Shown here piece by piece: positions 1-61,475 of a stretch of DNA of 61,475 nt. The stretch spans positions 1 through 61,475 of the IMG/VR virus record IMGVR_UViG_3300050821_004627; one strand, 5' to 3'. Position numbers and translations under genes: made by a program. A model generated the notes under the pieces. The model had not been told where the DNA came from, searched no databases, and saw nothing but the letters and a program-made list of their open reading frames with translations. Each line of letters starts with the position of its first letter. Within the stretch, counting starts at the first letter, position 1. Source of the DNA: a virus.

Positions 1-97
1 GGAGCTTTAGGACGTTGCGGGTGAGCATTTCTTGGAAAGATACCTCCAGGGCATCACAGGCAATCCTGGTATACCAGAGGGAATCCCCGCCCTCCTC
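1..97. repeat. Terminal direct repeat, left copy
   Basis: These 97 bases are identical to the last 97 bases of the window (61379-61475). Joining the copies restores an intact MazG-like reading frame across the junction. This is either the overlap left by assembling a circular molecule or a short true terminal redundancy; the sequence alone cannot separate these. Confidence 0.97.
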
Positions 98-370
98 AAT
101 AAGATTCACGCGGTCCAGCTCTTTGCCATAGAAGATGTGCTTTTTGAGCTGATCGGCGAACTCCCCGGCCTCAGTACAAAGACCAAGAGCGGCATGGAGG
201 AGACGCATGGTCCTCCATGAATCTTCTGGCGTCCAATATAGGCGGTCATGGGCCATGCCATATTGATCCCTATCGGGCTCGGTATTAGTGGCCATCTTTA
301 CGAACCATTCGAGGTCCACAGTACTGATAACATCGGGGTGGGGTAGATCCATGGGGGGTAGTTGTGACAT
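1..370 (-). CDS. MazG-like NTP pyrophosphohydrolase, N-terminal part (continues at 61287-61378)
   Basis: Reading the minus strand from 370 down to 1 and on through 61378-61287 gives one 153-residue protein. The conserved MazG signature is clear: an EAGE motif (TEAGEFADQLKKHIFYG) about 60 residues in, followed by EEGGDSLWY, the second acidic metal-binding cluster of all-alpha NTP pyrophosphatases. Members hydrolyse (d)NTPs to monophosphates and are common in phages, where they clean nucleotide pools or lower host ppGpp. I chose ATG at 370; an in-frame ATG at 382 is too close to the GGAG Shine-Dalgarno. The gene follows a structured non-coding region on its 5' side, and its stop overlaps the GTG of the next small membrane protein. 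Confidence 0.88.
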   Translation of the reverse strand, partial: MSQLPPMDLPHPDVISTVDLEWFVKMATNTEPDRDQYGMAHDRLYWTPEDSWRTMRLLHAALGLCTEAGEFADQLKKHIFYGKELDRVNLIEEGGDSLWYTRIACDALEVSFQEMLTRNVLKL

Positions 371-389
371 ACAGATGAACATTGCTCCT

Positions 390-904
390 TAGACGTGAAT
401 CATGTTACTCTCTTTAGCAGAAGCCATTATCGGCTATGGCTAAGGGTTATGGTCTCTCCTCAAAGACCAGCCTAGCCTGAGGCCGTTGATCGGTGATGGC
501 CTGGTTGAGACGCTGAAACGTCCCACTGGGCCTCTAAACCTAAGAACTTGGAATGGGGACAGTCAATACGTTAGTCTCCACGTCATTACCCATGGATCGT
601 ACTGGCTTGGCATTCTATTTCAACTGTCCCCATGATAGGCTCGGGTATCGCTACCCTGCTTACACAGCCAAAGCCTTTCACGCCTGAATCCGTTACCTAC
701 ACCCTCTACGCTTAAGTGCCCGTCAGAGGACCGCGAGATCCACGCTCAGGGGTTAACCCATAATTGGATTCGGATGAATGGCGCTTTCAACCATTACAGA
801 TTCAGGCGTCAAAAGCCACGAATCCAATGCTATTACAGTCCTAGCTCTAAGTCAACACCCCTAGCCCTGTTTATTTTACTTAGTACAAAAGCTCTGGATC
901 TGCT
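390..904. other. Non-coding region with nested inverted repeats, candidate structured RNA or origin
   Basis: About 515 bases carry no convincing gene on either strand and lie between the divergent MazG gene and the plus-strand cassette. A hairpin lies at 414-443 (TTAGC/GCTAA outer, AGCC/GGCT inner). A perfect 11-bp inverted repeat pairs 553-563 (ATGGGGACAGT) with 623-633. An 11-bp pair joins 680-690 (ACGCCTGAATC) to 799-809, and a 10-bp pair joins 763-772 (ATTGGATTCG) to 819-828. The last two interlock and would form a pseudoknot. Either a long structured RNA (either strand) or an origin/partition region is plausible; no iterons were seen. Confidence 0.5.
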
Positions 905-922
905 GTATAATCAAGGAGGTGA
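905..922 (+). promoter_or_regulatory. -10 element TATAAT followed by a strong Shine-Dalgarno-like AAGGAGGTGA
   Basis: A perfect TATAAT (905-910) is followed directly by AAGGAGGTGA (913-922), a full anti-SD complement with no start codon at usable spacing. No good -35 hexamer is visible. It is the likely promoter of the plus-strand cassette starting at 988; the unused SD-like run may sit in the 5' leader. Confidence 0.45.
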
Positions 923-987
923 AAGGTACCTGGGGTCTATTCACCAGCCCTAGGACCTGTGAATTAGAGAAAGGAACATTTGATCAA

Positions 988-1437
988 ATGACGAGTCTCC
1001 CATCTGGAGTACAGCAAATCCTAACAACCACTGGCATAGGTGGTACGATCACTCAAACCCCCATCCCGGTCCTGCCGGGGAATTGGCAAAAGTTCTGTAT
1101 GCTCACGGATGCTCAGGCGATACTGACTAAAATGCTGAGCGTCGTTCCAGGGGCCACATTGGCTGTCGTGGAAAATACAGCAGAAGAGGGTATGCTCTAC
1201 ACCTTCGCTTCCACTGACAACACCGCATCTCCCAGGGTGTGGATGATTCAGGGCCTATTAGCCGATGGCTCCACGGTTGTGGGCGAATACGCCGGAGGAA
1301 TGATCGACAGGCAGACCAATCCTCAGCCGTTTATCGACAACACGTCTGGTAACCCCGCAAACAACACTTTGCAGTATTCCATCGTGGCCCCTGGTGTCGC
1401 TCAGTTCTTTTATGGAGCCCCTGTAGCTACTGCCTAA
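988..1437 (+). CDS. Hypothetical protein, possible virion component
   Basis: A 149-residue protein I do not recognise. ATG 988 is chosen because AAAGGAAC lies upstream; an upstream in-frame GTG at 919 sits inside the SD-like run and is unlikely. It has no signal peptide or membrane segment, is rich in Thr, Ala and Pro, and looks like a beta-rich small structural protein. It is first in a three-gene plus-strand cassette followed, 12 bases later, by a lipoprotein, which suggests a shared role at the cell or virion surface. Function is unknown. Confidence 0.7.
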   Translation: MTSLPSGVQQILTTTGIGGTITQTPIPVLPGNWQKFCMLTDAQAILTKMLSVVPGATLAVVENTAEEGMLYTFASTDNTASPRVWMIQGLLADGSTVVGEYAGGMIDRQTNPQPFIDNTSGNPANNTLQYSIVAPGVAQFFYGAPVATA

Positions 1438-1449
1438 AAGGAGACTAAA

Positions 1450-2007
1450 ATGATGAATCTCAAAACCAATCTCACTAAGTCCCTTTGCCTGGTTCTGGTG
1501 CTCTGCCTAGCCGGGTGCACTCAGGCACAGGTGTTGACGGACCTTGATATCGCGGCTGCCGCCCTAGCCGCTATCTCCGTGGTCCCCGGCATCCCCGCTC
1601 CCTACACCATTTACATAGCCGACACTGCCCAGGCCCTTGATTGTGTCTCAGCGGCCATTGAAACAGGCGGTACCAATGCCCAGGTAGCCCTTGCCATCTC
1701 CACATGTGGTTTATCGGCGGCTGCCCCTAACATCCCCTCTGGCACCCCCACCACCGTCATAGCAGCTATTACAGCAGTGATTACGGCTGTACAAAAGGTC
1801 ATTGCCGATGAGCAGCCCATTATGACCGCTGTGGATCACGGCTCTGTACAATTCAGTCCTAGCGCGTCTGAATGGCAGGCGTCCTATTTTGGTCCTCATG
1901 GCAAGGACAAATTCTCCTTAGGCATCGGTGGTAAGAATCACATCAAAAAGATCCGGGCCACTCTCGCTAAGGTCAAAGCCAAATTCCCCCAGAAAGGAAC
2001 CAAATAG
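1450..2007 (+). CDS. Predicted lipoprotein
   Basis: The 185-residue product begins with a short basic stretch, a hydrophobic core and a lipobox (LCLAGC at about residues 18-23), the classic type II signal peptide; the mature protein would be acylated at the Cys. The rest is Ala/Val/Thr-rich with a hydrophobic helix around residues 100-125 and a basic C-terminus. SD AAAAGGAGAC precedes the start; a second ATG is adjacent. Virus-encoded lipoproteins often act in superinfection exclusion or lysis (spanins), but nothing here fixes the role. It shares the operon with 988 and 2010. Confidence 0.75.
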   Translation: MMNLKTNLTKSLCLVLVLCLAGCTQAQVLTDLDIAAAALAAISVVPGIPAPYTIYIADTAQALDCVSAAIETGGTNAQVALAISTCGLSAAAPNIPSGTPTTVIAAITAVITAVQKVIADEQPIMTAVDHGSVQFSPSASEWQASYFGPHGKDKFSLGIGGKNHIKKIRATLAKVKAKFPQKGTK

Positions 2008-2009
2008 CT

Positions 2010-2135
2010 ATGGCCACTCTGGGTACGTGGATGATCATGGCATTTGGCTGGCTGGCTACTCCCATTGGAGCCTTCTTTGGAGAAGGTCCATGCAGCGGAT
2101 GCCAGTATCCCTCGCCCACGCCTTTAGGCGATTAG
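2010..2135 (+). CDS. Small membrane protein (41 aa)
   Basis: The ATG lies two bases after the lipoprotein stop, with AAAGGAACC upstream. The product has one hydrophobic segment (about residues 6-23, rich in Trp, Met and Ala) followed by a CSGC pair. It may be a small holin-like or accessory membrane protein of the plus-strand cassette. Support rests on spacing, ribosome site and membrane character only. Confidence 0.5.
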   Translation: MATLGTWMIMAFGWLATPIGAFFGEGPCSGCQYPSPTPLGD

Positions 2136-2189
2136 GCCGGGGCAATTAGGTGTGCTAAGCTAGAAGGGCTAAACCTCCCTTGTTGAAGA

Positions 2190-2271
2190 GGGCAGTAAGC
2201 TAGAGAGTGAATACGAAAGAGGCACTCAGTGAGTAAGCCACACGTCCCTAGTCTACTGCCCTTATTTTATT
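2190..2271 (+). terminator. Inverted repeat with T-rich tail closing the plus-strand cassette
   Basis: GGGCAGTA (2190-2197) is complementary to TACTGCCC (2254-2261), which is followed by TTATTTTATTT. The loop is long (56 bases) and holds further short repeats (TAAGCTAGA at 2156 and 2196; ACTCAGTGAGT palindrome), so it may be a small structured RNA ending in a terminator. Confidence 0.45.
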
Positions 2272-2281
2272 TCCTCTGAGC

Positions 2282-2294
2282 TTCTCCTGCCGAA
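2282..2294 (-). repeat. Dispersed 13-mer TTCGGCAGGAGAA, exact copy
   Basis: Intergenic exact copy downstream of the plus cassette and downstream of the minus gene at 2344, so it cannot be serving as a ribosome binding site here. Confidence 0.85.
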
Positions 2295-2343
2295 TAGATA
2301 GAGGACTGAGCCGCAGATGCGGCCTAGGGCGTAGAAGCAGAGA

Positions 2344-2661
2344 TTAAAGAACATGGGTACGGCTCCTAGATTTTTGTTCACTCTCTACTGTTTCCTCTAC
2401 AAGTTGTTTGATGCCGCCGATGAGGAGCTTGGTGGGGAAGTGGCCAGGAGAATACAGGATGGTGATAGTGAGTTTGCCGTCCTGTTGATGGAATGATAAC
2501 TTACCCGAGTCGTGCTCAACAATGCCTACTACTTCTCCATGAGGAGGACCCCAATCAAGATTATCTGGAGTGACTCTAGCCCCGTGGAGTTTTAGGATGG
2601 AGATGAGGCGGGGGAGCACGTAACGGGGACAAGGACAGGTGATAGTGGGGTGACTAGTCAT
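2344..2661 (-). CDS. Hypothetical protein
   Basis: A 105-residue protein with no recognised family. It starts with HPTITCPCPRYVLPRL and contains a beta-rich middle (GEVVGIVEHDSGKLSF). It overlaps the upstream gene at 2654 by 8 bases, so the two are probably co-translated. Confidence comes from overlap context rather than from homology. Confidence 0.6.
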   Translation of the reverse strand: MTSHPTITCPCPRYVLPRLISILKLHGARVTPDNLDWGPPHGEVVGIVEHDSGKLSFHQQDGKLTITILYSPGHFPTKLLIGGIKQLVEETVESEQKSRSRTHVL

Positions 2662-2881
2662 CTTTGAAAGTCTCCAGCATGTGGTCCGGCATAGGGATTG
2701 GATCGGGGAGCGGCTCCGTGAGCGGGAAGCCGATGAAGTAACGGATGTCTTCTTCAGTTAATTCAACCTCCTCATTCTCATGTATCTTGCCCTCCCTGCA
2801 ACAGTATGAGTCCCAGCCATGGCGTAGGCAGTACTCCTCCCACAGGCCTGCCGAAAACAAATCGCTCACCGTGATGTGCAT
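2654..2881 (-). CDS. Hypothetical acidic protein
   Basis: A 75-residue acidic protein with a Cys-rich centre (YCLRHGWDSYCCREGK) and an acidic-proline C-terminus. It is not recognised. It is the first gene of a short minus-strand pair and is divergent from the plus gene at 2940; the 58 bases between them should hold both promoters. Confidence 0.6.
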   Translation of the reverse strand: MHITVSDLFSAGLWEEYCLRHGWDSYCCREGKIHENEEVELTEEDIRYFIGFPLTEPLPDPIPMPDHMLETFKDD

Positions 2882-2939
2882 ACCTGGGAATTGTACATGA
2901 AAATGGAGTAGGATGGAATAGGTAGGAGGTACTAAAGAG

Positions 2940-3299
2940 ATGACGATGGCTACTCAGAGGGAAAGAAAGGGCGGGGTCAGGGGCACAGGGCTAAGAGGGG
3001 GAAGGGGCATGGGGGATGCATATGACCAACCTATATGTGCGATGGGATATACGGAGGGTACGGATGGGAGTTGTATGTGTTACACGGGGGTGTATAACGC
3101 GGATGGGAGTTGTGGAGATGCTCAGCCAGTGGTGAATGGGATAGTGCAGCCCATAGGCACGGCTCCAACGGCAGCGGCCTGTACAGGTCTGTTTTATGGG
3201 GGTAGTCCAGGGACAGGGCTGGGGACCTGTGTAGGGCCGATTGATCTGGGGACCCTGTTGCTGGCTGTGGGGGCATGGTTCATGTTCAAGGACAAATAA
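2940..3299 (+). CDS. Tail-anchored Gly/Cys-rich membrane protein with N-terminal LRGG motif
   Basis: A 119-residue protein with the layout shared by the 25.7-32.9 kb cluster: basic Gly-rich N-terminus (GLRGGRGMG, residues 17-25), a Cys-containing middle with two related stretches (G-x-T-D-G-S-C and N-A-D-G-S-C), and a single C-terminal membrane helix (about 99-115) ending in a short basic tail (FKDK). SD AGGAGGT at 2924-2930 supports ATG 2940. LRGG-R fits the second form of the adenoviral-protease consensus. It is probably a virion membrane protein encoded away from its relatives, next to a lysozyme-like gene. Confidence 0.75.
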   Translation: MTMATQRERKGGVRGTGLRGGRGMGDAYDQPICAMGYTEGTDGSCMCYTGVYNADGSCGDAQPVVNGIVQPIGTAPTAAACTGLFYGGSPGTGLGTCVGPIDLGTLLLAVGAWFMFKDK

Positions 3300-3300
3300 G

Positions 3301-3708
3301 ATGAGTTTTCTGGCTGACTTCTCCAAATACATCGCTCACATGGAAGGATTCGCAACTATCGGCGCTATCCCCTGGACTAATAACAACCCTGGGGACCTGG
3401 ACGCTGGTACACGGGCCATAGGGAAGGATTCTAGGGGCTATGCACAGTATGCTAAGGTGAGTGATGGGTGGGCCGACTTGGAAGACCTGATCACCAGGAC
3501 TCTCACCAATCACCCCAACCTGACGATCCTGACTTTTTTCGCCGGGGAGCGGGATCAGAATGGGTTGATTGTTCCTGGGGGTTATGCGGGGTATGCTCCG
3601 AGTGCTGATCCAAGGGGGCCGAACAATCCTCAGGTGTATGCGGAGTGGGTGGCGAAACAGTTGCAGATAACGGTGGGAGAGACTTTGTCTCCATTGCTTC
3701 AGAGCTGA
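3301..3708 (+). CDS. Lysozyme-like (transglycosylase-fold) protein
   Basis: 135 residues beginning just after the stop of 2940. The N-terminal pattern H-M-E-G-F (Glu at about 15) followed by W-T-N-N-N-P-G-D-L (about 25-33) is typical of phage lysozyme-like domains, in which a Glu precedes an NNPGNL loop. A second lysozyme-like protein with NNNPGNL lies at 7051-7686. It lacks a signal peptide, so it is either a virion-borne peptidoglycan hydrolase or an endolysin needing a holin. Catalysis would be cleavage of the glycan backbone. Confidence 0.65.
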   Translation: MSFLADFSKYIAHMEGFATIGAIPWTNNNPGDLDAGTRAIGKDSRGYAQYAKVSDGWADLEDLITRTLTNHPNLTILTFFAGERDQNGLIVPGGYAGYAPSADPRGPNNPQVYAEWVAKQLQITVGETLSPLLQS

Positions 3709-3820
3709 CCTGTTCATCTAGATATCGCATTATGGCGAATACCAGATGACTCAGTTGTACGGTGTCACGATTGGCAATCAGTTTAGACAATACTGTGATA
3801 CGATTACTGGGCAAAGTCAT
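3503..3820 (-). CDS. Hypothetical protein antisense to the lysozyme-like gene
   Basis: Its ATG overlaps the stop of the GroES-like gene (ATGA at 3817-3820), the usual junction in this genome, so the first 37 codons (up to 3709) are probably translated. The rest runs antisense through 206 bases of the lysozyme-like gene and encodes a low-complexity Pro/Ser/His-rich tail. Either this is a true convergent overlap or the original 3' end was lost. It is not recognised. Confidence 0.4.
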   Translation of the reverse strand: MTLPSNRITVLSKLIANRDTVQLSHLVFAIMRYLDEQVSSEAMETKSLPPLSATVSPPTPHTPEDCSAPLDQHSEHTPHNPQEQSTHSDPAPRRKKSGSSGWGDW

Positions 3821-4170
3821 TCCTTCACCGCCACGATCTGTCCTAGCCTCACCACCACGTACTGATTATCCATCTCATCCATGTGGCCTAGGTAGTAGAC
3901 AGTGGCCCCCCTCTTGACGAGCCGTGAATCCTCGTCCTTGAACTGGCGCATCATCCCCAGGCGATTGCTGAAGTACTCACGATTCACCTTAACCACCACT
4001 GCCTCTCTCACTGCTTGTCTCTCTAACTCCCCCTGAGCCGCCGACTCAGGTTTATAGACCAGAGATCCGGGCTCCCGCTCTTGGGCCTTGGCTTGGACCT
4101 TGAGTAAGGCATGGCCGGGGAGAGGTGAACAGGCTAAGGCCTGGGCATCAGTCAAGTTTAGATTAGGCAT
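3817..4170 (-). CDS. GroES-like co-chaperonin
   Basis: 117 residues with the GroES (Cpn10) outline: a strand LPGHALLKVQAKAQEREPGSL near the N-terminus (like PLGDRVLVK...GGI), an A-x-x-x-x-x-A-VVV-K-V strand in the middle, a K-RGATVYYLG turn, and a terminal strand YVVVRLGQIVAV that matches the family's final ...ILAV strand. Phages such as T4 encode GroES analogues (gp31) to fold capsid proteins with host GroEL; the same job is inferred here. Its start overlaps the gene at 4163. Similarity is by pattern only. Confidence 0.5.
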   Translation of the reverse strand: MPNLNLTDAQALACSPLPGHALLKVQAKAQEREPGSLVYKPESAAQGELERQAVREAVVVKVNREYFSNRLGMMRQFKDEDSRLVKRGATVYYLGHMDEMDNQYVVVRLGQIVAVKE

Positions 4171-4402
4171 TGGTGATTACCTCGTCTCTCAGGAATTCCT
4201 CGGTGACTTTGTAGTAGGCCTTGATATAGGTGTTCCTGACCCTGACATCATCACCATCCGAGGGGCAGTCGTAAGAGCATAATGTCATATCTATCACGTA
4301 TCCGCATTCGGTGCAGACTAGATAGCACCTCTCCTCAACGATAGTCTGGCCCGATTTAGGGCGTGCATGTGTTACGGTTTTTGGTTCGGGCTGATTAGGC
4401 AT
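4163..4402 (-). CDS. Small zinc-ribbon protein
   Basis: 79 residues with two Cys pairs (CYLVCTEC and CSYDC), probably one zinc ribbon, then a charged helix. It overlaps the next gene by 8 bases at its start and the GroES-like gene at its end. It is likely a nucleic-acid or protein-binding accessory protein of unknown role. Confidence 0.6.
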   Translation of the reverse strand: MPNQPEPKTVTHARPKSGQTIVEERCYLVCTECGYVIDMTLCSYDCPSDGDDVRVRNTYIKAYYKVTEEFLRDEVITNA

Positions 4403-4922
4403 AGTCTTTCCTTTCTCTCAAGATTCGGCCTGTCTCCTGGTACTCAGCTCTGGTCACCAGCAGAGGGACCAGGTTCCGCAAGTGGCTATGGATCTGGCCC
4501 TGAGCATCAGAGCTATTCATGATTAGCTGGTCCCAATTCTGGGATGGATGATCGGAGTGATCGGAGCATAGGAGGAGGTATTGGCCCTGGGATTGGGAGG
4601 CAGCTCGATTCCAGCCGTTGATGGGAGAGAAGGGCTCCTCTCTGTTGACGACTATGCGGAACTGGCCAAAGCCGCATGCTAGCTCAATGGGCTTGTTGAG
4701 GTGGCTTGAGCCCCAGCTCCCTTTAACCATGGGAGTGAAGACCCCTAGGTCATGCTCCCGGCCACGATCGATGCAGAGGAGGTATTCGACGCTGGAGGGA
4801 TTGTGGCAGGTCTCTAGCCACTGGTTCATTGAGTCCTGCCAGCCGCTAGGTAGACAGTCTGTAGCATGAAGTAAGCTGAACAAAATTGAGCGTTCGGATG
4901 CCGAACTTGACGGGTTGGTCAT
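4395..4922 (-). CDS. GT-A-type glycosyltransferase-like protein
   Basis: 175 residues resembling the N-terminal half of the large glycosyltransferase at 22202. Both have a CLPSGWQ/RVPDGWR opening, a helix ending GWN-AA---SG-, and an acidic turn before a W-D motif (SDHSDHPSQNWD here; VADDLFPPEHWD there). The canonical DxD is altered to S-D-H-S-D, so activity is uncertain. The start overlaps the stop of the tyrosine recombinase (ATGA). It probably modifies a virion or cell-surface component, or is a degenerate paralogue. Confidence 0.55.
   Translation of the reverse strand: MTNPSSSASERSILFSLLHATDCLPSGWQDSMNQWLETCHNPSSVEYLLCIDRGREHDLGVFTPMVKGSWGSSHLNKPIELACGFGQFRIVVNREEPFSPINGWNRAASQSQGQYLLLCSDHSDHPSQNWDQLIMNSSDAQGQIHSHLRNLVPLLVTRAEYQETGRILRERKDYA
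4892..4906. repeat. Perfect palindrome GTTCGG-ATG-CCGAAC
   Basis: Six-base arms around a 3-base centre, inside the 5' end of the glycosyltransferase-like gene. A second perfect copy is at 48806-48820 and near copies are at 14525-14539 and 49637-49651. It shares the outer TTCGG...GAA frame with the dispersed 13-mer, so all may be sites for one dimeric DNA-binding protein. Confidence 0.55.
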
Positions 4923-5434
4923 AGTTTTTCGTCCATTTCTTTGATCACATCTTCGGGAGAAAGATTCAGGTAGATCATCGTTGTGTTAATCGACTCGTGA
5001 CCCAGCATCTTCCCCAGCATCACGATGTTGACCCCCTTTTTTAGGGCCTGGACTGCAAAGGTGTGCCTGAGTACGTGGGGGGAGCAGGGGCGCTTGATCT
5101 TGGCCCGGTTGGCCACCTTCCGGATGATCTTTTGGCAGGTCCTGGGCTCGATCCCCATGATCTCCTGATTAGCCAAGTGACCCTCCAGGATATCGCGGGA
5201 CCTGGCCTGCTTTAGGAGAATGATCCGCCTCTTGCCCCCCTTCCCCTTCCTCACCGTCAATCTGTGAGTCTGCCAGTCCATCGACTCCTTGTCTAGGGCA
5301 CAGAACTCGGCCACGCGGAGGCCGGTATCGAGGAGGGTCCAGATTATGAGCTTCTCTTTGTAGGTCTGGCAGGAGTTGGAGAGCTGGTTGGCCTCATCGG
5401 AGGTGAGGGGTTCGCGTTTGTACTCGTACTTCAT
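4919..5434 (-). CDS. Tyrosine recombinase, catalytic-domain-only
   Basis: 171 residues covering just the catalytic domain. Visible residues are Arg in TGLRVAEF (about 36), Lys in RKGKGGKRR, the H-x-x-R box HVLRHTFA, His in LGHESINTT and the nucleophile Tyr in MIYLNL near the C-terminus. The usual N-terminal core-binding domain is missing, as in minimal Xer-like recombinases. It could integrate the genome, resolve multimers of a circular genome, or invert DNA. No attachment site could be recognised next to it. ATG 5434 overlaps the stop of 5431 (ATGA). Confidence 0.85.
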   Translation of the reverse strand: MKYEYKREPLTSDEANQLSNSCQTYKEKLIIWTLLDTGLRVAEFCALDKESMDWQTHRLTVRKGKGGKRRIILLKQARSRDILEGHLANQEIMGIEPRTCQKIIRKVANRAKIKRPCSPHVLRHTFAVQALKKGVNIVMLGKMLGHESINTTMIYLNLSPEDVIKEMDEKL

Positions 5435-5841
5435 AGGATCACTACCCCATCCTTGTAATGGACATAGAGTCCCTCTATGCATTGTCTGCCACTCACATAC
5501 TCCATCCGTCCATGCCCCACGGGGGTGTCCGGGGGGAACTGCCCCAGGGCCTCACTAAGGGTCTTGGCCGTCCATCCGTTGGGAGGAGGTTGGGGAGAGT
5601 AGCCATCAGGCGGGGGAGCCAGAGCTTGATCAAAGAAGCAAGTTGGGCACTGACTGAACTGCACAATTGGTTGACCCTTGCAACCTAGACTTGCTGGACA
5701 ATGCCTTTTGCATCTTCCACACACTGCACATCTCTGCACAATGGACGGCGGCTGTGCGTTTGGAGACCAGGGGGTAGCCTGATTACCTACCCCCTCCCCC
5801 TCGATTCGTCCTTCGTCGTTTCTCACTTCCTTGTTTCCCAT
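5431..5841 (-). CDS. Hypothetical Cys-rich protein
   Basis: 136 residues with a Cys-rich middle (RCAVCGRCKRHCPASLGC, then CPTCFF) that could bind two zinc ions or an Fe-S cluster, flanked by Pro-rich low complexity. The C-terminal part is a small beta-rich segment ending YKDGVVIL. SD GGAGGTGG lies upstream of ATG 5841. It is translationally coupled to the recombinase, so it may be its partner; no family was recognised. Confidence 0.6.
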   Translation of the reverse strand: MGNKEVRNDEGRIEGEGVGNQATPWSPNAQPPSIVQRCAVCGRCKRHCPASLGCKGQPIVQFSQCPTCFFDQALAPPPDGYSPQPPPNGWTAKTLSEALGQFPPDTPVGHGRMEYVSGRQCIEGLYVHYKDGVVIL

Positions 5842-5973
5842 GCCGTAATCCTACCACCTCCCGCCCTTTATTCGCAATCCCCCATTGACCCCGTTTTGAT
5901 TCTAAAAGCCTTCCCTGGTCCCCCTCCTAGACCTAGTTCGCTAATTGGTATAGATTGCGACCAAAGAAAGGGT

Positions 5974-6135
5974 CTAGGGGTCTTTGTTTATGGCTTGACG
6001 GACTTGATCCAACAGAACGTACAGGGCACAGCAGGAGATTGCAAACTTGTCCGGGCCCAGCAGCTTCACTGGAATCCAGGGTACGATTCCAACCCAAAGT
6101 GACAGGATGATCCATCCACCATACTTGGCTATCAT
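5974..6135 (-). CDS. Small membrane protein (53 aa)
   Basis: ATG 6135 overlaps the stop of 6132 in the ATGA arrangement with GGGAGGC upstream. The protein has a hydrophobic first half (two short segments, rich in Trp, Ile and Leu, about residues 7-25 and 33-45) and a charged C-terminus. It may be a holin-like or accessory envelope protein. Confidence 0.6.
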   Translation of the reverse strand: MIAKYGGWIILSLWVGIVPWIPVKLLGPDKFAISCCALYVLLDQVRQAINKDP

Positions 6136-6437
6136 GTGCCTCCCAGGAATCGGTCAAAATCGTCACCCTCTTGTTGCTCCCTCAATTTCTCCCGCCTCTT
6201 CCTAATCCTCTCCGGGTCAGCCCTTTTAGGTTCCCCCTCCCAGATCAGCTTCAGGACCTCGATCTTTGGCACAGCCCGCCTAGGTAGCCCACTCTCCGTC
6301 CTTTCCATCAAGATCTTGTTCTCCAGCTCTTGCATCCTCTGAGCCACCTGGACGGCATCCTCGTCACTAGGATAGGTCTCACAGATCTGCCCTAGGGGCC
6401 TGCCGTTCATGTTTCTGCGGATCAGATATTTAGGCAT
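6132..6437 (-). CDS. Hypothetical charged coiled-coil protein
   Basis: 101 residues, highly charged, predicted helical; a basic start (PKYLIRRNMNGRPLG) and a C-terminal Arg/Glu-rich helix (RIRKRREKLREQQEG). The start overlaps the stop of the preceding gene at 6430. It is not recognised. Confidence 0.65.
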   Translation of the reverse strand: MPKYLIRRNMNGRPLGQICETYPSDEDAVQVAQRMQELENKILMERTESGLPRRAVPKIEVLKLIWEGEPKRADPERIRKRREKLREQQEGDDFDRFLGGT

Positions 6438-6657
6438 GGGCACCAATTAATATTACGTCGCCATTGTTCAGTTCATGCAAACTCGTGTCACAGCATCCGA
6501 ACCTTGACCCAGATGCAGCCCATCCGGGCTCCCCGTACTTCTCCCAGTGCTTTTTAGGAATTAGAGCTACCCAATCCTCATCCCCTCCGTGCTCCGATAA
6601 GGCTTGGTATTCTTCGGGAGCCTGATGGAAGCTCCATACTTTGATTGGATCTGTCAT
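6430..6657 (-). CDS. Hypothetical protein
   Basis: 75 residues with many Trp and His and a CC pair (RFGCCDTSLHE). ATG 6657 is preferred over an upstream in-frame start. Function unknown; it is part of the minus-strand run between the recombinase and the membrane-anchored lysozyme gene. Confidence 0.6.
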   Translation of the reverse strand: MTDPIKVWSFHQAPEEYQALSEHGGDEDWVALIPKKHWEKYGEPGWAASGSRFGCCDTSLHELNNGDVILIGAHA

Positions 6658-6694
6658 GCCCCTAATCTTAGGGCACAATTCTACAGGCTAACAA

Positions 6695-7054
6695 CTACCC
6701 ATTCGTACTACCAACTACTAGGACCCTCTCCCTGACCTCTTCACTACTCCAGATGATCCGCTTGACTTCTACAATTACCTCACTGGCCTGGTCCCTCTTC
6801 ACCAATCCCATGAGATGGCCTATGAGTAGTTCTCTGGCTACCCTCTCAGCCTCCCCATCACCCGGCAGCTCCATCATCGCTTCATGCCTCTGGCCATCGT
6901 CAATGAGGGTGAATTGGTACAGGGGTGATTTATAGGGCATACTGGATTCTCCTGCCAAACTCTTTTTACCTGTCTTCCACTCAGGCCACTGGTCCACCTG
7001 AGCAGTTCTGCTGACTAGGTCCCAGTAGGCTTGGCCAGACAAGGGTGGTTTCAT
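6695..7054 (-). CDS. Hypothetical protein
   Basis: 119 residues whose ATG overlaps the lysozyme stop (ATGA at 7051-7054). The first 35 residues (LSGQAYWDLVSRTAQ...) resemble small early phage proteins in style. A near copy of the genome-wide 13-mer (TTTGGCAGGAGAA, 6947-6959) lies mid-gene and supplies AGGAGAA six bases before an internal ATG (MPYKSP), so the C-terminal 80 residues may also be made separately. No family identified. Confidence 0.6.
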   Translation of the reverse strand: MKPPLSGQAYWDLVSRTAQVDQWPEWKTGKKSLAGESSMPYKSPLYQFTLIDDGQRHEAMMELPGDGEAERVARELLIGHLMGLVKRDQASEVIVEVKRIIWSSEEVRERVLVVGSTNG

Positions 7055-7686
7055 AGGTCTGTCAACATCATAACTCCAACCACCGCTGCCAAAGCAATCC
7101 CTACCGTGACCCAATCCACACTAGCCAGGTCCAGGACCGAGGAGCTATCGCTAGATCCAGAATCATCTCCCGTGGCTGATGCACTGGGGCTAGTGGCTGT
7201 GCCTGCGAATATGCTGCTGAGTGAATCCGAGGGATCGACCCCCAAGCTGTTGGCTAGGGTATTGGCGTAGGCTGTGGGATTGTTCCCCGCCTGTCCAGCC
7301 GGGGCATAGATATTCATCACTGATTCAAGGGTCTGTGGTTGCCCATTACACTGTCCGCACGTCCCCTGAGCATAGAGGTTGAGTTGGTTATAGAGTGCTT
7401 GCTGCCCATCGGCGTAGGAGTCGAATACAGCGAATCCCCCGGCCCCTCCAGGTGACGCCCCCGGCTGCCCCGCATACACCAAGTTACCAGGATTGTTATT
7501 TTGGTAAGCTATCGAGCCGTTGGGGTAGGAGACGCCATTCACTACAGATCCAGGCGGGTAGTAGCCCTCAACGGTCTGGATCTGGCTGGCCATAGCCTGC
7601 ATAGCTGGGGTAGGGGTCACATTGACTACACCCATGCCTCTCCCCAGGCCGGATAGACTTTTGAGTTTGATGGGGAGAAAGGCCAT
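7051..7686 (-). CDS. Membrane-anchored lysozyme-like virion protein
   Basis: 211 residues in four parts: N-terminal LSGLG motif (residues 11-15), a lysozyme-like domain with QTVEGYYP (putative catalytic Glu about 40) and NNNPGNL about 23 residues later, a Ser/Asp-rich linker, and one C-terminal membrane helix (about 190-208). The combination resembles the tail-anchored Gly-motif proteins of the 25.7-32.9 kb cluster, so this is probably a virion enzyme that opens peptidoglycan at entry. It is related to the soluble protein at 3301. Its stop overlaps the next gene. Confidence 0.75.
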   Translation of the reverse strand: MAFLPIKLKSLSGLGRGMGVVNVTPTPAMQAMASQIQTVEGYYPPGSVVNGVSYPNGSIAYQNNNPGNLVYAGQPGASPGGAGGFAVFDSYADGQQALYNQLNLYAQGTCGQCNGQPQTLESVMNIYAPAGQAGNNPTAYANTLANSLGVDPSDSLSSIFAGTATSPSASATGDDSGSSDSSSVLDLASVDWVTVGIALAAVVGVMMLTDL

Positions 7687-7690
7687 TAGG

Positions 7691-8737
7691 TTAGGGTGTG
7701 GTAGCTGACCAGGTAATCACGGCATTGGTCACTACTCCAGGGCCATTAAGCGTATCAGAATTCTCCACAGTGGGCCCATCTCCTATGGGTGTTAGAAAAG
7801 TTCCACTAGCTTCTGAGTAAAAAGTTACAAATGCTCCATTACTGTAATAAGCCCACGTTCTGGTTGTGCCAGTGTCCTTGATCCTAAAAGTGGGGTTGCT
7901 ATTTACCAGAGTAGTTGTAGGGCCAGCTAGTACACCGAATGATCCAGAATGTAGACTAGTGCCGGTGATTACTCGTAACTGGATCTGTCCGGGGCTCACG
8001 CTATTCTGCATCAGCATGTCTATTTCCTCGAATTTTGTGCCGTCTGTCAAAGCCAGCCCCACTGATTGAGTATCCTCAGTGCGATTAGCAAAAAAGGTCT
8101 GAAGAGTAGCCGTTATAGTGTACGTGGAACCGGGGATCGCTTGATAAGCCATAGCAAAATCAGTAGCGGAAACGGGCTCAGCTCCAAGTGAGGCGATAGT
8201 GGACGAGAAATCACTAAACGTAGCATTAGCATTAGTCATATTTAATAGTGTCCATCCTGTCGTAGGAACAGACCCTCCTCCACCCCCTCCACTCGGAGTA
8301 CAATTTGTACTTACTCCCGATGTATCTGTACAGGTTACATTGGACGCGAAATTAAGAGCTGGTTCCTGAGGTTGATTGACTCCCGCCACTTGGATCGTCT
8401 GATAGAAACTAGATCCCCCGCCTCCCCCCGATCCGTTGGACCCGTTAATCACCACTGTCCCGCTCTGAGAGCTGGAGAATGTGACTGTCACAACATTATT
8501 GCTAGTGAGGGTTACGGAGGTGGGGAAGATCTCTACGGGCGGGCTAGCTGCGTTATAGACATCCACCAATACCGCTGTAGTGCCCAAGTTATGAGTGCAC
8601 GTAACTGAGGTCTGGCTGGTGAATGGACAGGTGAAGTTTGAGGCCTGGGGATTAGATACCTGTATACTGCTCCCCGCTAACACCGATCCAATCACCAGCA
8701 CCAACATCACTACCACAACTGATTTTAAGTAGAGCAT
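7691..8737 (-). CDS. Secreted fibre/adhesin-like protein with Gly linkers
   Basis: 348 residues with an N-terminal hydrophobic export signal (VVVVMLVLVIGSVLAG). An N-terminal small beta domain contains a T-C-T-H-N-L-G-T stretch seen in phage fibre-type proteins. Two Gly linkers (GSGGGGGSS and SGGGGGGS) follow. A C-terminal domain of about 180 residues looks like a lectin/LamG-like jellyroll, with a DTGTTRTWAYYSNG strand-turn-strand. It is probably receptor-binding or surface-displayed. A Sec signal on a fibre-like protein is unusual for tailed phages and fits assembly at a membrane. It is first from the 3' end of a five-gene surface-protein block. Confidence 0.65.
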   Translation of the reverse strand: MLYLKSVVVVMLVLVIGSVLAGSSIQVSNPQASNFTCPFTSQTSVTCTHNLGTTAVLVDVYNAASPPVEIFPTSVTLTSNNVVTVTFSSSQSGTVVINGSNGSGGGGGSSFYQTIQVAGVNQPQEPALNFASNVTCTDTSGVSTNCTPSGGGGGGSVPTTGWTLLNMTNANATFSDFSSTIASLGAEPVSATDFAMAYQAIPGSTYTITATLQTFFANRTEDTQSVGLALTDGTKFEEIDMLMQNSVSPGQIQLRVITGTSLHSGSFGVLAGPTTTLVNSNPTFRIKDTGTTRTWAYYSNGAFVTFYSEASGTFLTPIGDGPTVENSDTLNGPGVVTNAVITWSATTP

Positions 8738-8752
8738 AGTTTATTGTACCTG

Positions 8753-11128
8753 TTATTGTACCTGTACTTGAATTGACCCACCCATGCTGCTTCCAGGATT
8801 TGTACCCCCGCCTCCACCCCCTGAGCTAGCCGCAAAACTTGTAGGCCCACTGATCATGATCGAGGATACATTAACTGGCTCGAAATCAGACTGGATCAGA
8901 TTGGCTAGACAGGTCAAATCTGAATTGTTCCACTGTGAATCTGGCGTACCTATTAAGCCATGTGCTCCATTGTCAGCCATAATCATTCCGTACTGATAAA
9001 GCCCTGTAGCAATGATGCTTGACTGAGGGCTAGTCGAGAAGCAACTGGGCAGACTGGTATAAACTGAGGCCTTGAGTCTCCAGATAGCCCCGGCAGCCGG
9101 ACTGTTAGTACATGCGGATGGGGGAGAGCTTTGAGACAGGAGTGTATCCTGTGCCACCCCAGTACAGCTTCCCACTCCGGCGGTATCGGTCCCCGGCCAT
9201 CCCCAGTTAGCCAGCATATGATTCTGGGGCGTATACCGCATCACGTGCAATACTGCCCCATTTGGACTAGTAGGGGTGCCCGTACCATTCACCTCCGAGG
9301 CTGTCACCAAAAACATCAATAGTGAAAGCCCCGAGGCATCAGTGGTGCCACATGGAAATATACTCACCCCCATTGAATATGTACTATTGCAGCTAGGGTT
9401 GTCGGCCTGAGGCGTCATCGTATTAGTAGTCGTATTCGGCCATAGAGCGTTTGAAAAAGCATTCCAAGTGCCATTTCCATTGTTCTGTGCATTCCAAGCC
9501 TCAAACAATGCGGGGGGATTTCCTCCACCAGCTTCCAAGTATACAATCCCGTGGCAGTCGTTCCCCCCTCCCGCGTAATCGCATCCAATCGCGCTATCCT
9601 CAGTCGGCAGGTAGTTTGGGAATGGAGCTGAAGAGAAGTAGGATTGATAGAGGGTAGTCGTGACGTTCACATAGGCCTGATTATACGGAACTTGTATAGC
9701 TGGTATCCCATTCCCTCCTTGTGTCCCAAAGTAAGGGCTTATTGGTTCGTTCATTTCTATTGAATTAACTTGATCGGCAGGAGAACTACTAACTGGTAAG
9801 CCTGTACTTGCTAGGTCCATACGATGATATGCGATCCCCGTATGAGGAAATACATTGAACATCCAAGCATTGACGGCTTGAAAGGAAAATGAAATGGTGC
9901 TTTTGCTGGCTGTAGCTCCTAAAGAGTCTGTGACTGTGATCGTCGGGGTATAGATTCCCTGCGCCCCTATCAAACCACTGGTGATTGCTCCCGTAGATGC
10001 GTTTAAGCCTAGGCCTTCTGGGGGAGCGTCCCCATTACCTCCTCCAGTGGTCCAGGAATAAGTCAATGCACCCGTACCACCTGTGCCCACAATTGTACAA
10101 CCAGCATATGCCGCATACTGTACACCACCTGAGCACGTAGATGTAGTAATGGATAGTTGGGCGGCAGCAATGGTCAGAGGCAGTGTTCCTGTATTAGGTA
10201 ATGAAGCTGTGGAACTGTTAGAGTCTGTTACTAGGAAGCTTAACGGTGTAGCGCTTATGGCGCTGGTAGGGGTGCCGCTGATAAGTCCTCCAGTACTCAG
10301 GCTCAGGCCATTAGGCAGAGTCCCACTAGCTACGGTCCAGGTATATGGCTGGACTCCCCCCTGAGCCTGGAGCTGTTTACTGTAAGCTACCCCTACGAAT
10401 CCCTCAGGTAGGGTTGTGGATATGGTGCTAAGGGTTTCTGGGCTTGCTGTAGAGAAGAATGTTTGAGTAACCCCTGCTGTCTCTCCACTAAAATTAGACC
10501 AATTAGGATTAACCGTAGCTGGGGTACTTGTAGTCTGAATCTGGTATGAATCGGCTACACCCTCTGCACTAGCTACAACTCTCTGGTAAGAGTCGATCTG
10601 GATCATGGGGGGAGAAACCCCTGTATTGTTAACTGTGAGCAGTCCTGTGCCCGCGTCACCGATACAGGACACTACTAGTTCATCTGCGTTGGTAGGTGTT
10701 ACTTGTCCGGTAGTTCCAGTTGAGACGGTAGTGGCCGTCTGATCCGGTCCAGACGTTACTCCCGTATACACGGCTACGGTCATGGATTGCCAAAAGCCAT
10801 TAGGAGCGGTGAAGGTCATTGAAGAGGATGTAGACAGCCCAATTGATGAGCATGAGGCTATACGCACGTCTCCATCTTCATTCCGGGTAGTACATGTGTA
10901 TGTATTTCCCAGATTGTCTATACGAGTGGTTGATCCGGCCTCAATATCGGACGGGAATGATGACGTTGATGCTGAGTAGCATATGTGGGCTGCCGGATGA
11001 GCAGCGAGGCTAGAGAGATTCAAAGGGCCAATCGACGGATTAGATATGGTGGTAACGCCGTGGATGCCAGTGTAAGCGGCTTGCCCGAGGCACGCTACCG
11101 AGGCGAGAAGAAAGAAGGCGGGTTTCAT
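8753..11128 (-). CDS. Large secreted multidomain protein with He_PIG/Ig-like repeats
   Basis: 791 residues. After a signal peptide (FFLLASVACLGQAA) there are: a beta domain to about 230 that also occurs in the next gene (shared AYQIQTT/SYQIQTT strand), an He_PIG-type repeat (TLPNGLSLSTGGLISGTPTS, about 265-325), a second Ig-like unit, and a large C-terminal domain. That domain ends in a segment (YGMIMADNGAH... DSQWNNSDLTCL...SDFEPV) resembling a conserved secreted domain of soil bacteria including Acidobacteriota. The gene may be host-derived and could act as an adhesin or glycan-binding spike. Confidence 0.7.
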   Translation of the reverse strand: MKPAFFLLASVACLGQAAYTGIHGVTTISNPSIGPLNLSSLAAHPAAHICYSASTSSFPSDIEAGSTTRIDNLGNTYTCTTRNEDGDVRIASCSSIGLSTSSSMTFTAPNGFWQSMTVAVYTGVTSGPDQTATTVSTGTTGQVTPTNADELVVSCIGDAGTGLLTVNNTGVSPPMIQIDSYQRVVASAEGVADSYQIQTTSTPATVNPNWSNFSGETAGVTQTFFSTASPETLSTISTTLPEGFVGVAYSKQLQAQGGVQPYTWTVASGTLPNGLSLSTGGLISGTPTSAISATPLSFLVTDSNSSTASLPNTGTLPLTIAAAQLSITTSTCSGGVQYAAYAGCTIVGTGGTGALTYSWTTGGGNGDAPPEGLGLNASTGAITSGLIGAQGIYTPTITVTDSLGATASKSTISFSFQAVNAWMFNVFPHTGIAYHRMDLASTGLPVSSSPADQVNSIEMNEPISPYFGTQGGNGIPAIQVPYNQAYVNVTTTLYQSYFSSAPFPNYLPTEDSAIGCDYAGGGNDCHGIVYLEAGGGNPPALFEAWNAQNNGNGTWNAFSNALWPNTTTNTMTPQADNPSCNSTYSMGVSIFPCGTTDASGLSLLMFLVTASEVNGTGTPTSPNGAVLHVMRYTPQNHMLANWGWPGTDTAGVGSCTGVAQDTLLSQSSPPSACTNSPAAGAIWRLKASVYTSLPSCFSTSPQSSIIATGLYQYGMIMADNGAHGLIGTPDSQWNNSDLTCLANLIQSDFEPVNVSSIMISGPTSFAASSGGGGGGTNPGSSMGGSIQVQVQ

Positions 11129-11865
11129 GGCTCAAAAGTTTGAAGGGTCACCGATACAGTCGCGAAACCACCCTGATTTGAAAAGCTCCACGTTGGCTGC
11201 TCGGCTGTCTTGGTCGTTTGAATTTGATAAGCTGCAGCCACGCCGTAATTGGTACCGGAAGAAAAGTTGAGGAATCCAGGGGTGCTGAAACTTCCGGTCC
11301 CACTGACTGATGGTGTGGTTGATGTAGCCGTGAGGCCTATGGCTGTAAAAATCAATTCATTATTGACGGTGGGCGTGCAGGATGCGCTGGGCTGAATTGA
11401 GGTCCCTGATCCAGGCCCGAGTCCACACTGCTGGTCAATCGCACCATTTGTATCAGGAAACGTGAAACCGTAAGTGATGCAGCCGACAAAGTTGGACTTA
11501 CAGGTGAAGGTTTGCGTTCCTGACGCGGTCGCATTAATAGCGTAACAAAGTGTGACGTTGCTGTAATTGGTGGCGTACTGCCATGAGTTCCCGCCGACAG
11601 AATCCCCGCACGTAAGGGCTGTACTGTCGAACGTCATCGCCGCTGTGATGAAAAAGTTCGCCCCTGTCATGTTCGTGGATGCCGAGGTCGCGGTATTCGT
11701 GGAGGTGTTATGATACGGCAGGGTCTGATTGACGTAGGTGATACCTGATGTGTTCGCTCCCCCCGCCACCGTCCCCGGTCCCGCAATAGTCCCTGGGCCA
11801 GCAAATGTGGAGGATTGGGAGAAGCAGCCCGAGGCCGCTAGAATAATAACAAGTACATATCTCAT
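11125..11865 (-). CDS. Secreted beta-domain protein, possible lipoprotein
   Basis: 246 residues starting with a hydrophobic signal and a possible lipobox (LAASGC, Cys about 14). The single domain matches the N-terminal domain of 8753 (conserved NELIFTAIG/DELVVSCIG and YQIQTT strands), so the two genes share a duplicated surface domain. Overlap with 8753 is ATGA. The Cys pairs may form disulphides, consistent with an extracytoplasmic location. Confidence 0.65.
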   Translation of the reverse strand: MRYVLVIILAASGCFSQSSTFAGPGTIAGPGTVAGGANTSGITYVNQTLPYHNTSTNTATSASTNMTGANFFITAAMTFDSTALTCGDSVGGNSWQYATNYSNVTLCYAINATASGTQTFTCKSNFVGCITYGFTFPDTNGAIDQQCGLGPGSGTSIQPSASCTPTVNNELIFTAIGLTATSTTPSVSGTGSFSTPGFLNFSSGTNYGVAAAYQIQTTKTAEQPTWSFSNQGGFATVSVTLQTFEP

Positions 11866-13287
11866 TTAGTTCGTGATCAAGAACCCGACACAAAGCGGAT
11901 TCGTTGCAATCGTCCCGTTATAGGTGATCGTGAAACTCGCCCCCGCAGACCGCGCCGTGATCGCCAGTCCACCTACGAGAGTCGATAGGGTGCTATTGCA
12001 GGTCACGCTCAGCTTCGTGCCGAGTGTGTCGTCAGGAAACACGAAGATTTGGCTGTTGGCCGTCACTGCCGTGGTGTTTACCTGAAGAGTCACACTGACC
12101 GTACCCGTGGGAATCGCCACGCTTCCAGCCGGAGCAGCAGCGCAGACAGCCGGGGACGCCGATGAAGAACAGTTTGTATTCGTGCCAATAGATGTGAAGT
12201 GCGAGGTAATAACCTGATCGGAAGTGTTGATGTCCGCGCCGGAAGCTACAACCTGAGTGGCCGTCCCGTTATTGTTGATCATCTTGAATCGATGCGCGGT
12301 GGAATCCGCATACAGTTCATCGACCGAGGCGATTCCGGTTGGCGCAGTGCCTTCGCCCGGACAATATGCTCCCGCCGTTCCAGCCCCGCAACTCGTCGCG
12401 GATGGCGGGCTGGCTCCGGTCTGCACGTAAGACGTGGTGATGACGGGCTCGGTGGTGCTCACTGTCGTGCCGTTGTCCGTAACGCTGGATGACGTAGGGG
12501 CTGCTCCTGCTCCTCCACCCTTGATAAGAACGTTCGAGGTCAATGCAGCAGACGAAGATTCCTGGGTTGTCGAATTGAAGTAGGGTATGCCACCAGAATT
12601 AACCGTCCCTGATACTGTAGCTGGAAAAGCTAGAGCTATAGCGCTGGGAGCCCCACCATCCGTAGGAGCACTCCCGGCCCCGCCCCACAATATCAAATGC
12701 CCAACCGTGCCTGCCGCACTACTAGCCCATGTACTCGAACTCGCGAAATAAGGAATCCCTCCACTAGTCCCTGCCACTGTAAACGCTGGAGTAGTTGTAG
12801 GATTAGCCACAGAAATCAGCCCCCCAGTAAATCCTACACTGGTAACCGTGCCCCCACCCCCGCCACCTGCCTGACTCACCCATGCCGCATAATTCGTCCC
12901 ATTGCTCTCAATCATAGCCCCCTGATTCGTAGCCAATACCAGGGTAGAGCCCCCATTGATCGTACTTGTGGCCGGGGTGATCGTCACCGTTCCCGTACCT
13001 ATATTAAACACATAGAACACTGCCCCAGCCGTAAACCCCGTAGTTGTAGCCTGAGATAGACTCACTGCCACGGCTCCAGAGTTATTAAACGTGACTAGTT
13101 TATTCTCATCCGTCGTGGCCATAGCATAGGTAGTTCCCGTCTGTGCATTGAGCCCTCCCAGGAACAATCCCCCACCCACTGTCATAATCACAGCCCCTGG
13201 AGTCTCCGTCAATCCCCCTGTCTGTATCTGGGCACTCATCAAAGATACGGTGAGTATTGCGAGTAATACTAACCTAGAATTGTGCAT
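11866..13287 (-). CDS. Secreted tail-fibre-like/adhesin protein
   Basis: 473 residues from ATG 13287, which overlaps the end of the upstream gene. A signal peptide (VLLAILTVSLMSAQ) is followed by phage-fibre-type features: the TVTSVGFTGG unit after a Gly run, repeated SGGIPYF and LILWGG/LIKGGGAG elements spaced like trimeric fibre repeats, and a C-terminal all-beta domain (SVTCNSTLSTL...AITARSAG). It is likely a trimeric receptor-binding fibre exported to the periplasm or surface. Base composition in the 5' half differs little from neighbours. Confidence 0.65.
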   Translation of the reverse strand: MHNSRLVLLAILTVSLMSAQIQTGGLTETPGAVIMTVGGGLFLGGLNAQTGTTYAMATTDENKLVTFNNSGAVAVSLSQATTTGFTAGAVFYVFNIGTGTVTITPATSTINGGSTLVLATNQGAMIESNGTNYAAWVSQAGGGGGGTVTSVGFTGGLISVANPTTTPAFTVAGTSGGIPYFASSSTWASSAAGTVGHLILWGGAGSAPTDGGAPSAIALAFPATVSGTVNSGGIPYFNSTTQESSSAALTSNVLIKGGGAGAAPTSSSVTDNGTTVSTTEPVITTSYVQTGASPPSATSCGAGTAGAYCPGEGTAPTGIASVDELYADSTAHRFKMINNNGTATQVVASGADINTSDQVITSHFTSIGTNTNCSSSASPAVCAAAPAGSVAIPTGTVSVTLQVNTTAVTANSQIFVFPDDTLGTKLSVTCNSTLSTLVGGLAITARSAGASFTITYNGTIATNPLCVGFLITN

Positions 13288-14227
13288 ATTGCACCAACCC
13301 CCCCGCCGTAACACTCGATACAAAATTCAGACACACGGCATCCCCTGACCCAAACACAGGCGCATCCCTAGTGCTAAAATCCAGAGCAAATGATAATACC
13401 GATTGATACACCCCGCTCACCGTCGTAGTCCCCGTCCCACAATTACTCCCCGTCCCCTCCTCAATCGTCACATTACTCTCTGCTGAATTTGAAAAGTTAA
13501 TATGACATATTCTCACCTTTTTCCCAGCCGATGCCGCCACAATCTGCGTCAACCCGCTCCCGCTAATCGTAATGGCTGCCGTCTGATCACATATGTAATC
13601 CGTCACCGCCGCTGCCGATGAATTCTCCGCTCCCGTGATACAAGGGGTAGCTACTGTCCCTGGACATCCACTCCCTCCCCCGCCTCCTCCCCCTCCCCCC
13701 GCCGCATTTCCAAAATTCCACCCCTGTAGAATCCCATACACTACCGTAGTCCCTGTAGCCGTCAGAGAAGTCAGATTCACGCGGACGAATGGTATAGAGA
13801 CCGTGCCATTAGCAAACGTGCTCTGTGCCCCCGTTGTACTCGTATTGGGATTAGATCCCGTGCTCAGTGTCCCTGCGTATGTGACCCATGTACCCGGCGT
13901 AGTTTGTGAGGTCCCAGCCGGAGCACTCTGCACTACTAAAGAGAGGCCCGATACCGATCCCCCCGTATTAGCCACTGCATACCCTAATATCCAAAAATCA
14001 CACAGATCCGTGCCATTCCCCCCAGGTGAGGCATTAGGGCCATAATTATAAATCGTAGGACTAGTCCCCGGAGCCGTAAACGCAAATGTAACCTGGCAAT
14101 CCGGGGCCTGCTGCACGTTCGTATTGCCCTGCCCCCACCCTATGGCTTCTCCTGCCGAACCCCAAATAGCCAGGAATAGAGCTAAGTATATTAGTTTCTT
14201 AAGATTGAGTGTGATTTGTTGTTCCAT
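13274..14227 (-). CDS. Secreted two-domain beta protein with Gly linker
   Basis: 317 residues; basic start, hydrophobic signal (LIYLALFLAIWGSAGEA) then an N-terminal beta domain, a nine-Gly linker at about residue 180, and a second beta domain with a Cys-containing loop. An exact 13-mer (14147-14159) encodes the end of the signal region (SAGEA). It belongs to the surface-protein block 7691-14227. Function is unknown; spike or adhesin is most likely. Confidence 0.6.
   Translation of the reverse strand: MEQQITLNLKKLIYLALFLAIWGSAGEAIGWGQGNTNVQQAPDCQVTFAFTAPGTSPTIYNYGPNASPGGNGTDLCDFWILGYAVANTGGSVSGLSLVVQSAPAGTSQTTPGTWVTYAGTLSTGSNPNTSTTGAQSTFANGTVSIPFVRVNLTSLTATGTTVVYGILQGWNFGNAAGGGGGGGGGSGCPGTVATPCITGAENSSAAAVTDYICDQTAAITISGSGLTQIVAASAGKKVRICHINFSNSAESNVTIEEGTGSNCGTGTTTVSGVYQSVLSFALDFSTRDAPVFGSGDAVCLNFVSSVTAGGLVQYAQF
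14147..14159 (-). repeat. Dispersed 13-mer TTCGGCAGGAGAA, exact copy
   Basis: Inside the gene at 13274, coding in frame for S-A-G-E. It is not near any start codon. Confidence 0.85.
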
Positions 14228-14565
14228 ACGTACTCCTGGATGGTTTTGAGGTTGGTGTTGAGGTCAGTGATTGATTGGTTGAGGACATCGATCCGGCCAG
14301 AGAGGATGATGTTGGTTTGTTGCACAGAAGCTAGGGTAGATTGCAACTGTATGATGGTTTGGGATTGAGAATCGAGTCTCTGGTGATCAGCATCGATCCC
14401 TCCTCTTACTGCTGCGTAGGTCCCACCCATACCTAAGGCTATGACAAAGAGCTGAATGAGTACGGCCATACGGATGGAGATTTTGGCGTCTCCATTGACA
14501 AATGATTGGGTCATAAAATTGGGTGTTCGTGTGCCGAACTCCATATTAGGCTCTGGTAGATCCAT
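14191..14565 (-). CDS. Membrane protein with periplasmic coiled coil
   Basis: 124 residues: a short cytoplasmic N-terminus, one membrane helix (about 32-52, ALGMGGTYAAV) and a long coiled coil (about 60-110). This topology resembles phage inner-membrane spanins or XhlA-like lysis proteins. SD AAGG precedes ATG 14565. It overlaps the following signal-peptide gene by 37 bases. A lysis role is possible but unproven. Confidence 0.55.
   Translation of the reverse strand: MDLPEPNMEFGTRTPNFMTQSFVNGDAKISIRMAVLIQLFVIALGMGGTYAAVRGGIDADHQRLDSQSQTIIQLQSTLASVQQTNIILSGRIDVLNQSITDLNTNLKTIQEYVWNNKSHSILRN
14525..14539. repeat. Near-palindrome GTTCGTGTGCCGAAC
   Basis: Five-base perfect arms (GTTCG/CGAAC). 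It is a member of the TTCGGC-n4-GAA family, in the 5' coding end of the coiled-coil membrane protein. Confidence 0.4.
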
Positions 14566-14571
14566 TAGACC

Positions 14572-14901
14572 TTATCGGCTGACCAGTTCCACCCTCTGGT
14601 TTTTACGGCCCTCATACGTGGTCCCGTCCCTTCTTAGCCAATAGTGATGCCTTGGTGGTGGCCCCACAAGCTCGTTTATGGCCTCCACGGCACGGTGAGC
14701 GCAAACGTTACATATACAGACTGACGGCCAATCTTCAGGCCCGGTCACGTATGAATGAGCAAGCGAGCTGCCGCAAAAGCTGCACCTTCTGCCCTTCCCG
14801 TTGTCGAATGCAGTGAGTGCATAACCGTGTCTTTGCAGCCACGGGTTAAGCCTCTTGATAATACGGTTTATACATATCCACAACCGATGCCATTTATCCA
14901 T
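14572..14901 (-). CDS. Stand-alone ClpX-type C4 zinc-finger protein
   Basis: 109 residues. The centre matches the N-terminal zinc-binding domain of ClpX: RRCSFCGSSL, about 20 residues, then VCICNVCAHRAVEAINE, giving the C-x2-C-x18-22-C-x2-C spacing and following helix. ClpX uses this domain to dimerise and bind adaptors and substrates. A free copy without the AAA+ ATPase could decoy or redirect host ClpXP, or dock to it. It lies among virion genes. The family match is by motif, and the function is inferred. Confidence 0.6.
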   Translation of the reverse strand: MDKWHRLWICINRIIKRLNPWLQRHGYALTAFDNGKGRRCSFCGSSLAHSYVTGPEDWPSVCICNVCAHRAVEAINELVGPPPRHHYWLRRDGTTYEGRKNQRVELVSR

Positions 14902-14928
14902 TTACCTTAATCCTCCAATAGATCCATC

Positions 14929-15609
14929 TTAGATGGGGTAAGTCCAGCCCCCTACGTAGCCGATGACTAGGGCGTTGGGATTGATGATCCCGATCCCAGC
15001 CACGGCCAAGTTAACCCAGATGTTGATCTGCTCTCTGGATCTGATCCTGATCCCGTTGCCTAGGATGTAGGTAGGGGTGGCCAAGGTGCCCGTGCTATTA
15101 GTTATGTTGCCGTAATCCCTGGGGTACCACAAGGCCTGCGTATCTACCTGCCCATAGTCTATGCCCAGACGCCAGGTGATGAGTCCTGAGCCATCCAAGA
15201 ATCCCGTGGAGCCGTTAGAGATGATCCCGAACACCACCTCGGTAATCACCCCATCATAACCCGAATCGACCTCGAATAGAGTAGTGCCTAGGGGTAGAGC
15301 TGCACTGCCACCATTGATGTTGAAGTCAGTCCCGGTCTGATTCCCAGGAGGTACCAATGCTCCTACTACAGGGGCCGAGGCGAAGCGGCGAAAGGGCTTG
15401 CCTTCCTGGGGCATATCGATCCAGGGAGGGAGTAGGAATCGATCGCTAGGCCTCTGGCAATAGGGCAGGGGAGGGCACGTGTAGACGGCCTTCTGCCAAT
15501 CTAATCGGTCACGTAATAGGCAGAGGTCGTAGATGTTGAGGGGACCTCGATTGTGGCGGTATTGTCCGGCTTGATCGAGGACGGGGGAGGGACGATAGGT
15601 AGTGGACAT
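14929..15609 (-). CDS. Putative virion structural protein (beta-rich)
   Basis: 226 residues. The N-terminal 80 residues are Pro/Arg-rich and probably extended; the rest is beta-rich (LPLGTTLFEVDSGYDGVITE...) and ends in a strand ALVIGYVGGWTYPI, like the closing G-x-x-R/Y strand of the neighbouring beta proteins. It starts immediately after the stop of 15610. A capsid or vertex role is inferred from its place in the 14.9-20 kb structural block. Confidence 0.6.
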   Translation of the reverse strand: MSTTYRPSPVLDQAGQYRHNRGPLNIYDLCLLRDRLDWQKAVYTCPPLPYCQRPSDRFLLPPWIDMPQEGKPFRRFASAPVVGALVPPGNQTGTDFNINGGSAALPLGTTLFEVDSGYDGVITEVVFGIISNGSTGFLDGSGLITWRLGIDYGQVDTQALWYPRDYGNITNSTGTLATPTYILGNGIRIRSREQINIWVNLAVAGIGIINPNALVIGYVGGWTYPI

Positions 15610-15786
15610 TTATGGTTTACCTTTTTCGCAGAGCTTATTAATCGCATCAGCTACCTGTGGATAGCCCATTTCTAGGGCTTTACACGCCGCTGAGTCAATG
15701 GCTATGTCTCTGCCCTCGATGAACGCACTGCGCCGTCCGAAGGCCCCTAACCACCAATTTGTAAAAGCTACTCTGACTATTTCCAT
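15610..15786 (-). CDS. Small hypothetical protein (58 aa)
   Basis: It lies exactly between two genes: ATG 15786 directly follows the stop of 15787 and its TAA directly precedes ATG 15609. An N-terminal amphipathic stretch with WW is followed by two helices. The gene fills an otherwise empty gap, which supports it. Unknown function. Confidence 0.6.
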   Translation of the reverse strand: MEIVRVAFTNWWLGAFGRRSAFIEGRDIAIDSAACKALEMGYPQVADAINKLCEKGKP

Positions 15787-16026
15787 TTATCGTTTCCTGA
15801 ATTTTACGGAACCAGACTTGGTGACCATCACCTCTCCGGAAATCCATTTACCACGTTTAATGGGATTGGTTTTGACACCCACTCTATTGAGTTCCTTCTC
15901 CGATGCAATGGTCCGTGAGCCATAACGATCAGGGCTACCTTGTGCTAACTTTTTTGTTGGATAGGGGCCGGAGATGATCCGCGTGTACTTGGCGTTGTCG
16001 TCTAGCCCCACTACGTAGTATTGCAT
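15787..16026 (-). CDS. Small basic hypothetical protein
   Basis: 79 residues from ATG 16026 in a TGATG overlap with the upstream gene. Basic; it contains SGPYPTKKLAQ and a C-terminal VMVTKSGSVKFRKR, a pattern echoed by the 27-residue product at 32165 (VRVTKSGKIEAK...). The pattern VTKSG in two small basic proteins suggests a shared minor motif. Not recognised otherwise. Confidence 0.6.
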   Translation of the reverse strand: MQYYVVGLDDNAKYTRIISGPYPTKKLAQGSPDRYGSRTIASEKELNRVGVKTNPIKRGKWISGEVMVTKSGSVKFRKR

Positions 16027-16622
16027 CACCCTAGCCCTCCATTCTTCCTAATCGCCTGTTGCAACTCCTGCTCATTCAAACAAGGTTCCGCGAGCATCAA
16101 CAATAACTGGCACTGACTACTAGCATTAGCCCCATTCGTAATCTCCACATTGATCAACCCCGGAGCCCCCACCAAATAAGGCTTAGCCAACAATATCACT
16201 CCCCGATTCTGCCCTATGTTCAATTGCGTCTGCCCGTTCACATTCGCATTAGCCATCAACGTACTGAGCACTGGCCTATCGATTATGGGCAGCTCTGTGC
16301 ACGAGTCCACAATCCTAATCGCATTCACAGGATTCATCCCCCCCGATTGGGAGGCCCAGAAGTTCCACCCCCACAAATACGATCCTGGCTGGACCTGCAT
16401 CTGCTGCTCGACCACCTCATAGGGAGGGATCGGGAGGAACTGCGGGTCCGGGACTCCTAGCATACGGAATCGGAGCCCTGATGCTCTCCTCAAGTCCTCT
16501 AGCTGAGAGAGGCAGTTGTGGTAGTAGCTAAGAAGGTGGACGATCCTGGTGTTGAGAGTGAGCCCGTCAACGATAGGCGTGCCTACGGGGACCTGTTGAT
16601 TGGCTGGAATCGTAGGTGTCAC
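16026..16622 (-). CDS. Putative virion structural protein
   Basis: 198 residues from GTG 16622, which overlaps the zinc-protein stop (GTGA) and has GGGGAGAT five bases upstream. A helical start (VHLLSYYHNCLSQLEDLRRAS) is followed by a beta-rich body (QVQPGSYLWGWNFWAS...) with alternating hydrophobic strands, then a C-terminal helix. A tail tip or vertex protein is possible; the position among capsid-like genes argues for a virion role. Confidence 0.55.
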   Translation of the reverse strand: MTPTIPANQQVPVGTPIVDGLTLNTRIVHLLSYYHNCLSQLEDLRRASGLRFRMLGVPDPQFLPIPPYEVVEQQMQVQPGSYLWGWNFWASQSGGMNPVNAIRIVDSCTELPIIDRPVLSTLMANANVNGQTQLNIGQNRGVILLAKPYLVGAPGLINVEITNGANASSQCQLLLMLAEPCLNEQELQQAIRKNGGLG

Positions 16623-16813
16623 TGTGATCTCCCCGTTGGGAACATGGCATTGTACAGAGCCTTCATCAATTCTCCACAATGTAGAATCAAATCCCTCTTG
16701 TTGTCAGGCGTGGGATTGCTACACAGACACTTTTCACTATCCGGCAAGTTTGACCACTCGATGCTATAACATGCCAGTGCTCCTCCACAGTTTGCACACT
16801 TTGTTACTTGCAT
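16619..16813 (-). CDS. Small zinc-ribbon protein
   Basis: 64 residues with CANCGGALAC and a later CLC/H-C group, probably a zinc ribbon. It overlaps both neighbours (ATG inside the end of 16804; stop overlapping GTG 16622). It may be a chaperone or regulator of the structural operon. Confidence 0.6.
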   Translation of the reverse strand: MQVTKCANCGGALACYSIEWSNLPDSEKCLCSNPTPDNKRDLILHCGELMKALYNAMFPTGRSQ

Positions 16814-17427
16814 GGGTACCTCCTCACGCCTCTAAACGTAATATCAAAGCTCACAGGAGCCCCCAACGGAGTAGCACTCGTCGCATAGATATAGAACCTG
16901 ATCGATGTATTCGCCCTATAAGTCATCGGGGGCGTCGGCCAGAAGTTCTTAGGAATCGCCTGTGCCGACGACTGAGCTGAGAGATTAACCGCAGTATCCG
17001 GGACATGAAAGAAGTTTGTGAATAGAAGGGGGACGTTAGAGACCTGGACTTGATTAGTGTCTAAGAGTAGGATCTTGAAATTCCCTAGATCCTGCCCTAG
17101 ATACCCTCCCGTGGCACTCGCGCTACCTCCCGATAAGAAGGTATACCCAATGTTCAATAGTCCATCCACCAGGACCGCTGGAGTAGGGGTAGATGCAACC
17201 ACCAGAGCCGCCGCTGGTCCAAATGCATTAATCGCATTCACAACTTGCAAACTCGTACTCGCATTAGCCCCCGTCCCGTCATCATGCACCGTCACTGTGA
17301 TCTGACTCCCACTCACAGCCACGCTCAACGGCGTATTAGCTATCCCCAGGTCGATCAACCCCACACTGATCAGATTACCTGCTGGTCCCAGAGGTACAGC
17401 TACGAAATTTAATGTTGGTAGAGCCAT
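16804..17427 (-). CDS. Putative virion structural protein with closing G-V-R-R-Y strand
   Basis: 207 residues, all-beta, Ala/Thr/Val-rich. The N-terminal 100 residues form one beta domain (ITVTVHDDGTGAN...) and the C-terminal part a second with SIRFYIYATS and a final strand FDITFRGVRRYPCK. The same ending appears in 18115 (IALVGMNRYR), 17444 (LAFYGVRRRK) and 19348 (LVLSGLYARG), suggesting related jelly-roll-like folds. It is probably a capsid or spike-base protein. Confidence 0.6.
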   Translation of the reverse strand: MALPTLNFVAVPLGPAGNLISVGLIDLGIANTPLSVAVSGSQITVTVHDDGTGANASTSLQVVNAINAFGPAAALVVASTPTPAVLVDGLLNIGYTFLSGGSASATGGYLGQDLGNFKILLLDTNQVQVSNVPLLFTNFFHVPDTAVNLSAQSSAQAIPKNFWPTPPMTYRANTSIRFYIYATSATPLGAPVSFDITFRGVRRYPCK

Positions 17428-17443
17428 CTATCTCATGTCCCCT

Positions 17444-18085
17444 TTAATCAGCAGGCGTCAATGACAATGTAGCCGCGACTCCCGTACTCCCGCCAAATCC
17501 ATCCACTCTCCTGCACTCGAAATCATAGTCCGGCACCTCTAAAGCTGTCAGGAATCCCCCACTGGCGCTTGAGAAGCCCGTAGGAAGAGTCACAGTGGTC
17601 TGCAAATCAAACACCTTCTCATATGAGGGGTAGGTGTAGACCTGTGGATCATTCAACAGTCCCTTGCGTCTCCTGACCCCATAGAAAGCTAATTGTCCGA
17701 TCCCCGAGACATTGGGCGTGATGTTCGGCAGGGCACTAATCAGGTCAAACCCTATGTATCCAGAATCCGGGTACCACTTCTCTGGCAACACGGCCCACCC
17801 AGTGGAAGCTAAGAGCGACTGCTGGTTACTAGGCTGGAGGAATGGCTGGAGATTCGCAGACCAGTAAGGATTCTGTAAGTAGTCTCTAATCTGAATCCCC
17901 TGCGAAATATTCGCATATAGATCGCACCCTCTCCACCACCTGGCAATGAAGTCCCCATCATTGATCAAGATCCTCAAATTGTTGTACGTAGACCCCGACA
18001 CCAAGGGAATAGTCGTGGAGTCATAGGCATAAACATAGAACGTGTCCCCGTACCCAGGAGGCGTTGTGTAGGTGTAGTCTTCCAT
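17444..18085 (-). CDS. Putative virion structural protein
   Basis: 213 residues with aromatic beta strands (DTFYVYAYDSTTIPL), an IGFDL strand and LAFYGVRRRKG about 60 residues before the end. The exact 13-mer at 18093-18105 provides its ribosome site (AGGAGAA, 7 bases before ATG). It is related in style to the other 200-residue structural proteins. A capsid or penton role is inferred. Confidence 0.6.
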   Translation of the reverse strand: MEDYTYTTPPGYGDTFYVYAYDSTTIPLVSGSTYNNLRILINDGDFIARWWRGCDLYANISQGIQIRDYLQNPYWSANLQPFLQPSNQQSLLASTGWAVLPEKWYPDSGYIGFDLISALPNITPNVSGIGQLAFYGVRRRKGLLNDPQVYTYPSYEKVFDLQTTVTLPTGFSSASGGFLTALEVPDYDFECRRVDGFGGSTGVAATLSLTPAD

Positions 18086-18092
18086 CTATTGA

Positions 18093-18105
18093 TTCTCCTG
18101 CCGAA
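18093..18105 (-). repeat. Dispersed 13-mer TTCGGCAGGAGAA, exact copy used as ribosome site
   Basis: Intergenic, seven bases upstream of ATG 18085, so here the AGGAGAA part also serves as Shine-Dalgarno. The conserved TTCGGC half is not needed for that. Confidence 0.85.
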
Positions 18106-18114
18106 TCCCTTCTC

Positions 18115-18531
18115 TTACTTCGTCCGGTACCTGTTCATGCCTACAAGTGCGATCTCAATCACATTCGTAGCTCCTGAGCCCTCCGTGATATCGATCCCGA
18201 TCTTTCCACCAGCGGGGTAGAGGATAGGGGGAAGGAGGGCAAAGGGGTCTGAAGGGGTACCTACTAGATTGTAGGAGTCGATCAGGACATTGCTCAGGTA
18301 GTAGCCTTGGCCGTCCGTAAACCTGACTGAGAATAGCCCGGTCTGTACCGTGATGACTATGGCACAGAGTAGGAAGTCCGCGTAGGTGTAGAGGCTTAGG
18401 ACCTGGCCCTGGAGCACCTGATTAGCTGTCAGAGTCACATCATAGACGTAGGTGAACGATTGGTCCTGGTAGCCGCCTGGGGCACTATTGTTGATGCCGT
18501 TGACTACGATAGGTGCGATGGGGTTAGTCAT
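18115..18531 (-). CDS. Putative virion structural protein (small beta)
   Basis: 138 residues. The strand pattern looks like a single jelly roll: SFTYVYDVTLTANQVL, then LCAIVITVQTG, FSVRF, a GGKIGIDI strand and a terminal IEIALVGMNRYR strand. A plausible minor capsid or penton-type protein. SD AAAAGGAAC precedes the start. Confidence 0.6.
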   Translation of the reverse strand: MTNPIAPIVVNGINNSAPGGYQDQSFTYVYDVTLTANQVLQGQVLSLYTYADFLLCAIVITVQTGLFSVRFTDGQGYYLSNVLIDSYNLVGTPSDPFALLPPILYPAGGKIGIDITEGSGATNVIEIALVGMNRYRTK

Positions 18532-18540
18532 AAGTTCCTT

Positions 18541-18648
18541 TTAACCATTAAAGATCTCAGGCTTGAGCCAATATAGGACCCCCAGCACCAACCCAATGGG
18601 CACGTAGAGTGCCAGGTAGATCAGGAGCAGGTCCCAGGGCATTGGCAT
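18541..18648 (-). CDS. Small membrane protein (35 aa)
   Basis: One hydrophobic helix (about residues 5-28, LLLIYLALYVPIGLVLGVLYW) in the 121-base gap between 18115 and 18653. No good ribosome site is visible, so translation may be coupled to the upstream gene. It could be a minor virion membrane peptide. Confidence 0.5.
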   Translation of the reverse strand: MPMPWDLLLIYLALYVPIGLVLGVLYWLKPEIFNG

Positions 18649-18652
18649 TGGA

Positions 18653-18916
18653 TTAGGAGCCGGTTAGTCCCGGTTCGGCATTGCCATCCCATTGCACAGT
18701 AGCGGCAGCCGCATGGTTAGTAGTGACGATGCCGTTGATAGGTACCAGGGTCCCGCCTGTGTAGGTGTTTGAGACCTGGAGCCTGGTACGAACGCCTACG
18801 ATGATGGGCATACCGGGCTTGAGGTTGGTGGGGGTGGCATTGAGAGTGATGGTCTGGTCGCCAGGATTCGCGGCCACAGCCAGAGTGCCATCGTACATTC
18901 CGATTTGAGTAGACAT
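18653..18916 (-). CDS. Tandem-paralogue structural protein, copy 1
   Basis: 87 residues, homologous along its whole length to 18952: shared GMYxGTLA start, NLKPG middle, TYTGGTLV-ING and an identical GNAEPGLTGS end. All-beta and small. The duplicated genes sit just downstream of the candidate major capsid gene, so they may be cementing or spike proteins occupying two equivalent sites. Confidence 0.7.
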   Translation of the reverse strand: MSTQIGMYDGTLAVAANPGDQTITLNATPTNLKPGMPIIVGVRTRLQVSNTYTGGTLVPINGIVTTNHAAAATVQWDGNAEPGLTGS

Positions 18917-18951
18917 GAAAGTAGTTCTCCTTTAGAAGTCTTGATTACGAG

Positions 18952-19215
18952 CTATGAGCCAGTGAGGCCCGGTTCTGCATTACCTTCCCAGTTAACGAAG
19001 GCCCCTGAGTCGTGGGCATAGACAAAAGCTCCGTTGATCACCACCAAAGTACCGCCTGTATATGTGAGGCAGACCTGGGAGAATTCACCATCCACGCACA
19101 CAGGGGCTCCCGGCTTGAGATTCACGGGAATAGTGGTTAGAGTAAAGGACTGGTTACCAGTGACCAAGGCCCCGGCCAGTGTGCCCTCGTACATTCCGTT
19201 TTGTGACATTGTCAA
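18952..19215 (-). CDS. Tandem-paralogue structural protein, copy 2
   Basis: 87 residues, paralogous to 18653 (roughly half the residues identical, with identical last ten). It contains two Cys (VCVDG and VCLTY) absent from copy 1. A clear ribosome site AAAGGAGAA precedes ATG 19215. The divergence suggests specialised rather than redundant roles. Confidence 0.7.
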   Translation of the reverse strand: MTMSQNGMYEGTLAGALVTGNQSFTLTTIPVNLKPGAPVCVDGEFSQVCLTYTGGTLVVINGAFVYAHDSGAFVNWEGNAEPGLTGS

Positions 19216-19347
19216 TTCTCCTTTCTAGTGATTTGAAGAGGGGCGGGGAGGTGGGGACGGCCCCAACCCCTCCTGCTCAGTGCGCCACACCTCCGAACCA
19301 AGCCGGGGGACACGGGAAAGAGCCCCGGCCCGATCCAGAGGGGCAAT

Positions 19348-19983
19348 CTACTGAACTCCGCGTGCGTACAGCCCAGAGAGTACGAGCTGATACGTAAAAC
19401 CAGTGCCGCCATTGGCAGAGGTAGTGAGAGTGATGCCAGTCGTATTCAACTGGGCAAAGAACGACGCTTGGTTGTCAATCACGACGTTAATAGCAATGCG
19501 GTTCATCTCACTCCGGCCCACCATCCCATTGTTGAGGACGGAGGTGGATGTGTTGGTGAAAAAGGCATTGATGCCGCCACCGGGGTTATAGAGCCACAGG
19601 GGACCGCGTTGATAGACCTTGTTGCCGATGATGAATTCCAAGACTGAACCACCACTGCCAGTCAAGATGGCATAGAGGTCAGCCAGGAGTACATCTTGCC
19701 GCCAATAGAAGCGGTACGATTTGATGGTGAAGGCCTCAGGAGCATCCAGCTTCTTGGAGTTCTGAACGTTCGTTTGGGCCAAGGTCTTGCCCTGGACATT
19801 GACGAACATGAATGAGGCCGCAGTGGTGATCGTGGCACCACTCGCGAAAGAGACAGTGTCATACAGGGGAGTATCCTGTACGTCCATCCGATTGGGTTCA
19901 TAGGTCTGACCATTGAACTCGTTCAGGATGTAAGATTGCTGGGGCGTTAGACTCGGCCCAGTAGGTACGACAGCGCTAGACAT
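19348..19983 (-). CDS. Candidate major capsid protein
   Basis: 211 residues. Features expected of a jelly-roll capsid protein: beta strands throughout, a conserved-looking block VQGKTLAQTNVQNSKKLDAP then FTIKSYRFYW (in small icosahedral phages a similar T-N...L..P..F.I segment opens the capsid protein), a GRSEMNRIAINVVI strand and a closing LVLSGLYARG strand. It has a good ribosome site (GAGAGGAAA), a long leader on its 5' side and a GC-rich hairpin region on its 3' side (19216-19347), consistent with high expression. The length fits a single or compact double jelly roll. No HK97-type capsid is present elsewhere. The assignment is inferred from fold style and context. Confidence 0.5.
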   Translation of the reverse strand: MSSAVVPTGPSLTPQQSYILNEFNGQTYEPNRMDVQDTPLYDTVSFASGATITTAASFMFVNVQGKTLAQTNVQNSKKLDAPEAFTIKSYRFYWRQDVLLADLYAILTGSGGSVLEFIIGNKVYQRGPLWLYNPGGGINAFFTNTSTSVLNNGMVGRSEMNRIAINVVIDNQASFFAQLNTTGITLTTSANGGTGFTYQLVLSGLYARGVQ

Positions 19984-20152
19984 ATAGTTGTTTTTCCTCT
20001 CAATCCTTCAAGATTGGCTTTTATCGGATCGAGAGGAAAAGAAAAGGGACCTGGACTGTAGAGATCAGCTAGGGACTTGGTCTCCAGTTTCGGATCTTCT
20101 TCTCTTCTCCTCATCGAAATCATCACTAGTTAGCTACTCCGATCCCATCTAC

Positions 20153-21151
20153 TTAGTAGGCGGGGGCGTAAGCAGCCATTCCACGAGCACTCGGGGCAGA
20201 GGCACCCATCACCATGCCTGCACGGATGGGATTCTGCGGAACTACGAAATTGCCGTTGACCAGATCACCTAAGCTGAGGTAGCCGGAGATCGAGCTAGGC
20301 AGAAAAGCGTTGATTGCAGCAGAGAGGGTCATAGCAATGCCCCCTGCATATGCGCCTCCACCGATGGTCGGACCCATGAACTTGGTTGCGGCCCAGCCTA
20401 CGACCCAGGCAGTCACGCCCGTAGTGAGGATGGTCATGTAGGGCGAGGTGCCGAGAGAGCTAACGATGCCACTGGATGAGACTGCGGCATTGATAGCCTT
20501 GGTTGCGCCGACTCCCAGGAGGATACCCCCGGAGACTTCGAGCATGCCCTTGGGACTAGAGATTCCAAGGATCGAGGGATTACGCCGACGATTCATGTGA
20601 CGATGCCGACGGCGATTCACAGTGTGACGCCGACGATTAGTACGGCGGGTCCTGCGTCTACGTGGATTACCCACGACGTAGACAGTGCGGCGGGACTTAT
20701 TGGTGCGCCTCCGTCTGCGGACATTGGTGCGGCGGTGACGTACATTGGTAGCACGCCGACGCCGTGAAACTGCTTTGCGACGTTTACGGGTTTTTGCCAC
20801 TCTATTTGTTCTCCTTCTTGGGTTAACCGAACCTAGTGTCACCACCAGTGCCGGATTCGTTCTACGCCTACGACGCTTGATTGGTCGGGCTGTGTAGTTA
20901 ATCTTTCGACGCCTAGGAGCATGGCTACTCCTTTTAGTGCGCCGATGGGAGACGGGATTACTAGTCCGTTTCCGCTTTCTAGCCGCTTTCAATCCTGCCC
21001 TTTGCCTGGCAGTTCCGAAATACTTGATCTGCTTAGCAGTCATCTTCTTTCGGCCTGCATTCTTCCTACGGGTGGTGCGGAGGCGGTATTTACCTCTGGC
21101 ATTCCGTCTGCGGGGATTAGCGACTCGCGTTACTTTGGTGACTACTGCCAT
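20153..21151 (-). CDS. Arg-rich protamine-like protein fused to a membrane domain
   Basis: 332 residues. Residues 1-190 are extremely basic, with dozens of Arg in runs, four NPRRR-type repeats and a MTAKQIKYFGTARQRAGLK segment. Residues 195-295 are Gly/Ala-rich with two to three membrane helices (GGILLGVGATKAINAAV, TTGVTAWVVGWAATKF, GGIAMTLSAAINAFL). Near the C-terminus is GDLVNGNFVVPQNP (about 295-308), shared with 26017 and 29186. The best model is a virion membrane protein whose basic tail binds or condenses the packaged DNA, tethering genome to membrane. The gene lies directly upstream of the candidate capsid gene. Confidence 0.7.
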   Translation of the reverse strand: MAVVTKVTRVANPRRRNARGKYRLRTTRRKNAGRKKMTAKQIKYFGTARQRAGLKAARKRKRTSNPVSHRRTKRSSHAPRRRKINYTARPIKRRRRRTNPALVVTLGSVNPRRRTNRVAKTRKRRKAVSRRRRATNVRHRRTNVRRRRRTNKSRRTVYVVGNPRRRRTRRTNRRRHTVNRRRHRHMNRRRNPSILGISSPKGMLEVSGGILLGVGATKAINAAVSSSGIVSSLGTSPYMTILTTGVTAWVVGWAATKFMGPTIGGGAYAGGIAMTLSAAINAFLPSSISGYLSLGDLVNGNFVVPQNPIRAGMVMGASAPSARGMAAYAPAY

Positions 21152-21173
21152 GAGCAGATCTCCTTCTTAATCT

Positions 21174-21518
21174 CTACGTGATCTCCGAGAAAGGCCGGAG
21201 CAGGGTAACGAGCAGGGTGCCATTGCCACCTACCACAGTGCTCTTATTCAGAGTCACCACGTTGGTCGATGAGCTGAGATTGACGGTGATTGCCTGGGGC
21301 AAGGTCGTCAAAGAGCCGGTATCGTACTCGATGATTACGACTGGCCACAGGTTAGCCGACTGAGCCGCCGTCAACCCCCAGTTATGAGTCAATAGGGCTG
21401 TGACTTCAGAATCGGACCAGAATACCGTGGCCGTCACCATGTTGCACAATAACGCCTGGGCTAGAGTCGGGGGAGTGGTCCCGGCTACAGGGTAGGCGTA
21501 AGTGATTGTTTGAGCCAT
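21174..21518 (-). CDS. Hypothetical beta-rich protein, probably structural
   Basis: 114 residues; Thr/Leu-rich, a helical middle (LTHNWGLTAAQSANLW) and strands near the C-terminus (QAITVNLSSSTNVVTL). SD AGGAG precedes ATG 21518. It sits between the FkbM gene and the Arg-rich protein gene in the structural block. Not recognised. Confidence 0.6.
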   Translation of the reverse strand: MAQTITYAYPVAGTTPPTLAQALLCNMVTATVFWSDSEVTALLTHNWGLTAAQSANLWPVVIIEYDTGSLTTLPQAITVNLSSSTNVVTLNKSTVVGGNGTLLVTLLRPFSEIT

Positions 21519-21546
21519 TTGTGTGTTCTCCTCTAAAAGTTCTTAG

Positions 21547-22197
21547 TCATTCATTCGTCTCTAATGGTCGTGCAAAGATGATGTTGGTTGCGTTCACGTA
21601 CACCTGTTTATAGCCGGATGTCTTTGCCCCTATCTCGATCTCTGCACGATAATCATCGTACTCAACACACACGCATCTGGGCCTAATGTTCAGGTCTAAC
21701 ATCCTAGTAAACAGGTCCTTCGAGCCGCCTTCCACATCAAAGTCTATAAAATCAAAAGGTCCCAAGCTAGAGAGCAGGGACTCAATGGGGATCACCGGGA
21801 TAAAGAGCGATCCATAATAGCCCACGGATTTATGCTGTCCCCACTTTTTGGCAGTCTTGGGGTCGATGGTAGAGTAGGGTCCGTTGGTTATAACCATGGG
21901 CCTAACGCCGCCTTCTGACTCCGGGACTACTAAGCCTTGAATCAGTTGAATTCTCTGATCCTGACTGTATTCTTTCAAGAGACTGAGCATGGGAGCCGGA
22001 CTAGGCTCTACCATCACTCCTTCCCACCCCAGCTCATAAAGAGCCCGTGTATTCGATAACTCAGTCGGGTGATACGCACCGATGTCCAGGAACTTCCCCC
22101 TAGAGATCCCCTCCAGAGCTTTGAGTATATGGACCTGCTCATGATCCTGTGAGTAGTCCTTGATATTAGCGATGGCTTGAGCTGCTGTATAGGGCAT
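21547..22197 (-). CDS. FkbM-family SAM-dependent methyltransferase
   Basis: 216 residues. The SAM-binding start FLDIGAYHPTELSNTRALYE followed by GWEGVMVEPSP is the FkbM signature (DIGA...SNT...GW.G..VEP.P). A later DFIDFDVEGG corresponds to the acidic strand of the fold. Family members O-methylate sugars or secondary metabolites. It lies four bases from the double glycosyltransferase, so together they probably build and cap a glycan on virion proteins or change host surface sugars. Confidence 0.85.
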   Translation of the reverse strand: MPYTAAQAIANIKDYSQDHEQVHILKALEGISRGKFLDIGAYHPTELSNTRALYELGWEGVMVEPSPAPMLSLLKEYSQDQRIQLIQGLVVPESEGGVRPMVITNGPYSTIDPKTAKKWGQHKSVGYYGSLFIPVIPIESLLSSLGPFDFIDFDVEGGSKDLFTRMLDLNIRPRCVCVEYDDYRAEIEIGAKTSGYKQVYVNATNIIFARPLETNE

Positions 22198-22201
22198 GAG
22201 A

Positions 22202-23680
22202 TTAGGCCACCGCCTCCTGTGCTTCTTTTTGCACGTCCGGCATAATCGGCTCTACACCCTGTAACTTGAGGTGTGGGATCTTTACCCTTCTATCCACGTA
22301 CATCCTGACTCCATGCTTTTTAGCATTCCAGCAAAACGACGTGTCCTCGCCATAGAATCCAAACGGATGCCCACTCACAGGCACAGGCTGAAAAGCTTGA
22401 TGTCCTCCCGCCCTTACCAACGCCTCATACTTCATCAGCACTGCCGGGAATCCAGTCCAATCCACTTTAGTCAGATCTTTAGTGACTTTTACTACTCCAC
22501 CTGGGTGTGCATGGCCAGTCAACATGTACCTGGGATCGAGACTCCTACAATTACCCTCTTTATCAAAATTCCCCACTGACACTCTGGCCGGGGTCTGATA
22601 CCCGTTAGTTGCTACCCAAGTCCATGCTGACACTGAGTCGATCTCCGGGTGCTCCTCCAGATCCTTGAGCAGGATCATGAAGTGCTCAAAGGTCAATAGG
22701 TTGTCGTCATCAATCCACAGTACGTAATCAGGACTCGGCTTACACTCCATCACACCATTCGCTAGAGTTGCTCTGGTCACGTACACGTTAGTCGAGTAAC
22801 AGAAATTAGGCACCAAATCAAAATGGGGCATTAGGCAGGAGAACAGTTGGGTCCAGTTCATCACCCATGCACTAGAGAATTGCTCACCAGGGAGACAGAT
22901 GGCTAGCTTTTTACGGACCTGATATCCACGGCCCTTGCTGCGCTCCATATAGAGCTTCTTGCCTATGTCCCAGGCTTCGCGGCGGGATTGATTCTCGTAT
23001 ACGGCGTCAGTCTTGACATCTGGGTTATAGATCGGGTGCCTGTGCTCGAACTTGAGATGACGGGCAGTGACTACTACCCCATCCTTACGAGCTTGGTCCG
23101 TGAAGTCGTTATCAGAGTAGACGGTGAGGTAGCCAGGATAGAGCATGTACCCGTAACGCTCATAGTATTTCCTGGTCATGAAGCAGAACGTCAGGAGCCC
23201 CCCTGCCCCCGCCGCTGCCCAGTTCGGTGCTCCTGTGTCTACATCGAGGACCAGTTCCTTGTCTTCCCAGTCTCCAGACCATAAGTGTTTGGTATCTACC
23301 ATTACTTTATGGAGAGTCTCTAACAGGAGTGTGTCCCAATGCTCAGGAGGGAACAGATCATCGGCTACATTGATCAGGAATTTACCAGAGCTTGACTCAG
23401 CCGCTAAATTCCACCCGGCTACACAAGTCTCAGGACCGTGATTGATCACACACTTTGACCGGCTGAATATGTCGGCCATAAACAGGCTAGCTTCCCCAGA
23501 CTTAAACTTAGACGCATCAGCTACTAGGATGTGCTCTACTAATTCAGGATGATCGGCTCGATCCCTCCACATCAGTAAAGCCTCACGCCATCCGTCAGGC
23601 ACTCTGGCCGTGGTGTGGCAGAGTGAAAATATTGGTTCCGTGCTCATTGGTTCTTTCCCGTGTCCTTTCTTCTTACTCAC
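22202..23680 (-). CDS. Two-domain GT-A glycosyltransferase
   Basis: 492 residues in two glycosyltransferase-like halves. Residues 15-200 hold a GT2-like fold with GWNLAAESSSGKFLINVADD (acidic motif VADD). Residues 270-490 hold a second GT-A domain with the metal-binding DDD in YVLWIDDDNL and a GEDTSFCW acceptor-side motif. GTG 23680 overlaps the upstream stop; ATG 23647 is an alternative. The first half is paralogous to 4395. It likely transfers two sugars in sequence to a virion or cell-surface acceptor, with the FkbM gene next door. A near copy of the 13-mer (22831-22843) lies inside. Confidence 0.8.
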   Translation of the reverse strand: MSKKKGHGKEPMSTEPIFSLCHTTARVPDGWREALLMWRDRADHPELVEHILVADASKFKSGEASLFMADIFSRSKCVINHGPETCVAGWNLAAESSSGKFLINVADDLFPPEHWDTLLLETLHKVMVDTKHLWSGDWEDKELVLDVDTGAPNWAAAGAGGLLTFCFMTRKYYERYGYMLYPGYLTVYSDNDFTDQARKDGVVVTARHLKFEHRHPIYNPDVKTDAVYENQSRREAWDIGKKLYMERSKGRGYQVRKKLAICLPGEQFSSAWVMNWTQLFSCLMPHFDLVPNFCYSTNVYVTRATLANGVMECKPSPDYVLWIDDDNLLTFEHFMILLKDLEEHPEIDSVSAWTWVATNGYQTPARVSVGNFDKEGNCRSLDPRYMLTGHAHPGGVVKVTKDLTKVDWTGFPAVLMKYEALVRAGGHQAFQPVPVSGHPFGFYGEDTSFCWNAKKHGVRMYVDRRVKIPHLKLQGVEPIMPDVQKEAQEAVA

Positions 23681-25437
23681 TTCTCAATCCCCCTACTCGT
23701 TTCTAGCAATGGCTTCTTGATGCAATAAACCCCACCCGCAAAACTCAATTTCTGATTCAGCGTATCATACACTAGATCCGGCCTTGGCACTTCCTTTTTG
23801 TTCTTCCCCCGTGCATCCTCATCTAGTCCCACTTCATGCTCATAGATGATAGACTCGAATCCATCAAAGTCTTTCTCGGTCATGTACGAGAGAAAGTGGA
23901 CCTCTCCTAGGACCATAATGTCCTTCTCCCAGTCACCAGTCATCTTCAGTTTCTCTAGATCTACGCACTGGTCCCCACCCACCAAGTACATCTGCGTGCC
24001 GTCCTCGTTAGAGCACAATAGGACTTGGTCACTGAGCTTATTGGTGTCGAAGCTCAATTGTGCGTCGAGCCCGGATCTGGTGATGATTTTGAGTTCAATC
24101 AGCTGTCCCAGCTCAGCGAGATTACCGTGATAGTGTTCCTCTTCCTCGAAGACTTCTATAGCTTCGGAGTCTTTACCGTGAAACGCACGATACATGTCAG
24201 CGGCGGTGACTTCAGGGTTACGCCTCTTGGGATTGCCCCCAAAATGCCTACTAGGCCCCTCTGTTGTTTTGGTCCCCGGCCTCGGTGGTTTATTGGGTCC
24301 CGCCGACACTGAAATCCTGAACTTGGCATAACCCAAATCCTCCAAGTGACGCGCCCAAGCCTTGGCCTCATTCACTTCCTCGGTATACATCTCCATGTTC
24401 CGATCAAGCCAGACAGTGTAGTAGATGGGACCTGTGTACTTTGCCTTCTTGGGATTCTCTTCAAACACAGCCCACCCTTCACCCCAGGGCTTCTCCACCC
24501 TCACTACCTTGCCTTCAGCCTCCAACAACCTCGCATACCTCTTAGCCGCCTTCTCCGCCCCTGGCCCAGTAAATGTATGTGTAGGATTCTTAGGATTGAA
24601 GACCTTCCCAATCTGCGAATCCAAGAACTCCCCGGCCCCGCCAATAGTCCTGAGGGTGGAGCTAATAGGCCCCGATGTTTTCTTCTTCGGATTACTAGCT
24701 ATAAATCTCTTGGCCTCATCCACGTCCTCAAACCTCGATTCCTTATCCAGGCTCGGGACCACATACCCATCCTCAGCCTTGACAATCTTATAGCCCTTGT
24801 AACTAGTCCCCCTCCCCGTACTCTTGACTTCCCCACCCATCTTCAATCCCCTGGCCTGATCACTAGCCCCCTCTTCATACGCGATCCTTAAACTCCTCTT
24901 TACTGGCTCCCCCCGCTCCTCCAGATGATTCCTCTCCAACCAGTCATCAAAATGTTCCTTCCCCTTATACCCAGCCGCGTAGGCCTCGCGATCCGCCCTG
25001 ACTATGGACCACCCGCTACGCTTACGCTTTTTAGCCGGAGCCTCGTCTTCTTTACTCGATGATCCCCACCACGGGTTACTCTTACTGGCTAGCTGGTCTG
25101 CCTTCTCTCTTGCCCTTTGCAATGCATAATCAGGCTTATCAGAGAAATGGAACGTACCTTTACGTGTACTGCTTGTTATTCCGTTCTCCCAGACCTCGTA
25201 CCATCCCGTCCCCTTCCTAGTTATGAAGTAGCTGCCCACTTCGTACACAATGTACCCTTCAGTAGGATTACGGTGGCTAGCCAATTCTCTGGCGTACTCC
25301 CGTCTTTTTGTCTCTGGCGTCTTCTCCACCAACTCCTTCGCCGCTTCCTTAGGCATCCCCTTACTTCTCCCACTCAGTACAGCCTGAGCCATCCCATATT
25401 GTTGAGCGCTCTGAGCGGGATTTAATCTGGTAGCCAT
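23677..25437 (-). CDS. Multidomain protein with NPKK/NPKRR-type motifs
   Basis: 586 residues from ATG 25437. Lys/Arg-rich NP motifs punctuate the chain (SNPWWG, SNPKKK, FNPKNP, ENPKK, NPKRRNP), like the NPRRR motifs of the Arg-rich protein at 20153, and separate several small alpha/beta modules (for example WYEVWENG...GTFHFSD and YTVWLDRNMEMYTEEVNEAK). The last 130 residues form a distinct domain (VLGEVHFLSYMTEKDFDGF). No P-loop or nuclease motif is visible. It is probably an internal virion or polyprotein-like protein cut at NP linkers; the function is unknown. Confidence 0.6.
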   Translation of the reverse strand: MATRLNPAQSAQQYGMAQAVLSGRSKGMPKEAAKELVEKTPETKRREYARELASHRNPTEGYIVYEVGSYFITRKGTGWYEVWENGITSSTRKGTFHFSDKPDYALQRAREKADQLASKSNPWWGSSSKEDEAPAKKRKRSGWSIVRADREAYAAGYKGKEHFDDWLERNHLEERGEPVKRSLRIAYEEGASDQARGLKMGGEVKSTGRGTSYKGYKIVKAEDGYVVPSLDKESRFEDVDEAKRFIASNPKKKTSGPISSTLRTIGGAGEFLDSQIGKVFNPKNPTHTFTGPGAEKAAKRYARLLEAEGKVVRVEKPWGEGWAVFEENPKKAKYTGPIYYTVWLDRNMEMYTEEVNEAKAWARHLEDLGYAKFRISVSAGPNKPPRPGTKTTEGPSRHFGGNPKRRNPEVTAADMYRAFHGKDSEAIEVFEEEEHYHGNLAELGQLIELKIITRSGLDAQLSFDTNKLSDQVLLCSNEDGTQMYLVGGDQCVDLEKLKMTGDWEKDIMVLGEVHFLSYMTEKDFDGFESIIYEHEVGLDEDARGKNKKEVPRPDLVYDTLNQKLSFAGGVYCIKKPLLETSRGIEK

Positions 25438-25445
25438 AAAAGGGT

Positions 25446-25458
25446 TTCGGCAGGAGAA
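25446..25458 (+). repeat. Dispersed 13-mer TTCGGCAGGAGAA, exact copy in opposite orientation
   Basis: In the 5' leader of the 23677 gene but antisense to it, so it is not a ribosome site. One of three exact plus-sense copies. Confidence 0.85.
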
Positions 25459-25465
25459 TCTAGAG

Positions 25466-25738
25466 CTACTTGCCTTCCTCCTTGGGAGCTGGGGGTATCG
25501 TCGGTTCATCACTAAAGAGATTGGGGAATGGGCTAGTTCTCAGGTGATTGATCAACCCCAGGACTGCCCCACCTAATATGACCTTGCCAATCTTCAGATA
25601 ATCCCCTGTAGTTAGGCCAAAGTTTTCTGGCTCTACTGAGGCCATCCCCACAGCGGCCACAGCTCCAGTGATGATGGCTGAGACTGTGCCATTGACCCAG
25701 GCTTTCCAATTGTTCGTGATCATTGCGGGCATCGTCAT
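25466..25738 (-). CDS. Holin-like small membrane protein
   Basis: 90 residues with two membrane segments (VSAIITGAVAAVGMA at about 19-33 and IGKVILGGAVLGLINHL at about 50-66), and a Pro/charged C-terminal tail. Size and topology resemble class II phage holins. It may release the lysozyme-like enzymes or be a virion membrane protein. SD and spacing after 25744 are consistent. Confidence 0.55.
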   Translation of the reverse strand: MTMPAMITNNWKAWVNGTVSAIITGAVAAVGMASVEPENFGLTTGDYLKIGKVILGGAVLGLINHLRTSPFPNLFSDEPTIPPAPKEEGK

Positions 25739-25743
25739 TAGAG

Positions 25744-26010
25744 TTAGAGGGCTCCTTTGTAGGCTTTGGCTGCTTTACCTGCTGCACGTTTATGGGCTGT
25801 GTACCGGGACTCACTACCACCGAAAAAGAACATGAGCACCACAATCCCACCGGTTAACCAAGCCCAGGCGGGGATTCCAGAGATGGGATCGCTAAACGCC
25901 GTAGCTACATTCCCAGAGGTCAGGTCACTGGTGAATTGGGTAAAATCACTGGTCAAGTCACCAATCCCTAGGACTGGGGGCAGTACGTGATGTTGCTGGC
26001 CTAGCTGCAT
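25744..26010 (-). CDS. Tail-anchored membrane protein, paralogue of the 26017 C-terminus
   Basis: 88 residues. N-terminal VLGIGDL (a degenerate form of the Gly motif), then FTQFTSDLTSGN and SDPISGIP shared almost exactly with 26017 (LSQFTSDLTSGN, TDTISGIP), then one membrane helix and a basic tail with Lys/Ala. A duplicated membrane-anchor module. Likely virion membrane protein. Confidence 0.7.
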   Translation of the reverse strand: MQLGQQHHVLPPVLGIGDLTSDFTQFTSDLTSGNVATAFSDPISGIPAWAWLTGGIVVLMFFFGGSESRYTAHKRAAGKAAKAYKGAL

Positions 26011-26016
26011 AGTTGA

Positions 26017-26526
26017 TTAGGCGTAGTTCCGTTTCCCCCGCCCTGTCCCACTCTTCTCTCCAGCCCCCAACAGATACATAGTCCCTACAGCCAGGGCCGC
26101 GATCACATACACAGGGATACCAGAGATAGTGTCAGTGAAAATAGCCTGAGAGATGTTCCCAGAGGTTAGGTCACTGGTGAATTGTGAGAGGTCAGTGGAT
26201 AGAGTGCCCATCCCACCTCCACATCCTCCACCCCCGCCACTACATCCACATCCACAACCCCCTAACCCGTGCATCGAACTCGTGGGCCGCTTCTTACGCA
26301 TCAATGGAGTCCCGGCTGCTCCCTGGCCTATAGGAGCTACGGTGCCTGTGATCTGGGCCAAGAGAGGATTCTGTGGGACTACGAACGAGGCCGCTACAAA
26401 ATCCCCTAATGCTGGTTTAACGCTTACTCCTTCTTGGGCCATTTGAAGGGGATTCTGAGGGACCACGTAATAGCCAGTGAGCAGGTCTCCTAGGCCGGGG
26501 GCGGGATGATATGCGAGATTAGACAT
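26017..26526 (-). CDS. Virion-type membrane protein with two VPQNP modules and MHGLG motif
   Basis: 169 residues. Residues 11-27 (GLGDLLTGYYVVPQNPL) and 40-55 (LGDFVAASFVVPQNPL) are two copies of the VPQNP module. Then come a basic linker, the motif M85-H-G-L-G89, a Gly/Cys run (GCGCGCSGGGGGCGGG) that could bind metal or cross-link, the QFTSDLTSGN module shared with 25744, a membrane helix (about 140-158), and a basic tail. If cleaved at MHGL-G, the VPQNP part would be a separate peptide. Confidence 0.75.
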   Translation of the reverse strand: MSNLAYHPAPGLGDLLTGYYVVPQNPLQMAQEGVSVKPALGDFVAASFVVPQNPLLAQITGTVAPIGQGAAGTPLMRKKRPTSSMHGLGGCGCGCSGGGGGCGGGMGTLSTDLSQFTSDLTSGNISQAIFTDTISGIPVYVIAALAVGTMYLLGAGEKSGTGRGKRNYA

Positions 26527-26758
26527 GTTGAGATTTCTCCTTTAGCTGTGTGGCTCCAGTTACCTTCTCCAGATTCCTGGTATCAACCACGCCATAGAAT
26601 AATTCATTGTGTACAGTCATGAACCGGATGATGGAAAAACATTCCGGCATGGGTATACGCTCGTACTCAGACAGGGGGAAAATGGGGCACAGTCCCGTAA
26701 GCTTGAGCATCTGACCTTTGCTCAAGTACGTGGATCGTTTTGTGAGTTCAGTGTTCAT
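26519..26758 (-). CDS. Hypothetical soluble protein inside the membrane-protein cluster
   Basis: 79 residues from ATG 26758 in a TAATG overlap with 26758, ending across the ATG of 26017. It has no membrane helix; ICP-like mixture of strands (ECFSIIRFMTVHNELFYGVV) suggests a small globular fold. The only clearly soluble product in this cluster, so it could be a regulator or an assembly factor. Unknown. Confidence 0.6.
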   Translation of the reverse strand: MNTELTKRSTYLSKGQMLKLTGLCPIFPLSEYERIPMPECFSIIRFMTVHNELFYGVVDTRNLEKVTGATQLKEKSQHV

Positions 26759-27123
26759 TACTTTATGCTCTTGGCCACTACAATCAGTACCACCAACCCC
26801 AGACCGATGCCTATCAATGTGCTGCAATTGATTCCTATTGTGTTGCCGCACAGATCACTGGTGGGATTCTGATTCAATGTATTTGCTGAGGCCGTCTGTA
26901 GACATGCATTCTCAGCATCAGAACACGTTGTAGTCATCTGTTGGCTGAACGGGTTCAGGGCGCTCAACAGAACATTAGAAATCGAGGCACAGTGAATGAT
27001 CCCGCCATCATGCGTCGGATCATAACATGGAGATCCTGGAGCTAATCCACCTGCTGGAGGTGCAACAGTTCCCAAGCCACTCAGACTCCCTAAGCTAGCG
27101 AGACTTCTATTCATCATGCTCAT
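26758..27123 (-). CDS. Tail-anchored Gly/Cys-rich protein with LSGLG motif
   Basis: 121 residues: Ser-rich start, motif L14-S-G-L-G18, six Cys in the ectodomain (for example TTTCSDAENACLQ, DLCGNTIGINC), and a C-terminal helix (LIGIGLGLVVLIVVAKSIK). With a basic C-terminus the positive-inside rule predicts the N-terminus outside. ATGA overlap with 27120. Confidence 0.75.
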   Translation of the reverse strand: MSMMNRSLASLGSLSGLGTVAPPAGGLAPGSPCYDPTHDGGIIHCASISNVLLSALNPFSQQMTTTCSDAENACLQTASANTLNQNPTSDLCGNTIGINCSTLIGIGLGLVVLIVVAKSIK

Positions 27124-27467
27124 TTGTTGGCTATGACTGCCACGAATAACGCAACAGCCACTCCTCCAAGTAATAAAACCGTGCTGGATATCGGTGTCTG
27201 TGTACCAGGGATCGTTACAATGGATGGCGGATTAGCAGGTAGTGCTGCATACTGACTAGCTGATAAAACAGGCTGGTCCAGATAGTTGGTATTTACTCCC
27301 GTGTTTAACGGGAGATTCTGTAAGGCACTTGTGTAGGTGCTCCCAGACACAGGAGTGGTCACAGGGGCCATGGTAATCCCACTCGTGTCTAGACAGATCC
27401 CCGTGGCATCACAAGTAGGATCCCCCAAGCCACCCATACCCATCCTTTGATTGAGATTGATCATCAT
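27120..27467 (-). CDS. Tail-anchored protein with MGGLG motif
   Basis: 115 residues. Motif M11-G-G-L-G15 is followed by a Cys pair (DPTCDATGICLD), a Thr/Pro-rich stalk and a C-terminal membrane helix (VLLLGGVAVALFVAVIANK). Same layout and topology as its neighbours; starts directly after the stop of 27468. Confidence 0.75.
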   Translation of the reverse strand: MMINLNQRMGMGGLGDPTCDATGICLDTSGITMAPVTTPVSGSTYTSALQNLPLNTGVNTNYLDQPVLSASQYAALPANPPSIVTIPGTQTPISSTVLLLGGVAVALFVAVIANK

Positions 27468-27767
27468 CTATCTCTTGCCCTTACCCATCAACATCACTGC
27501 TGCCAATCCCGCCACCCCGATCATCAAGATGGTGGTAGTGGACATCGATCCCCCACTTGGTAAAGCCGCCACTTGAGCAGGAGTCAGGATAGGCTCCTGA
27601 TTAATAGCCGCCGTAGACGCAGGTGAAGTCAGTGGCAGTCCAGACGGATCAGTCCCACCAGCTATGATTGATTCATTCTCCAAGGCACTGAGGTCATCAG
27701 ACACATCCCCCATCCCCAGCCCCATCCCAGAGAACCCCTGATAGCTAGATAGGTTGAGCATCGACAT
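27468..27767 (-). CDS. Tail-anchored protein with GMGLGMGD motif
   Basis: 99 residues: N-terminal FSGMGLGMGD (12-21), acidic helix, Thr/Pro stalk, C-terminal membrane helix (ILMIGVAGLAAVMLMGKGKR). No Cys. Its ribosome site is a 12-of-13 copy of the genome-wide repeat (27777-27789). Confidence 0.75.
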   Translation of the reverse strand: MSMLNLSSYQGFSGMGLGMGDVSDDLSALENESIIAGGTDPSGLPLTSPASTAAINQEPILTPAQVAALPSGGSMSTTTILMIGVAGLAAVMLMGKGKR

Positions 27768-27950
27768 CTAGGCTAGTTCTCCTGCCGATCCCCCACCACT
27801 CTTACTCCCGCCTCTGCCCATTAAAGCTAGAGCTATTGCGGCTGCTGCTCCTAGATAGAACCACGTGATGTCTGGGCACACGCTATTAGGAGCTACTACT
27901 TGATCTTGTCTCCCGCACTGGTTAGATTTAGTGAATCCTAGGCACATCAT
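27768..27950 (-). CDS. Small Cys-containing membrane protein
   Basis: 60 residues; three Cys in the first 25, one membrane helix (WFYLGAAAAIALALMG) and a Gly/Ser-rich tail. It lacks the Gly motif. SD AAAAGGAGCC precedes ATG 27950. Probably a minor virion membrane protein. Confidence 0.65.
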   Translation of the reverse strand: MMCLGFTKSNQCGRQDQVVAPNSVCPDITWFYLGAAAAIALALMGRGGSKSGGGSAGELA

Positions 27951-27967
27951 TAGATCATTGGCTCCTT

Positions 27968-28630
27968 TTAGTTCGTGTACCGATTAGGCATCTTGCCCCA
28001 TGGCGATTTCTTAGGTAGGGCTCCCAGGTCAATGCCCCCTAACCCTACACCACTATTGGCTTGGGTCACAGTTGAGGGGGCAGGCATGATCATTCCCAGC
28101 CCCTCTGTGCCACGGCGATTAGGTGTGTCCTGGGCAGCAGTCCCACCGCTGGCTGCCACGGTCTGAATAGGGGTAGCTTTGGGAGTAGAACACAGGCCAT
28201 CACTTAGGCTATAGGTAGTTCCTGTTACACATGCTTGAGCATTGGCTAACATCGAGGCTGCTTGGGCATAAGTAAGAGTGGGAGCCATCGAGGCAAAGGT
28301 ACGCTGGTCCTGGGGAGAGAGTAGGTAGTTAATGGCTTGGAGTTGCTGTTGAGTGGCCATCTGTTGAGTAGAGACCGTGCCTGAGGCCGTGGTGGCCGGA
28401 GCTGTAGTAGTTGTGGTGGCGGGAGTCGTGTCCACAGAAGTAGAAGTGGTTGTGGTCCCTGCCGTCACTACAGGAGTCGTAGCCGTGGTTCCGAACCATG
28501 AGGCCCAGTAGCTCCCAGGTCCCCCGGCCACAGCCACAGCTCCAGAAGGCCCATAGTTATTGATGTACCAGTAGAGGGCATAAGCTCCCCCTGCAATCGC
28601 CGCGTACATGATTAGGTCTTTGGTCTTCAT
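27968..28630 (-). CDS. Membrane protein with inverted topology of the Gly-motif family
   Basis: 220 residues from ATG 28630 (SD GAAAGGAT). Here the membrane helix is N-terminal (DLIMYAAIAGGAYALYWYI), followed by a Thr-rich stalk of about 60 residues, a helical domain (QQQLQAINYLLSPQDQRTF) and a C-terminal GVGLGGIDLGAL before a basic end. The order is the reverse of the tail-anchored neighbours. Likely a virion spike or membrane protein. Confidence 0.65.
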   Translation of the reverse strand: MKTKDLIMYAAIAGGAYALYWYINNYGPSGAVAVAGGPGSYWASWFGTTATTPVVTAGTTTTSTSVDTTPATTTTTAPATTASGTVSTQQMATQQQLQAINYLLSPQDQRTFASMAPTLTYAQAASMLANAQACVTGTTYSLSDGLCSTPKATPIQTVAASGGTAAQDTPNRRGTEGLGMIMPAPSTVTQANSGVGLGGIDLGALPKKSPWGKMPNRYTN

Positions 28631-28638
28631 CTCAACAA

Positions 28639-29184
28639 TTATCCTTTCACCAGGAAGTACAAGCCCACCAAAGCCCCCACAGCTAACAAGGGATTCTGTC
28701 CAACCCATCCAGCCAACGAGTCGCACGCTTGAACCTGAGGCTCCTGCATAGGAGCAGCAACGATAGAAGGCAGGGTGGGAACTAGTGATCTGGGGTTAAT
28801 AGCTTTCGATGCTGGTTGCGAGGCTCCATATGCATTAAGAGCCGTTTGCGTAATAGACGGAGTCGTTTGCGTCGTAGCCTTAGGCAATGGCGCATAAATC
28901 GGAGGCGTCACCGGAAAGGGAGGGGTAGTGGGAGCAGGTACGACGCTGGGGCAATTCAATCCCGACGTAGATCTATAAGGAGCGCAGACAGGATTCTCGC
29001 ACGTGTTGTACGAGTTCATCTGCCCATACCACGCGCACCACGCCCTAGCCCCAGTGTTAGCTCCACCGTCCGCGAAACATGCGTAGGGTAGACAATCAGC
29101 AGCAGTCGCGGGAGTATTGCCTGGGTCAGTGATTACGCCTGACTCGATGGTTACGGTAGCAGGACCATTCCATGCACCAGCCAT
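28639..29184 (-). CDS. Tail-anchored protein with duplicated C-terminal anchor (copy A)
   Basis: 181 residues: N-terminal beta domain with eight Cys (likely disulphides), a Pro/Thr stalk, and a C-terminal module GWVGQNPLLAVGALVGLY ending LVKG, nearly identical to the end of 29186 (GWIGDNPLLAAGALVGLY). Only the anchor is shared, so different ectodomains use one membrane module. Confidence 0.7.
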   Translation of the reverse strand: MAGAWNGPATVTIESGVITDPGNTPATAADCLPYACFADGGANTGARAWCAWYGQMNSYNTCENPVCAPYRSTSGLNCPSVVPAPTTPPFPVTPPIYAPLPKATTQTTPSITQTALNAYGASQPASKAINPRSLVPTLPSIVAAPMQEPQVQACDSLAGWVGQNPLLAVGALVGLYFLVKG

Positions 29185-29185
29185 T

Positions 29186-29833
29186 TTAGTCCACCCCCTT
29201 GATTAAGAGATAAAGCCCGACCAGAGCCCCCGCTGCTAATAAGGGATTGTCCCCAATCCATCCCACTATCCCTTTGCACATTATTGTGTTATCTGAGTAG
29301 GTAACGCCTGGGACGTTGGGGACGATCTGCGGTAAGGGGTTCAAGATCGTTTGAGTGGTGAATTTGTGCCCTCTCGGGATCTGTGTACCGGCTGCTGACC
29401 CAGCATCTAGATAGGCGGCATTGCCATAGGCTGAGGGGTAATTAGGAGCCGCTGATGGAGAAGTCTGTAGGGTAGCGGCTGTGGGGCCTGAGGACTCGTT
29501 ATTGGTTGCGATCACGATAGTAGTTGTAGGGGCTGTGACGTCTACAGGGGTGCCTGTGGCAATAGGGACTGATGCGATGGAACTAGAGGGCATGGAGCTT
29601 AGAAGCTGGCTAGTGCCCAGAGGAATCGAGCCAGGCCCCACGTTTGATCCAGTGCTCATCGGCAGCATACCTGATTGGCCCCAAGGTACACATTGGTCAG
29701 AGCCACGAGGATAGAAGGGGTTGCTAGGGACTGAGAAGCATCCAGGGATTAGATCTCCCATCCCACCACGAAATGGATTCTGTGGGAGGATGGTCTGGCC
29801 GGATTGAAAGGCTCCTAGTCTCTGGCGTCTCAT
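29186..29833 (-). CDS. Tail-anchored protein with two PxNP modules (copy B of anchor)
   Basis: 215 residues from ATG 29833 (ATGA overlap with 29830). N-terminal ILPQNPF (15-21) and GDLIPGCFSVPSNPF (26-40) are two versions of the VPQNP module; FRGGMGD lies between. A Thr/Ser/Pro-rich stalk leads to the anchor shared with 28639. Probably a virion membrane protein. Confidence 0.7.
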   Translation of the reverse strand: MRRQRLGAFQSGQTILPQNPFRGGMGDLIPGCFSVPSNPFYPRGSDQCVPWGQSGMLPMSTGSNVGPGSIPLGTSQLLSSMPSSSIASVPIATGTPVDVTAPTTTIVIATNNESSGPTAATLQTSPSAAPNYPSAYGNAAYLDAGSAAGTQIPRGHKFTTQTILNPLPQIVPNVPGVTYSDNTIMCKGIVGWIGDNPLLAAGALVGLYLLIKGVD

Positions 29834-30303
29834 AATCCAGAGGCTCCTATCTGTACGCACTGTGTACCTGTTCCCGCTGCATTAGGTTGTAGCTGCCACT
29901 GCCACCCCCAGGCGTATAGAAATCCCCCAGCCAATGCACCCACACCCAGCAACTTACCCCATCCGGGCAGCAGCAATAATCCTAACGCTCCCGCTGCATA
30001 TAAGGCCGCTTGAGCAGGAAACAGGCCGGTACCAAATACACCACAGCCTGCTGTACCTGGATTCTGTAGAGGCCCCTCCCCAGAACTGTTCGTACAAACG
30101 TATTGAGGACACCCATTGGCACCTAATTCGAGCACGGCCCCAGGAGTAGTTGATAGAGCATTCACTACCTCAGAATTAGGGACATAATACATTGCTTGAT
30201 TCGTGTACCCAGTGGGACAGCCCTTAGGCCAGGACGGGTCTTGATAGACTGAGCACGTTGGTGTAGTGGTTCCTAATCCATGCATGCCTGACATCTTTGC
30301 CAT
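29830..30303 (-). CDS. Membrane protein with N-terminal MHGLG motif
   Basis: 157 residues. Motif M7-H-G-L-G11, a Cys-rich ectodomain (PTCSVYQ, GCPTGY, GCPQYVC), and two hydrophobic segments (AALYAAGALGLLLLPGW and LGVGALAGGFLYAWGW) before a polar end with one Cys, so the topology differs from the one-helix neighbours. Confidence 0.7.
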   Translation of the reverse strand: MAKMSGMHGLGTTTPTCSVYQDPSWPKGCPTGYTNQAMYYVPNSEVVNALSTTPGAVLELGANGCPQYVCTNSSGEGPLQNPGTAGCGVFGTGLFPAQAALYAAGALGLLLLPGWGKLLGVGALAGGFLYAWGWQWQLQPNAAGTGTQCVQIGASGL

Positions 30304-30304
30304 A

Positions 30305-31246
30305 CTATTTACTCATCCCCATGAACAGAAACAGAGCCAGGACCCCTGCTCCCAAGAGCATGGCCGTCTTACTACCCACTGCTCCGGCTAAACACGTTTC
30401 TCCTGGAAAGAAGCTCAATGCACAAGTCCCAGGAGTCAGGTTAGGATTCGTCCCCCCTGTCGTTAGAGCCGATGTGCCCGTAGCACTACCCGTGACATTC
30501 GAGTTCTGTACAGTAGGCTGATTCGGCAACACTCCTGTAGGCACTGGAGGAGGAGCAGATTGTGGAGCCGTACCTAATACATTGCTACCACCGCCCTGCG
30601 TCCCACTCCCTCCCCCACTCACAATATTAGACGTAGCTGTAGTCTGGGCTGGAGGATTACTTGCAAACGTAGTGGCAGCAGTCGTAGCTCCCGGCACATA
30701 AGCATTCTGCATGCAGCCAGTCCCAGGGACCCACGTATAGCCCACTAGCGGGAAACAGTTCTCGGTAGCTTGTGAGATTATAGGTCCTGGATTGTTAGCC
30801 GTCGTAGTATTAGGAGTAGCTATAGGGGTAGTTTGTCCAGCCTGGGCAGCGGCCACTAAAGCCGGAGGCAGTGCAGCGGCAATCTGATTTGCCTGGGCTA
30901 TGTACGAAGAGGAGGCCACAGATCCATTGCACGAGGAGGCGTCCCCAGGATTATTAGCACAGTAAGTATTGAGGGCATTGATCACCGTACCTGCTGCATC
31001 CTGGACCAGCGATGGGTTATTAATGACGAAGGGATTATTGGGAGCAAACTCCTGTTGATACTGAGCAATAATCTGATCAGCCGTAGATCCCAGGCCACGC
31101 ATCCCATATCTCTTAGTATTGAGGTCTACGAATCGTTGCAGGGCACTTGGCAGCCCTGGCCTGCCCAAAGAACTAAGTGAATGGGGGACTGGCTCATGGT
31201 ACCCTGTTGACGGGCCGCGTCTAGCGAGATTCATATCGATTCGCAT
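30305..31246 (-). CDS. Large tail-anchored protein with MRGLG motif
   Basis: 313 residues. The 48-residue basic N-terminus precedes M49-R-G-L-G53. Next are a helical domain (about 55-130), a long Thr/Pro/Asn stalk, and a C-terminal module CALSFFPGETCLAG then TAMLLGAGVLALFLFMG, shared with 31259 (CPLSFFSGESCLGG, TALVLGAGLLALL). The Cys pair just outside the membrane is conserved in both copies. Confidence 0.7.
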   Translation of the reverse strand: MRIDMNLARRGPSTGYHEPVPHSLSSLGRPGLPSALQRFVDLNTKRYGMRGLGSTADQIIAQYQQEFAPNNPFVINNPSLVQDAAGTVINALNTYCANNPGDASSCNGSVASSSYIAQANQIAAALPPALVAAAQAGQTTPIATPNTTTANNPGPIISQATENCFPLVGYTWVPGTGCMQNAYVPGATTAATTFASNPPAQTTATSNIVSGGGSGTQGGGSNVLGTAPQSAPPPVPTGVLPNQPTVQNSNVTGSATGTSALTTGGTNPNLTPGTCALSFFPGETCLAGAVGSKTAMLLGAGVLALFLFMGMSK

Positions 31247-31258
31247 AGTTAGTTAGTC

Positions 31259-32164
31259 CTAATCCCCCAAGACCAATAGAGCCAAGAGTCCGGCTCCTAA
31301 TACTAAAGCTGTCTGAGTGCCAATGAATCCTCCTAGGCAGGATTCCCCACTAAAGAAACTAAGCGGGCAACTAGACGCAGGGGTGGTGACTACCTGTCCA
31401 TTGCTCAGGACTGTGGTTGTAGTTGAGGCCCCTGTTACCGGGCTAGTTGTGGTGGTTGAGGAAGTAGCCACGGGATCAGGAACGACTGTGGGATCATTAG
31501 CAATGGGATCGTAGTAACCAACAAACCAATTCCAACACGTAGATCCTGATCCGTTGGGACCTGCCCCCGTATACGTCCAGTTACCTGATGCATCCTGACT
31601 CCATCCCGCTGGGCTAGTCTTCCACTGGCATCCCGATTGTGATCTCTGGCTAATGCAATTCTGCCCGGCTGTTGATAGTTGTGGGTTGCCACACATCTGC
31701 ACTAACTGAGCCCAGGCCGAATTAAATGTCGTTAGTGCCGCTTGCTGGGCCGATGCGTAATGCACAGGAGCCGACATGTACTGATCGAGGTTCTGTTGCA
31801 AGAGAGCTGCGACTTGATTAGCGATGTTCGATGCTTCGGTACAGGTCGATCCGCATCCCTGGACCAAGTTATAGATTGCTACCCCTAAAGCTATGGCTCC
31901 TGATACAGCTAACCCGACTGGCCCTGCAATTGATCCCGTTGCGACTAATGAGCCATAGATCCCAATCGCTGTTGAGGCCGCTGCTGTAGCCGCTGGGATC
32001 GCTGCACTGGTATTGAGACCTAGACCTCGGAGTCCCTGATATGCTGTTGGATCGAATCCGGCTAGCTGTGTGATGAGCCGTTGGCCGTCACGATATGCCG
32101 AGGGATCGAATCCTAGTCCTGTGGGGACTGCTCTCTTCCACGTATGTGTGGTGGGCTGGAGCAC
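31259..32164 (-). CDS. Large tail-anchored protein with LRGLG motif
   Basis: 301 residues from a GTG with SD AGGAGAT. Twin GFDPSAY/GFDPTAY repeats precede L45-R-G-L-G49. A hydrophobic Ala/Gly-rich stretch (about 55-100), a Cys-rich ectodomain and the CPLSFFSGESCLGG plus membrane helix module follow. Paralogous to 30305 in the C-terminus only. Possibly a membrane-remodelling or spike protein. Confidence 0.7.
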   Translation of the reverse strand: MLQPTTHTWKRAVPTGLGFDPSAYRDGQRLITQLAGFDPTAYQGLRGLGLNTSAAIPAATAAASTAIGIYGSLVATGSIAGPVGLAVSGAIALGVAIYNLVQGCGSTCTEASNIANQVAALLQQNLDQYMSAPVHYASAQQAALTTFNSAWAQLVQMCGNPQLSTAGQNCISQRSQSGCQWKTSPAGWSQDASGNWTYTGAGPNGSGSTCWNWFVGYYDPIANDPTVVPDPVATSSTTTTSPVTGASTTTTVLSNGQVVTTPASSCPLSFFSGESCLGGFIGTQTALVLGAGLLALLVLGD

Positions 32165-32248
32165 CTACTTGGATCTCCTGCTGGGGATCTTGGCCTCAAT
32201 CTTCCCACTCTTCGTCACCCTGACCTGTGCCTTGATCCCTGAGGCCAT
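32165..32248 (-). CDS. Very small basic protein (27 aa)
   Basis: It fills the gap exactly: ATG two bases after the stop of 32251 and TAG abutting GTG 32164. Lys/Arg-rich with VRVTKSGK, echoing the end of 15787. It could be a coupled leader or a DNA-binding peptide. Confidence 0.4.
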   Translation of the reverse strand: MASGIKAQVRVTKSGKIEAKIPSRRSK

Positions 32249-32250
32249 CT

Positions 32251-32889
32251 CTACTTCTTGCCTCCCATGCTTATCAGCAGGAACCCCAACGCCCCCACGA
32301 TCAAAATGGTCCCCATACTCACCCCGCCTACCGTACTCGACAACAAACTCGTAATCCCCGTTGTTCCCGCACTAGCCGCCGCTGCCGGACTCCCATACAA
32401 TAGTTGCGTCCCATTCGGCAGCGTAACAGCCGTCCCCCCTTGAGCCACCGTCAACACTTTCGCCAACGTGGCCCCAGTCTGATTCACCATGGTGGCCCAT
32501 TGATACCCGCTCGGAGCCGCTGGGGTAGCTGTCCCTGGTGCTACAATCGTTGGCCCCGTATACCCCTGCGGCAAACTAGCCAGCAGATTTGTAGGTATCG
32601 TCGCACTCAGCGCCGATAAATCTGGAGTCGTAGTATCTATCGTAGACGGGGTATAAACAGGAAGGTCAACAGCTACCGGCGTAGTGGTCCCTATATCTAT
32701 AGGACTCCCATCACACCCACTCGTATCATTGTCATCACACTCCTGCCCCAATCCCCTCAGCCCCCGTAACCCACCCATCCCATACCCTGGTGAGCTGGCC
32801 CTTAATCGCATCATTGGGTTATGTCCCCCTACCTTCAATTCGGCGGGCAAACTCTTAGCTCCACCTCTTTGCATTGGGACTGTGATCAT
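32251..32889 (-). CDS. Tail-anchored protein with LRGLRGLG motif
   Basis: 212 residues from ATG 32889 (ATGA overlap with 32886). Basic N-terminus, then LRGLRGLG (41-48), an acidic Cys pair (CDDNDTSGCDG), a Thr/Pro stalk, a small beta region (TLPNGTQLLYG) and a C-terminal helix (GTILIVGALGFLLISMGGKK). Clear member of the Gly-motif family. Confidence 0.75.
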   Translation of the reverse strand: MITVPMQRGGAKSLPAELKVGGHNPMMRLRASSPGYGMGGLRGLRGLGQECDDNDTSGCDGSPIDIGTTTPVAVDLPVYTPSTIDTTTPDLSALSATIPTNLLASLPQGYTGPTIVAPGTATPAAPSGYQWATMVNQTGATLAKVLTVAQGGTAVTLPNGTQLLYGSPAAAASAGTTGITSLLSSTVGGVSMGTILIVGALGFLLISMGGKK

Positions 32890-33005
32890 AGGCACTGTGG
32901 CTCTTGCTCCTCTACTATGCTATTCTGTCCAGCGGATGACGTGAACACATAACCGGACTCAGCCAACATCTTCTCTGATATGGGCCACCAACCTAGTGGC
33001 AGCAT
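32886..33005 (-). CDS. Small hypothetical protein (39 aa)
   Basis: Located between the transglutaminase-like gene and 32251, with ATGA overlap at its end. Trp-rich start (LPLGWWPISEKML), acidic end (VEEQEPQC). The ribosome site is weak. Unknown. Confidence 0.5.
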   Translation of the reverse strand: MLPLGWWPISEKMLAESGYVFTSSAGQNSIVEEQEPQCL

Positions 33006-33013
33006 CCTAAGTT

Positions 33014-33868
33014 CTACCAATTTACTTTCCATTCCTTAATCCTCGCCCCCGGCTTCCTGCCCTCCCACCCACAGTACTCCCCATGGCTTGCATCCACAGA
33101 TACCCTGCCCACGTTCTGATCATCTGGATACGCTGCCACGTACACATGGCTAAAATGTCCTGGATCACGCATATCCCCCGCAATCGTTACAAAGCTATTC
33201 CTAATCCCCATCCCAGTGAGTAGGGCTGAGAGGTACATCGAGTAATCATCACAGTCCCCAGCTTTGATCACCCCGATTCCGGCCATGTCTCTCGGCCTTA
33301 TGAGCACTTCGACCACTGGCTTATCCCTATACCCGTTGTACTGACTAAGTAGCTGTTCGAGTGGCCCACCTAGTTCCTCGTCCCTGATAAACTGAATCTT
33401 CCTCTGGGTCCACTCCCAAGCCTTCGTGATTAGCCCTAATTGATTACCCCCACTCCTACATATCTGGGCTATGTCGGCTTGTACGGCAGGAGACTGAGAG
33501 TCCTCCTGAGCGTATTGAGTCATCAGAGCTATCGTTTGCCTGACCTGTTCATCCGGGTCATCCGGCACTACCTGAGCCGTAAACCTTAGATCTTGTCCAA
33601 AGAGCGGGTGGACCACTTGCCCCTGCATCTGCTCCCCTTCCCCGATCCCTCCCATCCCTTGGCTACCTCTGGGGATTTGTTCGGCAGGATAATCCATAGA
33701 CATGGTTGATCCTGTTAGGCCCTGGGATGAGGCTATGGCATGGGTACGGTAGAGGCGTTGTGCTCGGGCTCTGGGTCCACCACGCATATAAAGGAAGCAG
33801 AATCCTTTGTGACTAGAGTTCTCGGGCTTGCACCAAAGACTATAGCCATAAACAATTGCCGGGTCCAT
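33014..33868 (-). CDS. Transglutaminase-like cysteine protease/hydrolase
   Basis: 284 residues (start uncertain; ATGs lie further in). The C-terminal 190 residues are a transglutaminase-like domain with the Cys-His-Asp triad: Cys in KAGDCDDYS, His in HFSHVYVAAY, Asp in VSVDASHG. The same fold includes cysteine proteases. The N-terminal region carries G-M-G-G-I-G-E-G, which itself fits the M-x-G-x-G motif of the membrane proteins encoded just downstream. It is therefore a candidate maturation protease, or a cross-linking enzyme. A near copy of the 13-mer (33680-33692) encodes YPAEQ. Confidence 0.75.
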   Translation of the reverse strand: MDPAIVYGYSLWCKPENSSHKGFCFLYMRGGPRARAQRLYRTHAIASSQGLTGSTMSMDYPAEQIPRGSQGMGGIGEGEQMQGQVVHPLFGQDLRFTAQVVPDDPDEQVRQTIALMTQYAQEDSQSPAVQADIAQICRSGGNQLGLITKAWEWTQRKIQFIRDEELGGPLEQLLSQYNGYRDKPVVEVLIRPRDMAGIGVIKAGDCDDYSMYLSALLTGMGIRNSFVTIAGDMRDPGHFSHVYVAAYPDDQNVGRVSVDASHGEYCGWEGRKPGARIKEWKVNW

Positions 33869-33930
33869 CGCGGAACTAATTGTAAGTTATAAAAGGTGCC
33901 CGCCCGCCCACGATCCCCAGAAGATAGTCC

Positions 33931-33958
33931 TTGCACATCACTAACTTAGTGTGATAAA
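33931..33958 (+). promoter_or_regulatory. Promoter with operator palindrome for the 33978 gene
   Basis: TTGCAC (33931-33936), 16-base spacer, GATAAA (33953-33958). The spacer contains the perfect palindrome CACTAA-C-TTAGTG (33939-33951), placed where a repressor would block polymerase. It is in the only strongly divergent intergenic region of the genome. Confidence 0.5.
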
Positions 33959-33977
33959 GTCCCTAGGTGTAGGGTAA

Positions 33978-35819
33978 ATGGGGATACCCAGACCCCAAAA
34001 CCCCTATCTAAAGGAGCCTAACCTAGTGCAAAATGATACACTTGAAGATCAAAAACAATCCATAAGTCAATTAGGGGACGACTTGCCACCAGATCCGGGT
34101 GAAGATGACCCCGAATCCCCCATAACCCCCATCCTCACGACTTCTCCTGCCGAAGATCCAGAACCAGACCCACCGCCTGCTACAGCTCCCAAGGTGATTA
34201 AGAAAGGGGTAGGGCGCACTAGGGTGGATGGGGAACCTAGTAAGACGGCTAAGGTGGTGGATGCGCCTACGCCTAGCCCATTGTTCAAGGTCTATTACTC
34301 GGAGGCGGCTAACCCCCATGCCAGGCCCGATAAAGCCTTCAAGTGGTGGAGAGAACTGCCATCGTGGGCACAGCAGCGGCTTACGATCTATGTCTATCGA
34401 TTGTGGCCTGTGCTACTAGTCCCGGAGAAAGATGAGCGGGGGATCAAGGAGGATCACGGGTACATCGACAAATTAGGAGAACCTCTAGAATCTATTACAG
34501 ACTTGTTGAATCGTTATGGATCAGGCGACTACAAGTTGATGATCAATGACGACGTGGTAGATAAGCGGACTATCTGTACGATCAACGTGAGGGAGAACTG
34601 GAGGGACTTCCGGGCTAGCCCTCCTAGTGATCGGCGTATAGATGACACGAGGAATGTAGACTTGGCTGATCCGGGGAACCAGAACTACATCAGGTACTTG
34701 AGATCGCAGGGGAAGTTACCAGATCAACAGAAGGAGACTAGGGACATGGCAGAGAGTTCGGCAGTCACACAGGTCACTCAGTTATTGAGCAAAGTCCTGG
34801 ATAAATCGCTGGATAAGAACAGTGATAGGGGACAGAATGACACCACGGCTACGGTCGTAAAAGAAGTGACCCAGGCCATGGGGGAGGTCAACAGGCAGGC
34901 GGGGGAGATATTGAAGGGAGCCTATGAGCGAGGGCAGCAGGTGGTGATTGCTGACCCTGTAGAGCAGTTTGTAAAAATGGCGTCGGCGTTCAAGACTATG
35001 AATCCGGCTCCGGCTCAGGCCCAGGCTATAGACCCGTCCCTGTTGTCGATGTTTCAGACCGTATTGACGATCCAGAGTGATAGGGTCAATAAGGCCGAGG
35101 AGAAGGTGGATAGACTGCTGGCTAGATTGGAGGCAGGGGGTGGAATAGCTCCAGCCCAGGGCGCTGGTGCGCCTGCTGAACAGCAGAGCCCCAAGAGCGT
35201 AATCAAGGAGGCATTGGAGGTGGTCCAGTTAATCCGAGGGGGCAATGACCAGGGAGGTGGAGCTGGAGGGTGGATGGATAAGCTCCCTGATATTCTCCAG
35301 AGCGTGGCACAGATGGGACAGGTAGCTCTCAATGCCTATCAGGTAAATCAGGTCATGGCCGAGAGGAAACGGGCTCAGGAGCTAGGGCTTAATGTCCAGC
35401 CGCCCCCGCCCCCGCCCCCTCAGATCGTCCAGCCCCCGCCCCAGGAGAATCGAGCGGCGGATATGGCAGGAGCAGCCGTGGAAGAGGATGAGCTGGAAGA
35501 TGAGCAGGTGAATCTGATCAAGTTCATGGAAGAGATCAAACGCCCTCTGCTCAATCACATCAACCGGAATCTAGGAGGGGCCGCGTTTGCCGAGTGGATG
35601 ATCGACACGTATGATGAAGCGACGTATCAGCAGATCAAGTTGCAGGGAGCGGAGACCCTAGTGATGGCACTCAAGAGCTATCCTCCGATTGCTAAAGAGT
35701 TGGTGGGAAAGGACTTATTGCTTCCGAAGTTTGCTGAGGAGTTTATGAGTTTGGAGTTGGAGCAGGGGGATGGGGAGGGAGATGATGAGGGGGAGATGGA
35801 GGAGGAAGTAACAGCCTGA
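33978..35819 (+). CDS. Large acidic, coiled-coil protein of unknown function
   Basis: 613 residues. N-terminal 100: Pro/Asp/Glu-rich and disordered, with an exact 13-mer encoding SPAE. Residues 105-240: a folded module rich in Trp/Arg (KAFKWWRELPSWAQQRLTIY). Residues 260-400: coiled coil. A Pro run (seven Pro) at about 475 leads to a helical C-terminal module (LLNHINRNLGGAAFAEWMID) and a strongly acidic tail. No P-loop, nuclease or terminase motif. It is the only large plus-strand gene and has its own operator-like promoter. An internal scaffold or assembly factor is possible. Confidence 0.65.
   Translation: MGIPRPQNPYLKEPNLVQNDTLEDQKQSISQLGDDLPPDPGEDDPESPITPILTTSPAEDPEPDPPPATAPKVIKKGVGRTRVDGEPSKTAKVVDAPTPSPLFKVYYSEAANPHARPDKAFKWWRELPSWAQQRLTIYVYRLWPVLLVPEKDERGIKEDHGYIDKLGEPLESITDLLNRYGSGDYKLMINDDVVDKRTICTINVRENWRDFRASPPSDRRIDDTRNVDLADPGNQNYIRYLRSQGKLPDQQKETRDMAESSAVTQVTQLLSKVLDKSLDKNSDRGQNDTTATVVKEVTQAMGEVNRQAGEILKGAYERGQQVVIADPVEQFVKMASAFKTMNPAPAQAQAIDPSLLSMFQTVLTIQSDRVNKAEEKVDRLLARLEAGGGIAPAQGAGAPAEQQSPKSVIKEALEVVQLIRGGNDQGGGAGGWMDKLPDILQSVAQMGQVALNAYQVNQVMAERKRAQELGLNVQPPPPPPPQIVQPPPQENRAADMAGAAVEEDELEDEQVNLIKFMEEIKRPLLNHINRNLGGAAFAEWMIDTYDEATYQQIKLQGAETLVMALKSYPPIAKELVGKDLLLPKFAEEFMSLELEQGDGEGDDEGEMEEEVTA
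34142..34154 (-). repeat. Dispersed 13-mer TTCGGCAGGAGAA, exact copy
   Basis: Inside the plus-strand 33978 gene, in frame for S-P-A-E in the disordered N-terminal part; no ribosome-site role possible on this strand. Confidence 0.85.
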
Positions 35820-35826
35820 GAGAATT

Positions 35827-35847
35827 GGGGGCCGTCCCCCGGCCCCC
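35827..35847. terminator. Bidirectional GC-rich hairpin
   Basis: GGGGGCCG (35827-35834) and CGGCCCCC (35840-35847) form an 8-bp stem with a 5-base loop, followed by TTCTAGTTGTTT. It separates the convergent genes 33978 and 35858, as expected for a shared terminator. Confidence 0.75.
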
Positions 35848-35857
35848 TTCTAGTTGT

Positions 35858-36157
35858 TTAATCTGTGAGCCTCAACGTCTTATCGGTGGAGGCATCATTA
35901 GATCTGCCATACTTCTGCTGCAATTCCACAATCTTGAGTAGTTTTCCCCCAGCGTTGCATACCGCATTCCCTACGCCTGGAGTGATGGTCCCCTCGATCA
36001 GATCACTCATCAAATTGGACATGAGTGTAGCAAACTCCTTACTAGTGGTCACCCCGGCCTGAGCGATTACTAGGCTTTTGGATTCCCCTGATCCTTTCCC
36101 AGGTCTCTCAGAAATACCCGCGCTTTCCTCAGTAGCTTTTTCCCTTTTCTTATCCAT
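35858..36157 (-). CDS. Hypothetical protein, phage early type
   Basis: 99 residues: charged N-terminal 30, then a helical domain (SKEFATLMSNLMSDLIEGTITPGVGNAVCNAGGKLLKIVE) typical in style of small phage regulators. SD GGAG precedes ATG 36157. The first 29 codons overlap the end of the HNH-type gene at 36070, so that gene probably inserted at this start. Function unknown. Confidence 0.65.
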   Translation of the reverse strand: MDKKREKATEESAGISERPGKGSGESKSLVIAQAGVTTSKEFATLMSNLMSDLIEGTITPGVGNAVCNAGGKLLKIVELQQKYGRSNDASTDKTLRLTD

Positions 36158-36687
36158 TCGTCACTCCTGTTTTCCTTGTATAAATATGGTTTAGGTTCAG
36201 TTATGCCACGCCTGTTCCTATTCCATTCCCGTTTGTGAACCAAGCGATGATGGATACACAGTGTATCCCGCATCCAGCCTGATCTTTTGTGAAAATACCT
36301 TCTGGTAGGCTCTCCGCATCCTTCGATCTGGCAGACTAACTTCTGCTTCATGTCTCTAGGGGCAATACCGTTCCTTCTGAGACGGTGATAGACGTAATCC
36401 TTACTCATCCCCAGTTTTTCTGCTACCTGCTGGCCCGTTAGCTTTTCGGCCACGTATAGACGTATAACTTCAGCGTCCGAATAGTCACTCCTCGGACTGT
36501 TGGCTAATCCATGTTCAGCATGATAGGCATCAGAGCAGGTCCGTTCACAGAACCTTCTGGGCAACTGCCCGTCATAGGCTTTGTACGTGAACACCAAACC
36601 GCACTGCCTGCAAAACTCTTCGACGGCTATGCATGGGTGTTTTTTCCTTATCCTGAAGTCCAGGACGGGTTCAGTTTGATTTTTCAC
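36070..36687 (-). CDS. Zinc-finger/HTH protein, probable homing endonuclease relative
   Basis: 205 residues with two Cys/His clusters (CRQCGLVFTY...CERTCSDAYH and CQIEGCGEPTRRYFH...CIHHRLVH) around a helix-turn-helix (TGQQVAEKLGMSKDYVYHRL). The second cluster resembles the zinc-finger HNH type used by free-standing phage homing enzymes. The end overlaps the next gene by 88 bases. The start is probably GTG without a good ribosome site, common in such insertions. DNA-binding is likely; nuclease activity is uncertain. Confidence 0.6.
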   Translation of the reverse strand: MKNQTEPVLDFRIRKKHPCIAVEEFCRQCGLVFTYKAYDGQLPRRFCERTCSDAYHAEHGLANSPRSDYSDAEVIRLYVAEKLTGQQVAEKLGMSKDYVYHRLRRNGIAPRDMKQKLVCQIEGCGEPTRRYFHKRSGWMRDTLCIHHRLVHKREWNRNRRGITEPKPYLYKENRSDEWIRKGKKLLRKARVFLRDLGKDQGNPKA

Positions 36688-36764
36688 AGGGGATTTGTGG
36701 TGGGGGACCTGAGAGAGCAGATCCCCCTAGCAAACGGAAGTGATTGCTATTTGACCGTACCTAG

Positions 36765-36980
36765 CTATTGTACCTCACCCCCGGCCTGCTTAGCAACCTT
36801 TTTCGGCTGGCTCTCTGCCCCCTGTCCCTGCTCCTGAGCCGTAGCTAATCGATCCAGGTTATCGGCAATGCGGGCTAGGAGGATCAGGTTAAAATCGTCC
36901 AGGTCCGGGTTCTTAGTCCCCCCTTCATCGGCGGTACCCGTGCCGAATCGCTTGGTCAGCCGTGCATAGTTGTTTTGCAT
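36765..36980 (-). CDS. Hypothetical helical protein
   Basis: 71 residues, mainly helical (FNLILLARIADNLDRLATAQEQ) with a Lys/Gln-rich tail. SD AGGAGAAC precedes ATG 36980. Between ParB-like and HNH-type genes. Unknown. Confidence 0.6.
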   Translation of the reverse strand: MQNNYARLTKRFGTGTADEGGTKNPDLDDFNLILLARIADNLDRLATAQEQGQGAESQPKKVAKQAGGEVQ

Positions 36981-37010
36981 TCTAAGTTCTCCTTTACGTG
37001 TCTAACTGCT

Positions 37011-37985
37011 CTAGCTGTCGAGGATATTGGCCAGGGCCTTGATCCCCATCTTACCTTCCATGAACTTCACCAGGGCCTTACCCTTCTGTTGTACGCCCTC
37101 GCTGTACTTGCACTCCACCCCTTTCTCCAGATCGGCCCCATACAGCTCCCCAAAGCCCTTCTTGGCCTCCTTGGTGGTGAGTGAGGCCTTCAGCTCCTTC
37201 CCCTCCTTCAACCCCTTGGCACGCTTCTTAGCCCGCAGGTGCTCCCTCTTCTCCACACTGACCTTGCCCCCGCCCTGCTCCAGTTCTTTGATGGCCTCAT
37301 CTTGGTCCTCTTCCGATTGCCCAATCAGGGTTCTGACCGCTGTGTAGGGGATCACTCCGTCATTGATCTTTTTCTGGATCTGAGGCCGGAGATCAGCCAA
37401 GTGGGCCAGCTCTGTTACTGAGGACTTAGGGATTCCCAATTTCTCGGCAATGGCACTGCGCTTCATGCCAAACTCCCCCTCCAATGTCTTGATAACATTG
37501 CTCTTATCGATGGGGGTCCAGTCCTTGCGCTTGAACGATGCAATAGCCGTGATGTAAGCCTGGGCATCATCCTGCTCTACCACCAATGCCGCCACCTTCA
37601 AGGGCTCCTCGGTCATCTTGTGTTCATTAGCGTAGAGGATAGCCTTGGAGCGGGTCCTGCCATCTGTGACCCGGTATTTCATCCGGCCATCTTTCCGTCC
37701 CAACTCCCGGACCACTATGGGTTGGATCTGTCCATTACTCACGATGTCCTTAGCTAGCTCCACGACTTCCGAGGCTTTGACCTGGAATCGCCGTGGGTTG
37801 AACTCATCATCAATCACCAAGTCCTGGGGATCAATGAATTGGACTCTGCTGGGCATGTCCATAGGGGTTAATGTAGCCATATCCACAGGGGTGGGCTCGT
37901 TCTCAATCACCGCCGCTCCCTCTGCCAGTTCCATCTCTGTCTCCTGGAACTCCTGCTCGTCTTCCGTTACCGTGTTCATAGACAT
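37011..37985 (-). CDS. ParB-like DNA-binding protein
   Basis: 324 residues: acidic N-terminal 45, a ParB/Srx domain (FNPRRFQVKASEVVELAKDI, then GQIQPIVVREL and DGRTRSKAI, about 60-140; the CTPase-type R motif), and a KorB-like helix-turn-helix (KRSAIAEKLGIPKSSVTELAHL, about 190-215). The C-terminus is basic. No ParA ATPase was found, so it may act as a transcription regulator or bind dispersed sites rather than drive partition. The genome-wide 13-mer is a natural candidate target, which is inference only. Confidence 0.85.
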   Translation of the reverse strand: MSMNTVTEDEQEFQETEMELAEGAAVIENEPTPVDMATLTPMDMPSRVQFIDPQDLVIDDEFNPRRFQVKASEVVELAKDIVSNGQIQPIVVRELGRKDGRMKYRVTDGRTRSKAILYANEHKMTEEPLKVAALVVEQDDAQAYITAIASFKRKDWTPIDKSNVIKTLEGEFGMKRSAIAEKLGIPKSSVTELAHLADLRPQIQKKINDGVIPYTAVRTLIGQSEEDQDEAIKELEQGGGKVSVEKREHLRAKKRAKGLKEGKELKASLTTKEAKKGFGELYGADLEKGVECKYSEGVQQKGKALVKFMEGKMGIKALANILDS

Positions 37986-38074
37986 AATTCTCCTGCTCCT
38001 CTTTCTTGTAATTGGTTTAGTTTGTTGTGGTTGGTGCTGGTTAGTTGCCTAAATCCTAGGCCCCGTGTCCCCTA

Positions 38075-38482
38075 CTACAACTCCCGCCGCAGAGCCTCTA
38101 ACTCCGGCTCCTCATCGTCATCGTCATCATCTTCATCGTCGTCCAGGTCCTCGTCTTCATCCTCATCGTCATCATCGAGGCCCTCATCGTCATCCCCGCC
38201 CTCCGCTGCTATAGCCACGGTGCTATTGGTGTCGTCATCAAAAGCAAAGTCCACTTCCTCTGTCTCCACCGTCTGCACCGTCTGCCCGTTCTCCGTGTTA
38301 ATCATCATCCCTTTCTTCAACTTACACACGGGGTCCCCCTCCTTATCGAGGTCCCAGGTGGTCATGAACTGGCCCCCCTCACAGTCTAATACAGCGGGCT
38401 GGCCATAAAGCATGACCTCTCCCTCCTCCCCGTTATCCCCCACGATCCTGTACTCCGCGTCCCCTAACTGAATCTTAGGCAT
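38075..38482 (-). CDS. Protein with long polyacidic C-terminal tail
   Basis: 135 residues: a small N-terminal beta domain (KIQLGDAEYRIVGDNGEEG...) then a tail of about 35 almost purely Asp/Glu residues. Acidic tails occur on histone chaperones, ssDNA mimics and scaffold proteins. In this genome it could buffer the Arg-rich protein of 20153 before packaging. SD AAGGAGG upstream. Confidence 0.65.
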   Translation of the reverse strand: MPKIQLGDAEYRIVGDNGEEGEVMLYGQPAVLDCEGGQFMTTWDLDKEGDPVCKLKKGMMINTENGQTVQTVETEEVDFAFDDDTNSTVAIAAEGGDDDEGLDDDDEDEDEDLDDDEDDDDDDEEPELEALRREL

Positions 38483-38533
38483 AACTGCTAATCATCCTCC
38501 TTTTTAGTTGGTGTCCCCTACTCTTTGTACAGC

Positions 38534-38546
38534 TTCTCCTGCCGAA
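38534..38546 (-). repeat. Dispersed 13-mer TTCGGCAGGAGAA, exact copy
   Basis: Intergenic, between the stop of 38549 and the start of 38482; 50 bases from the start codon, so not its ribosome site. Confidence 0.85.
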
Positions 38547-38548
38547 TG

Positions 38549-38890
38549 TCAACAGGAAATTTCTACTACTCTTTTCCGGTACATAGGTACAGGCTTCATC
38601 CCACATCCCGGCCTCTCATTCTTAGTCATCCTGACCTCGGCCACCCCTCTCCTAACCAGCTCCGGCATGAGCATCCCCACCTTACCTCGATGCATCCCTG
38701 GTCCTAATCCTAGGTCTATGATTCTTTGGCTTAGTTCCTGGCATCTGAGCCAGTCATTGGAGAGAGCCTGGGAGACGAGAGTGAGGTTCTGCTCGTGGAT
38801 TAGGTATTCGGGACCAGTGAACCGGGAATGGGGTAGAGGGGCTCTGGTGGAGCGAGGGGGCACGGGAGGGAGATTGGGCCAATAGCTCAT
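38549..38890 (-). CDS. Hypothetical winged-helix-like protein
   Basis: 113 residues from ATG 38890 (ATGA overlap with the TOPRIM gene). The C-terminal half (SQRIIDLGLGPGMHRGKVGMLMPELVRRGVAEVRM) reads as a small winged helix. Coupled to the TOPRIM protein, so a DNA transaction role is likely. Confidence 0.55.
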   Translation of the reverse strand: MSYWPNLPPVPPRSTRAPLPHSRFTGPEYLIHEQNLTLVSQALSNDWLRCQELSQRIIDLGLGPGMHRGKVGMLMPELVRRGVAEVRMTKNERPGCGMKPVPMYRKRVVEISC

Positions 38891-39783
38891 AAGCTCCCTA
38901 TCACCTTCTCCCAATTCTTGGAGCAGGCCACTAACTGGGCCTTCTGTTTCTCCTCAGTCTCCAGGTCCTCCTCCCACTTATCGGGGTCCCTTAACTCGAA
39001 TACAGCATCGTTTATAAGCTCTGTAATCACGCTCGGCTCCAGAGCATCCAGCTCCCAGGACTCATCCCCAAACCTTTCCACGTAAGACGTAGCCCTGGAG
39101 TCGGATAGTTTGGCGGGATTCGGCGGGGGATTATACTGCTCGATTTGATCCATGTTCAAGGCAATACGGTTAACCGTCAATCCCTGTACCTTAAACATGT
39201 TTAAACGGTCCTCGATGTCCCGGCTCATGTCTATGCCACTAGGATCGTGATCTCCCAAATGGATGATATGGACCTCATGTCCCTGGGTGCTCCTATGGAT
39301 TAGTCTCATTGCAGCCGCCCACATCTCGCTCTGGCTCGTATACCCCCTACACGAGAAATAGGGCACATCCAACGCCCCACAGGCCACTTCCAACACCCCC
39401 ACCAATGCATCTTTCTCTACCCATACCTCCACGTAGTTCTCCTGCCGATCCCACTTGTCGATCATGTACTGTTTAGCACAGGCGTCGATTATGGATTGAG
39501 GGGAGGTCCAGTGGGCATGAGACCTCAGGTTCCTGGTCCTATCCGTGATGTGTGACCAATCCACAAGTCCGGCCAATCGGGCATCGTTGATGATCGAGCC
39601 CAGGCGTTTGTACTGCTTGTCGTTGTTGGGGATGATGCCACGGCTAACGAATTGATAGTAGAGCTGCCGGAGAGTTAGGTCGTAGCCCTGAGCTGTATAG
39701 TCCTCAAGGATCTGGTTGGCTTGACTGATGACTTTGAGGGTGGCTGGGTCGAACTTCTTTTGCTGGTATTTGATGAGTGGCAT
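38887..39783 (-). CDS. TOPRIM-domain protein (topoisomerase/Toprim nuclease-like)
   Basis: 298 residues. N-terminal module with LRQLYYQFVSRGI (about 40-52), a phage-type DNA-binding segment. The TOPRIM fold follows: Glu in EVWVEKDAL (about 115-123) and the D-x-D of LGDHDPSGIDMS (about 175-186), as in topoisomerase VI subunit A and OLD-like nucleases. These residues bind Mg2+ for strand cleavage or phosphoryl transfer. Embedded in the replication operon after the UvrD-like helicase. Confidence 0.7.
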   Translation of the reverse strand: MPLIKYQQKKFDPATLKVISQANQILEDYTAQGYDLTLRQLYYQFVSRGIIPNNDKQYKRLGSIINDARLAGLVDWSHITDRTRNLRSHAHWTSPQSIIDACAKQYMIDKWDRQENYVEVWVEKDALVGVLEVACGALDVPYFSCRGYTSQSEMWAAAMRLIHRSTQGHEVHIIHLGDHDPSGIDMSRDIEDRLNMFKVQGLTVNRIALNMDQIEQYNPPPNPAKLSDSRATSYVERFGDESWELDALEPSVITELINDAVFELRDPDKWEEDLETEEKQKAQLVACSKNWEKVIGSL

Positions 39784-39800
39784 GGGATTGGGAGGGGGCT

Positions 39801-41435
39801 CTAGACCCCCGCCTCCTCATTCTGATGATCCCAGCGTTGATCCTGATCCTCATCGTATAGATCATCCTCCTCATACGAGGCCCGCCACCCCTCCTCCCAC
39901 CATTCCGTATCATATCCCTTGCGTTTGAATGGCACCTCTACCTCCACCAGCTCCACTTTAGCCCTAGTCACCGCCACGTACATCAGATTGGTCTCCTGTT
40001 GCTGTTCCCAGTCCTTCTTGGCCCAGACGGAGGGCATATAGCGATTCCTGCCGATCAGGTAGACCCGGTTCCATTCCCGGCCCTTGGATCTATGAACCGT
40101 GCATAGCCTCAGGGTATTAACTCCGGGGGCATCCCCGAACAGGAACTCAATCTTCTTGGCCAGATCCTCGGTCAAGGCCTTCCTGCCACCCTTCCCTAGT
40201 TTCTTACACAGGTCCCGGAGTGTCCCACACCTGTCCTGGATGGTCTCTGCACGTTCCCCTTGCCCTTTCTGCATCCATTTGGACACCTCAGTCCTCTCAT
40301 ACTCCCGCAATTTGTCTAGGAACGTCCCAAGGTCCAGGTCCTCGCCCCATTTAATTGCCAGGGCCACTAGAGCCTTACCCGATTGCCCTTCCACTACGCA
40401 CTGAATCCCCTTGTCCCTTAACCGGCCCGCGATCCCAACCAGGGGCCGGGTATTTCGACAGAGAATCGCGTCATTGAACGAAAAGCTCTGTCGCCAAAAG
40501 TCTGTGTGATCCAGGTTAGTCACGAGTCCCTGGGGTGCATTGGGGGCTGCTGTGAAGTCCGGTACCCAGTTCTGAGCCACACTCACTACGGATTTGGGGC
40601 ATCTATAAGTAACTGATAGACTTAGCTCCTCACTGTGCATCTGTTCCTTGATCAGATCCATAGCGTTGTTGGTGGCACCAGCGAATCCATAAATCGACTG
40701 GTAGGGGTCCCCCACCACAATCAACCGGCTATCAGCCTTCATCGACTCATAGGCAATCAGCCGCCGTCCCGTGTTCGTGTCCTGGGCCTCGTCTATCATG
40801 ACCCAGTCATACTTCTTGAACGGAGCCCGATAATAGAGGGGGGCCAGGATCATGTCGTCGAAGTCGATAACGGTTTTGCACAGATCCAGGGAGCGTTTGT
40901 ACACGTCCTGGCACATCGAGATGAACTGCTCAGGGGGGATGCCCCGGATCTCTTCCCGCATGTCGTAGTACTCGATGATCCGCTGCCAGGGCTCGGTAGC
41001 CGTGTAGGGGTCACATCCAACCACCCCCAGGCATTCCTGTTTGGCATACCCCACGGTGTCCTTGATGGCCGTCTGTAATTTCCTGTCCCACGCACACACC
41101 TGTTGGGCCAGCTTCTTGACCTTGTACGAATCAGGAGAGCCCAGGCCCTTCGTAACCTTGGTCCATGCCGAGTATCCCGCACTATGGATCGTAGCCCCCT
41201 TCACCCAATAACTCCCCTGCTGGGCCAGTCGCTCCTTGAACTCCTCAGCGATGGCCTTGTTGAACGCTCCCAGGAACCCATCCCCCATCCCTTTGATAGC
41301 CATAGCGATCATCATCAGGGTCGAAGTTTTCCCCGTACCTGCGTAGGCCTTGAGGTTCAGGTTCCCCTCCCCATTCTTGACCCAATCAAGTACGGCTTGT
41401 TGCTGTTCGGATGGTTTATGTTGTGTACTGGGCAT
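39801..41435 (-). CDS. UvrD/Rep-type SF1 DNA helicase
   Basis: 544 residues from ATG 41435. All SF1A motifs are visible: I (AYAGTGKTST), II (VMIDEAQDTN), III (GDPYQSIYGFAGA), IV (SVTYRCP), V (TVHRSKGREWNRVYL), VI (LMYVAVTRAK). It unwinds DNA 3'-to-5' in the family and would serve replication or recombination. The C-terminus is acidic. TAATG overlap with 41435-41662. Confidence 0.93.
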   Translation of the reverse strand: MPSTQHKPSEQQQAVLDWVKNGEGNLNLKAYAGTGKTSTLMMIAMAIKGMGDGFLGAFNKAIAEEFKERLAQQGSYWVKGATIHSAGYSAWTKVTKGLGSPDSYKVKKLAQQVCAWDRKLQTAIKDTVGYAKQECLGVVGCDPYTATEPWQRIIEYYDMREEIRGIPPEQFISMCQDVYKRSLDLCKTVIDFDDMILAPLYYRAPFKKYDWVMIDEAQDTNTGRRLIAYESMKADSRLIVVGDPYQSIYGFAGATNNAMDLIKEQMHSEELSLSVTYRCPKSVVSVAQNWVPDFTAAPNAPQGLVTNLDHTDFWRQSFSFNDAILCRNTRPLVGIAGRLRDKGIQCVVEGQSGKALVALAIKWGEDLDLGTFLDKLREYERTEVSKWMQKGQGERAETIQDRCGTLRDLCKKLGKGGRKALTEDLAKKIEFLFGDAPGVNTLRLCTVHRSKGREWNRVYLIGRNRYMPSVWAKKDWEQQQETNLMYVAVTRAKVELVEVEVPFKRKGYDTEWWEEGWRASYEEDDLYDEDQDQRWDHQNEEAGV

Positions 41436-41662
41436 TAGGACACCTCCTCGCAATTCCGAGCCGGTAAATTAGTGGCCTTGCGTCTGAGAGACGGTAGCAG
41501 GTCCATAGCAGTCACGTAGGCCCACTGCTGACACTTAACATCGTCTGCCATGCCTGGGGTTAGACTATAAAGGAACTCCAGAAAGCTCCTCCATCGATCA
41601 TAACTAATCCCCTCAGGCGTGATGATCACTATGTCTCTCCATGTTTCTGTTTCTTTGGTCAT
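41435..41662 (-). CDS. Hypothetical protein
   Basis: 75 residues, mixed alpha/beta (RDIVIITPEGISYDRWRSF...). Directly upstream of and coupled to the helicase; may be an accessory factor. Unknown. Confidence 0.6.
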   Translation of the reverse strand: MTKETETWRDIVIITPEGISYDRWRSFLEFLYSLTPGMADDVKCQQWAYVTAMDLLPSLRRKATNLPARNCEEVS

Positions 41663-41735
41663 AAGCTCTCAATCTCCTCACCAGTAACTTACCCTCTCCC
41701 TATGCATCGATCAATAGCCCATCAACCTTAATTCT

Positions 41736-41840
41736 CTACTTAGTTATTCTCCTGCCGAACCACACTAGGAATGGGACAGTGAGTAGTAGAGTGATCAGGA
41801 TGCCGGACATGATACAGGTGCCGTCGTCACAGGCACACAT
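41736..41840 (-). CDS. Small membrane protein (34 aa)
   Basis: SD GCAGGAGG is eight bases before ATG 41840. A Cys-rich start (MCACDDGTC) and one membrane helix (ILITLLLTVPFLVWF) end in a basic tail encoded partly by the 13-mer (FGRRI). Layout echoes the larger tail-anchored proteins. Confidence 0.55.
   Translation of the reverse strand: MCACDDGTCIMSGILITLLLTVPFLVWFGRRITK
41747..41759 (-). repeat. Dispersed 13-mer TTCGGCAGGAGAA, exact copy
   Basis: Within the 34-residue membrane protein gene, reading F-G-R-R: a third reading frame relative to the S-A-G-E and S-P-A-E copies. Confidence 0.85.
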
Positions 41841-41842
41841 CC

Positions 41843-42349
41843 CTAGCGTCCTCCTGCCTTCATAGTCCTCAACACTTGTACGGCATCTTTAAACAGGGGA
41901 TCGAACCCCTCATACTCCTTCTTAGCCACCAGCTCATTGACTATCTTCTGGCTCTTGCCCTGGGCTGTGTGCAGGTTAATGAGAGCACTCACTACGTCCC
42001 CGGCAAAGGCGGGGGACTCTTTAGCAGGCTCTACAGGCTCATCTTTCTTGATCGACTGTTCTAGGACCTGGCTATGGGGGGTAGGCTTGGGCTCACGGCT
42101 CGATGTCAGGGTAGAAGTCGTGTGCAATGCTGATAGGAACTGCTCCCAGGCACAAGCAATAGTCCAGATCCATTGGCTTAGGCGTTTGGGCCACAGAAGG
42201 AGTGGGACTAGGATTAGGGCTAGGCCGAGGATCAGGCCGAAGCAAAAGTTGAAGCGATTGGAGCCCCCGGTGAGATAGAGGGCAGTGGCGGGGACTAGAG
42301 ACCCGGCTAGGAAAGAGCAAGTAACCGTGTAAAAGGTTTGTGTCTTCAT
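41843..42349 (-). CDS. Membrane protein with RuvA-C-like end
   Basis: 168 residues: two membrane helices in the first 60, a linker, and a C-terminal segment (AGDVVSALINLHTAQGKSQ...VQVLRTMK) that resembles the small RuvA C-terminal/UBA-like helical bundle. Start is ATG 42349. Possibly a membrane-bound regulator; similarity is weak. Confidence 0.6.
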   Translation of the reverse strand: MKTQTFYTVTCSFLAGSLVPATALYLTGGSNRFNFCFGLILGLALILVPLLLWPKRLSQWIWTIACAWEQFLSALHTTSTLTSSREPKPTPHSQVLEQSIKKDEPVEPAKESPAFAGDVVSALINLHTAQGKSQKIVNELVAKKEYEGFDPLFKDAVQVLRTMKAGGR

Positions 42350-42360
42350 GTCCAAAGTCT

Positions 42361-42398
42361 AGGCCCCAGACCTGCACAGGTCAATAGATCTGGGGCCT
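42361..42398 (-). terminator. 10-bp perfect stem between operon segments
   Basis: AGGCCCCAGA (42361-42370) pairs with TCTGGGGCCT (42389-42398) with an 18-base loop. Placed between the stop of 42430 and the start of 42349. The U-run is weak, so it may attenuate rather than terminate. Confidence 0.55.
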
Positions 42399-42429
42399 TA
42401 GAAAAGTACTTAGCAACATAACTAGGGAT

Positions 42430-42684
42430 CTATTGTAGCCCCCAATCCCCCGCCCGTTCTATGGTCAAATCCCCCAGGTATTGGGCACTAGGATTATGGC
42501 TAGGATTCGCTAGAGCTTTCCTGACCCAATCCCTGGTAATGAGCCCGGCGGTTACGCTGGAGTCCTCAGTGTTAAAAGTTAACTGGTCCTGGCCACGGAA
42601 TACTCTACGGCCTAGGGGTGCGTTCTGGGGCTCGGGATCAATAGCTATGATCAATCTACCGCGTGATTCAGTGATAGTAGTCAT
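42430..42684 (-). CDS. Hypothetical protein
   Basis: 84 residues, beta-rich start (GRLIIAIDPEPQN) and a polar middle. Unrecognised. In the operon between Gp157-like gene and the hairpin at 42361. Confidence 0.6.
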   Translation of the reverse strand: MTTITESRGRLIIAIDPEPQNAPLGRRVFRGQDQLTFNTEDSSVTAGLITRDWVRKALANPSHNPSAQYLGDLTIERAGDWGLQ

Positions 42685-42690
42685 GATGAT

Positions 42691-42921
42691 TTAGTCTAGT
42701 CCTCGTGCTTTCTTAATTGATTGTGCTAACCGCTTTCTGGTATCGGCCATGGATTTTAGGAACTCTTGGGATGAGGAGGGCTCCCGCTTCATTTGCACCT
42801 CCATGGCGACTACGAATGTCTGGATTCTCAGCCAGTCACCTATGGGCAGGGTGACGGCTAGAGGCGTGTTGTAGGGCACGTTCTTACCTCCTACGACATA
42901 GCCTAGTAATTGCTCCCTCAT
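42691..42921 (-). CDS. Hypothetical helical protein
   Basis: 76 residues, TGATG overlap with the Gp157-like gene. C-terminal amphipathic helix (SMADTRKRLAQSIKKARGL). Unknown. Confidence 0.6.
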   Translation of the reverse strand: MREQLLGYVVGGKNVPYNTPLAVTLPIGDWLRIQTFVVAMEVQMKREPSSSQEFLKSMADTRKRLAQSIKKARGLD

Positions 42922-43685
42922 CAGATGATCTCCAATCTCAATTTGTCAGTCACTAGCTCGGCCCCCTTGATCTTGCCCCAATCCTCTGGATATGCCAGGG
43001 GCTCCTTACTTCTCTCAAGCATATTCTGCTCCAAATCCTCCTTAATCTTAGTCTTGCTAATCAGATCCTCCGGCCAGCTCACTTTCCTCAAATACTCATA
43101 GAGCATCGAGAACACCTTCCCCCTCCCCTCGCACGTCTTACACACGATTTTAGGATCTATGGGATAGCGCCAATCTTTACCTGTCCCCCTGCACTCCGGG
43201 CATTGGTCCCAGACCAATAGCTCCCAATCCTCCCCACTCATCTTGATCAGAGCGGTTTTGTATTTGATGGGGACTATGGCCTGGTCAGTGATGCAGATGG
43301 ATGGGGGACAGCGCTTAGGGACCAAGGTAGAGGTGTGGCCCTCTAGCCGTTTGTACTTGCCTTTGTCGTCTGGCCCCTTCTGTTTAATCACTTCCAGGAC
43401 ATAGCTAGAGAGCCGCTCAGCCTCCCTCCTTAATCGCTTCTCCCGCTTGGCTTGGCGATCCTTCTCCTGGGAGGCGGCATCGGCCTGTTGCATGAGGAAG
43501 ATGATTAGGGAGGCCACACGGTCCCGTTTCTGCATGGAGGAGTCGAGGGCCTGTTGCATGTCCCTCTTGTACTCCTGCTCTTGTTCGGGGGTTACTGTGT
43601 CCTCAGCGTCAATGAGGAGGTCTAGGTGCTCCTCCAGTTCACTGAGGGTTAGATGTTTGGATTGAGTAGTTAGTTCCTTGTTCAT
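42921..43685 (-). CDS. Siphovirus Gp157-like protein with inserted zinc finger
   Basis: 254 residues. The coiled-coil first half (LTLSELEEHLDLLIDAED ... RREAERLSSYVLEVIKQKG) then TLVPKRCPPSICITD...VPIKYK follows the Gp157 pattern. A DnaJ-type pair of CxxCxGxG motifs (CPECRGTG and CKTCEGRG) is inserted before a C-terminal tail, which standard Gp157 proteins lack. Gp157 is linked to phage resistance and recombination in Gram-positive phages. ATGA overlap with the HNH gene. Confidence 0.65.
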   Translation of the reverse strand: MNKELTTQSKHLTLSELEEHLDLLIDAEDTVTPEQEQEYKRDMQQALDSSMQKRDRVASLIIFLMQQADAASQEKDRQAKREKRLRREAERLSSYVLEVIKQKGPDDKGKYKRLEGHTSTLVPKRCPPSICITDQAIVPIKYKTALIKMSGEDWELLVWDQCPECRGTGKDWRYPIDPKIVCKTCEGRGKVFSMLYEYLRKVSWPEDLISKTKIKEDLEQNMLERSKEPLAYPEDWGKIKGAELVTDKLRLEII

Positions 43686-44335
43686 TTTAGCTCCTTCCTT
43701 CTTGGACCAGATCCTGGCTTGCTAATCACGCGGGCTGTGAATGCTCTATCCAAATCCCAACCATTCCGCAGACGCATGTATAAAACTTGGTAATCGATCC
43801 CCAGAACAACGGACCAATCAGGAAGGATCATACGCCTCCCTTTCCATTCAAAATAATGGTTGGTTCTTTGGTTCCTGGTTTGCTGCGGGGCTGTGGCCCA
43901 GTGACAATTCCCTGGTTCATAGTTACCGTTGTTGTTTTTACGGTCTATGGAGTGTAGATCAGAGGGCCGAGGCCCCATGTCAGCGTAAAAAGCGTCGAAG
44001 CTCTTATCCCAGCGTTCACACACTTGAATACCGCGTCCTCCGTACAAGTGGTAGCCTTTGTTCCTTGGATTGTTACAACGGTTTCGTAGATCCTTCCAAA
44101 CACTGAACTCTGGGAGATCCCTTTGTCCATTCAAGTATTTGTATGGTTTATTGTTGAGGCATCCACAGGACTTGCAGATGCCGGAGACTACGCTACCGGC
44201 TATGGTCTCGGTACGATTCCCACATTCACAGAGACACAATACATACCTTTTTCCGTGCTTGTTGGATCTCCCCGTATATTTCAGCACCAACAGTTTGTTG
44301 TACTTCCTTCCTACAATACTAGGTAATGCTCTCAT
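43682..44335 (-). CDS. HNH homing endonuclease
   Basis: 217 residues from ATG 44335 (ATGA overlap with the polymerase stop). N-terminal zinc-ribbon (CLCECGN...CKSCGC), then the phage HNH core (SVWKDLRNRCNNPRNKGYHLYGGRGI...) with IDRKNNNGNYEPGNCHWAT, the typical N-x-N/catalytic segment, and a C-terminal AP2/NUMOD-like DNA-binding part. Free-standing homing enzyme wedged between polymerase and Gp157-like genes with precise 4-base overlaps on both sides. Confidence 0.85.
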   Translation of the reverse strand: MRALPSIVGRKYNKLLVLKYTGRSNKHGKRYVLCLCECGNRTETIAGSVVSGICKSCGCLNNKPYKYLNGQRDLPEFSVWKDLRNRCNNPRNKGYHLYGGRGIQVCERWDKSFDAFYADMGPRPSDLHSIDRKNNNGNYEPGNCHWATAPQQTRNQRTNHYFEWKGRRMILPDWSVVLGIDYQVLYMRLRNGWDLDRAFTARVISKPGSGPRRKELK

Positions 44336-45780
44336 TTGAGCAAATTCCACCTTTCAGCCACATCAAACGAACTTTTTATAGGGACACTTATGGGCGTCCC
44401 ATTTTCCATACACTCTCGTGCTATCTCTGCCCAGTCCTTAGCGATGTCCTTCGAGGCCTCCACCAAAAGCTCGTCATGGATACTCAAGAGAGGCAGGCAC
44501 ACTGAGGAGCCACTATTGAAGGTCTCAGAAATGGGATCGAGCATAGCCATGGCAATCTTGAGGCTCCCAGTGGCCGACGCCTGGATCGCATGATTCCCAC
44601 TCTTTCTCAACCCTTCAGCCTTGATCCGTTTATGGACCGAATAGACCTCTGGCACCAGCCTTATCCTGCCGAACGCATCCCAGGTCATCCCATATCGCCT
44701 AGCCCGGTTAAACTGCAACTCCATCCATTCCTTGATCTTGTTATAAACCCCGTACCATTGCCCGATTAATCGTTCACATTCGCTCAGGGTCCATTTATCT
44801 TCAAACTTCTTACGCTCCTGGTTGGTCCAGTGGGGGTCCTTGCTGAGCATGACGGAATCTAGGAGTCCTTGGGCCGTCTGCCCGTAGAGGATGCCGAATC
44901 CTAGAGTCTTACTGGGGAGCCGCTCGAACTGGGTGAAATGTTTGTACATGGCTTCCTCGGCTGTGGTCGCGTCCCCGGCTTTCACCTTTTTCTTGATCCT
45001 GGTGATCTCCCTTAGGTCCCTGCCAAAAATCTCACATGCAGTCCTATCATGGATGTCATGATCCTGAGTAAAAATCGACATCATCGTAGGGTCTTGAGCC
45101 AAATGAGCTACCCATCTCATTTCGATCTGACTCATGTCGTTTGAAATCAACAAATTACCTTTACTAGCTAGAAAGGCTCCACGGATCTTTTTGCCCAGAA
45201 TTGTGCGTGTGGGGATGTTGTTGAGGTTCGGGCGTCGGCTGGCTAATCTCCCTGTAGCCGCCGTCGTAACCGAGAAATCCGTATGCACCCGGCTCTCCCC
45301 ATCAGCCCATTGCTGTAATGGGAGCACGTAAGTCCCCAGGAGCTTATCCAATTCCCTGTAACTGAGAATGATCCCTATGGCCGGGTGTCTACTCCTGTAC
45401 TTCTCCAGCACGTCATCACTTGTGGTGGCCCGCTTCTCACTCTTAGTCAACTGTAGCTGGTCATTACCCTGGACCTTGAGATGGCGGAACAGGAGCCGCT
45501 CCACCTGATCCGGGCTAGACAGATTGAACGGTTGATATTTCTTGCCATCAAAGTCCTGGTAACTATGCCCAATGCTCTCAAACAGGTCCCACTCTAGATC
45601 CGATTGCTGAGCCCCAAAGTCCTTCTCCAGGGTCTTGAGGTATGGCACGTCCACTCTCACTCCGTTCTGATGGAAGCGCTGCACCATCGGTAGAGCACCT
45701 CCATCGAGCCGCCACACGTTCCTAGGAGCTGGCCCATCCAGCATCCGCACGCCATTAAACAGCCTGGGTCCCATAGTCAT
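44332..45780 (-). CDS. Family A DNA polymerase, polymerase domain only
   Basis: 482 residues corresponding to the Klenow polymerase domain. Motif A SNDMSQIEMRWVAHL, motif B region LPSKTLGFGILYGQT, motif C LLSIHDELLVEA are all present, with TAATGRLASRRPNLNNIP before them. The 5' nuclease and 3'-5' exonuclease domains are absent; a matching exonuclease is fused to UDG at 48723. It replicates the viral DNA. ATG overlaps the XRE regulator stop. Confidence 0.95.
   Translation of the reverse strand: MTMGPRLFNGVRMLDGPAPRNVWRLDGGALPMVQRFHQNGVRVDVPYLKTLEKDFGAQQSDLEWDLFESIGHSYQDFDGKKYQPFNLSSPDQVERLLFRHLKVQGNDQLQLTKSEKRATTSDDVLEKYRSRHPAIGIILSYRELDKLLGTYVLPLQQWADGESRVHTDFSVTTAATGRLASRRPNLNNIPTRTILGKKIRGAFLASKGNLLISNDMSQIEMRWVAHLAQDPTMMSIFTQDHDIHDRTACEIFGRDLREITRIKKKVKAGDATTAEEAMYKHFTQFERLPSKTLGFGILYGQTAQGLLDSVMLSKDPHWTNQERKKFEDKWTLSECERLIGQWYGVYNKIKEWMELQFNRARRYGMTWDAFGRIRLVPEVYSVHKRIKAEGLRKSGNHAIQASATGSLKIAMAMLDPISETFNSGSSVCLPLLSIHDELLVEASKDIAKDWAEIARECMENGTPISVPIKSSFDVAERWNLLK
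44661..44673 (-). repeat. 13-mer near copy (12 of 13)
   Basis: TTCGGCAGGATAA on the minus strand, inside the polymerase gene (F-G-R-I). It differs from the consensus at one position. Confidence 0.6.
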
Positions 45781-46079
45781 TCGGCAGGAGAAGCCTCAGT
45801 TTCTTGCTTGATTCGTCGTTCCAAAGCTCTCACCACTTCTGGACGCCAGCCATCGTTAGGGACCAGCTCTATTTTTAGCTGGCAATCGAGGGCCTGGGCT
45901 ATACGGTGGAGGGTGGTGAGGGTGGGCCAGACAGAGCCTCGGAGGATACGGGAGATGAGCGGCTGGTGGAGGTCGGAAGCTAAGGCCAGGGCTTCCTGGG
46001 TCCATTGACGGTAATGGAGTAGGAGACGGACCTGATCCGAAAAGTCACGGGTGACAGGGCAAGAGGGAGAGCTGCTCAT
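45777..46079 (-). CDS. XRE-family HTH regulator
   Basis: 100 residues with a Cro/CI-type helix-turn-helix (LLLHYRQWTQEALALASDLHQPLISRILRG), followed by LTTLHRIAQALDCQLKIEL, the common second half of XRE proteins. Coupled to the polymerase; it probably controls the replication operon. The 13-mer (45780-45792) encodes its last residues S-P-A-E. Confidence 0.8.
   Translation of the reverse strand: MSSSPSCPVTRDFSDQVRLLLHYRQWTQEALALASDLHQPLISRILRGSVWPTLTTLHRIAQALDCQLKIELVPNDGWRPEVVRALERRIKQETEASPAE
45780..45792 (+). repeat. Dispersed 13-mer TTCGGCAGGAGAA, exact copy
   Basis: At the 3' end of the XRE gene and overlapping the polymerase start; codes S-P-A-E plus part of the stop codon. Confidence 0.85.
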
Positions 46080-46291
46080 AACCAGGATCTCCTTTTTGGT
46101 GCCTGCTGTCCAGACGCCCGCCGTTCATTACAGTTTTTACAGGAGCAGTAGGCATTCCAAAGGGCTACTCGCCAATAAACCATTCTTTTGGATATGGGAC
46201 AAAGTACTTTGTAGTCTATGAATTGCATCAGATCGTGAAGGATACGGACCCACCACGGGACGCCGGAAGAGATTATTTTCTGAGCCACCAT
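46076..46291 (-). CDS. Small Trp/Cys-containing protein
   Basis: 71 residues with CSCKNC and aromatic-rich first half; could be membrane-associated. Overlaps both neighbours. Unknown. Confidence 0.55.
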   Translation of the reverse strand: MVAQKIISSGVPWWVRILHDLMQFIDYKVLCPISKRMVYWRVALWNAYCSCKNCNERRASGQQAPKRRSWL

Positions 46292-46464
46292 TGCCTCACT
46301 TTCTCACCGTAGTAGGTACCAGGGCCTTTGCCGTCGTGGGTGGACTCGAACCACAGGATAAAATTGCTCACGGGATTTAGGCCCTGGTGAGTGTCCTCAA
46401 AGTGTTGTATGTAAAGCTCTAAGGCGATTAGTAGGACACAGGCGATAGGGAAGATATAGTCCAC
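46273..46464 (-). CDS. Small membrane protein
   Basis: 63 residues: N-terminal membrane helix (YIFPIACVLLIALELYI) then a soluble tail with WFESTHDGKG. Last (most 5') gene of the polymerase operon, preceded by a TATAAT box. Unknown. Confidence 0.6.
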   Translation of the reverse strand: MDYIFPIACVLLIALELYIQHFEDTHQGLNPVSNFILWFESTHDGKGPGTYYGEKVRQWWLRK

Positions 46465-46485
46465 ATCAGTTCTCCTAAGTTGTTG

Positions 46486-46491
46486 ATTATA
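46486..46491 (-). promoter_or_regulatory. -10 box TATAAT upstream of the polymerase operon
   Basis: A perfect TATAAT about 22 bases before ATG 46464, followed by SD TTAGGAG. The -35 region is not consensus (GC-rich), so an activator may be required. It begins the operon running through XRE, polymerase, HNH and Gp157-like genes. Confidence 0.5.
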
Positions 46492-46599
46492 GGTGGGGGC
46501 ACTACGGACGGCCTAGGAACGGCCCAGGATCGGTCGATGGTCCCCACCATCCTACGACACCCCCAGAGGCCTGAAAACCTTACTACGCTCGTCTAATCG

Positions 46600-46935
46600 T
46601 TACCTGGGGGGCAATTCTGACGGACCCTGGTCCTGGTCCTCAATCTCCAGGATGGTAGCCCTGCCCCCCTGACGTTTAGGAGGACCCATCCCGAGAGCTG
46701 CTAGGACACCAGCGGAGAGGGTCTTAGCTCCAGAGGCTTTGATACGGTCACCGAATGCAATGACCTGGTCCCTGGCTAGGTCGGCCATGCGTTGTTTGTC
46801 GTCATCCAGGATCGACATGATCTGGTCGTAGGCGTACAGCTCGGGGGACACACGGATTTCTCCGTCCCCGACCCTCATGGTTAGAGGTTTGGGAGGAGCT
46901 TTATTGGTAGCGGGTTTGGATTTGATCTTGGTCAT
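46600..46935 (-). CDS. Hypothetical protein
   Basis: 111 residues; basic Pro/Lys start (KIKSKPATNKAPPKPL), a helical core (YDQIMSILDDDKQRMADLARDQ) and a disordered tail. Unknown. Separated from the polymerase operon by a 135-base region with the TATAAT box. Confidence 0.6.
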   Translation of the reverse strand: MTKIKSKPATNKAPPKPLTMRVGDGEIRVSPELYAYDQIMSILDDDKQRMADLARDQVIAFGDRIKASGAKTLSAGVLAALGMGPPKRQGGRATILEIEDQDQGPSELPPR

Positions 46936-46939
46936 CAGA

Positions 46940-47327
46940 TTAGGTCCTACTCTTCATGTCCATGTCCTTCCACCACCGGTTAGCAGTGTCGGGCTTAGGA
47001 CCTCGCTTGGGACGTTTAGTCGCCTCTGTTCTTAGGATACGCAAATGTGAGGACATTTTGGGGAGGCCACATTGCCTGGCTAACTCCATGGCTAGTTCGA
47101 GGGTCTCCACAGATAGTACGCGGGACCCGGTTGATAGCTTATCGAGCATGGGGACCGAGATTCCCAATCCTGTAGGCCATCTCCTCACGGGTCAGACGAG
47201 AGGCTTGGGTGAGCACGTCTATCATTTGGGGCTGGGAGGCGTACTCTGGCTCTTTGATCCGGGGGCAACGAATGCGGAGTAGCCATTCGATGATCGAGGC
47301 GTTGGGTTTGATGTCCAGGATTCTCAT
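46940..47327 (-). pseudogene. Frameshifted XRE-like paralogue of 47343
   Basis: Two overlapping frames give the two halves of a protein like 47343. The N-terminal half ends ...EEMAYRIG at about 47169, and the other frame continues LGISVPMLDK... to an end WWKDMDMKSRT that matches WWKNVDMKSRT. Removing one base near 47169 restores a full-length homologue. It is a pseudogene, a programmed frameshift or a sequencing error. Confidence 0.7.
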
Positions 47328-47342
47328 ACTGAGGCTCTGGAC

Positions 47343-47741
47343 CTAGGTTCTACTCTTCATGTCTACGTTTTTCCACCAATCACTTTCATTCGCCTTTGGG
47401 CCGCGTTTGGGCTTGCCGCGAGTGCTGGCATGGAGGAGCCGGAAGAATGCCGCCATCTGTGGAAGATTGCATTGCAGGGCCAGTTTCATGGCCTTGGAGA
47501 GCTGGTCAATAGACATGTTTCCGCCGTACTGTCCACTTTCCGACTTGTCGTATTGGGGGACAGAGATACCTAGCTTTAAGGCCATCTGCTGGACAGTCAG
47601 GCCGGAGATCTTCCTGAGCTTCATGAGAGCCTCACCCTGGTAGGTGTAGGAGGACTCGATGGTCTTGGGATGTTTGATCCTGAGGATACGGCCTAGGAGG
47701 TCAGCGGCGGGGTTTTTGGATAGTGGCTTTTTAGATTCCAA
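47343..47741 (-). CDS. XRE-like HTH protein
   Basis: 132 residues from a TTG with SD GTGGAG. Helix-turn-helix LRKISGLTVQQMALKLGISVPQYDK (about 45-70), then a helical part and a basic Pro-Lys-Arg-Gly stretch before WWKNVDMKSRT. Tandem paralogue of the broken copy at 46940. Probably a regulator. Confidence 0.7.
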   Translation of the reverse strand: MESKKPLSKNPAADLLGRILRIKHPKTIESSYTYQGEALMKLRKISGLTVQQMALKLGISVPQYDKSESGQYGGNMSIDQLSKAMKLALQCNLPQMAAFFRLLHASTRGKPKRGPKANESDWWKNVDMKSRT

Positions 47742-48081
47742 GGTCTATGAGCTCCACTGGTTCGTTTTCCCGGCCTGGCCACTCCAGGATCTCACCTTCG
47801 TTATTCTCCAGGGAATCGGAGAGAAGCATAGAGAACAGGCTGGCATGGATGATTGATCGCAGGGTAGGGTTGATTGGTTGCCGGAAGATTGCCGGGTCAC
47901 TGCTCCAGGGTCCCTTGGCCATGGGGCGGCTGTAGCCCGCATGATGGGCGTAGTAGATCCTGATGCCACGCTCAGTCAGGTAGAGGTAGCAGACGATCCC
48001 TGTTTTGGATACTTCGCTGTGAACCATGTCGAATTCTACCCGCCATAGCCGGTTACTCTCATGAGGGGTTGAGCTGATCAT
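47731..48081 (-). CDS. Hypothetical protein
   Basis: 116 residues, alpha/beta, His/Tyr-rich middle (YYAHHAGYSR). Unknown. Overlaps both neighbours. Confidence 0.6.
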   Translation of the reverse strand: MISSTPHESNRLWRVEFDMVHSEVSKTGIVCYLYLTERGIRIYYAHHAGYSRPMAKGPWSSDPAIFRQPINPTLRSIIHASLFSMLLSDSLENNEGEILEWPGRENEPVELIDLGI

Positions 48082-48320
48082 AAGCGGCTCCTTGTAGATT
48101 TTTGGGCAGCAATCGATTTGTCTCTGAGGCGTCTAGCCTTTTGGCAGGCGCGCAGGGCTTTGATGACTACTTCGGCCATCCGGGGGGACATCATAGGCAC
48201 CCCATTGTATTCGTCGTCCATCACACAGATCAGTTTTCCGGGCTCGTTTTGTTCTACGATCACGGAACTCTCCCCCGGAACCTCACATACCTTACGGCAG
48301 TAGGCCGACTGACTAGGCAT
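48078..48320 (-). CDS. Hypothetical protein
   Basis: 80 residues: beta start with ICVMDDEYNG and a basic C-terminal helix (VIKALRACQKARRLRDK). Unknown; start ATG 48320 overlaps the stop of 48313. Confidence 0.6.
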   Translation of the reverse strand: MPSQSAYCRKVCEVPGESSVIVEQNEPGKLICVMDDEYNGVPMMSPRMAEVVIKALRACQKARRLRDKSIAAQKSTRSRL

Positions 48321-48510
48321 CGAGCACCTCTCTAAGAAACCCCCTCCCAAGCTCATTAGACAGCTCATATGGGTCCCCCAGGTCGGCTCCGGGGGTTTCT
48401 AGGCCCTCGGTCCCCTTAACTGTTCCTGCCGAACCCCTGACTGCCCACGCATAGTCGTCCAGCCGGGTACCTGGGGTCCCTGCCGCCTTCCATTTCCTAG
48501 GATCAATCAC
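48313..48510 (-). CDS. Hypothetical protein, first gene of its operon
   Basis: 65 residues from GTG 48510 with SD AGGGAGAA. Polar, Gly/Leu-rich. Directly downstream of the promoter at 48540-48569. Unknown. Confidence 0.6.
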   Translation of the reverse strand: MIDPRKWKAAGTPGTRLDDYAWAVRGSAGTVKGTEGLETPGADLGDPYELSNELGRGFLREVLDA

Positions 48511-48539
48511 CAGCTAAATTCTCCCTTCTAATCACCCCT

Positions 48540-48569
48540 ATACTATCTTACTTCTTATAAGGGGGTCAA
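48540..48569 (-). promoter_or_regulatory. Promoter TTGACC-18-TAGTAT
   Basis: On the minus strand TTGACC (48564-48569) is spaced 18 bases from TAGTAT (48540-48545), about 30 bases ahead of GTG 48510. It lies in a 212-base AT-rich gap (48511-48722) that separates the UDG operon from the regulator operon; I see no gene in that gap. Confidence 0.65.
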
Positions 48570-48722
48570 CTACTAATATCCACCTATCAATAGATAATGC
48601 GGTTGCGGCGCAAAAAGTGGCCTTTTTAGCCCTAATTGGCTATACGTGAATTCGCAATCCTGCAACTCCAAAATTTTCACCATTACACAGTTGAATCTTT
48701 GTGGTTGTAACATGAGTTTTAC

Positions 48723-50249
48723 TTATCGTACTTTGTACCCATCCAGCCACTTTTTTAGCCTAATCGTGGCGTCGGCATCCGAACATGCATAAGGCAGTAG
48801 TGCCAGTTCGGGAGCCGAACCTATACTAAGAACCGGGAGGGGGCCTAAAAACCCCTCTAATAGGTCCTTTTCATACCCATGCCACTCCTCAAAGGTCTTC
48901 CAGGGATCGGTAGGGGTCCCATCCCCCTGATCCTCCCACTTGCCCTCTAGGAGCTTGGAATTGAGCAATTTAACCTTCCTATATGTGAGGCCTAATGACT
49001 TATCTTGTTTAGTAGCAATGACTTTGGTGTACTTCTCACACCATTTCTCCCCACACAATAGACACCCCCCAGTCCTTTTTCCGCTCTTCCCCCTCTCCTG
49101 GTGCTCATGTTGCGGATGCCCGCATTTGCACCAATCTTTGTTTTTTGGTTCGGCAGGAGAAAGAAGATCCTCCGCGTCCATGAGCCAACTGATGACCTGG
49201 GGGATGACAAAAGGAAGGCAAGTGTCCTTAAAACTCTTCATTTCCATGTGGAGGTGCCTAAAAGCCAGGGATTTGAGGCCTAGGGAGCCACGAGCGGCGT
49301 TAGATCCGGCTTCCTCATTGTCGTCCCCACCCCCTCCTAGCCCCAGGTCATAGGCCCGGATCATGGTATCGACGAATCGGCCTGGGGGAGGGTACACTAG
49401 ACCCATTTTGGTCCTAACTTCTACGTCATGGAGCCAGTTGTGGAAGGCCATGAGGGGACGGCGGCATTGGAGGTAGCCGTGATAGGCCCTGAGGACCTTT
49501 TCATTGGTGGCGTAGATGAGGCGGGCAGTACCAGGAGTATGAGAGAAGGTTAGGCAATAGGGGGTGCCATCGGGGAGGTTCTCTGTGTCCTCGGCTAGGT
49601 CCCAGTAATGCTCCCTGCTAGGTAGGTAGTCATTTAGTTCGGCAACCGAATTGATGATCTGGTAATCGGGGGAGGGGTAGGGGTCCTGGGGATAGGCAAC
49701 AGTCCCCTGGTCCAGATCCTTAATGAGTCGGCCTAGGGCCTGGAAGTCTCTCCTGAGGGGGATCATAGCTGCCGTAGACCTCAATCCATAGGCGGGGTGA
49801 AACATGGCCATATGAATCCCCTCCCATCCAGCATATTTGGCAGGGCGGGGGATGCCGTGGTGGAGCATTAGGTCAGTGCCTGGGAAGAGGGAGGCAGAGA
49901 CGGCCCCCATGGTTACGATGATCTGGGGCTGGAGTCGCTCTAGATACTGAGGGAGGTGAGTGGAGGCACAGATCTGGGCCTGCTCAGGGGATGGGTTCTT
50001 GTAGGCTTGGTTCGAGCAGAGCATAGGATTCGCAACTGCCACTTGGTCACGGAATAGACGGGCCAGTGGGAGGTATTGGTCATTAAGCTCTTGGCCGGAT
50101 TGCCCTCGGTCAGCGAAGGGGATACCTTGACGGTCTTCAGCAGTGCTCGGCGCTTCTCCCAGAAACAACACACGGCATGGAAGTGGACCTGACGGGTAGA
50201 TTGGATTCCTGCGGGGCACGCATGGACAAACACTACAACGTATGCTCAT
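48723..50249 (-). CDS. Uracil-DNA glycosylase fused to 3'-5' exonuclease with zinc insertion
   Basis: 508 residues. N-terminal 170: family-4/5-type UDG with a Cys cluster (CSVCPC), motif LGEAPSTAEDRQGIPF and the HPAYGLR catalytic/product loop. Residues 190-500: DnaQ-like exonuclease of the DNA polymerase I type, with DLAEDTEN (Asp/Glu pair), FHNWLHDVE, LKSLAFRHL and the last motif YACSDADATIRL (DEDDy). A zinc-knuckle insertion (CKCGHPQHEH...CLLCGEKWC, about 355-390) splits the exonuclease. It likely proofreads for the separate polymerase and removes uracil. A perfect palindrome and an exact 13-mer lie inside. ATGA overlap with the HNH gene. Confidence 0.85.
   Translation of the reverse strand: MSIRCSVCPCVPRRNPIYPSGPLPCRVLFLGEAPSTAEDRQGIPFADRGQSGQELNDQYLPLARLFRDQVAVANPMLCSNQAYKNPSPEQAQICASTHLPQYLERLQPQIIVTMGAVSASLFPGTDLMLHHGIPRPAKYAGWEGIHMAMFHPAYGLRSTAAMIPLRRDFQALGRLIKDLDQGTVAYPQDPYPSPDYQIINSVAELNDYLPSREHYWDLAEDTENLPDGTPYCLTFSHTPGTARLIYATNEKVLRAYHGYLQCRRPLMAFHNWLHDVEVRTKMGLVYPPPGRFVDTMIRAYDLGLGGGGDDNEEAGSNAARGSLGLKSLAFRHLHMEMKSFKDTCLPFVIPQVISWLMDAEDLLSPAEPKNKDWCKCGHPQHEHQERGKSGKRTGGCLLCGEKWCEKYTKVIATKQDKSLGLTYRKVKLLNSKLLEGKWEDQGDGTPTDPWKTFEEWHGYEKDLLEGFLGPLPVLSIGSAPELALLPYACSDADATIRLKKWLDGYKVR
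48806..48820. repeat. Perfect palindrome GTTCGG-GAG-CCGAAC
   Basis: Second perfect six-base-arm copy of the site at 4892, within the 3' end of the UDG-exonuclease gene. Confidence 0.55.
49149..49161 (+). repeat. Dispersed 13-mer TTCGGCAGGAGAA, exact copy
   Basis: In the UDG-exonuclease gene, in frame for L-S-P-A-E at the border of the zinc insertion. Confidence 0.85.
49637..49651. repeat. Near palindrome GTTCGG-CAA-CCGAAT
   Basis: One mismatch from the perfect palindromes at 4892 and 48806; between the UDG and exonuclease halves. Confidence 0.4.
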
Positions 50250-50812
50250 TTTTTGAGTGCTCTGATCCTGTCCTCAATTTCATTACTGCTAATTACCAAT
50301 CCAATGCCTAGGATGACTATAGTGCGTGTCTGAGGATCATCCGGCACAGGCACATTGTTCTTCTCCATGAATCTAAATACAGCTTGACTGTGAAGTGCAC
50401 ACAAACAATGAGCACCATGTATATCGTCAACTCCGCAAGCCATACACGGCCCTCTATGTGCACGATGTAGTGACGTATGTGTCTGGGTGTCTATCAACAT
50501 TAGATTGTCTATGCTGTTATCGGTTTTGTTTTCATTCTTGTGATGTACCAGTTCGGTTGCTAGTAGTCTGCGCCCCAGGTGACGCTCCATCACATACCGA
50601 TGCTCGGCTACAACTCTACCATCAGCAGTACGCAGATATAGATACCCCTTGTGTTCCCATGTTTCGCTATCCTTTCTTACAGATCCCTTAGCAGGCGTAT
50701 TCATGGGCAGGCCGTTTGCCACACGTTGATAGTGCATGCCACAAAGACCCTTGGATAGATGTTTTCTGGTGCAACCTTCAATAGTACATGTGTAATGTGT
50801 TCTGGCTGGCAT
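50246..50812 (-). CDS. HNH homing endonuclease
   Basis: 188 residues. N-terminal zinc-binding C-x4-C motif (CTIEGCTRKHLSKGLCGMH), then the HNH core EHRYVMERHLGRRLLATELVHHKNENKTDNSIDNL (His pair and Asn of the beta-beta-alpha metal fold) and a C-terminal Cys/His segment. It lies between a 32-codon leftover of a UDG start (50818-50916) and the real UDG start, which overlaps its stop. Confidence 0.85.
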   Translation of the reverse strand: MPARTHYTCTIEGCTRKHLSKGLCGMHYQRVANGLPMNTPAKGSVRKDSETWEHKGYLYLRTADGRVVAEHRYVMERHLGRRLLATELVHHKNENKTDNSIDNLMLIDTQTHTSLHRAHRGPCMACGVDDIHGAHCLCALHSQAVFRFMEKNNVPVPDDPQTRTIVILGIGLVISSNEIEDRIRALKK

Positions 50813-50817
50813 ATCTA

Positions 50818-50916
50818 TTATCGGTCTCCTAGGAACAGGATTCGGCAGGGGGAGGGACCAGAGGGGAGGATAGGGTTACGGCCTTTAGTGCAGGGGCAGA
50901 TAGAGCATCTAGTCAA
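50818..50916 (-). pseudogene. Remnant of the 5' end of a UDG gene
   Basis: 32 codons starting TTG directly after the stop of 50917 (TGATTG) and ending TAA just before the HNH gene. The peptide (RCSICPC...RNPI...PCRILFLG) matches 21 of 31 residues of the UDG N-terminus at 50249 (RCSVCPC...RNPI...PCRVLFLG). It looks like the original gene start, cut off by insertion of the HNH cassette, which supplied its own diverged UDG start. Confidence 0.75.
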
Positions 50917-51225
50917 TCAGGTTCCTTTCCTGGTTACCGAGTCCACATTAGGATCAAAATGGAACTTGTGATTTTGTGGGGCCTCGCTCTCCAGAAAGGC
51001 GTAATTAGAGATGTTGAGGAGGTGCTCCATGTTCCCTGTATTCTCATAAGCCTCTAGCTCTAACTTGAGTCGGGTCATGTACTTTTTGCGGCGGTTGGGG
51101 GGACCATAACGGAGATGTCCCACGGCGATACGATTAGCTGTGAGCTGGAGGAAGGTAAAGAAGGGGCGGTAGGTGAGAGCACTAACGCATATGTCATAGG
51201 GGATGGAGATGAGGCGGTCGGGCAT
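50917..51225 (-). CDS. Conserved phage-type hypothetical protein
   Basis: 102 residues with HLRYGPPNRRKKYMTRL and NTGNMEHLLNISNYA, a pattern I associate with a small phage protein of unknown function found in replication operons. ATG 51225. Coupled to the former UDG start downstream. Confidence 0.65.
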   Translation of the reverse strand: MPDRLISIPYDICVSALTYRPFFTFLQLTANRIAVGHLRYGPPNRRKKYMTRLKLELEAYENTGNMEHLLNISNYAFLESEAPQNHKFHFDPNVDSVTRKGT

Positions 51226-51271
51226 CTATCTGGACCTCTTTAGGCGCTTTGGACGGATTCTCATGTTCGTC

Positions 51272-51541
51272 CTATACATTCCGCACGCGCCACGATTCTC
51301 CGGGTACTGTGCCGTCCCAGTAAGCAATTCTCAATTCATTCTTGATGGTTTCGCCGACGATACGGATGATTCTCAGATTTTGAGAGCCCCAAGTTACAAT
51401 TCCATCCAGCACTTCCACCGGCCTCGGATCGGGTACGACGCCAGTGCCTTTGCAGATGCAATTTGGAAATCGCGTAAAACAAGTCGGGCACGGCTTCGTG
51501 TGGTCAGTTTCGAGCTTCCCAGACCAATCGAGTGTGTTCAT
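51272..51541 (-). CDS. Hypothetical zinc-binding protein
   Basis: 89 residues; CPTCFTRFPNCICKGTG resembles half of a DnaJ-type zinc finger, followed by a beta domain (LRIIRIVGETIKNELRI). Sits beside the J-domain gene, which may be no accident. Confidence 0.6.
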   Translation of the reverse strand: MNTLDWSGKLETDHTKPCPTCFTRFPNCICKGTGVVPDPRPVEVLDGIVTWGSQNLRIIRIVGETIKNELRIAYWDGTVPGESWRVRNV

Positions 51542-51549
51542 ATAATAAT

Positions 51550-51984
51550 TTATTTAATTCCTATCATCTGGTCGTAGTTCTTACGCTTCTGGGGATGGCT
51601 CAAGATGTCATGAGCATGATTCAGGTACTTGATCGTCTCCTCGCTACCCCCCTCTTTGTCTGGGTGATGGCGTTTAGAGAGGGATCTCCAGGCAGCGGTG
51701 ATGACCTCGGGGGATGCCTTAGGAGAGATCTCTAGGATATCGTAGAGAGTCACAGTCCTGGGGGCAGTGGCAGAGGCCTGAGATTGGGCCTTGCCCTGCG
51801 CCTGGGCTTTGGTCCGACGCACATAATCCTGGACTTGAGGCAGGGGGAGGGGAGAGTTAGGCAGGAATCTCTCTAAGACAGCTTGAAACATCTGGTCCAT
51901 GGCTTGGGAGAGATGGGAGGCCATTAGCTCCTCAAGAGAAGGGGGCTGGGAGAGGGAGCGGCGTTTAGTGGGTTTCTTAGGCAT
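51550..51984 (-). CDS. J-domain protein
   Basis: 144 residues from ATG 51984. The C-terminal 65 residues are a J-domain: LYDILEISPKASPEVITAAW, the invariant HPD in KRHHPDKEGGS, then YLNHAHDILSHPQKRKNYD. The N-terminal half is basic then Gln/Ala-rich. J-domains stimulate DnaK ATPase; the protein probably recruits host DnaK for replication or assembly. Confidence 0.9.
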   Translation of the reverse strand: MPKKPTKRRSLSQPPSLEELMASHLSQAMDQMFQAVLERFLPNSPLPLPQVQDYVRRTKAQAQGKAQSQASATAPRTVTLYDILEISPKASPEVITAAWRSLSKRHHPDKEGGSEETIKYLNHAHDILSHPQKRKNYDQMIGIK

Positions 51985-52186
51985 TGGATTCAAGTACCTT
52001 CCTGGCTAAAACTAGCTTCTCGGAATCCACCAATACAGCAGCAGGATAGTATAAGGACCCAACCCAACCGTAGAGTGGGTCACGGTAACGGTTTTTTCTA
52101 ACCTCGGGCGTCCACAGTGGTAATATTCTTAGGACTTCCTCCAGTTCATGTATCCTGGTCCGTAGTTTTTCTACTTCCTGACTCAT
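51977..52186 (-). CDS. Hypothetical coiled-coil protein
   Basis: 69 residues from ATG 52186, which overlaps the stop of the XPF-tail remnant (ATGA). Coiled-coil start (EVEKLRTRIHELEEVLRIL) and aromatic C-terminal half (YGWVGSLYYPAAV). Unknown. Confidence 0.65.
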   Translation of the reverse strand: MSQEVEKLRTRIHELEEVLRILPLWTPEVRKNRYRDPLYGWVGSLYYPAAVLVDSEKLVLARKVLESNA

Positions 52187-52308
52187 AATTCTTCTCCTGG
52201 GTCCTTCCATACCCCTCTCAATTGATCAAATGCCCGTTTAGCCAGGACCTTGCCGAATCCTGGAATTGTCTGCCATTCAGCCGGACCCGCTAATAACAAC
52301 CTAAGCAT
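52183..52308 (-). pseudogene. Remnant of the 3' end of the XPF-like gene
   Basis: 41 codons: the last 32 (AEWQTIPGFGKVLAKRAFDQ... GEEL) match about 19 of 32 residues of the XPF-like C-terminus (EQWETIKPGIGKVMAKRCWEQ... GEEL). It keeps the ATGA overlap with the downstream gene, so it is probably the original gene end, displaced when the HNH cassette arrived with its own tail. It may still be translated from ATG 52308, which overlaps the HNH stop. Confidence 0.75.
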
Positions 52309-52777
52309 CGTTGTCCTTTCTATGTATCTCACCATGACACAGGGTACACAACCATTCAACGGACAACGGCTTAGAATAGTCGGCATGATGCCCATGTACT
52401 GGGCCACGACGCCCGCAACGTGAACACTTGCTAGGACGTTTGATTTGTCCCTGGTCTATGGCCGATCTCAGTAAACGACGGGCTTTACGCTTGGCCGTGT
52501 ACCTGTGTAGCCTAGCCCTCTCTTTGAGCTTGTAAGATAGCTTACGGAACTTCTCACGGCTGGACGCACGCACTCTCTCCCTATTTTTGATGTAGTATTT
52601 TCTATACTTGGCCCGCATCCTTTGTGCATTTTTGGGGTAGTATTCCTTCATGTACTGGCGCATGTGGGCATTCTTACAAGGCTTGCATGTTCCAGTTACT
52701 CCCCCAGCACATCCCTTATTTTTTACGAACTCGTACAAGGGCTTAGTTTGTCCACACTTAGAGCACGTTTTAGTCAC
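52301..52777 (-). CDS. HNH homing endonuclease
   Basis: 158 residues from GTG 52777, overlapping the XPF-like stop (GTGA) with GGCGAGGAG upstream. Zinc-ribbon start (CSKCGQTKPLYEF...CKPCKN), a long basic helical linker (KRKARRLLRSAI), and C-terminal CSRCGRRGPVHGHHADYSKPLSVEWLCTLCHGEIH, the HNH/zinc fold. Inserted at the 3' end of the XPF-like gene. Confidence 0.85.
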   Translation of the reverse strand: MTKTCSKCGQTKPLYEFVKNKGCAGGVTGTCKPCKNAHMRQYMKEYYPKNAQRMRAKYRKYYIKNRERVRASSREKFRKLSYKLKERARLHRYTAKRKARRLLRSAIDQGQIKRPSKCSRCGRRGPVHGHHADYSKPLSVEWLCTLCHGEIHRKDNDA

Positions 52778-53592
52778 AACTCCTCGCCTTTCTCCCTCCA
52801 AATTCCACGGATTTGTTCCCAACACCTTTTAGCCATCACCTTACCGATCCCTGGCTTGATCGTCTCCCACTGTTCCACGGATGCATTGGCTAGGTCCAAT
52901 CCGGTCTGGAACTTATTAGCCACGGCCCCAGACTTGGTCCATCCAATTCCAGCCAAGTCAGCCGCCCACTTCCGTACAAGCCCCGCTTTCCCCAGTGTGG
53001 CCAATGTCTGAGGCACATGCATAGCTTCATGGCTATGGTGCTGCTCATAAGGCTTCTGGTAGTGGCTATAGAGGCTTAGGATCTGGGCACAAGTCTCATA
53101 ATCGGTATTCGTCCTCCTCACTCTCACCCTGGTCATCTGCTCCAGGGTACAGCAAAAATGATCCAATTCCGTGTACCTAAAGGTCTGAGTACTCCCACAC
53201 GTAACTGGTACCCATTTACCACCCATCGTATCCCCTAATGGATGCGCGTGAGTCACCAGAGCCTCTAGTTCTCCTGCCGGACCACAGCGATGGTGGCCCT
53301 CGATTATGAGATAGCATTGGTCGTAGAGGTCGAGCATCTCGGGGAGCTGGTGGCCAGAGTAGCGGCCAGACCTAATGCTATTCATCATGTCACGAAGGCG
53401 CTTGCGCTCGATCCCGATCATGAGGCGTTTAGATGAGGGGCCTAGGCCGTCGAAGCAGATGTCGCCACCGAGGAGGCGGGAAGAGGTCACGGGAGGGGGT
53501 ACTTGGCTCTTAGATCTACAGAGGACTTGGGCTAGGTCCTGGAGGATGGGGATAAGTTCGATGGAGCCTATGCGGTCGTCTACGGTGATCAC
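52774..53592 (-). CDS. XPF/ERCC4-type structure-specific nuclease
   Basis: 272 residues from GTG 53592. The nuclease core shows VDDRIGS (first Asp), GGDICFDG, and the signature IGIERKRLRDMMNSI (ERKR-x2-D), then SGRYSGHQLPEMLDLYDQCYLIIEG. The C-terminus has a helix-hairpin-helix (IGWTKSGAVANKF and IKPGIGKVMAKRCWE). The family cuts branched DNA; here it would resolve replication or recombination intermediates. A near 13-mer (53269-53281) lies inside. The last 33 codons probably came with the HNH cassette. Confidence 0.85.
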   Translation of the reverse strand: MITVDDRIGSIELIPILQDLAQVLCRSKSQVPPPVTSSRLLGGDICFDGLGPSSKRLMIGIERKRLRDMMNSIRSGRYSGHQLPEMLDLYDQCYLIIEGHHRCGPAGELEALVTHAHPLGDTMGGKWVPVTCGSTQTFRYTELDHFCCTLEQMTRVRVRRTNTDYETCAQILSLYSHYQKPYEQHHSHEAMHVPQTLATLGKAGLVRKWAADLAGIGWTKSGAVANKFQTGLDLANASVEQWETIKPGIGKVMAKRCWEQIRGIWREKGEEL

Positions 53593-53684
53593 TAGAGGGT
53601 CCTTAGACTCTGTAATTCACTTTGCCGTAACTACGATTGCATTCTGTGCTGCCAGCTTCCCAAAACTCATGTCTCCCGATATCG

Positions 53685-53804
53685 TCAGTTTCCCCGTCTG
53701 GCCACAAACATACCCAGCACCAGTAATCCAAAAATGCACCCCACAACTCCTTCGGCTCCATTTGTCGCTTGAGTGAGAAATAGTCCCTTGTACAGTCTCC
53801 TCAT
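53685..53804 (-). CDS. Small membrane protein (39 aa)
   Basis: ATG 53804 overlaps the stop of the wHTH gene (ATGA). One membrane helix (VVGCIFGLLVLGMFVA) ends in ARRGN. Overlap plus hydrophobic profile support it better than the longer frame in the same place. Between 53593 and 53684 I see nothing convincing. Confidence 0.55.
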   Translation of the reverse strand: MRRLYKGLFLTQATNGAEGVVGCIFGLLVLGMFVARRGN

Positions 53805-54076
53805 TTAGTAGGAAGCGGGCTTCCAAAAAGGGGCTGATAGACATACCCAGCACGACGGCTCAACCCATTGCGCCTGATTGTAATGGCCTGCTCGTTGTGG
53901 AGCGCCTCAATCTGGGCCGCAACAAATTCCTTAGGTGTACCGCTGAAGTGTTTTTGTATCTCTCTAAGAGATGCCTGCTCACGGCGTTTCAGGAAAGTCA
54001 TAATTGCTGCGTGCATTGAAACAGATGCTTTCGAGAAGTCTACCCGTCTATTGGCTTGTGCGCGTGATGCGTTCAT
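53801..54076 (-). CDS. Winged-helix DNA-binding protein
   Basis: 91 residues. A winged-helix fold is suggested by MHAAIMTFLKRREQASLREIQKHFSGTPKEFVAAQIEAL (three helices) and the wing ITIRRNGLSRRAGYVY. Likely regulator of the recombination operon. Confidence 0.65.
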   Translation of the reverse strand: MNASRAQANRRVDFSKASVSMHAAIMTFLKRREQASLREIQKHFSGTPKEFVAAQIEALHNEQAITIRRNGLSRRAGYVYQPLFGSPLPTK

Positions 54077-54132
54077 GCTTTCACTATGAACTATTGTTTT
54101 GAGCTGTGCAATAGACCAGATATACTAGAAAG

Positions 54133-54396
54133 TTACTTAGACTCTGGGCTAAGTGTCACTACCTCTACAGGAACCAGCTTCATCTCCCTAATCGACACAT
54201 GCGCCACCCCTTTGTACTTCTCATCTACCCCCTCTAACACAGCCTTGGCCCACTTCCTAGCACTCTCTAACGAGCTATCGAAGCTCTGTTGATTAGCAGG
54301 GCTAATCGTAATAGTCCCATGCTTATCCTCTCCTTGTTTATCAGGGACCCCCATGAGGATCGAGTGATACTTACCGGCCTGCCTACCATTCGTCAT
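54133..54396 (-). CDS. Hypothetical protein
   Basis: 87 residues; beta start with HGTITISPANQQSF and a helical middle (SSLESARKWAKAVLEGV). ATGA-type overlap with the zinc-ribbon gene. Unknown. Confidence 0.6.
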   Translation of the reverse strand: MTNGRQAGKYHSILMGVPDKQGEDKHGTITISPANQQSFDSSLESARKWAKAVLEGVDEKYKGVAHVSIREMKLVPVEVVTLSPESK

Positions 54397-54554
54397 TCAG
54401 TGGCCTCTTTGTTAGTTGTTACACCTATCCCACATTCATTACATATGAAGGCTTCCACAGAAGTAACTTCCGGGAAGGCATTAACCGTAGAACACACTGG
54501 GCACTTAGCCTTTAACATCAGATCCTCTACATAGGTGCTGGTGATCGGCGTCAT
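54393..54554 (-). CDS. Zinc-ribbon protein (53 aa)
   Basis: Two CxxC pairs (CPVC and CNEC) 21 residues apart form a clean zinc ribbon. ATG 54554 overlaps the stop of 54551 and has GGAGAG eight bases upstream; its stop overlaps ATG 54396. Probably a small DNA- or protein-binding factor. Confidence 0.65.
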   Translation of the reverse strand: MTPITSTYVEDLMLKAKCPVCSTVNAFPEVTSVEAFICNECGIGVTTNKEATE

Positions 54555-54904
54555 ATCCATGACTCTCCTATCCGTTCATAGGTCTGTGAACTCTCCCGGC
54601 TGTAGATCCTAATCAACGCTAGGTACTTCATCTTGTGATCGAATCCTCTGCCCTGCGTCTCCTCTTTAATCAGATGGTCAGCAGTCATCACAGCGCATTC
54701 TTTGTTAGAGAAGTGGTAGACCTGGGACTGGTCCCTGATGATTATGGAGAAGGGGTGATGAGCTAAGCTGATTGAGCCCCCCTCTCGATTCACAGGACCA
54801 GGGCTGATGTGCAGGCGGGGCAGGTGAGAGGGAGTACCTAGGTAATCCAGGGCATCGGTATCTAGGCCGCCGTTTAGGGCTTTGTTGTAGTGATGCTCGG
54901 CCAC
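54551..54904 (-). CDS. Hypothetical protein
   Basis: 117 residues, His-rich start, beta-rich centre (GSISLAHHPFSIIIRDQ). Unknown; in operon with Sak4-like gene. Confidence 0.6.
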   Translation of the reverse strand: MAEHHYNKALNGGLDTDALDYLGTPSHLPRLHISPGPVNREGGSISLAHHPFSIIIRDQSQVYHFSNKECAVMTADHLIKEETQGRGFDHKMKYLALIRIYSRESSQTYERIGESWI

Positions 54905-54906
54905 AG

Positions 54907-55107
54907 TTATCGGTCCTCCTTAGGGGTCATCAGTGTAGTGGTGGTCTTGATCATAGGAGTCCCACATTGATGGGGCATATTGAGCATGGCCATGAAGCTA
55001 GGGACCTTGGCCGTGCATAGGGGCAGCTCACTGGAGTTGTATGGCAGGGCTACTATGGTCCCGTGTTCGGGGCATAGCCAGATGGCAAAGAATTTTTGAT
55101 CAGTCAT
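54907..55107 (-). CDS. Hypothetical protein
   Basis: 66 residues with CPEHG and later C and HQC, a possible zinc site. Overlaps the next gene by 8 bases. Unknown. Confidence 0.6.
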   Translation of the reverse strand: MTDQKFFAIWLCPEHGTIVALPYNSSELPLCTAKVPSFMAMLNMPHQCGTPMIKTTTTLMTPKEDR

Positions 55108-55288
55108 TAGTGTGTGCCTCTCGTACTTCTATTTCCAATTTGGTGAATCCAGCGGTAGGCTCATACCTCACATCATAGCCACTGACTTGTTGTGTGTCCG
55201 GGAATCCTGGACCGATACCGTCTCTCCAGGTAAGCCGGGTTCTAATCCAGATTTTGATTGTCTTAGTTGTAGGCATTGTATCAGACAT
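55100..55288 (-). CDS. Hypothetical beta-rich protein
   Basis: 62 residues, mostly strands (TIKIWIRTRLTWRDG...KLEIEVRE). Overlaps both neighbours. Unknown. Confidence 0.6.
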   Translation of the reverse strand: MSDTMPTTKTIKIWIRTRLTWRDGIGPGFPDTQQVSGYDVRYEPTAGFTKLEIEVREAHTND

Positions 55289-55523
55289 TGGGGAACCTCT
55301 CCTCTACTACGGCTAGGGCAGCATCGGCTACGTTTAATGCGCTCTGGGCTAGTTCATCGGCCTCCATGCGGGTTAGAGACTTGACTCGGTCATCATCGCT
55401 GGAGAGCAGGGCATTGAGGGCATCAGTGAATAGCCCTAGCCATAGGTCGCGTGATTCATTGATGCGGCGCTTGGAGAGCTGACGGGTGTGTGAAAGATTT
55501 GGCGCGGTTAACTTCTTTTTCAT
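55281..55523 (-). CDS. Hypothetical helical protein
   Basis: 80 residues from ATG 55523 (ATGA overlap with the Sak4-like gene). Basic start then long helices (SALNVADAALAVVEERF). Possibly a helper of the ATPase. Unknown. Confidence 0.6.
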   Translation of the reverse strand: MKKKLTAPNLSHTRQLSKRRINESRDLWLGLFTDALNALLSSDDDRVKSLTRMEADELAQSALNVADAALAVVEERFPNV

Positions 55524-56359
55524 AATCTTATACCCCAATACTCAGGATCATTGCCCTCGTCTGTAAAACCCATCAGCTTAGCCCGGTCTGGATACTCTGG
55601 ATCGGCAAAGATATGCATAGCCAGAGCAGAGAACGAGCAATCATCCCCCGTCATAGTTATCCCAGAGAACTCAGGTCCAAACCGCGTGGCCTCGGTACTG
55701 AGGGTGGTGATGCCGAATCCCTCTTTACCTGTGAAGGTGTGGCCTAGGCTCAGATCCACCAGGAAGTCCAGCCCACTAAATCCAGCCGCATACATCGCTT
55801 TTCCATCCCATTTGTCATCCACATAGGCTTTCTTGTGCTTCTGAATGTAGATCGTATTCAAATCAGGCCTGCCGTAATAAACCTCATCCACTAATCCCCC
55901 AAACTCGGCATTGACCCCTCCGTACTGAAATTTGTTATTCTGCTTGAGCTTCCCGAACTCAGCTAGTTGGATCAGGTCCCAGCAATCGCTAATTGTGTCG
56001 ATCACAAGGGTCCTAATTGACCTGGTGGCCATGATGGCCCGGATAGCTGATCTGTAGTCTTGCCAGAGCTTTTTAGCTGTGGCTTGGTCCTCGCGTTTGG
56101 AGTGATCCAGATACTTGGGGAGGATGGTGCGGCCCATCATCGTGCCTCTATCTACTACTTGCCGGGTACCTGGATCTAAGCTGATGACTGCTACGGGATC
56201 GGGAGGAGTGATCAAGGCCCAGTGCGTCTTTCCTCGCTTAGTGCTTCCTCCTGTGGCTACACTGATCCTGGGGGGCTTGGTGGGTTTGGGACTAGGTTGT
56301 GTGAATCCAGCGTCTTTGAGGGACTTTAGGTCGGCGGCTGGAACTGCTACTGTACCCAT
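55520..56359 (-). CDS. Sak4-like RecA-fold ATPase
   Basis: 279 residues. Walker A GGSTKRGKTHWAL (about 37-50), Walker B IRTLVIDTISDCWDL (about 112-126), then YIQKHKKAYVDDKWDGK, as in phage AAA_24/Sak4 single-strand-annealing ATPases. These work with an SSB partner; the 57263 gene is a candidate. It is not a packaging ATPase by sequence style. Confidence 0.8.
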   Translation of the reverse strand: MGTVAVPAADLKSLKDAGFTQPSPKPTKPPRISVATGGSTKRGKTHWALITPPDPVAVISLDPGTRQVVDRGTMMGRTILPKYLDHSKREDQATAKKLWQDYRSAIRAIMATRSIRTLVIDTISDCWDLIQLAEFGKLKQNNKFQYGGVNAEFGGLVDEVYYGRPDLNTIYIQKHKKAYVDDKWDGKAMYAAGFSGLDFLVDLSLGHTFTGKEGFGITTLSTEATRFGPEFSGITMTGDDCSFSALAMHIFADPEYPDRAKLMGFTDEGNDPEYWGIRL

Positions 56360-56553
56360 TCGGCCTCCTTATGCTTGATCTTCTCGATGCTATGATGCCC
56401 ACTGCAATTCCCCTTACGATCAACCGTTGTGAAGCCACAGCCCTCACAAATCACCGGCCAGCCCACTCCGTCCTCCAATGGGCCATAATCCGGGTAGTCG
56501 CTCCCCGGCTCGAATCCCATCTCCTCTTTGCACTGGTTACAGAAGTCAGCCAT
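56347..56553 (-). CDS. Small zinc-finger protein
   Basis: 68 residues with CNQCKEEMGF and CEGCGFTTVDRKGNCSGHH, giving two zinc-ligand pairs. Upstream of and overlapping the Sak4-like gene. Probably a nucleic-acid-binding accessory protein. Confidence 0.65.
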   Translation of the reverse strand: MADFCNQCKEEMGFEPGSDYPDYGPLEDGVGWPVICEGCGFTTVDRKGNCSGHHSIEKIKHKEAEWVQ

Positions 56554-56761
56554 TCACAGTACTCCTCTCCATATCCCAATCAGCCTTACCATCCAATTTC
56601 CTGCTATGCACTGAGAAGGTCTGGATGATGATCTGGGCCAGGGAATCGATAGTCCTGCTCCTTCTCCCGCCTGGGCAGGCTAACCGGGGGTGGGAGGTGT
56701 CCTCGGTCATCATGCGATGGGCACAGATGTAGGCGGCACGTTCTAGCTGAGTGGCGTTCAT
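56546..56761 (-). CDS. Hypothetical helical protein
   Basis: 71 residues from ATG 56761 (ATGA overlap). Helical start (LERAAYICAHRMMTED). Unknown. Confidence 0.6.
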   Translation of the reverse strand: MNATQLERAAYICAHRMMTEDTSHPRLACPGGRRSRTIDSLAQIIIQTFSVHSRKLDGKADWDMERSTVNG

Positions 56762-57138
56762 CGTGTGAACCTCCACAACCACCCTCTCACCATCACGCTC
56801 ATTCTGCTCCTCTCGATCCCCAGATAATGAATCACCACGTCCCCAATCGACCTCATATTATTGTGCCTGCCCAGGGCGATCTCCCGAGCGTACTGCTCCC
56901 GGACAAACACAGTGATCTCATTCAATTCATCCCGTCTCTGCTCATTCTCCTCCCGGATCTTCTTGATCTCCTCTACCTCTGAATCCAACAAGCTCCTACC
57001 TTTTCTCAATTGCTGGTTATCTGCTCTTAGGGCCTGGAGTTCCTTAGTCAGCTCCCCGTATGCAGTGAGGGTGACCCACTCTCTCTCATGGCCTTCTGGG
57101 TCAGTGAAGCGTTGTACATCCAATTCAATATTGGGCAC
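56758..57138 (-). CDS. Hypothetical coiled-coil protein
   Basis: 126 residues from GTG 57138, nine bases after AGGAGAA supplied by the exact 13-mer at 57147. A small beta start (IELDVQRFTDPEGHEREWVTLTA) is followed by a long coiled coil (KELQALRADNQQLRKGRSLL...). Similar in style to small phage replication accessory proteins; role unknown. Confidence 0.65.
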   Translation of the reverse strand: MPNIELDVQRFTDPEGHEREWVTLTAYGELTKELQALRADNQQLRKGRSLLDSEVEEIKKIREENEQRRDELNEITVFVREQYAREIALGRHNNMRSIGDVVIHYLGIERSRMSVMVRGWLWRFTR

Positions 57139-57146
57139 TTTTACTA

Positions 57147-57159
57147 TTCTCCTGCCGAA
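57147..57159 (-). repeat. Dispersed 13-mer TTCGGCAGGAGAA, exact copy used as ribosome site
   Basis: Nine bases upstream of GTG 57138; the second exact copy with a likely ribosome-site role. Confidence 0.85.
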
Positions 57160-57262
57160 ATTTAGGGACAAAAAATTAGAAGGCCTGAGGAGGTGTCCCT
57201 ATAACACCCCCTCTGCCCTCATCTATCTCCAGAGGAAACAGGTATAACCTTGGAGGCAGAAT

Positions 57263-58150
57263 CTAAGATTGAGTCAGGGTGTCTCCGTTGACCTCCCAGC
57301 CTAAGTCGTGCTCCATAGATTGGTCAATGAGGAAGTCCCCGGTAATGGATTGGGCTCCCGATTGGCATTCGTTAGAGGGTTTACCATCAGCTTTGAGGGC
57401 ACGGAATACAGACTTTTTGAGGTCGGCGATGGTGATGGACCCGGCTGAGTCTTTGAGGATGTCCTGGATGTGTTTGAGGACATCAGAGGAAGCGGAGTTG
57501 CCGTTAGTGGCGGCTTTAACGGCAGCAGTGGCAGTGGCAGCGGGAGCAGCGGCGTTGGCTTTAGGAGCAGCACTGGTCCCAGCCCCTTTCTTAGCTCCCT
57601 TTTTGGCTTCTCCGGGGAGAGCGATGATCTTGAGGCAGGTGTAGAACTTCTTGTCATAGCCCTTGGCGTTCTTCTCTTCCAAACCTTCACGCTTGGGCTG
57701 GGGGATCTGACGGACGGTTAGCTCTAACCCGGCTAAGGCTCTCAGGCCATCGGGGCCGTTGAGGGAGAGGGTCATTCCTGCGTCACGCATAGCTTTGAAA
57801 ACGTGAGCCCAGTTGGAGTTTACATAGAGGCTCTTTTTGGTCCCTGTGGGCTTTAGAGCCCCGCCGTCATTCACGATTGCAAAGTCGGCCATCTTAGCTC
57901 CTGTGGTCCATTCGATGGTGAAGTCCTTGCCTTCGTTGGAGCCATCGATGGGGGAGACTTGGGCCTGGACCGCGATGGAGGCGTCGTTTTTCATGGTCCC
58001 CGCATAATCGAACATCGCATAACCGATGGAATTGATTTTTACGTCGGCTTGCTCGGGGCCAAAAGAGGCTGTAGCGAAGTCCTCTAGGTCATTAGATACT
58101 GTACCGATGTCTTGATCGTCAGTCTGGGAGGTTGCGTTGGAGATTGCCAT
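57263..58150 (-). CDS. Candidate ssDNA-binding protein with C-terminal winged helix
   Basis: 295 residues. N-terminal 160: beta-rich OB-like domain (INSIGYAMFDYAGTMKNDAS, AVQAQVSPIDG, FTIEWTTGAKM, LELTVRQIPQPK). Then a Lys/Ala-rich linker (about 180-215) and a helical C-terminal domain (VLKHIQDILKDSAGSITIADL). Phages with Sak4 usually encode an SSB nearby, and this is the best candidate in the operon. The assignment is inferred. Confidence 0.5.
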   Translation of the reverse strand: MAISNATSQTDDQDIGTVSNDLEDFATASFGPEQADVKINSIGYAMFDYAGTMKNDASIAVQAQVSPIDGSNEGKDFTIEWTTGAKMADFAIVNDGGALKPTGTKKSLYVNSNWAHVFKAMRDAGMTLSLNGPDGLRALAGLELTVRQIPQPKREGLEEKNAKGYDKKFYTCLKIIALPGEAKKGAKKGAGTSAAPKANAAAPAATATAAVKAATNGNSASSDVLKHIQDILKDSAGSITIADLKKSVFRALKADGKPSNECQSGAQSITGDFLIDQSMEHDLGWEVNGDTLTQS

Positions 58151-58155
58151 TAGAT

Positions 58156-59805
58156 TTAACTGTTGGTCCTTTCGATTGAGATTACGTTACTGGTGCTTGG
58201 GTTAGAGGGTAGAGAGGTGGCAACCACTCTGGGTAGAGGGGCTGGCGGTTCCGGGATGCGGCCACGGATCGGAGTGATGAGGCGATGGAACCAAAAAGGG
58301 AAAAGGTGCTTAAACTGCCTTATGACCCATCTGAAGTGATCATCGGGTATAGCGGTTTCAGATTGATCGGTCTCAGCCCGCATTGTTCGGCCATGGGCTT
58401 GGACAATGGTTTGAGCTGTGATGTAAGGGGCGTATTCTGGGTCCTTCTCTTGGCGGGCAGTAATGAGTTTGCCACGAGTATCCAGAAAGGGTACTTTAGC
58501 AAGTATGTTATATTCTCCTGCCGAAAATGCAAAGTCGTAGCCTGTGGTGATAGCGGGGGAGACGAGGGTAGCAGGGGGATCAGCCTTTTTAAACTGCTCT
58601 ACTTTCTGGGCTGTCTCTCGGCCTGATTGGGGGGTGATGAAGGTATGGCCGAATTCCGATATATCCGAAATTTGTCTGGCTCGGTCATAGGACACAGAAT
58701 GGATGATGCCCTTGCGATCCTGCCTGGTCCTCAGAAAGTTATCTATCCTAGCCATGTATTGAGCGAACATGTGGGGAGGGGTTTTGTGATCTAAGCGGAG
58801 GAGGGGTTGGCCTTCCCAGTAGTAGACGGGGGAACGGCGGGCAGGGAAGGAGGAATGGTATTCGTAGAAGTCGATTTGGTCATCGGGGATGCCTAAGAGG
58901 GAGATGGTTTTTTTGACCATCGTGGCGGAGATGAGGATGATCTTGGGGATTTGCATGAAGAGGATTTTTTGGGCATATTGGTGAGCCCAGATGGGTTCGA
59001 GTTTGTAGCCGTCACCTGTGCGTTCTACGATCCATTCTAGGTCTCCTTCGCTGGCTAGGATGGAGATGCATTTGTGGCTGATCTTGGTCCAGAAGCGGTG
59101 GTCGGCGGCTGTGGATGGGTGGACGTGGCCTTTGTCGGAGATGTCGGCCTCAGCCTGGAGCTTGATATCTTCTAAGATCTGTATGGCTTTCTTGCCTACA
59201 TCCTTGGCCCAGGCCCACCAGGACGAGATTGGAGCCTCTCCTTGCGGAAATCTGATTTGTATCTTTTGAGCCTCGGCATACGAAACAGTTACGGCCATTG
59301 CTGAACAGATCTCATCTGGAACATCATGACATTCATCGCATACCAATAAATCGAACTCACCCATCCCCCGGCCATAAAGATTGGATAGCATGAAGTACGA
59401 ATAATTAGACACCACGAGAGAGGACTCGATCATCCTGTCCCTAGCCTTCTCGTAAGAATTGCAATTACGCCGGCAGGTGTACTGACCCTCTTCACAAGTC
59501 TCAGATCCTTTGCCAGAACATGGGTAGTTATTCCGGCCTCGCATGTCACATAGGCCGATAGAGTGAAATTCGTCTTGGTACTGGTCCTGTAGCCCTTTCG
59601 TAGATGTTAGGAAACAGGTACGCTTAGCCATCAGCATCGCTGTTCCCACAGCTAATCCACCTTTGCCCTCGCCTGTAGGCATGGAATGGGCCATGAAGCG
59701 CTTGGTGGAGGTTAGGCCACGGTCAAGAGCTAGGAGTTGGCCGGGACGCCAGGAACGGAACTTGGCGGGGAGCCCGATGTCTTGGGGGGAGAGGCCGGGG
59801 ATCAC
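58156..59805 (-). CDS. DinG/XPD-like Fe-S DNA helicase
   Basis: 549 residues from GTG 59805. SF2 motif I SMPTGEGKGG, four spaced Cys for an Fe-S cluster (CDMRGRNNYPC...CEEGQYTC...NC), DECH box VCDECHDVPDEI, motif III region ILISATM, and motif VI TIVQAHGRTMR. The family unwinds 5'-to-3'. It complements the UvrD-like enzyme of opposite polarity. An exact 13-mer lies inside. Confidence 0.9.
   Translation of the reverse strand: MIPGLSPQDIGLPAKFRSWRPGQLLALDRGLTSTKRFMAHSMPTGEGKGGLAVGTAMLMAKRTCFLTSTKGLQDQYQDEFHSIGLCDMRGRNNYPCSGKGSETCEEGQYTCRRNCNSYEKARDRMIESSLVVSNYSYFMLSNLYGRGMGEFDLLVCDECHDVPDEICSAMAVTVSYAEAQKIQIRFPQGEAPISSWWAWAKDVGKKAIQILEDIKLQAEADISDKGHVHPSTAADHRFWTKISHKCISILASEGDLEWIVERTGDGYKLEPIWAHQYAQKILFMQIPKIILISATMVKKTISLLGIPDDQIDFYEYHSSFPARRSPVYYWEGQPLLRLDHKTPPHMFAQYMARIDNFLRTRQDRKGIIHSVSYDRARQISDISEFGHTFITPQSGRETAQKVEQFKKADPPATLVSPAITTGYDFAFSAGEYNILAKVPFLDTRGKLITARQEKDPEYAPYITAQTIVQAHGRTMRAETDQSETAIPDDHFRWVIRQFKHLFPFWFHRLITPIRGRIPEPPAPLPRVVATSLPSNPSTSNVISIERTNS
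58513..58525 (-). repeat. Dispersed 13-mer TTCGGCAGGAGAA, exact copy
   Basis: Within the DinG-like gene, in frame for F-S-A-G-E-Y near the C-terminal helicase domain. Confidence 0.85.
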
Positions 59806-59963
59806 TCGGTAACCTCCTCCTCCTCAGAATGACCTGCCAGCACACTTCTCTCAATATCCTTGGCGTATCTTCTCAATTCTTTTGCATACCCACCACTCAC
59901 GTCGTCCTGGGGTATGCACTTTTCCAGGTAATCAGCGATCATGCGTAATCGATTGGGAGTCAT
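59802..59963 (-). CDS. Small acidic protein (53 aa)
   Basis: ATG 59963 in a TGATG overlap with 59963 and a stop overlapping GTG 59805. Helical, ending in an acidic run (HSEEEEVTE). Fills the gap between two operon genes. Unknown. Confidence 0.65.
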   Translation of the reverse strand: MTPNRLRMIADYLEKCIPQDDVSGGYAKELRRYAKDIERSVLAGHSEEEEVTE

Positions 59964-60541
59964 CAGCCTGTGACCTCTGCCTTAAATTTCCCTCTCAGAA
60001 TCGTCCCGTACCTCTCATAGAACCTCTGCGAGAATCGAGTAACCCATAGGCTCGGAGGCATTCTACGAATCCCCTGGTCGATATGGCTAATCAGTCTTAG
60101 GACCTCGCCGTGCTCCCCTCTAGTGACGTGCTGCCCCACCCGCTCATCCAGGTTCAGAAAGACCCCCTCCATCTTCATGTGATAGTCGTCATCCCTCACC
60201 AGCTCACTTATGGACTCGAACATAGCCAGGTGATGACTAGGGATAGACTTTCTGATCTCGTTACTAAGCCAGCCCATGTGACGTACGAACCCATGCCGGA
60301 CCATGTCCTTTTGCGAAGCGTATGGGAAGCGCTTGGAGGCCAGAATGATGTCGGCTTGACGAGCTAGCATAGGAGGAACGTTGAGGGCTATGGTGTGGGA
60401 GCGGCCTTTGTCATCAGCTCCGGGGACTAGGAATTGATCTAGTTGGGCGAGGGAGACCTCGTCATCGGACATGGCGTCCTGGAATTCTACGCCTACTAGA
60501 TCGGCCTCCTCTTCGGGGCCACGCTTACGCCTATTGCTCAT
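59963..60541 (-). CDS. Hypothetical protein, possible ribbon-helix-helix
   Basis: 192 residues: disordered basic/acidic start, then HTIALNVPPMLARQADIILASKRFPYASQKDMVRHGFVRH, which has the strand-helix-helix outline of RHH DNA-binding proteins, then a helical C-terminal domain. Possibly a regulator of the recombination operon. Confidence 0.6.
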   Translation of the reverse strand: MSNRRKRGPEEEADLVGVEFQDAMSDDEVSLAQLDQFLVPGADDKGRSHTIALNVPPMLARQADIILASKRFPYASQKDMVRHGFVRHMGWLSNEIRKSIPSHHLAMFESISELVRDDDYHMKMEGVFLNLDERVGQHVTRGEHGEVLRLISHIDQGIRRMPPSLWVTRFSQRFYERYGTILRGKFKAEVTG

Positions 60542-60609
60542 TGGATCGTTACCGGCTCCATCGCTGTATTACCGTTTTCGTCGATTAGTACTTTGGAGTT
60601 CTAGGCGCT

Positions 60610-60777
60610 TCATTTGAGACTATCCATCCATTGCAATAATTTCAAGAACCGTTCAAAGTTCTTATTCGAATAGTCCCAAATCTCCCGAAGATCATTCGGT
60701 GTCCAATCTCGCGCCAGTACCCGATCCTCCTCTGGGTCGTTCATTTCAGCAATTTTAGTGTCCAATGTACGTTTCAT
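60610..60777 (-). CDS. Hypothetical helical protein
   Basis: 55 residues from ATG 60777. Helical with a Trp pair (WTPNDLREIWDYSNKNFERF). The ribosome site is weak. 60542-60609 holds nothing certain. Unknown. Confidence 0.55.
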   Translation of the reverse strand: MKRTLDTKIAEMNDPEEDRVLARDWTPNDLREIWDYSNKNFERFLKLLQWMDSLK

Positions 60778-60811
60778 TTGCTCAGTTAGTACTCCTTTAT
60801 TGCAGCACTCA

Positions 60812-61126
60812 TTATCTAGGGACCTTGAATCCACCCATGCTCGGGATCATCAGGGGGCTCCTCAATTGCTTCAGGTTATCCTCGTGGGCTTTACGCTTCT
60901 CCTCGAACCCCCGGATCTGCAATAGGTACTCGGATTTTTGGATGATGATGAAGTAGGATAGGGCTTTGGCTAGGTCCCCGGACGCGATGCAGTTGTCCAT
61001 CTCATCGAGGTTTTGGAGAGAGGTTTGTTTGATGGCTAAGACTTCGAGGGTGGCTTTGAGTTCGGCCTCCTGCTGGAGAATGAGCTGGGGTATTTGATCG
61101 GGGGTGATGCCTTGGATTTGGGGCAT
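60812..61126 (-). CDS. Hypothetical coiled-coil protein
   Basis: 104 residues from ATG 61126 in TAATG overlap with the small membrane protein gene. Almost all helix (QLILQQEAELKATLEVLAIKQ...). May be a structural or regulatory coiled coil. Unknown. Confidence 0.65.
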   Translation of the reverse strand: MPQIQGITPDQIPQLILQQEAELKATLEVLAIKQTSLQNLDEMDNCIASGDLAKALSYFIIIQKSEYLLQIRGFEEKRKAHEDNLKQLRSPLMIPSMGGFKVPR

Positions 61127-61290
61127 TAGTCTTGGGACCTCGCTATCCAAGTTATGAGAGCCATGATGAGTAATTCGGCCCCACCGATTAATTCAGCATA
61201 GTGTATGCCCAGGAGACCAAATACGCCTAGAGTGGTTAGAATCCAGGACCCCAGGAAGAGATGGAATAGCGGAAGTTTATAGTCCTTCAC
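61126..61290 (-). CDS. Small membrane protein (54 aa)
   Basis: GTG 61290 overlaps the MazG stop (GTGA) and its TAA overlaps ATG 61126. Two membrane segments (LFHLFLGSWILTTLGVFGLLG and GGAELLIMALITWIA). Both junctions are tight, so it is likely real. Unknown role. Confidence 0.65.
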   Translation of the reverse strand: MKDYKLPLFHLFLGSWILTTLGVFGLLGIHYAELIGGAELLIMALITWIARSQD

Positions 61291-61475
61291 TTACGGCCTC
61301 CCTCTAAAATCTGCCTCTCACCTTTGAGATCCCGGACCTGGGCATCGTGCTCGGTGAATCGGTCGGGGAAACGTTTTTGGAGCTTTAGGACGTTGCGGGT
61401 GAGCATTTCTTGGAAAGATACCTCCAGGGCATCACAGGCAATCCTGGTATACCAGAGGGAATCCCCGCCCTCCTC
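61287..61475 (-). CDS. MazG-like pyrophosphohydrolase, C-terminal part (repeats 1-97 in its right portion)
   Basis: Continues the frame of 1-370 across the junction; bases 61379-61475 duplicate 1-97. The end encodes a charged C-terminus (RFPDRFTEHDAQVRDLKGER) and stops with TGA at 61287-61289. Confidence 0.88.
   Translation of the reverse strand, partial: EEGGDSLWYTRIACDALEVSFQEMLTRNVLKLQKRFPDRFTEHDAQVRDLKGERQILEGGRK
61379..61475. repeat. Terminal direct repeat, right copy
   Basis: Exact duplicate of bases 1-97. See the left copy. Confidence 0.97.

Follow-up and report, generated by a model that had tools for sequence, protein, structure and literature searches.

Several described systems resemble parts of the protein analyzed here. 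In Flavobacterium phage FLiP (Finnlakeviridae), gp7 (MF361639, 2703–2957) begins with an Arg-rich stretch that leads into a membrane span; it is annotated as a virion structural protein in a published table (PMC13269007), and the 2026 FLiP-2 paper lists it as a putative lytic enzyme. In the internal-membrane phage PRD1, the capsid gene is flanked by the genes of the membrane proteins P20 and P22, which form a membrane DNA conduit, and the outer leaflet of the PRD1 membrane is rich in anionic PG (PMC4267777). Salisaeta icosahedral phage 1 (SSIP-1) is also a membrane-containing phage (PMC6356626), and for phages of the phiCjT23/PM2 type a published model has assembly begin with a membrane vesicle that wraps the genome (PMC9719478). 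Arg-rich protamine-like proteins with a putative function in DNA condensation exist in adenovirus, asfarvirus, and baculovirus, and the same paper states that no evidence points to a large contribution of basic proteins to the neutralization of phage dsDNA genomes (PMC3281028). Here, we describe a conserved Arg-rich and hydrophobic protein family encoded beside a capsid-like gene, starting from one IMG/VR virus record (61,475 bp; the window).

An Arg-rich tail joined to a hydrophobic domain

The open reading frame at 20153–21151 on the minus strand starts with ATG and encodes 332 amino acids. Residues 1–190 (20582–21151) form a basic tail that contains 64 Arg, 17 Lys, and no Asp or Glu residue (43% Arg plus Lys, net charge +81), in line with the roughly 190 Arg-rich residues that the first-pass annotation had described. 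The Arg/Lys density reaches 47 per 100 residues, compared with 35 for the next-best of all open reading frames in the window. The remaining 142 residues are hydrophobic and rich in Gly and Ala, with a GRAVY value of +0.66, while the most hydrophobic 140-residue stretch among 20 other proteins of the window has a value of +0.28. The 2 parts meet at an Asn-Pro dipeptide (residues 191–192, 20576–20581) that is nearly invariant across the family described below.

The hydrophobic domain has 3 peaks, located at about residues 203–221 (20489–20545), 233–251 (20399–20455), and 267–285 (20297–20353). Their family-mean Kyte–Doolittle hydropathies are only 1.21, 1.21, and 1.25, respectively, with values of up to 1.89 in single members, and the single-span proteins encoded nearby are more hydrophobic (mostly 1.7–2.9). 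The earlier proposal of 2 or 3 membrane helices is therefore plausible in the number of segments but not clear-cut in view of their moderate hydropathy. AlphaFold2 placed helices at all 3 peaks with low confidence; the confidence of the model was low overall except for one helix around MTAKQIKYFGTARQRAGLKAARKRK (residues 37–64, 20960–21043; pLDDT about 90), a stretch that the alignment finds in one subgroup of relatives only. The C-terminal region carries the motif GDLVNGNFVVPQNP (residues 295–308, 20228–20269). Searches of the protein against Pfam, PHROGs, and phage records gave no match, and a search against the PDB gave 2 chance-level matches only.

A conserved family beside a capsid-like gene

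A first search for relatives found a single one, with 61% identity, and a scan with the transglutaminase-like protein of the window (described below) found more viruses, 2 of which encode homologs (E values of 1.4e-50 and 7.9e-24). Scans with the capsid-like protein encoded next to the gene (19348–19983, minus strand) gathered 17 and later 29 IMG/VR loci. In 27 of these 29 loci, a match to a profile of the target protein lies immediately upstream of the capsid-like gene on the same strand; the profile drew on members of the same locus set, which match by construction, and the independent count is slightly lower because the record pairs L056/L057 and L059/L061 are identical or near-identical. 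Of the 27 loci, the 11 that lie outside the profile and its near-duplicates still match it, with E values from 7.5e-28 to 6e-58. The 2 loci outside this count, L076 and L077, diverge most from the rest, and L077 has a partial match only. The gene is also present in L044, which an initial composition filter had missed.

The family members share one order of elements: an N-terminal NP-Arg, the stretch NPALVVTLGaxNP, an Arg/Lys-rich run, an RRNP junction, 3 moderately hydrophobic segments, and a C-terminal FxVPxNP. Four features are near-invariant: the early NP, the sequence LTLGaxNP, the NP where the basic part meets the hydrophobic one, and the C-terminal Pro in FxVPxNP. The basic part varies from 67 to 196 residues and from +23 to +81 in net charge; it is mostly composed of Arg but is Lys-rich in L045, the least charged tail measured is that of L047, and the tail of L044 looks, by eye, even weaker. 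The dN/dS ratios of the basic part were 0.13–0.42 in 4 close pairs with usable divergence, and those of the hydrophobic part were 0.04–0.13 in 5 close pairs; a value of 1.3 for the basic part of the near-identical pair L065/L066 came from too few changes to inform, and the pair of the window and L001 was saturated in the basic part. The reading frame is thus under purifying selection in both parts, more weakly in the basic part, and the homolog family together with these ratios rules out the Arg run as a chance or wrong-frame product. These alignments support the fusion of an Arg-rich tail to a hydrophobic domain as a conserved protein family beside the capsid-like gene.

The first-pass annotation had further suggested a protamine-like, DNA-condensing role for the tail. 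If the protein condensed most of the genome, with the hydrophobic part serving as a packing domain rather than as a membrane anchor, the dominance of Arg, which resembles that of protamine-like virus proteins, and the hydropathy of the segments, which is below classical transmembrane values, would both be accounted for. The charge of the tail, however, spans 3.5-fold (+23 to +81) among contigs of 53–62 kb, and its correlation with contig size gave a rho of 0.33 (n = 14, p = 0.25) in a small sample in which some contigs are fragments. Neutralizing 90% of the phosphates by these tails would take about 1,370 copies here; for the virus of L047, the figure rises to about 4,700. The conservation of the long hydrophobic domain and the published view of phage dsDNA neutralization (PMC3281028) also argue against bulk condensation, which is doubtful as the conserved function of the family; we consider this reading of the whole protein very improbable.

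NP motifs and a shared C-terminal motif

The protein contains 7 NP dipeptides compared with 1.0 expected, a number reached in none of 20,000 shuffles, and their positions are conserved among relatives. A 611-residue protein (23677–25512, minus strand), of which relatives conserve only the C-terminal domain, contains 10 compared with 1.0 expected. The NP motifs noted at first sight in these 2 proteins are thus truly enriched. The suggestion made with it, that the NP sites are processing points, is possible from the sequences, and a role as turns or linkers suits the data equally well.

The C-terminal motif recurs in a C-terminally anchored protein (26017–26526, minus strand) that has 2 N-terminal VVPQNP copies. 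In this protein, the pattern GDxVxGxFxVPxNP is repeated at the N-terminus, as it is in the relatives L060, L063, and L069. The motif, shared by the C-terminus of the target and the N-terminus of the 26017 protein, may serve in docking or processing.

Neighboring genes and the type of virus

The capsid-like protein (211 residues), a putative capsid protein, is the most conserved protein of the structural block; in the relatives, its gene is the next one downstream of the target gene. It had no match in the PDB, Pfam, or PHROGs, and an AlphaFold2 model from a two-sequence alignment gave no usable fold (pLDDT 29). Directly upstream of the target gene, a small protein of 114 residues (21174–21518, minus strand) is conserved in the related genomes G001 and G003. 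The minus-strand open reading frames 17444–18085 and 16804–17427 correspond to the 2 halves of one 290-residue protein in a relative (L001:12515–13387). Two long proteins of the same relative (L001:14660–16390 and L001:16354–18288) combine different N-termini with a C-terminal domain that also occurs in the 14929 protein; they are candidate spikes.

A block of small proteins (25744–32895, minus strand), most of which have a single hydrophobic segment at the extreme C-terminus, suggests a virion membrane. About 10 proteins between 25.7 and 32.9 kb have such a segment, compared with none of 19 control genes. A transglutaminase-like protein (33014–33868, minus strand) has a conserved Cys and His region and could be a maturation protease. 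Its sole match among 50,697 phage records was SSIP-1 gp34, annotated as structural, with an E value of 3e-3 (2e-8 against the SSIP-1 proteins alone). Further along, a minus-strand protein (38075–38482) ends in a long Asp/Glu run and has a homolog at L032:5845–6345, and another acidic protein is encoded at L029:1443–1886; a function of the 38075–38482 protein as an acidic chaperone of the Arg-rich protein is possible.

The 2 ends of the window are joined in the G001 relative (L006:10980–11615 matches both), and the genome is therefore probably circular and near complete. Its replication genes include a DNA polymerase A, helicases, and a Sak4-like protein. The large-terminase families PF03237 and phrog_2 are absent from the window, and phrog_2 gave one weak 12-bit match in a single relative; with the terminase absent, an identity as a tailed phage (Caudoviricetes) was rejected. 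No ATPase of the FtsK or A32 type was found in the window either, so that the genome has no recognizable packaging motor, although a strongly diverged one may be present. Two relatives encode a HerA/FtsK-like P-loop ATPase (L044:17041–18105 and L047:19857–20588, both minus strand) with no homolog in the window; these are also the 2 relatives noted above for their weak basic tails. Genome contig scans found no relative, and no host was assigned. Because the window shares the block of C-tail-anchored proteins and the gp34 match with a membrane-containing phage, a virion membrane is likely here. The group comprises uncultured bacterial viruses, probably tailless dsDNA phages with an internal membrane.

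A putative tether between genome and membrane

Encoded beside a capsid-like gene, a basic tail with a membrane-like anchor suggests a tether between the membrane and a polyanion, and the phage DNA is the obvious partner. We therefore propose, with a probability of about 0.5, that the target serves as a membrane protein in virion structure or assembly and that its basic tail keeps the genome attached to the viral membrane while particles form. The hydrophobic domain would be inserted in the viral membrane, the disordered Arg-rich tail would bind the genome, and the membrane would thereby lie close against the DNA, or envelop it, as the lipid core forms, in line with the model published for phiCjT23/PM2-type phages. 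The C-terminal FxVPxNP may dock to another component of the virion, as may the copy in the 26017 protein. Several observations count against this proposal: the variation in tail length and charge, the moderate hydropathy of the segments, a membrane that is itself deduced from gene content, and a capsid-like neighbor without a fold or a PDB relative.

The expected orientation of the tail also counts against it. By the positive-inside rule, a tail with a charge of +81 would hardly pass through the host membrane and should stay on the cytoplasmic side, which in PRD1-type assembly is the capsid side and not the DNA side. In that orientation, the tail could bind anionic phospholipid heads, the inner capsid surface, or both, instead of DNA, and so anchor the shell to the bilayer. 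The anionic outer leaflet of PRD1 and the adjacency of the gene to that of the capsid-like protein (27 of 29 loci) suit such a glue, and a loose electrostatic contact would tolerate tails of variable length. On the other hand, a charge of +81 with 64 Arg residues is, in our judgement, far above what lipid anchoring needs, and 3 spans would point the C-terminal motif away from the capsid. Since tail charge does not scale with contig size and the rule sets the tail on the capsid side, we do not place the tether higher and keep the membrane–capsid contact as a less likely but serious reading.

Alternatively, the protein could act at a special packaging vertex in the manner of PRD1 P20 and P22, with a basic tail of low copy number guiding the DNA through. 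The flanking position of the P20 and P22 genes and their conduit function (PMC4267777) speak for this, and a low copy number would account for a charge that does not scale with genome size; the lack of a recognized packaging ATPase in the window and the absence from P20 and P22 of any stretch above our basic-stretch threshold make it improbable.

The earlier idea of one protein linking DNA to an internal membrane is thus partly supported: the basic–hydrophobic fusion is conserved beside a capsid-like gene, and the virus looks tailless and membrane-containing. Condensation is doubtful, and the expected orientation of the tail speaks against a contact with DNA. A stronger version, in which no conventional motor exists, the membrane-anchored protamine-like protein wraps lipid round a condensed dsDNA genome of about 60 kb, and the capsid then assembles on this DNA–lipid core, is speculative, and we think it rather unlikely. 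If this is true, the phage would use a basic membrane protein both to condense its dsDNA genome and to enclose it. Basic proteins are seen as mattering little in dsDNA phages (PMC3281028). The present family, Arg-rich with a membrane-like anchor and conserved in its place next to the capsid-like gene, is a defined, testable candidate for a part in how membrane phages without an apparent packaging motor get a large genome into a lipid vesicle, and it marks a widespread virus group without a match in the phage records searched.

Comparison with known systems

FLiP gp7 stands out in a comparison that covered proteins of PM2, PRD1, P23-77, SH1, FLiP, and SSIP-1. Like the target, it joins an Arg-rich N-terminus to a membrane anchor, and its gene immediately precedes that of the major capsid protein. 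The 2 proteins differ in that (i) gp7 has 84 residues and one span, whereas the target family has about 220–340 residues and 3 segments; (ii) FLiP is an ssDNA virus of 9 kb; and (iii) gp7 has no NP motifs. A tblastn search with gp7 returned FLiP strains only, with no detectable homology to the target, and gp7 is an analog of the target rather than a homolog. phiCjT23 gp04, which occupies the same position as gp7, was rejected as a counterpart as it is not Arg-rich.

PRD1 P20 and P22 are likewise membrane proteins encoded beside the capsid gene of an internal-membrane phage, but they are about 5 kDa in size without a strongly basic tail, and they cooperate with a packaging ATPase, of which the window has no recognized counterpart. 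SSIP-1 shares with the window virus a run of C-tail-anchored proteins and the relationship of gp34 to the transglutaminase-like protein. It has no Arg-rich membrane protein of the target type; its tiny gp51, a hypothetical protein, is Arg-rich and only weakly hydrophobic. Its candidate capsid proteins gp45/gp46 formed the top hhalign pair with the capsid-like profile at a marginal probability of 7.5%. The protamine-like proteins of adenovirus, asfarvirus, and baculovirus resemble the target tail in being Arg-rich and belong to viruses of eukaryotes, unlike the window virus. We know of none among them that is joined to a hydrophobic domain.

The first-pass annotation had regarded a link between DNA and an internal membrane through one protein as unusual; the theme of an Arg-rich tail on a membrane anchor has a precedent in FLiP gp7.
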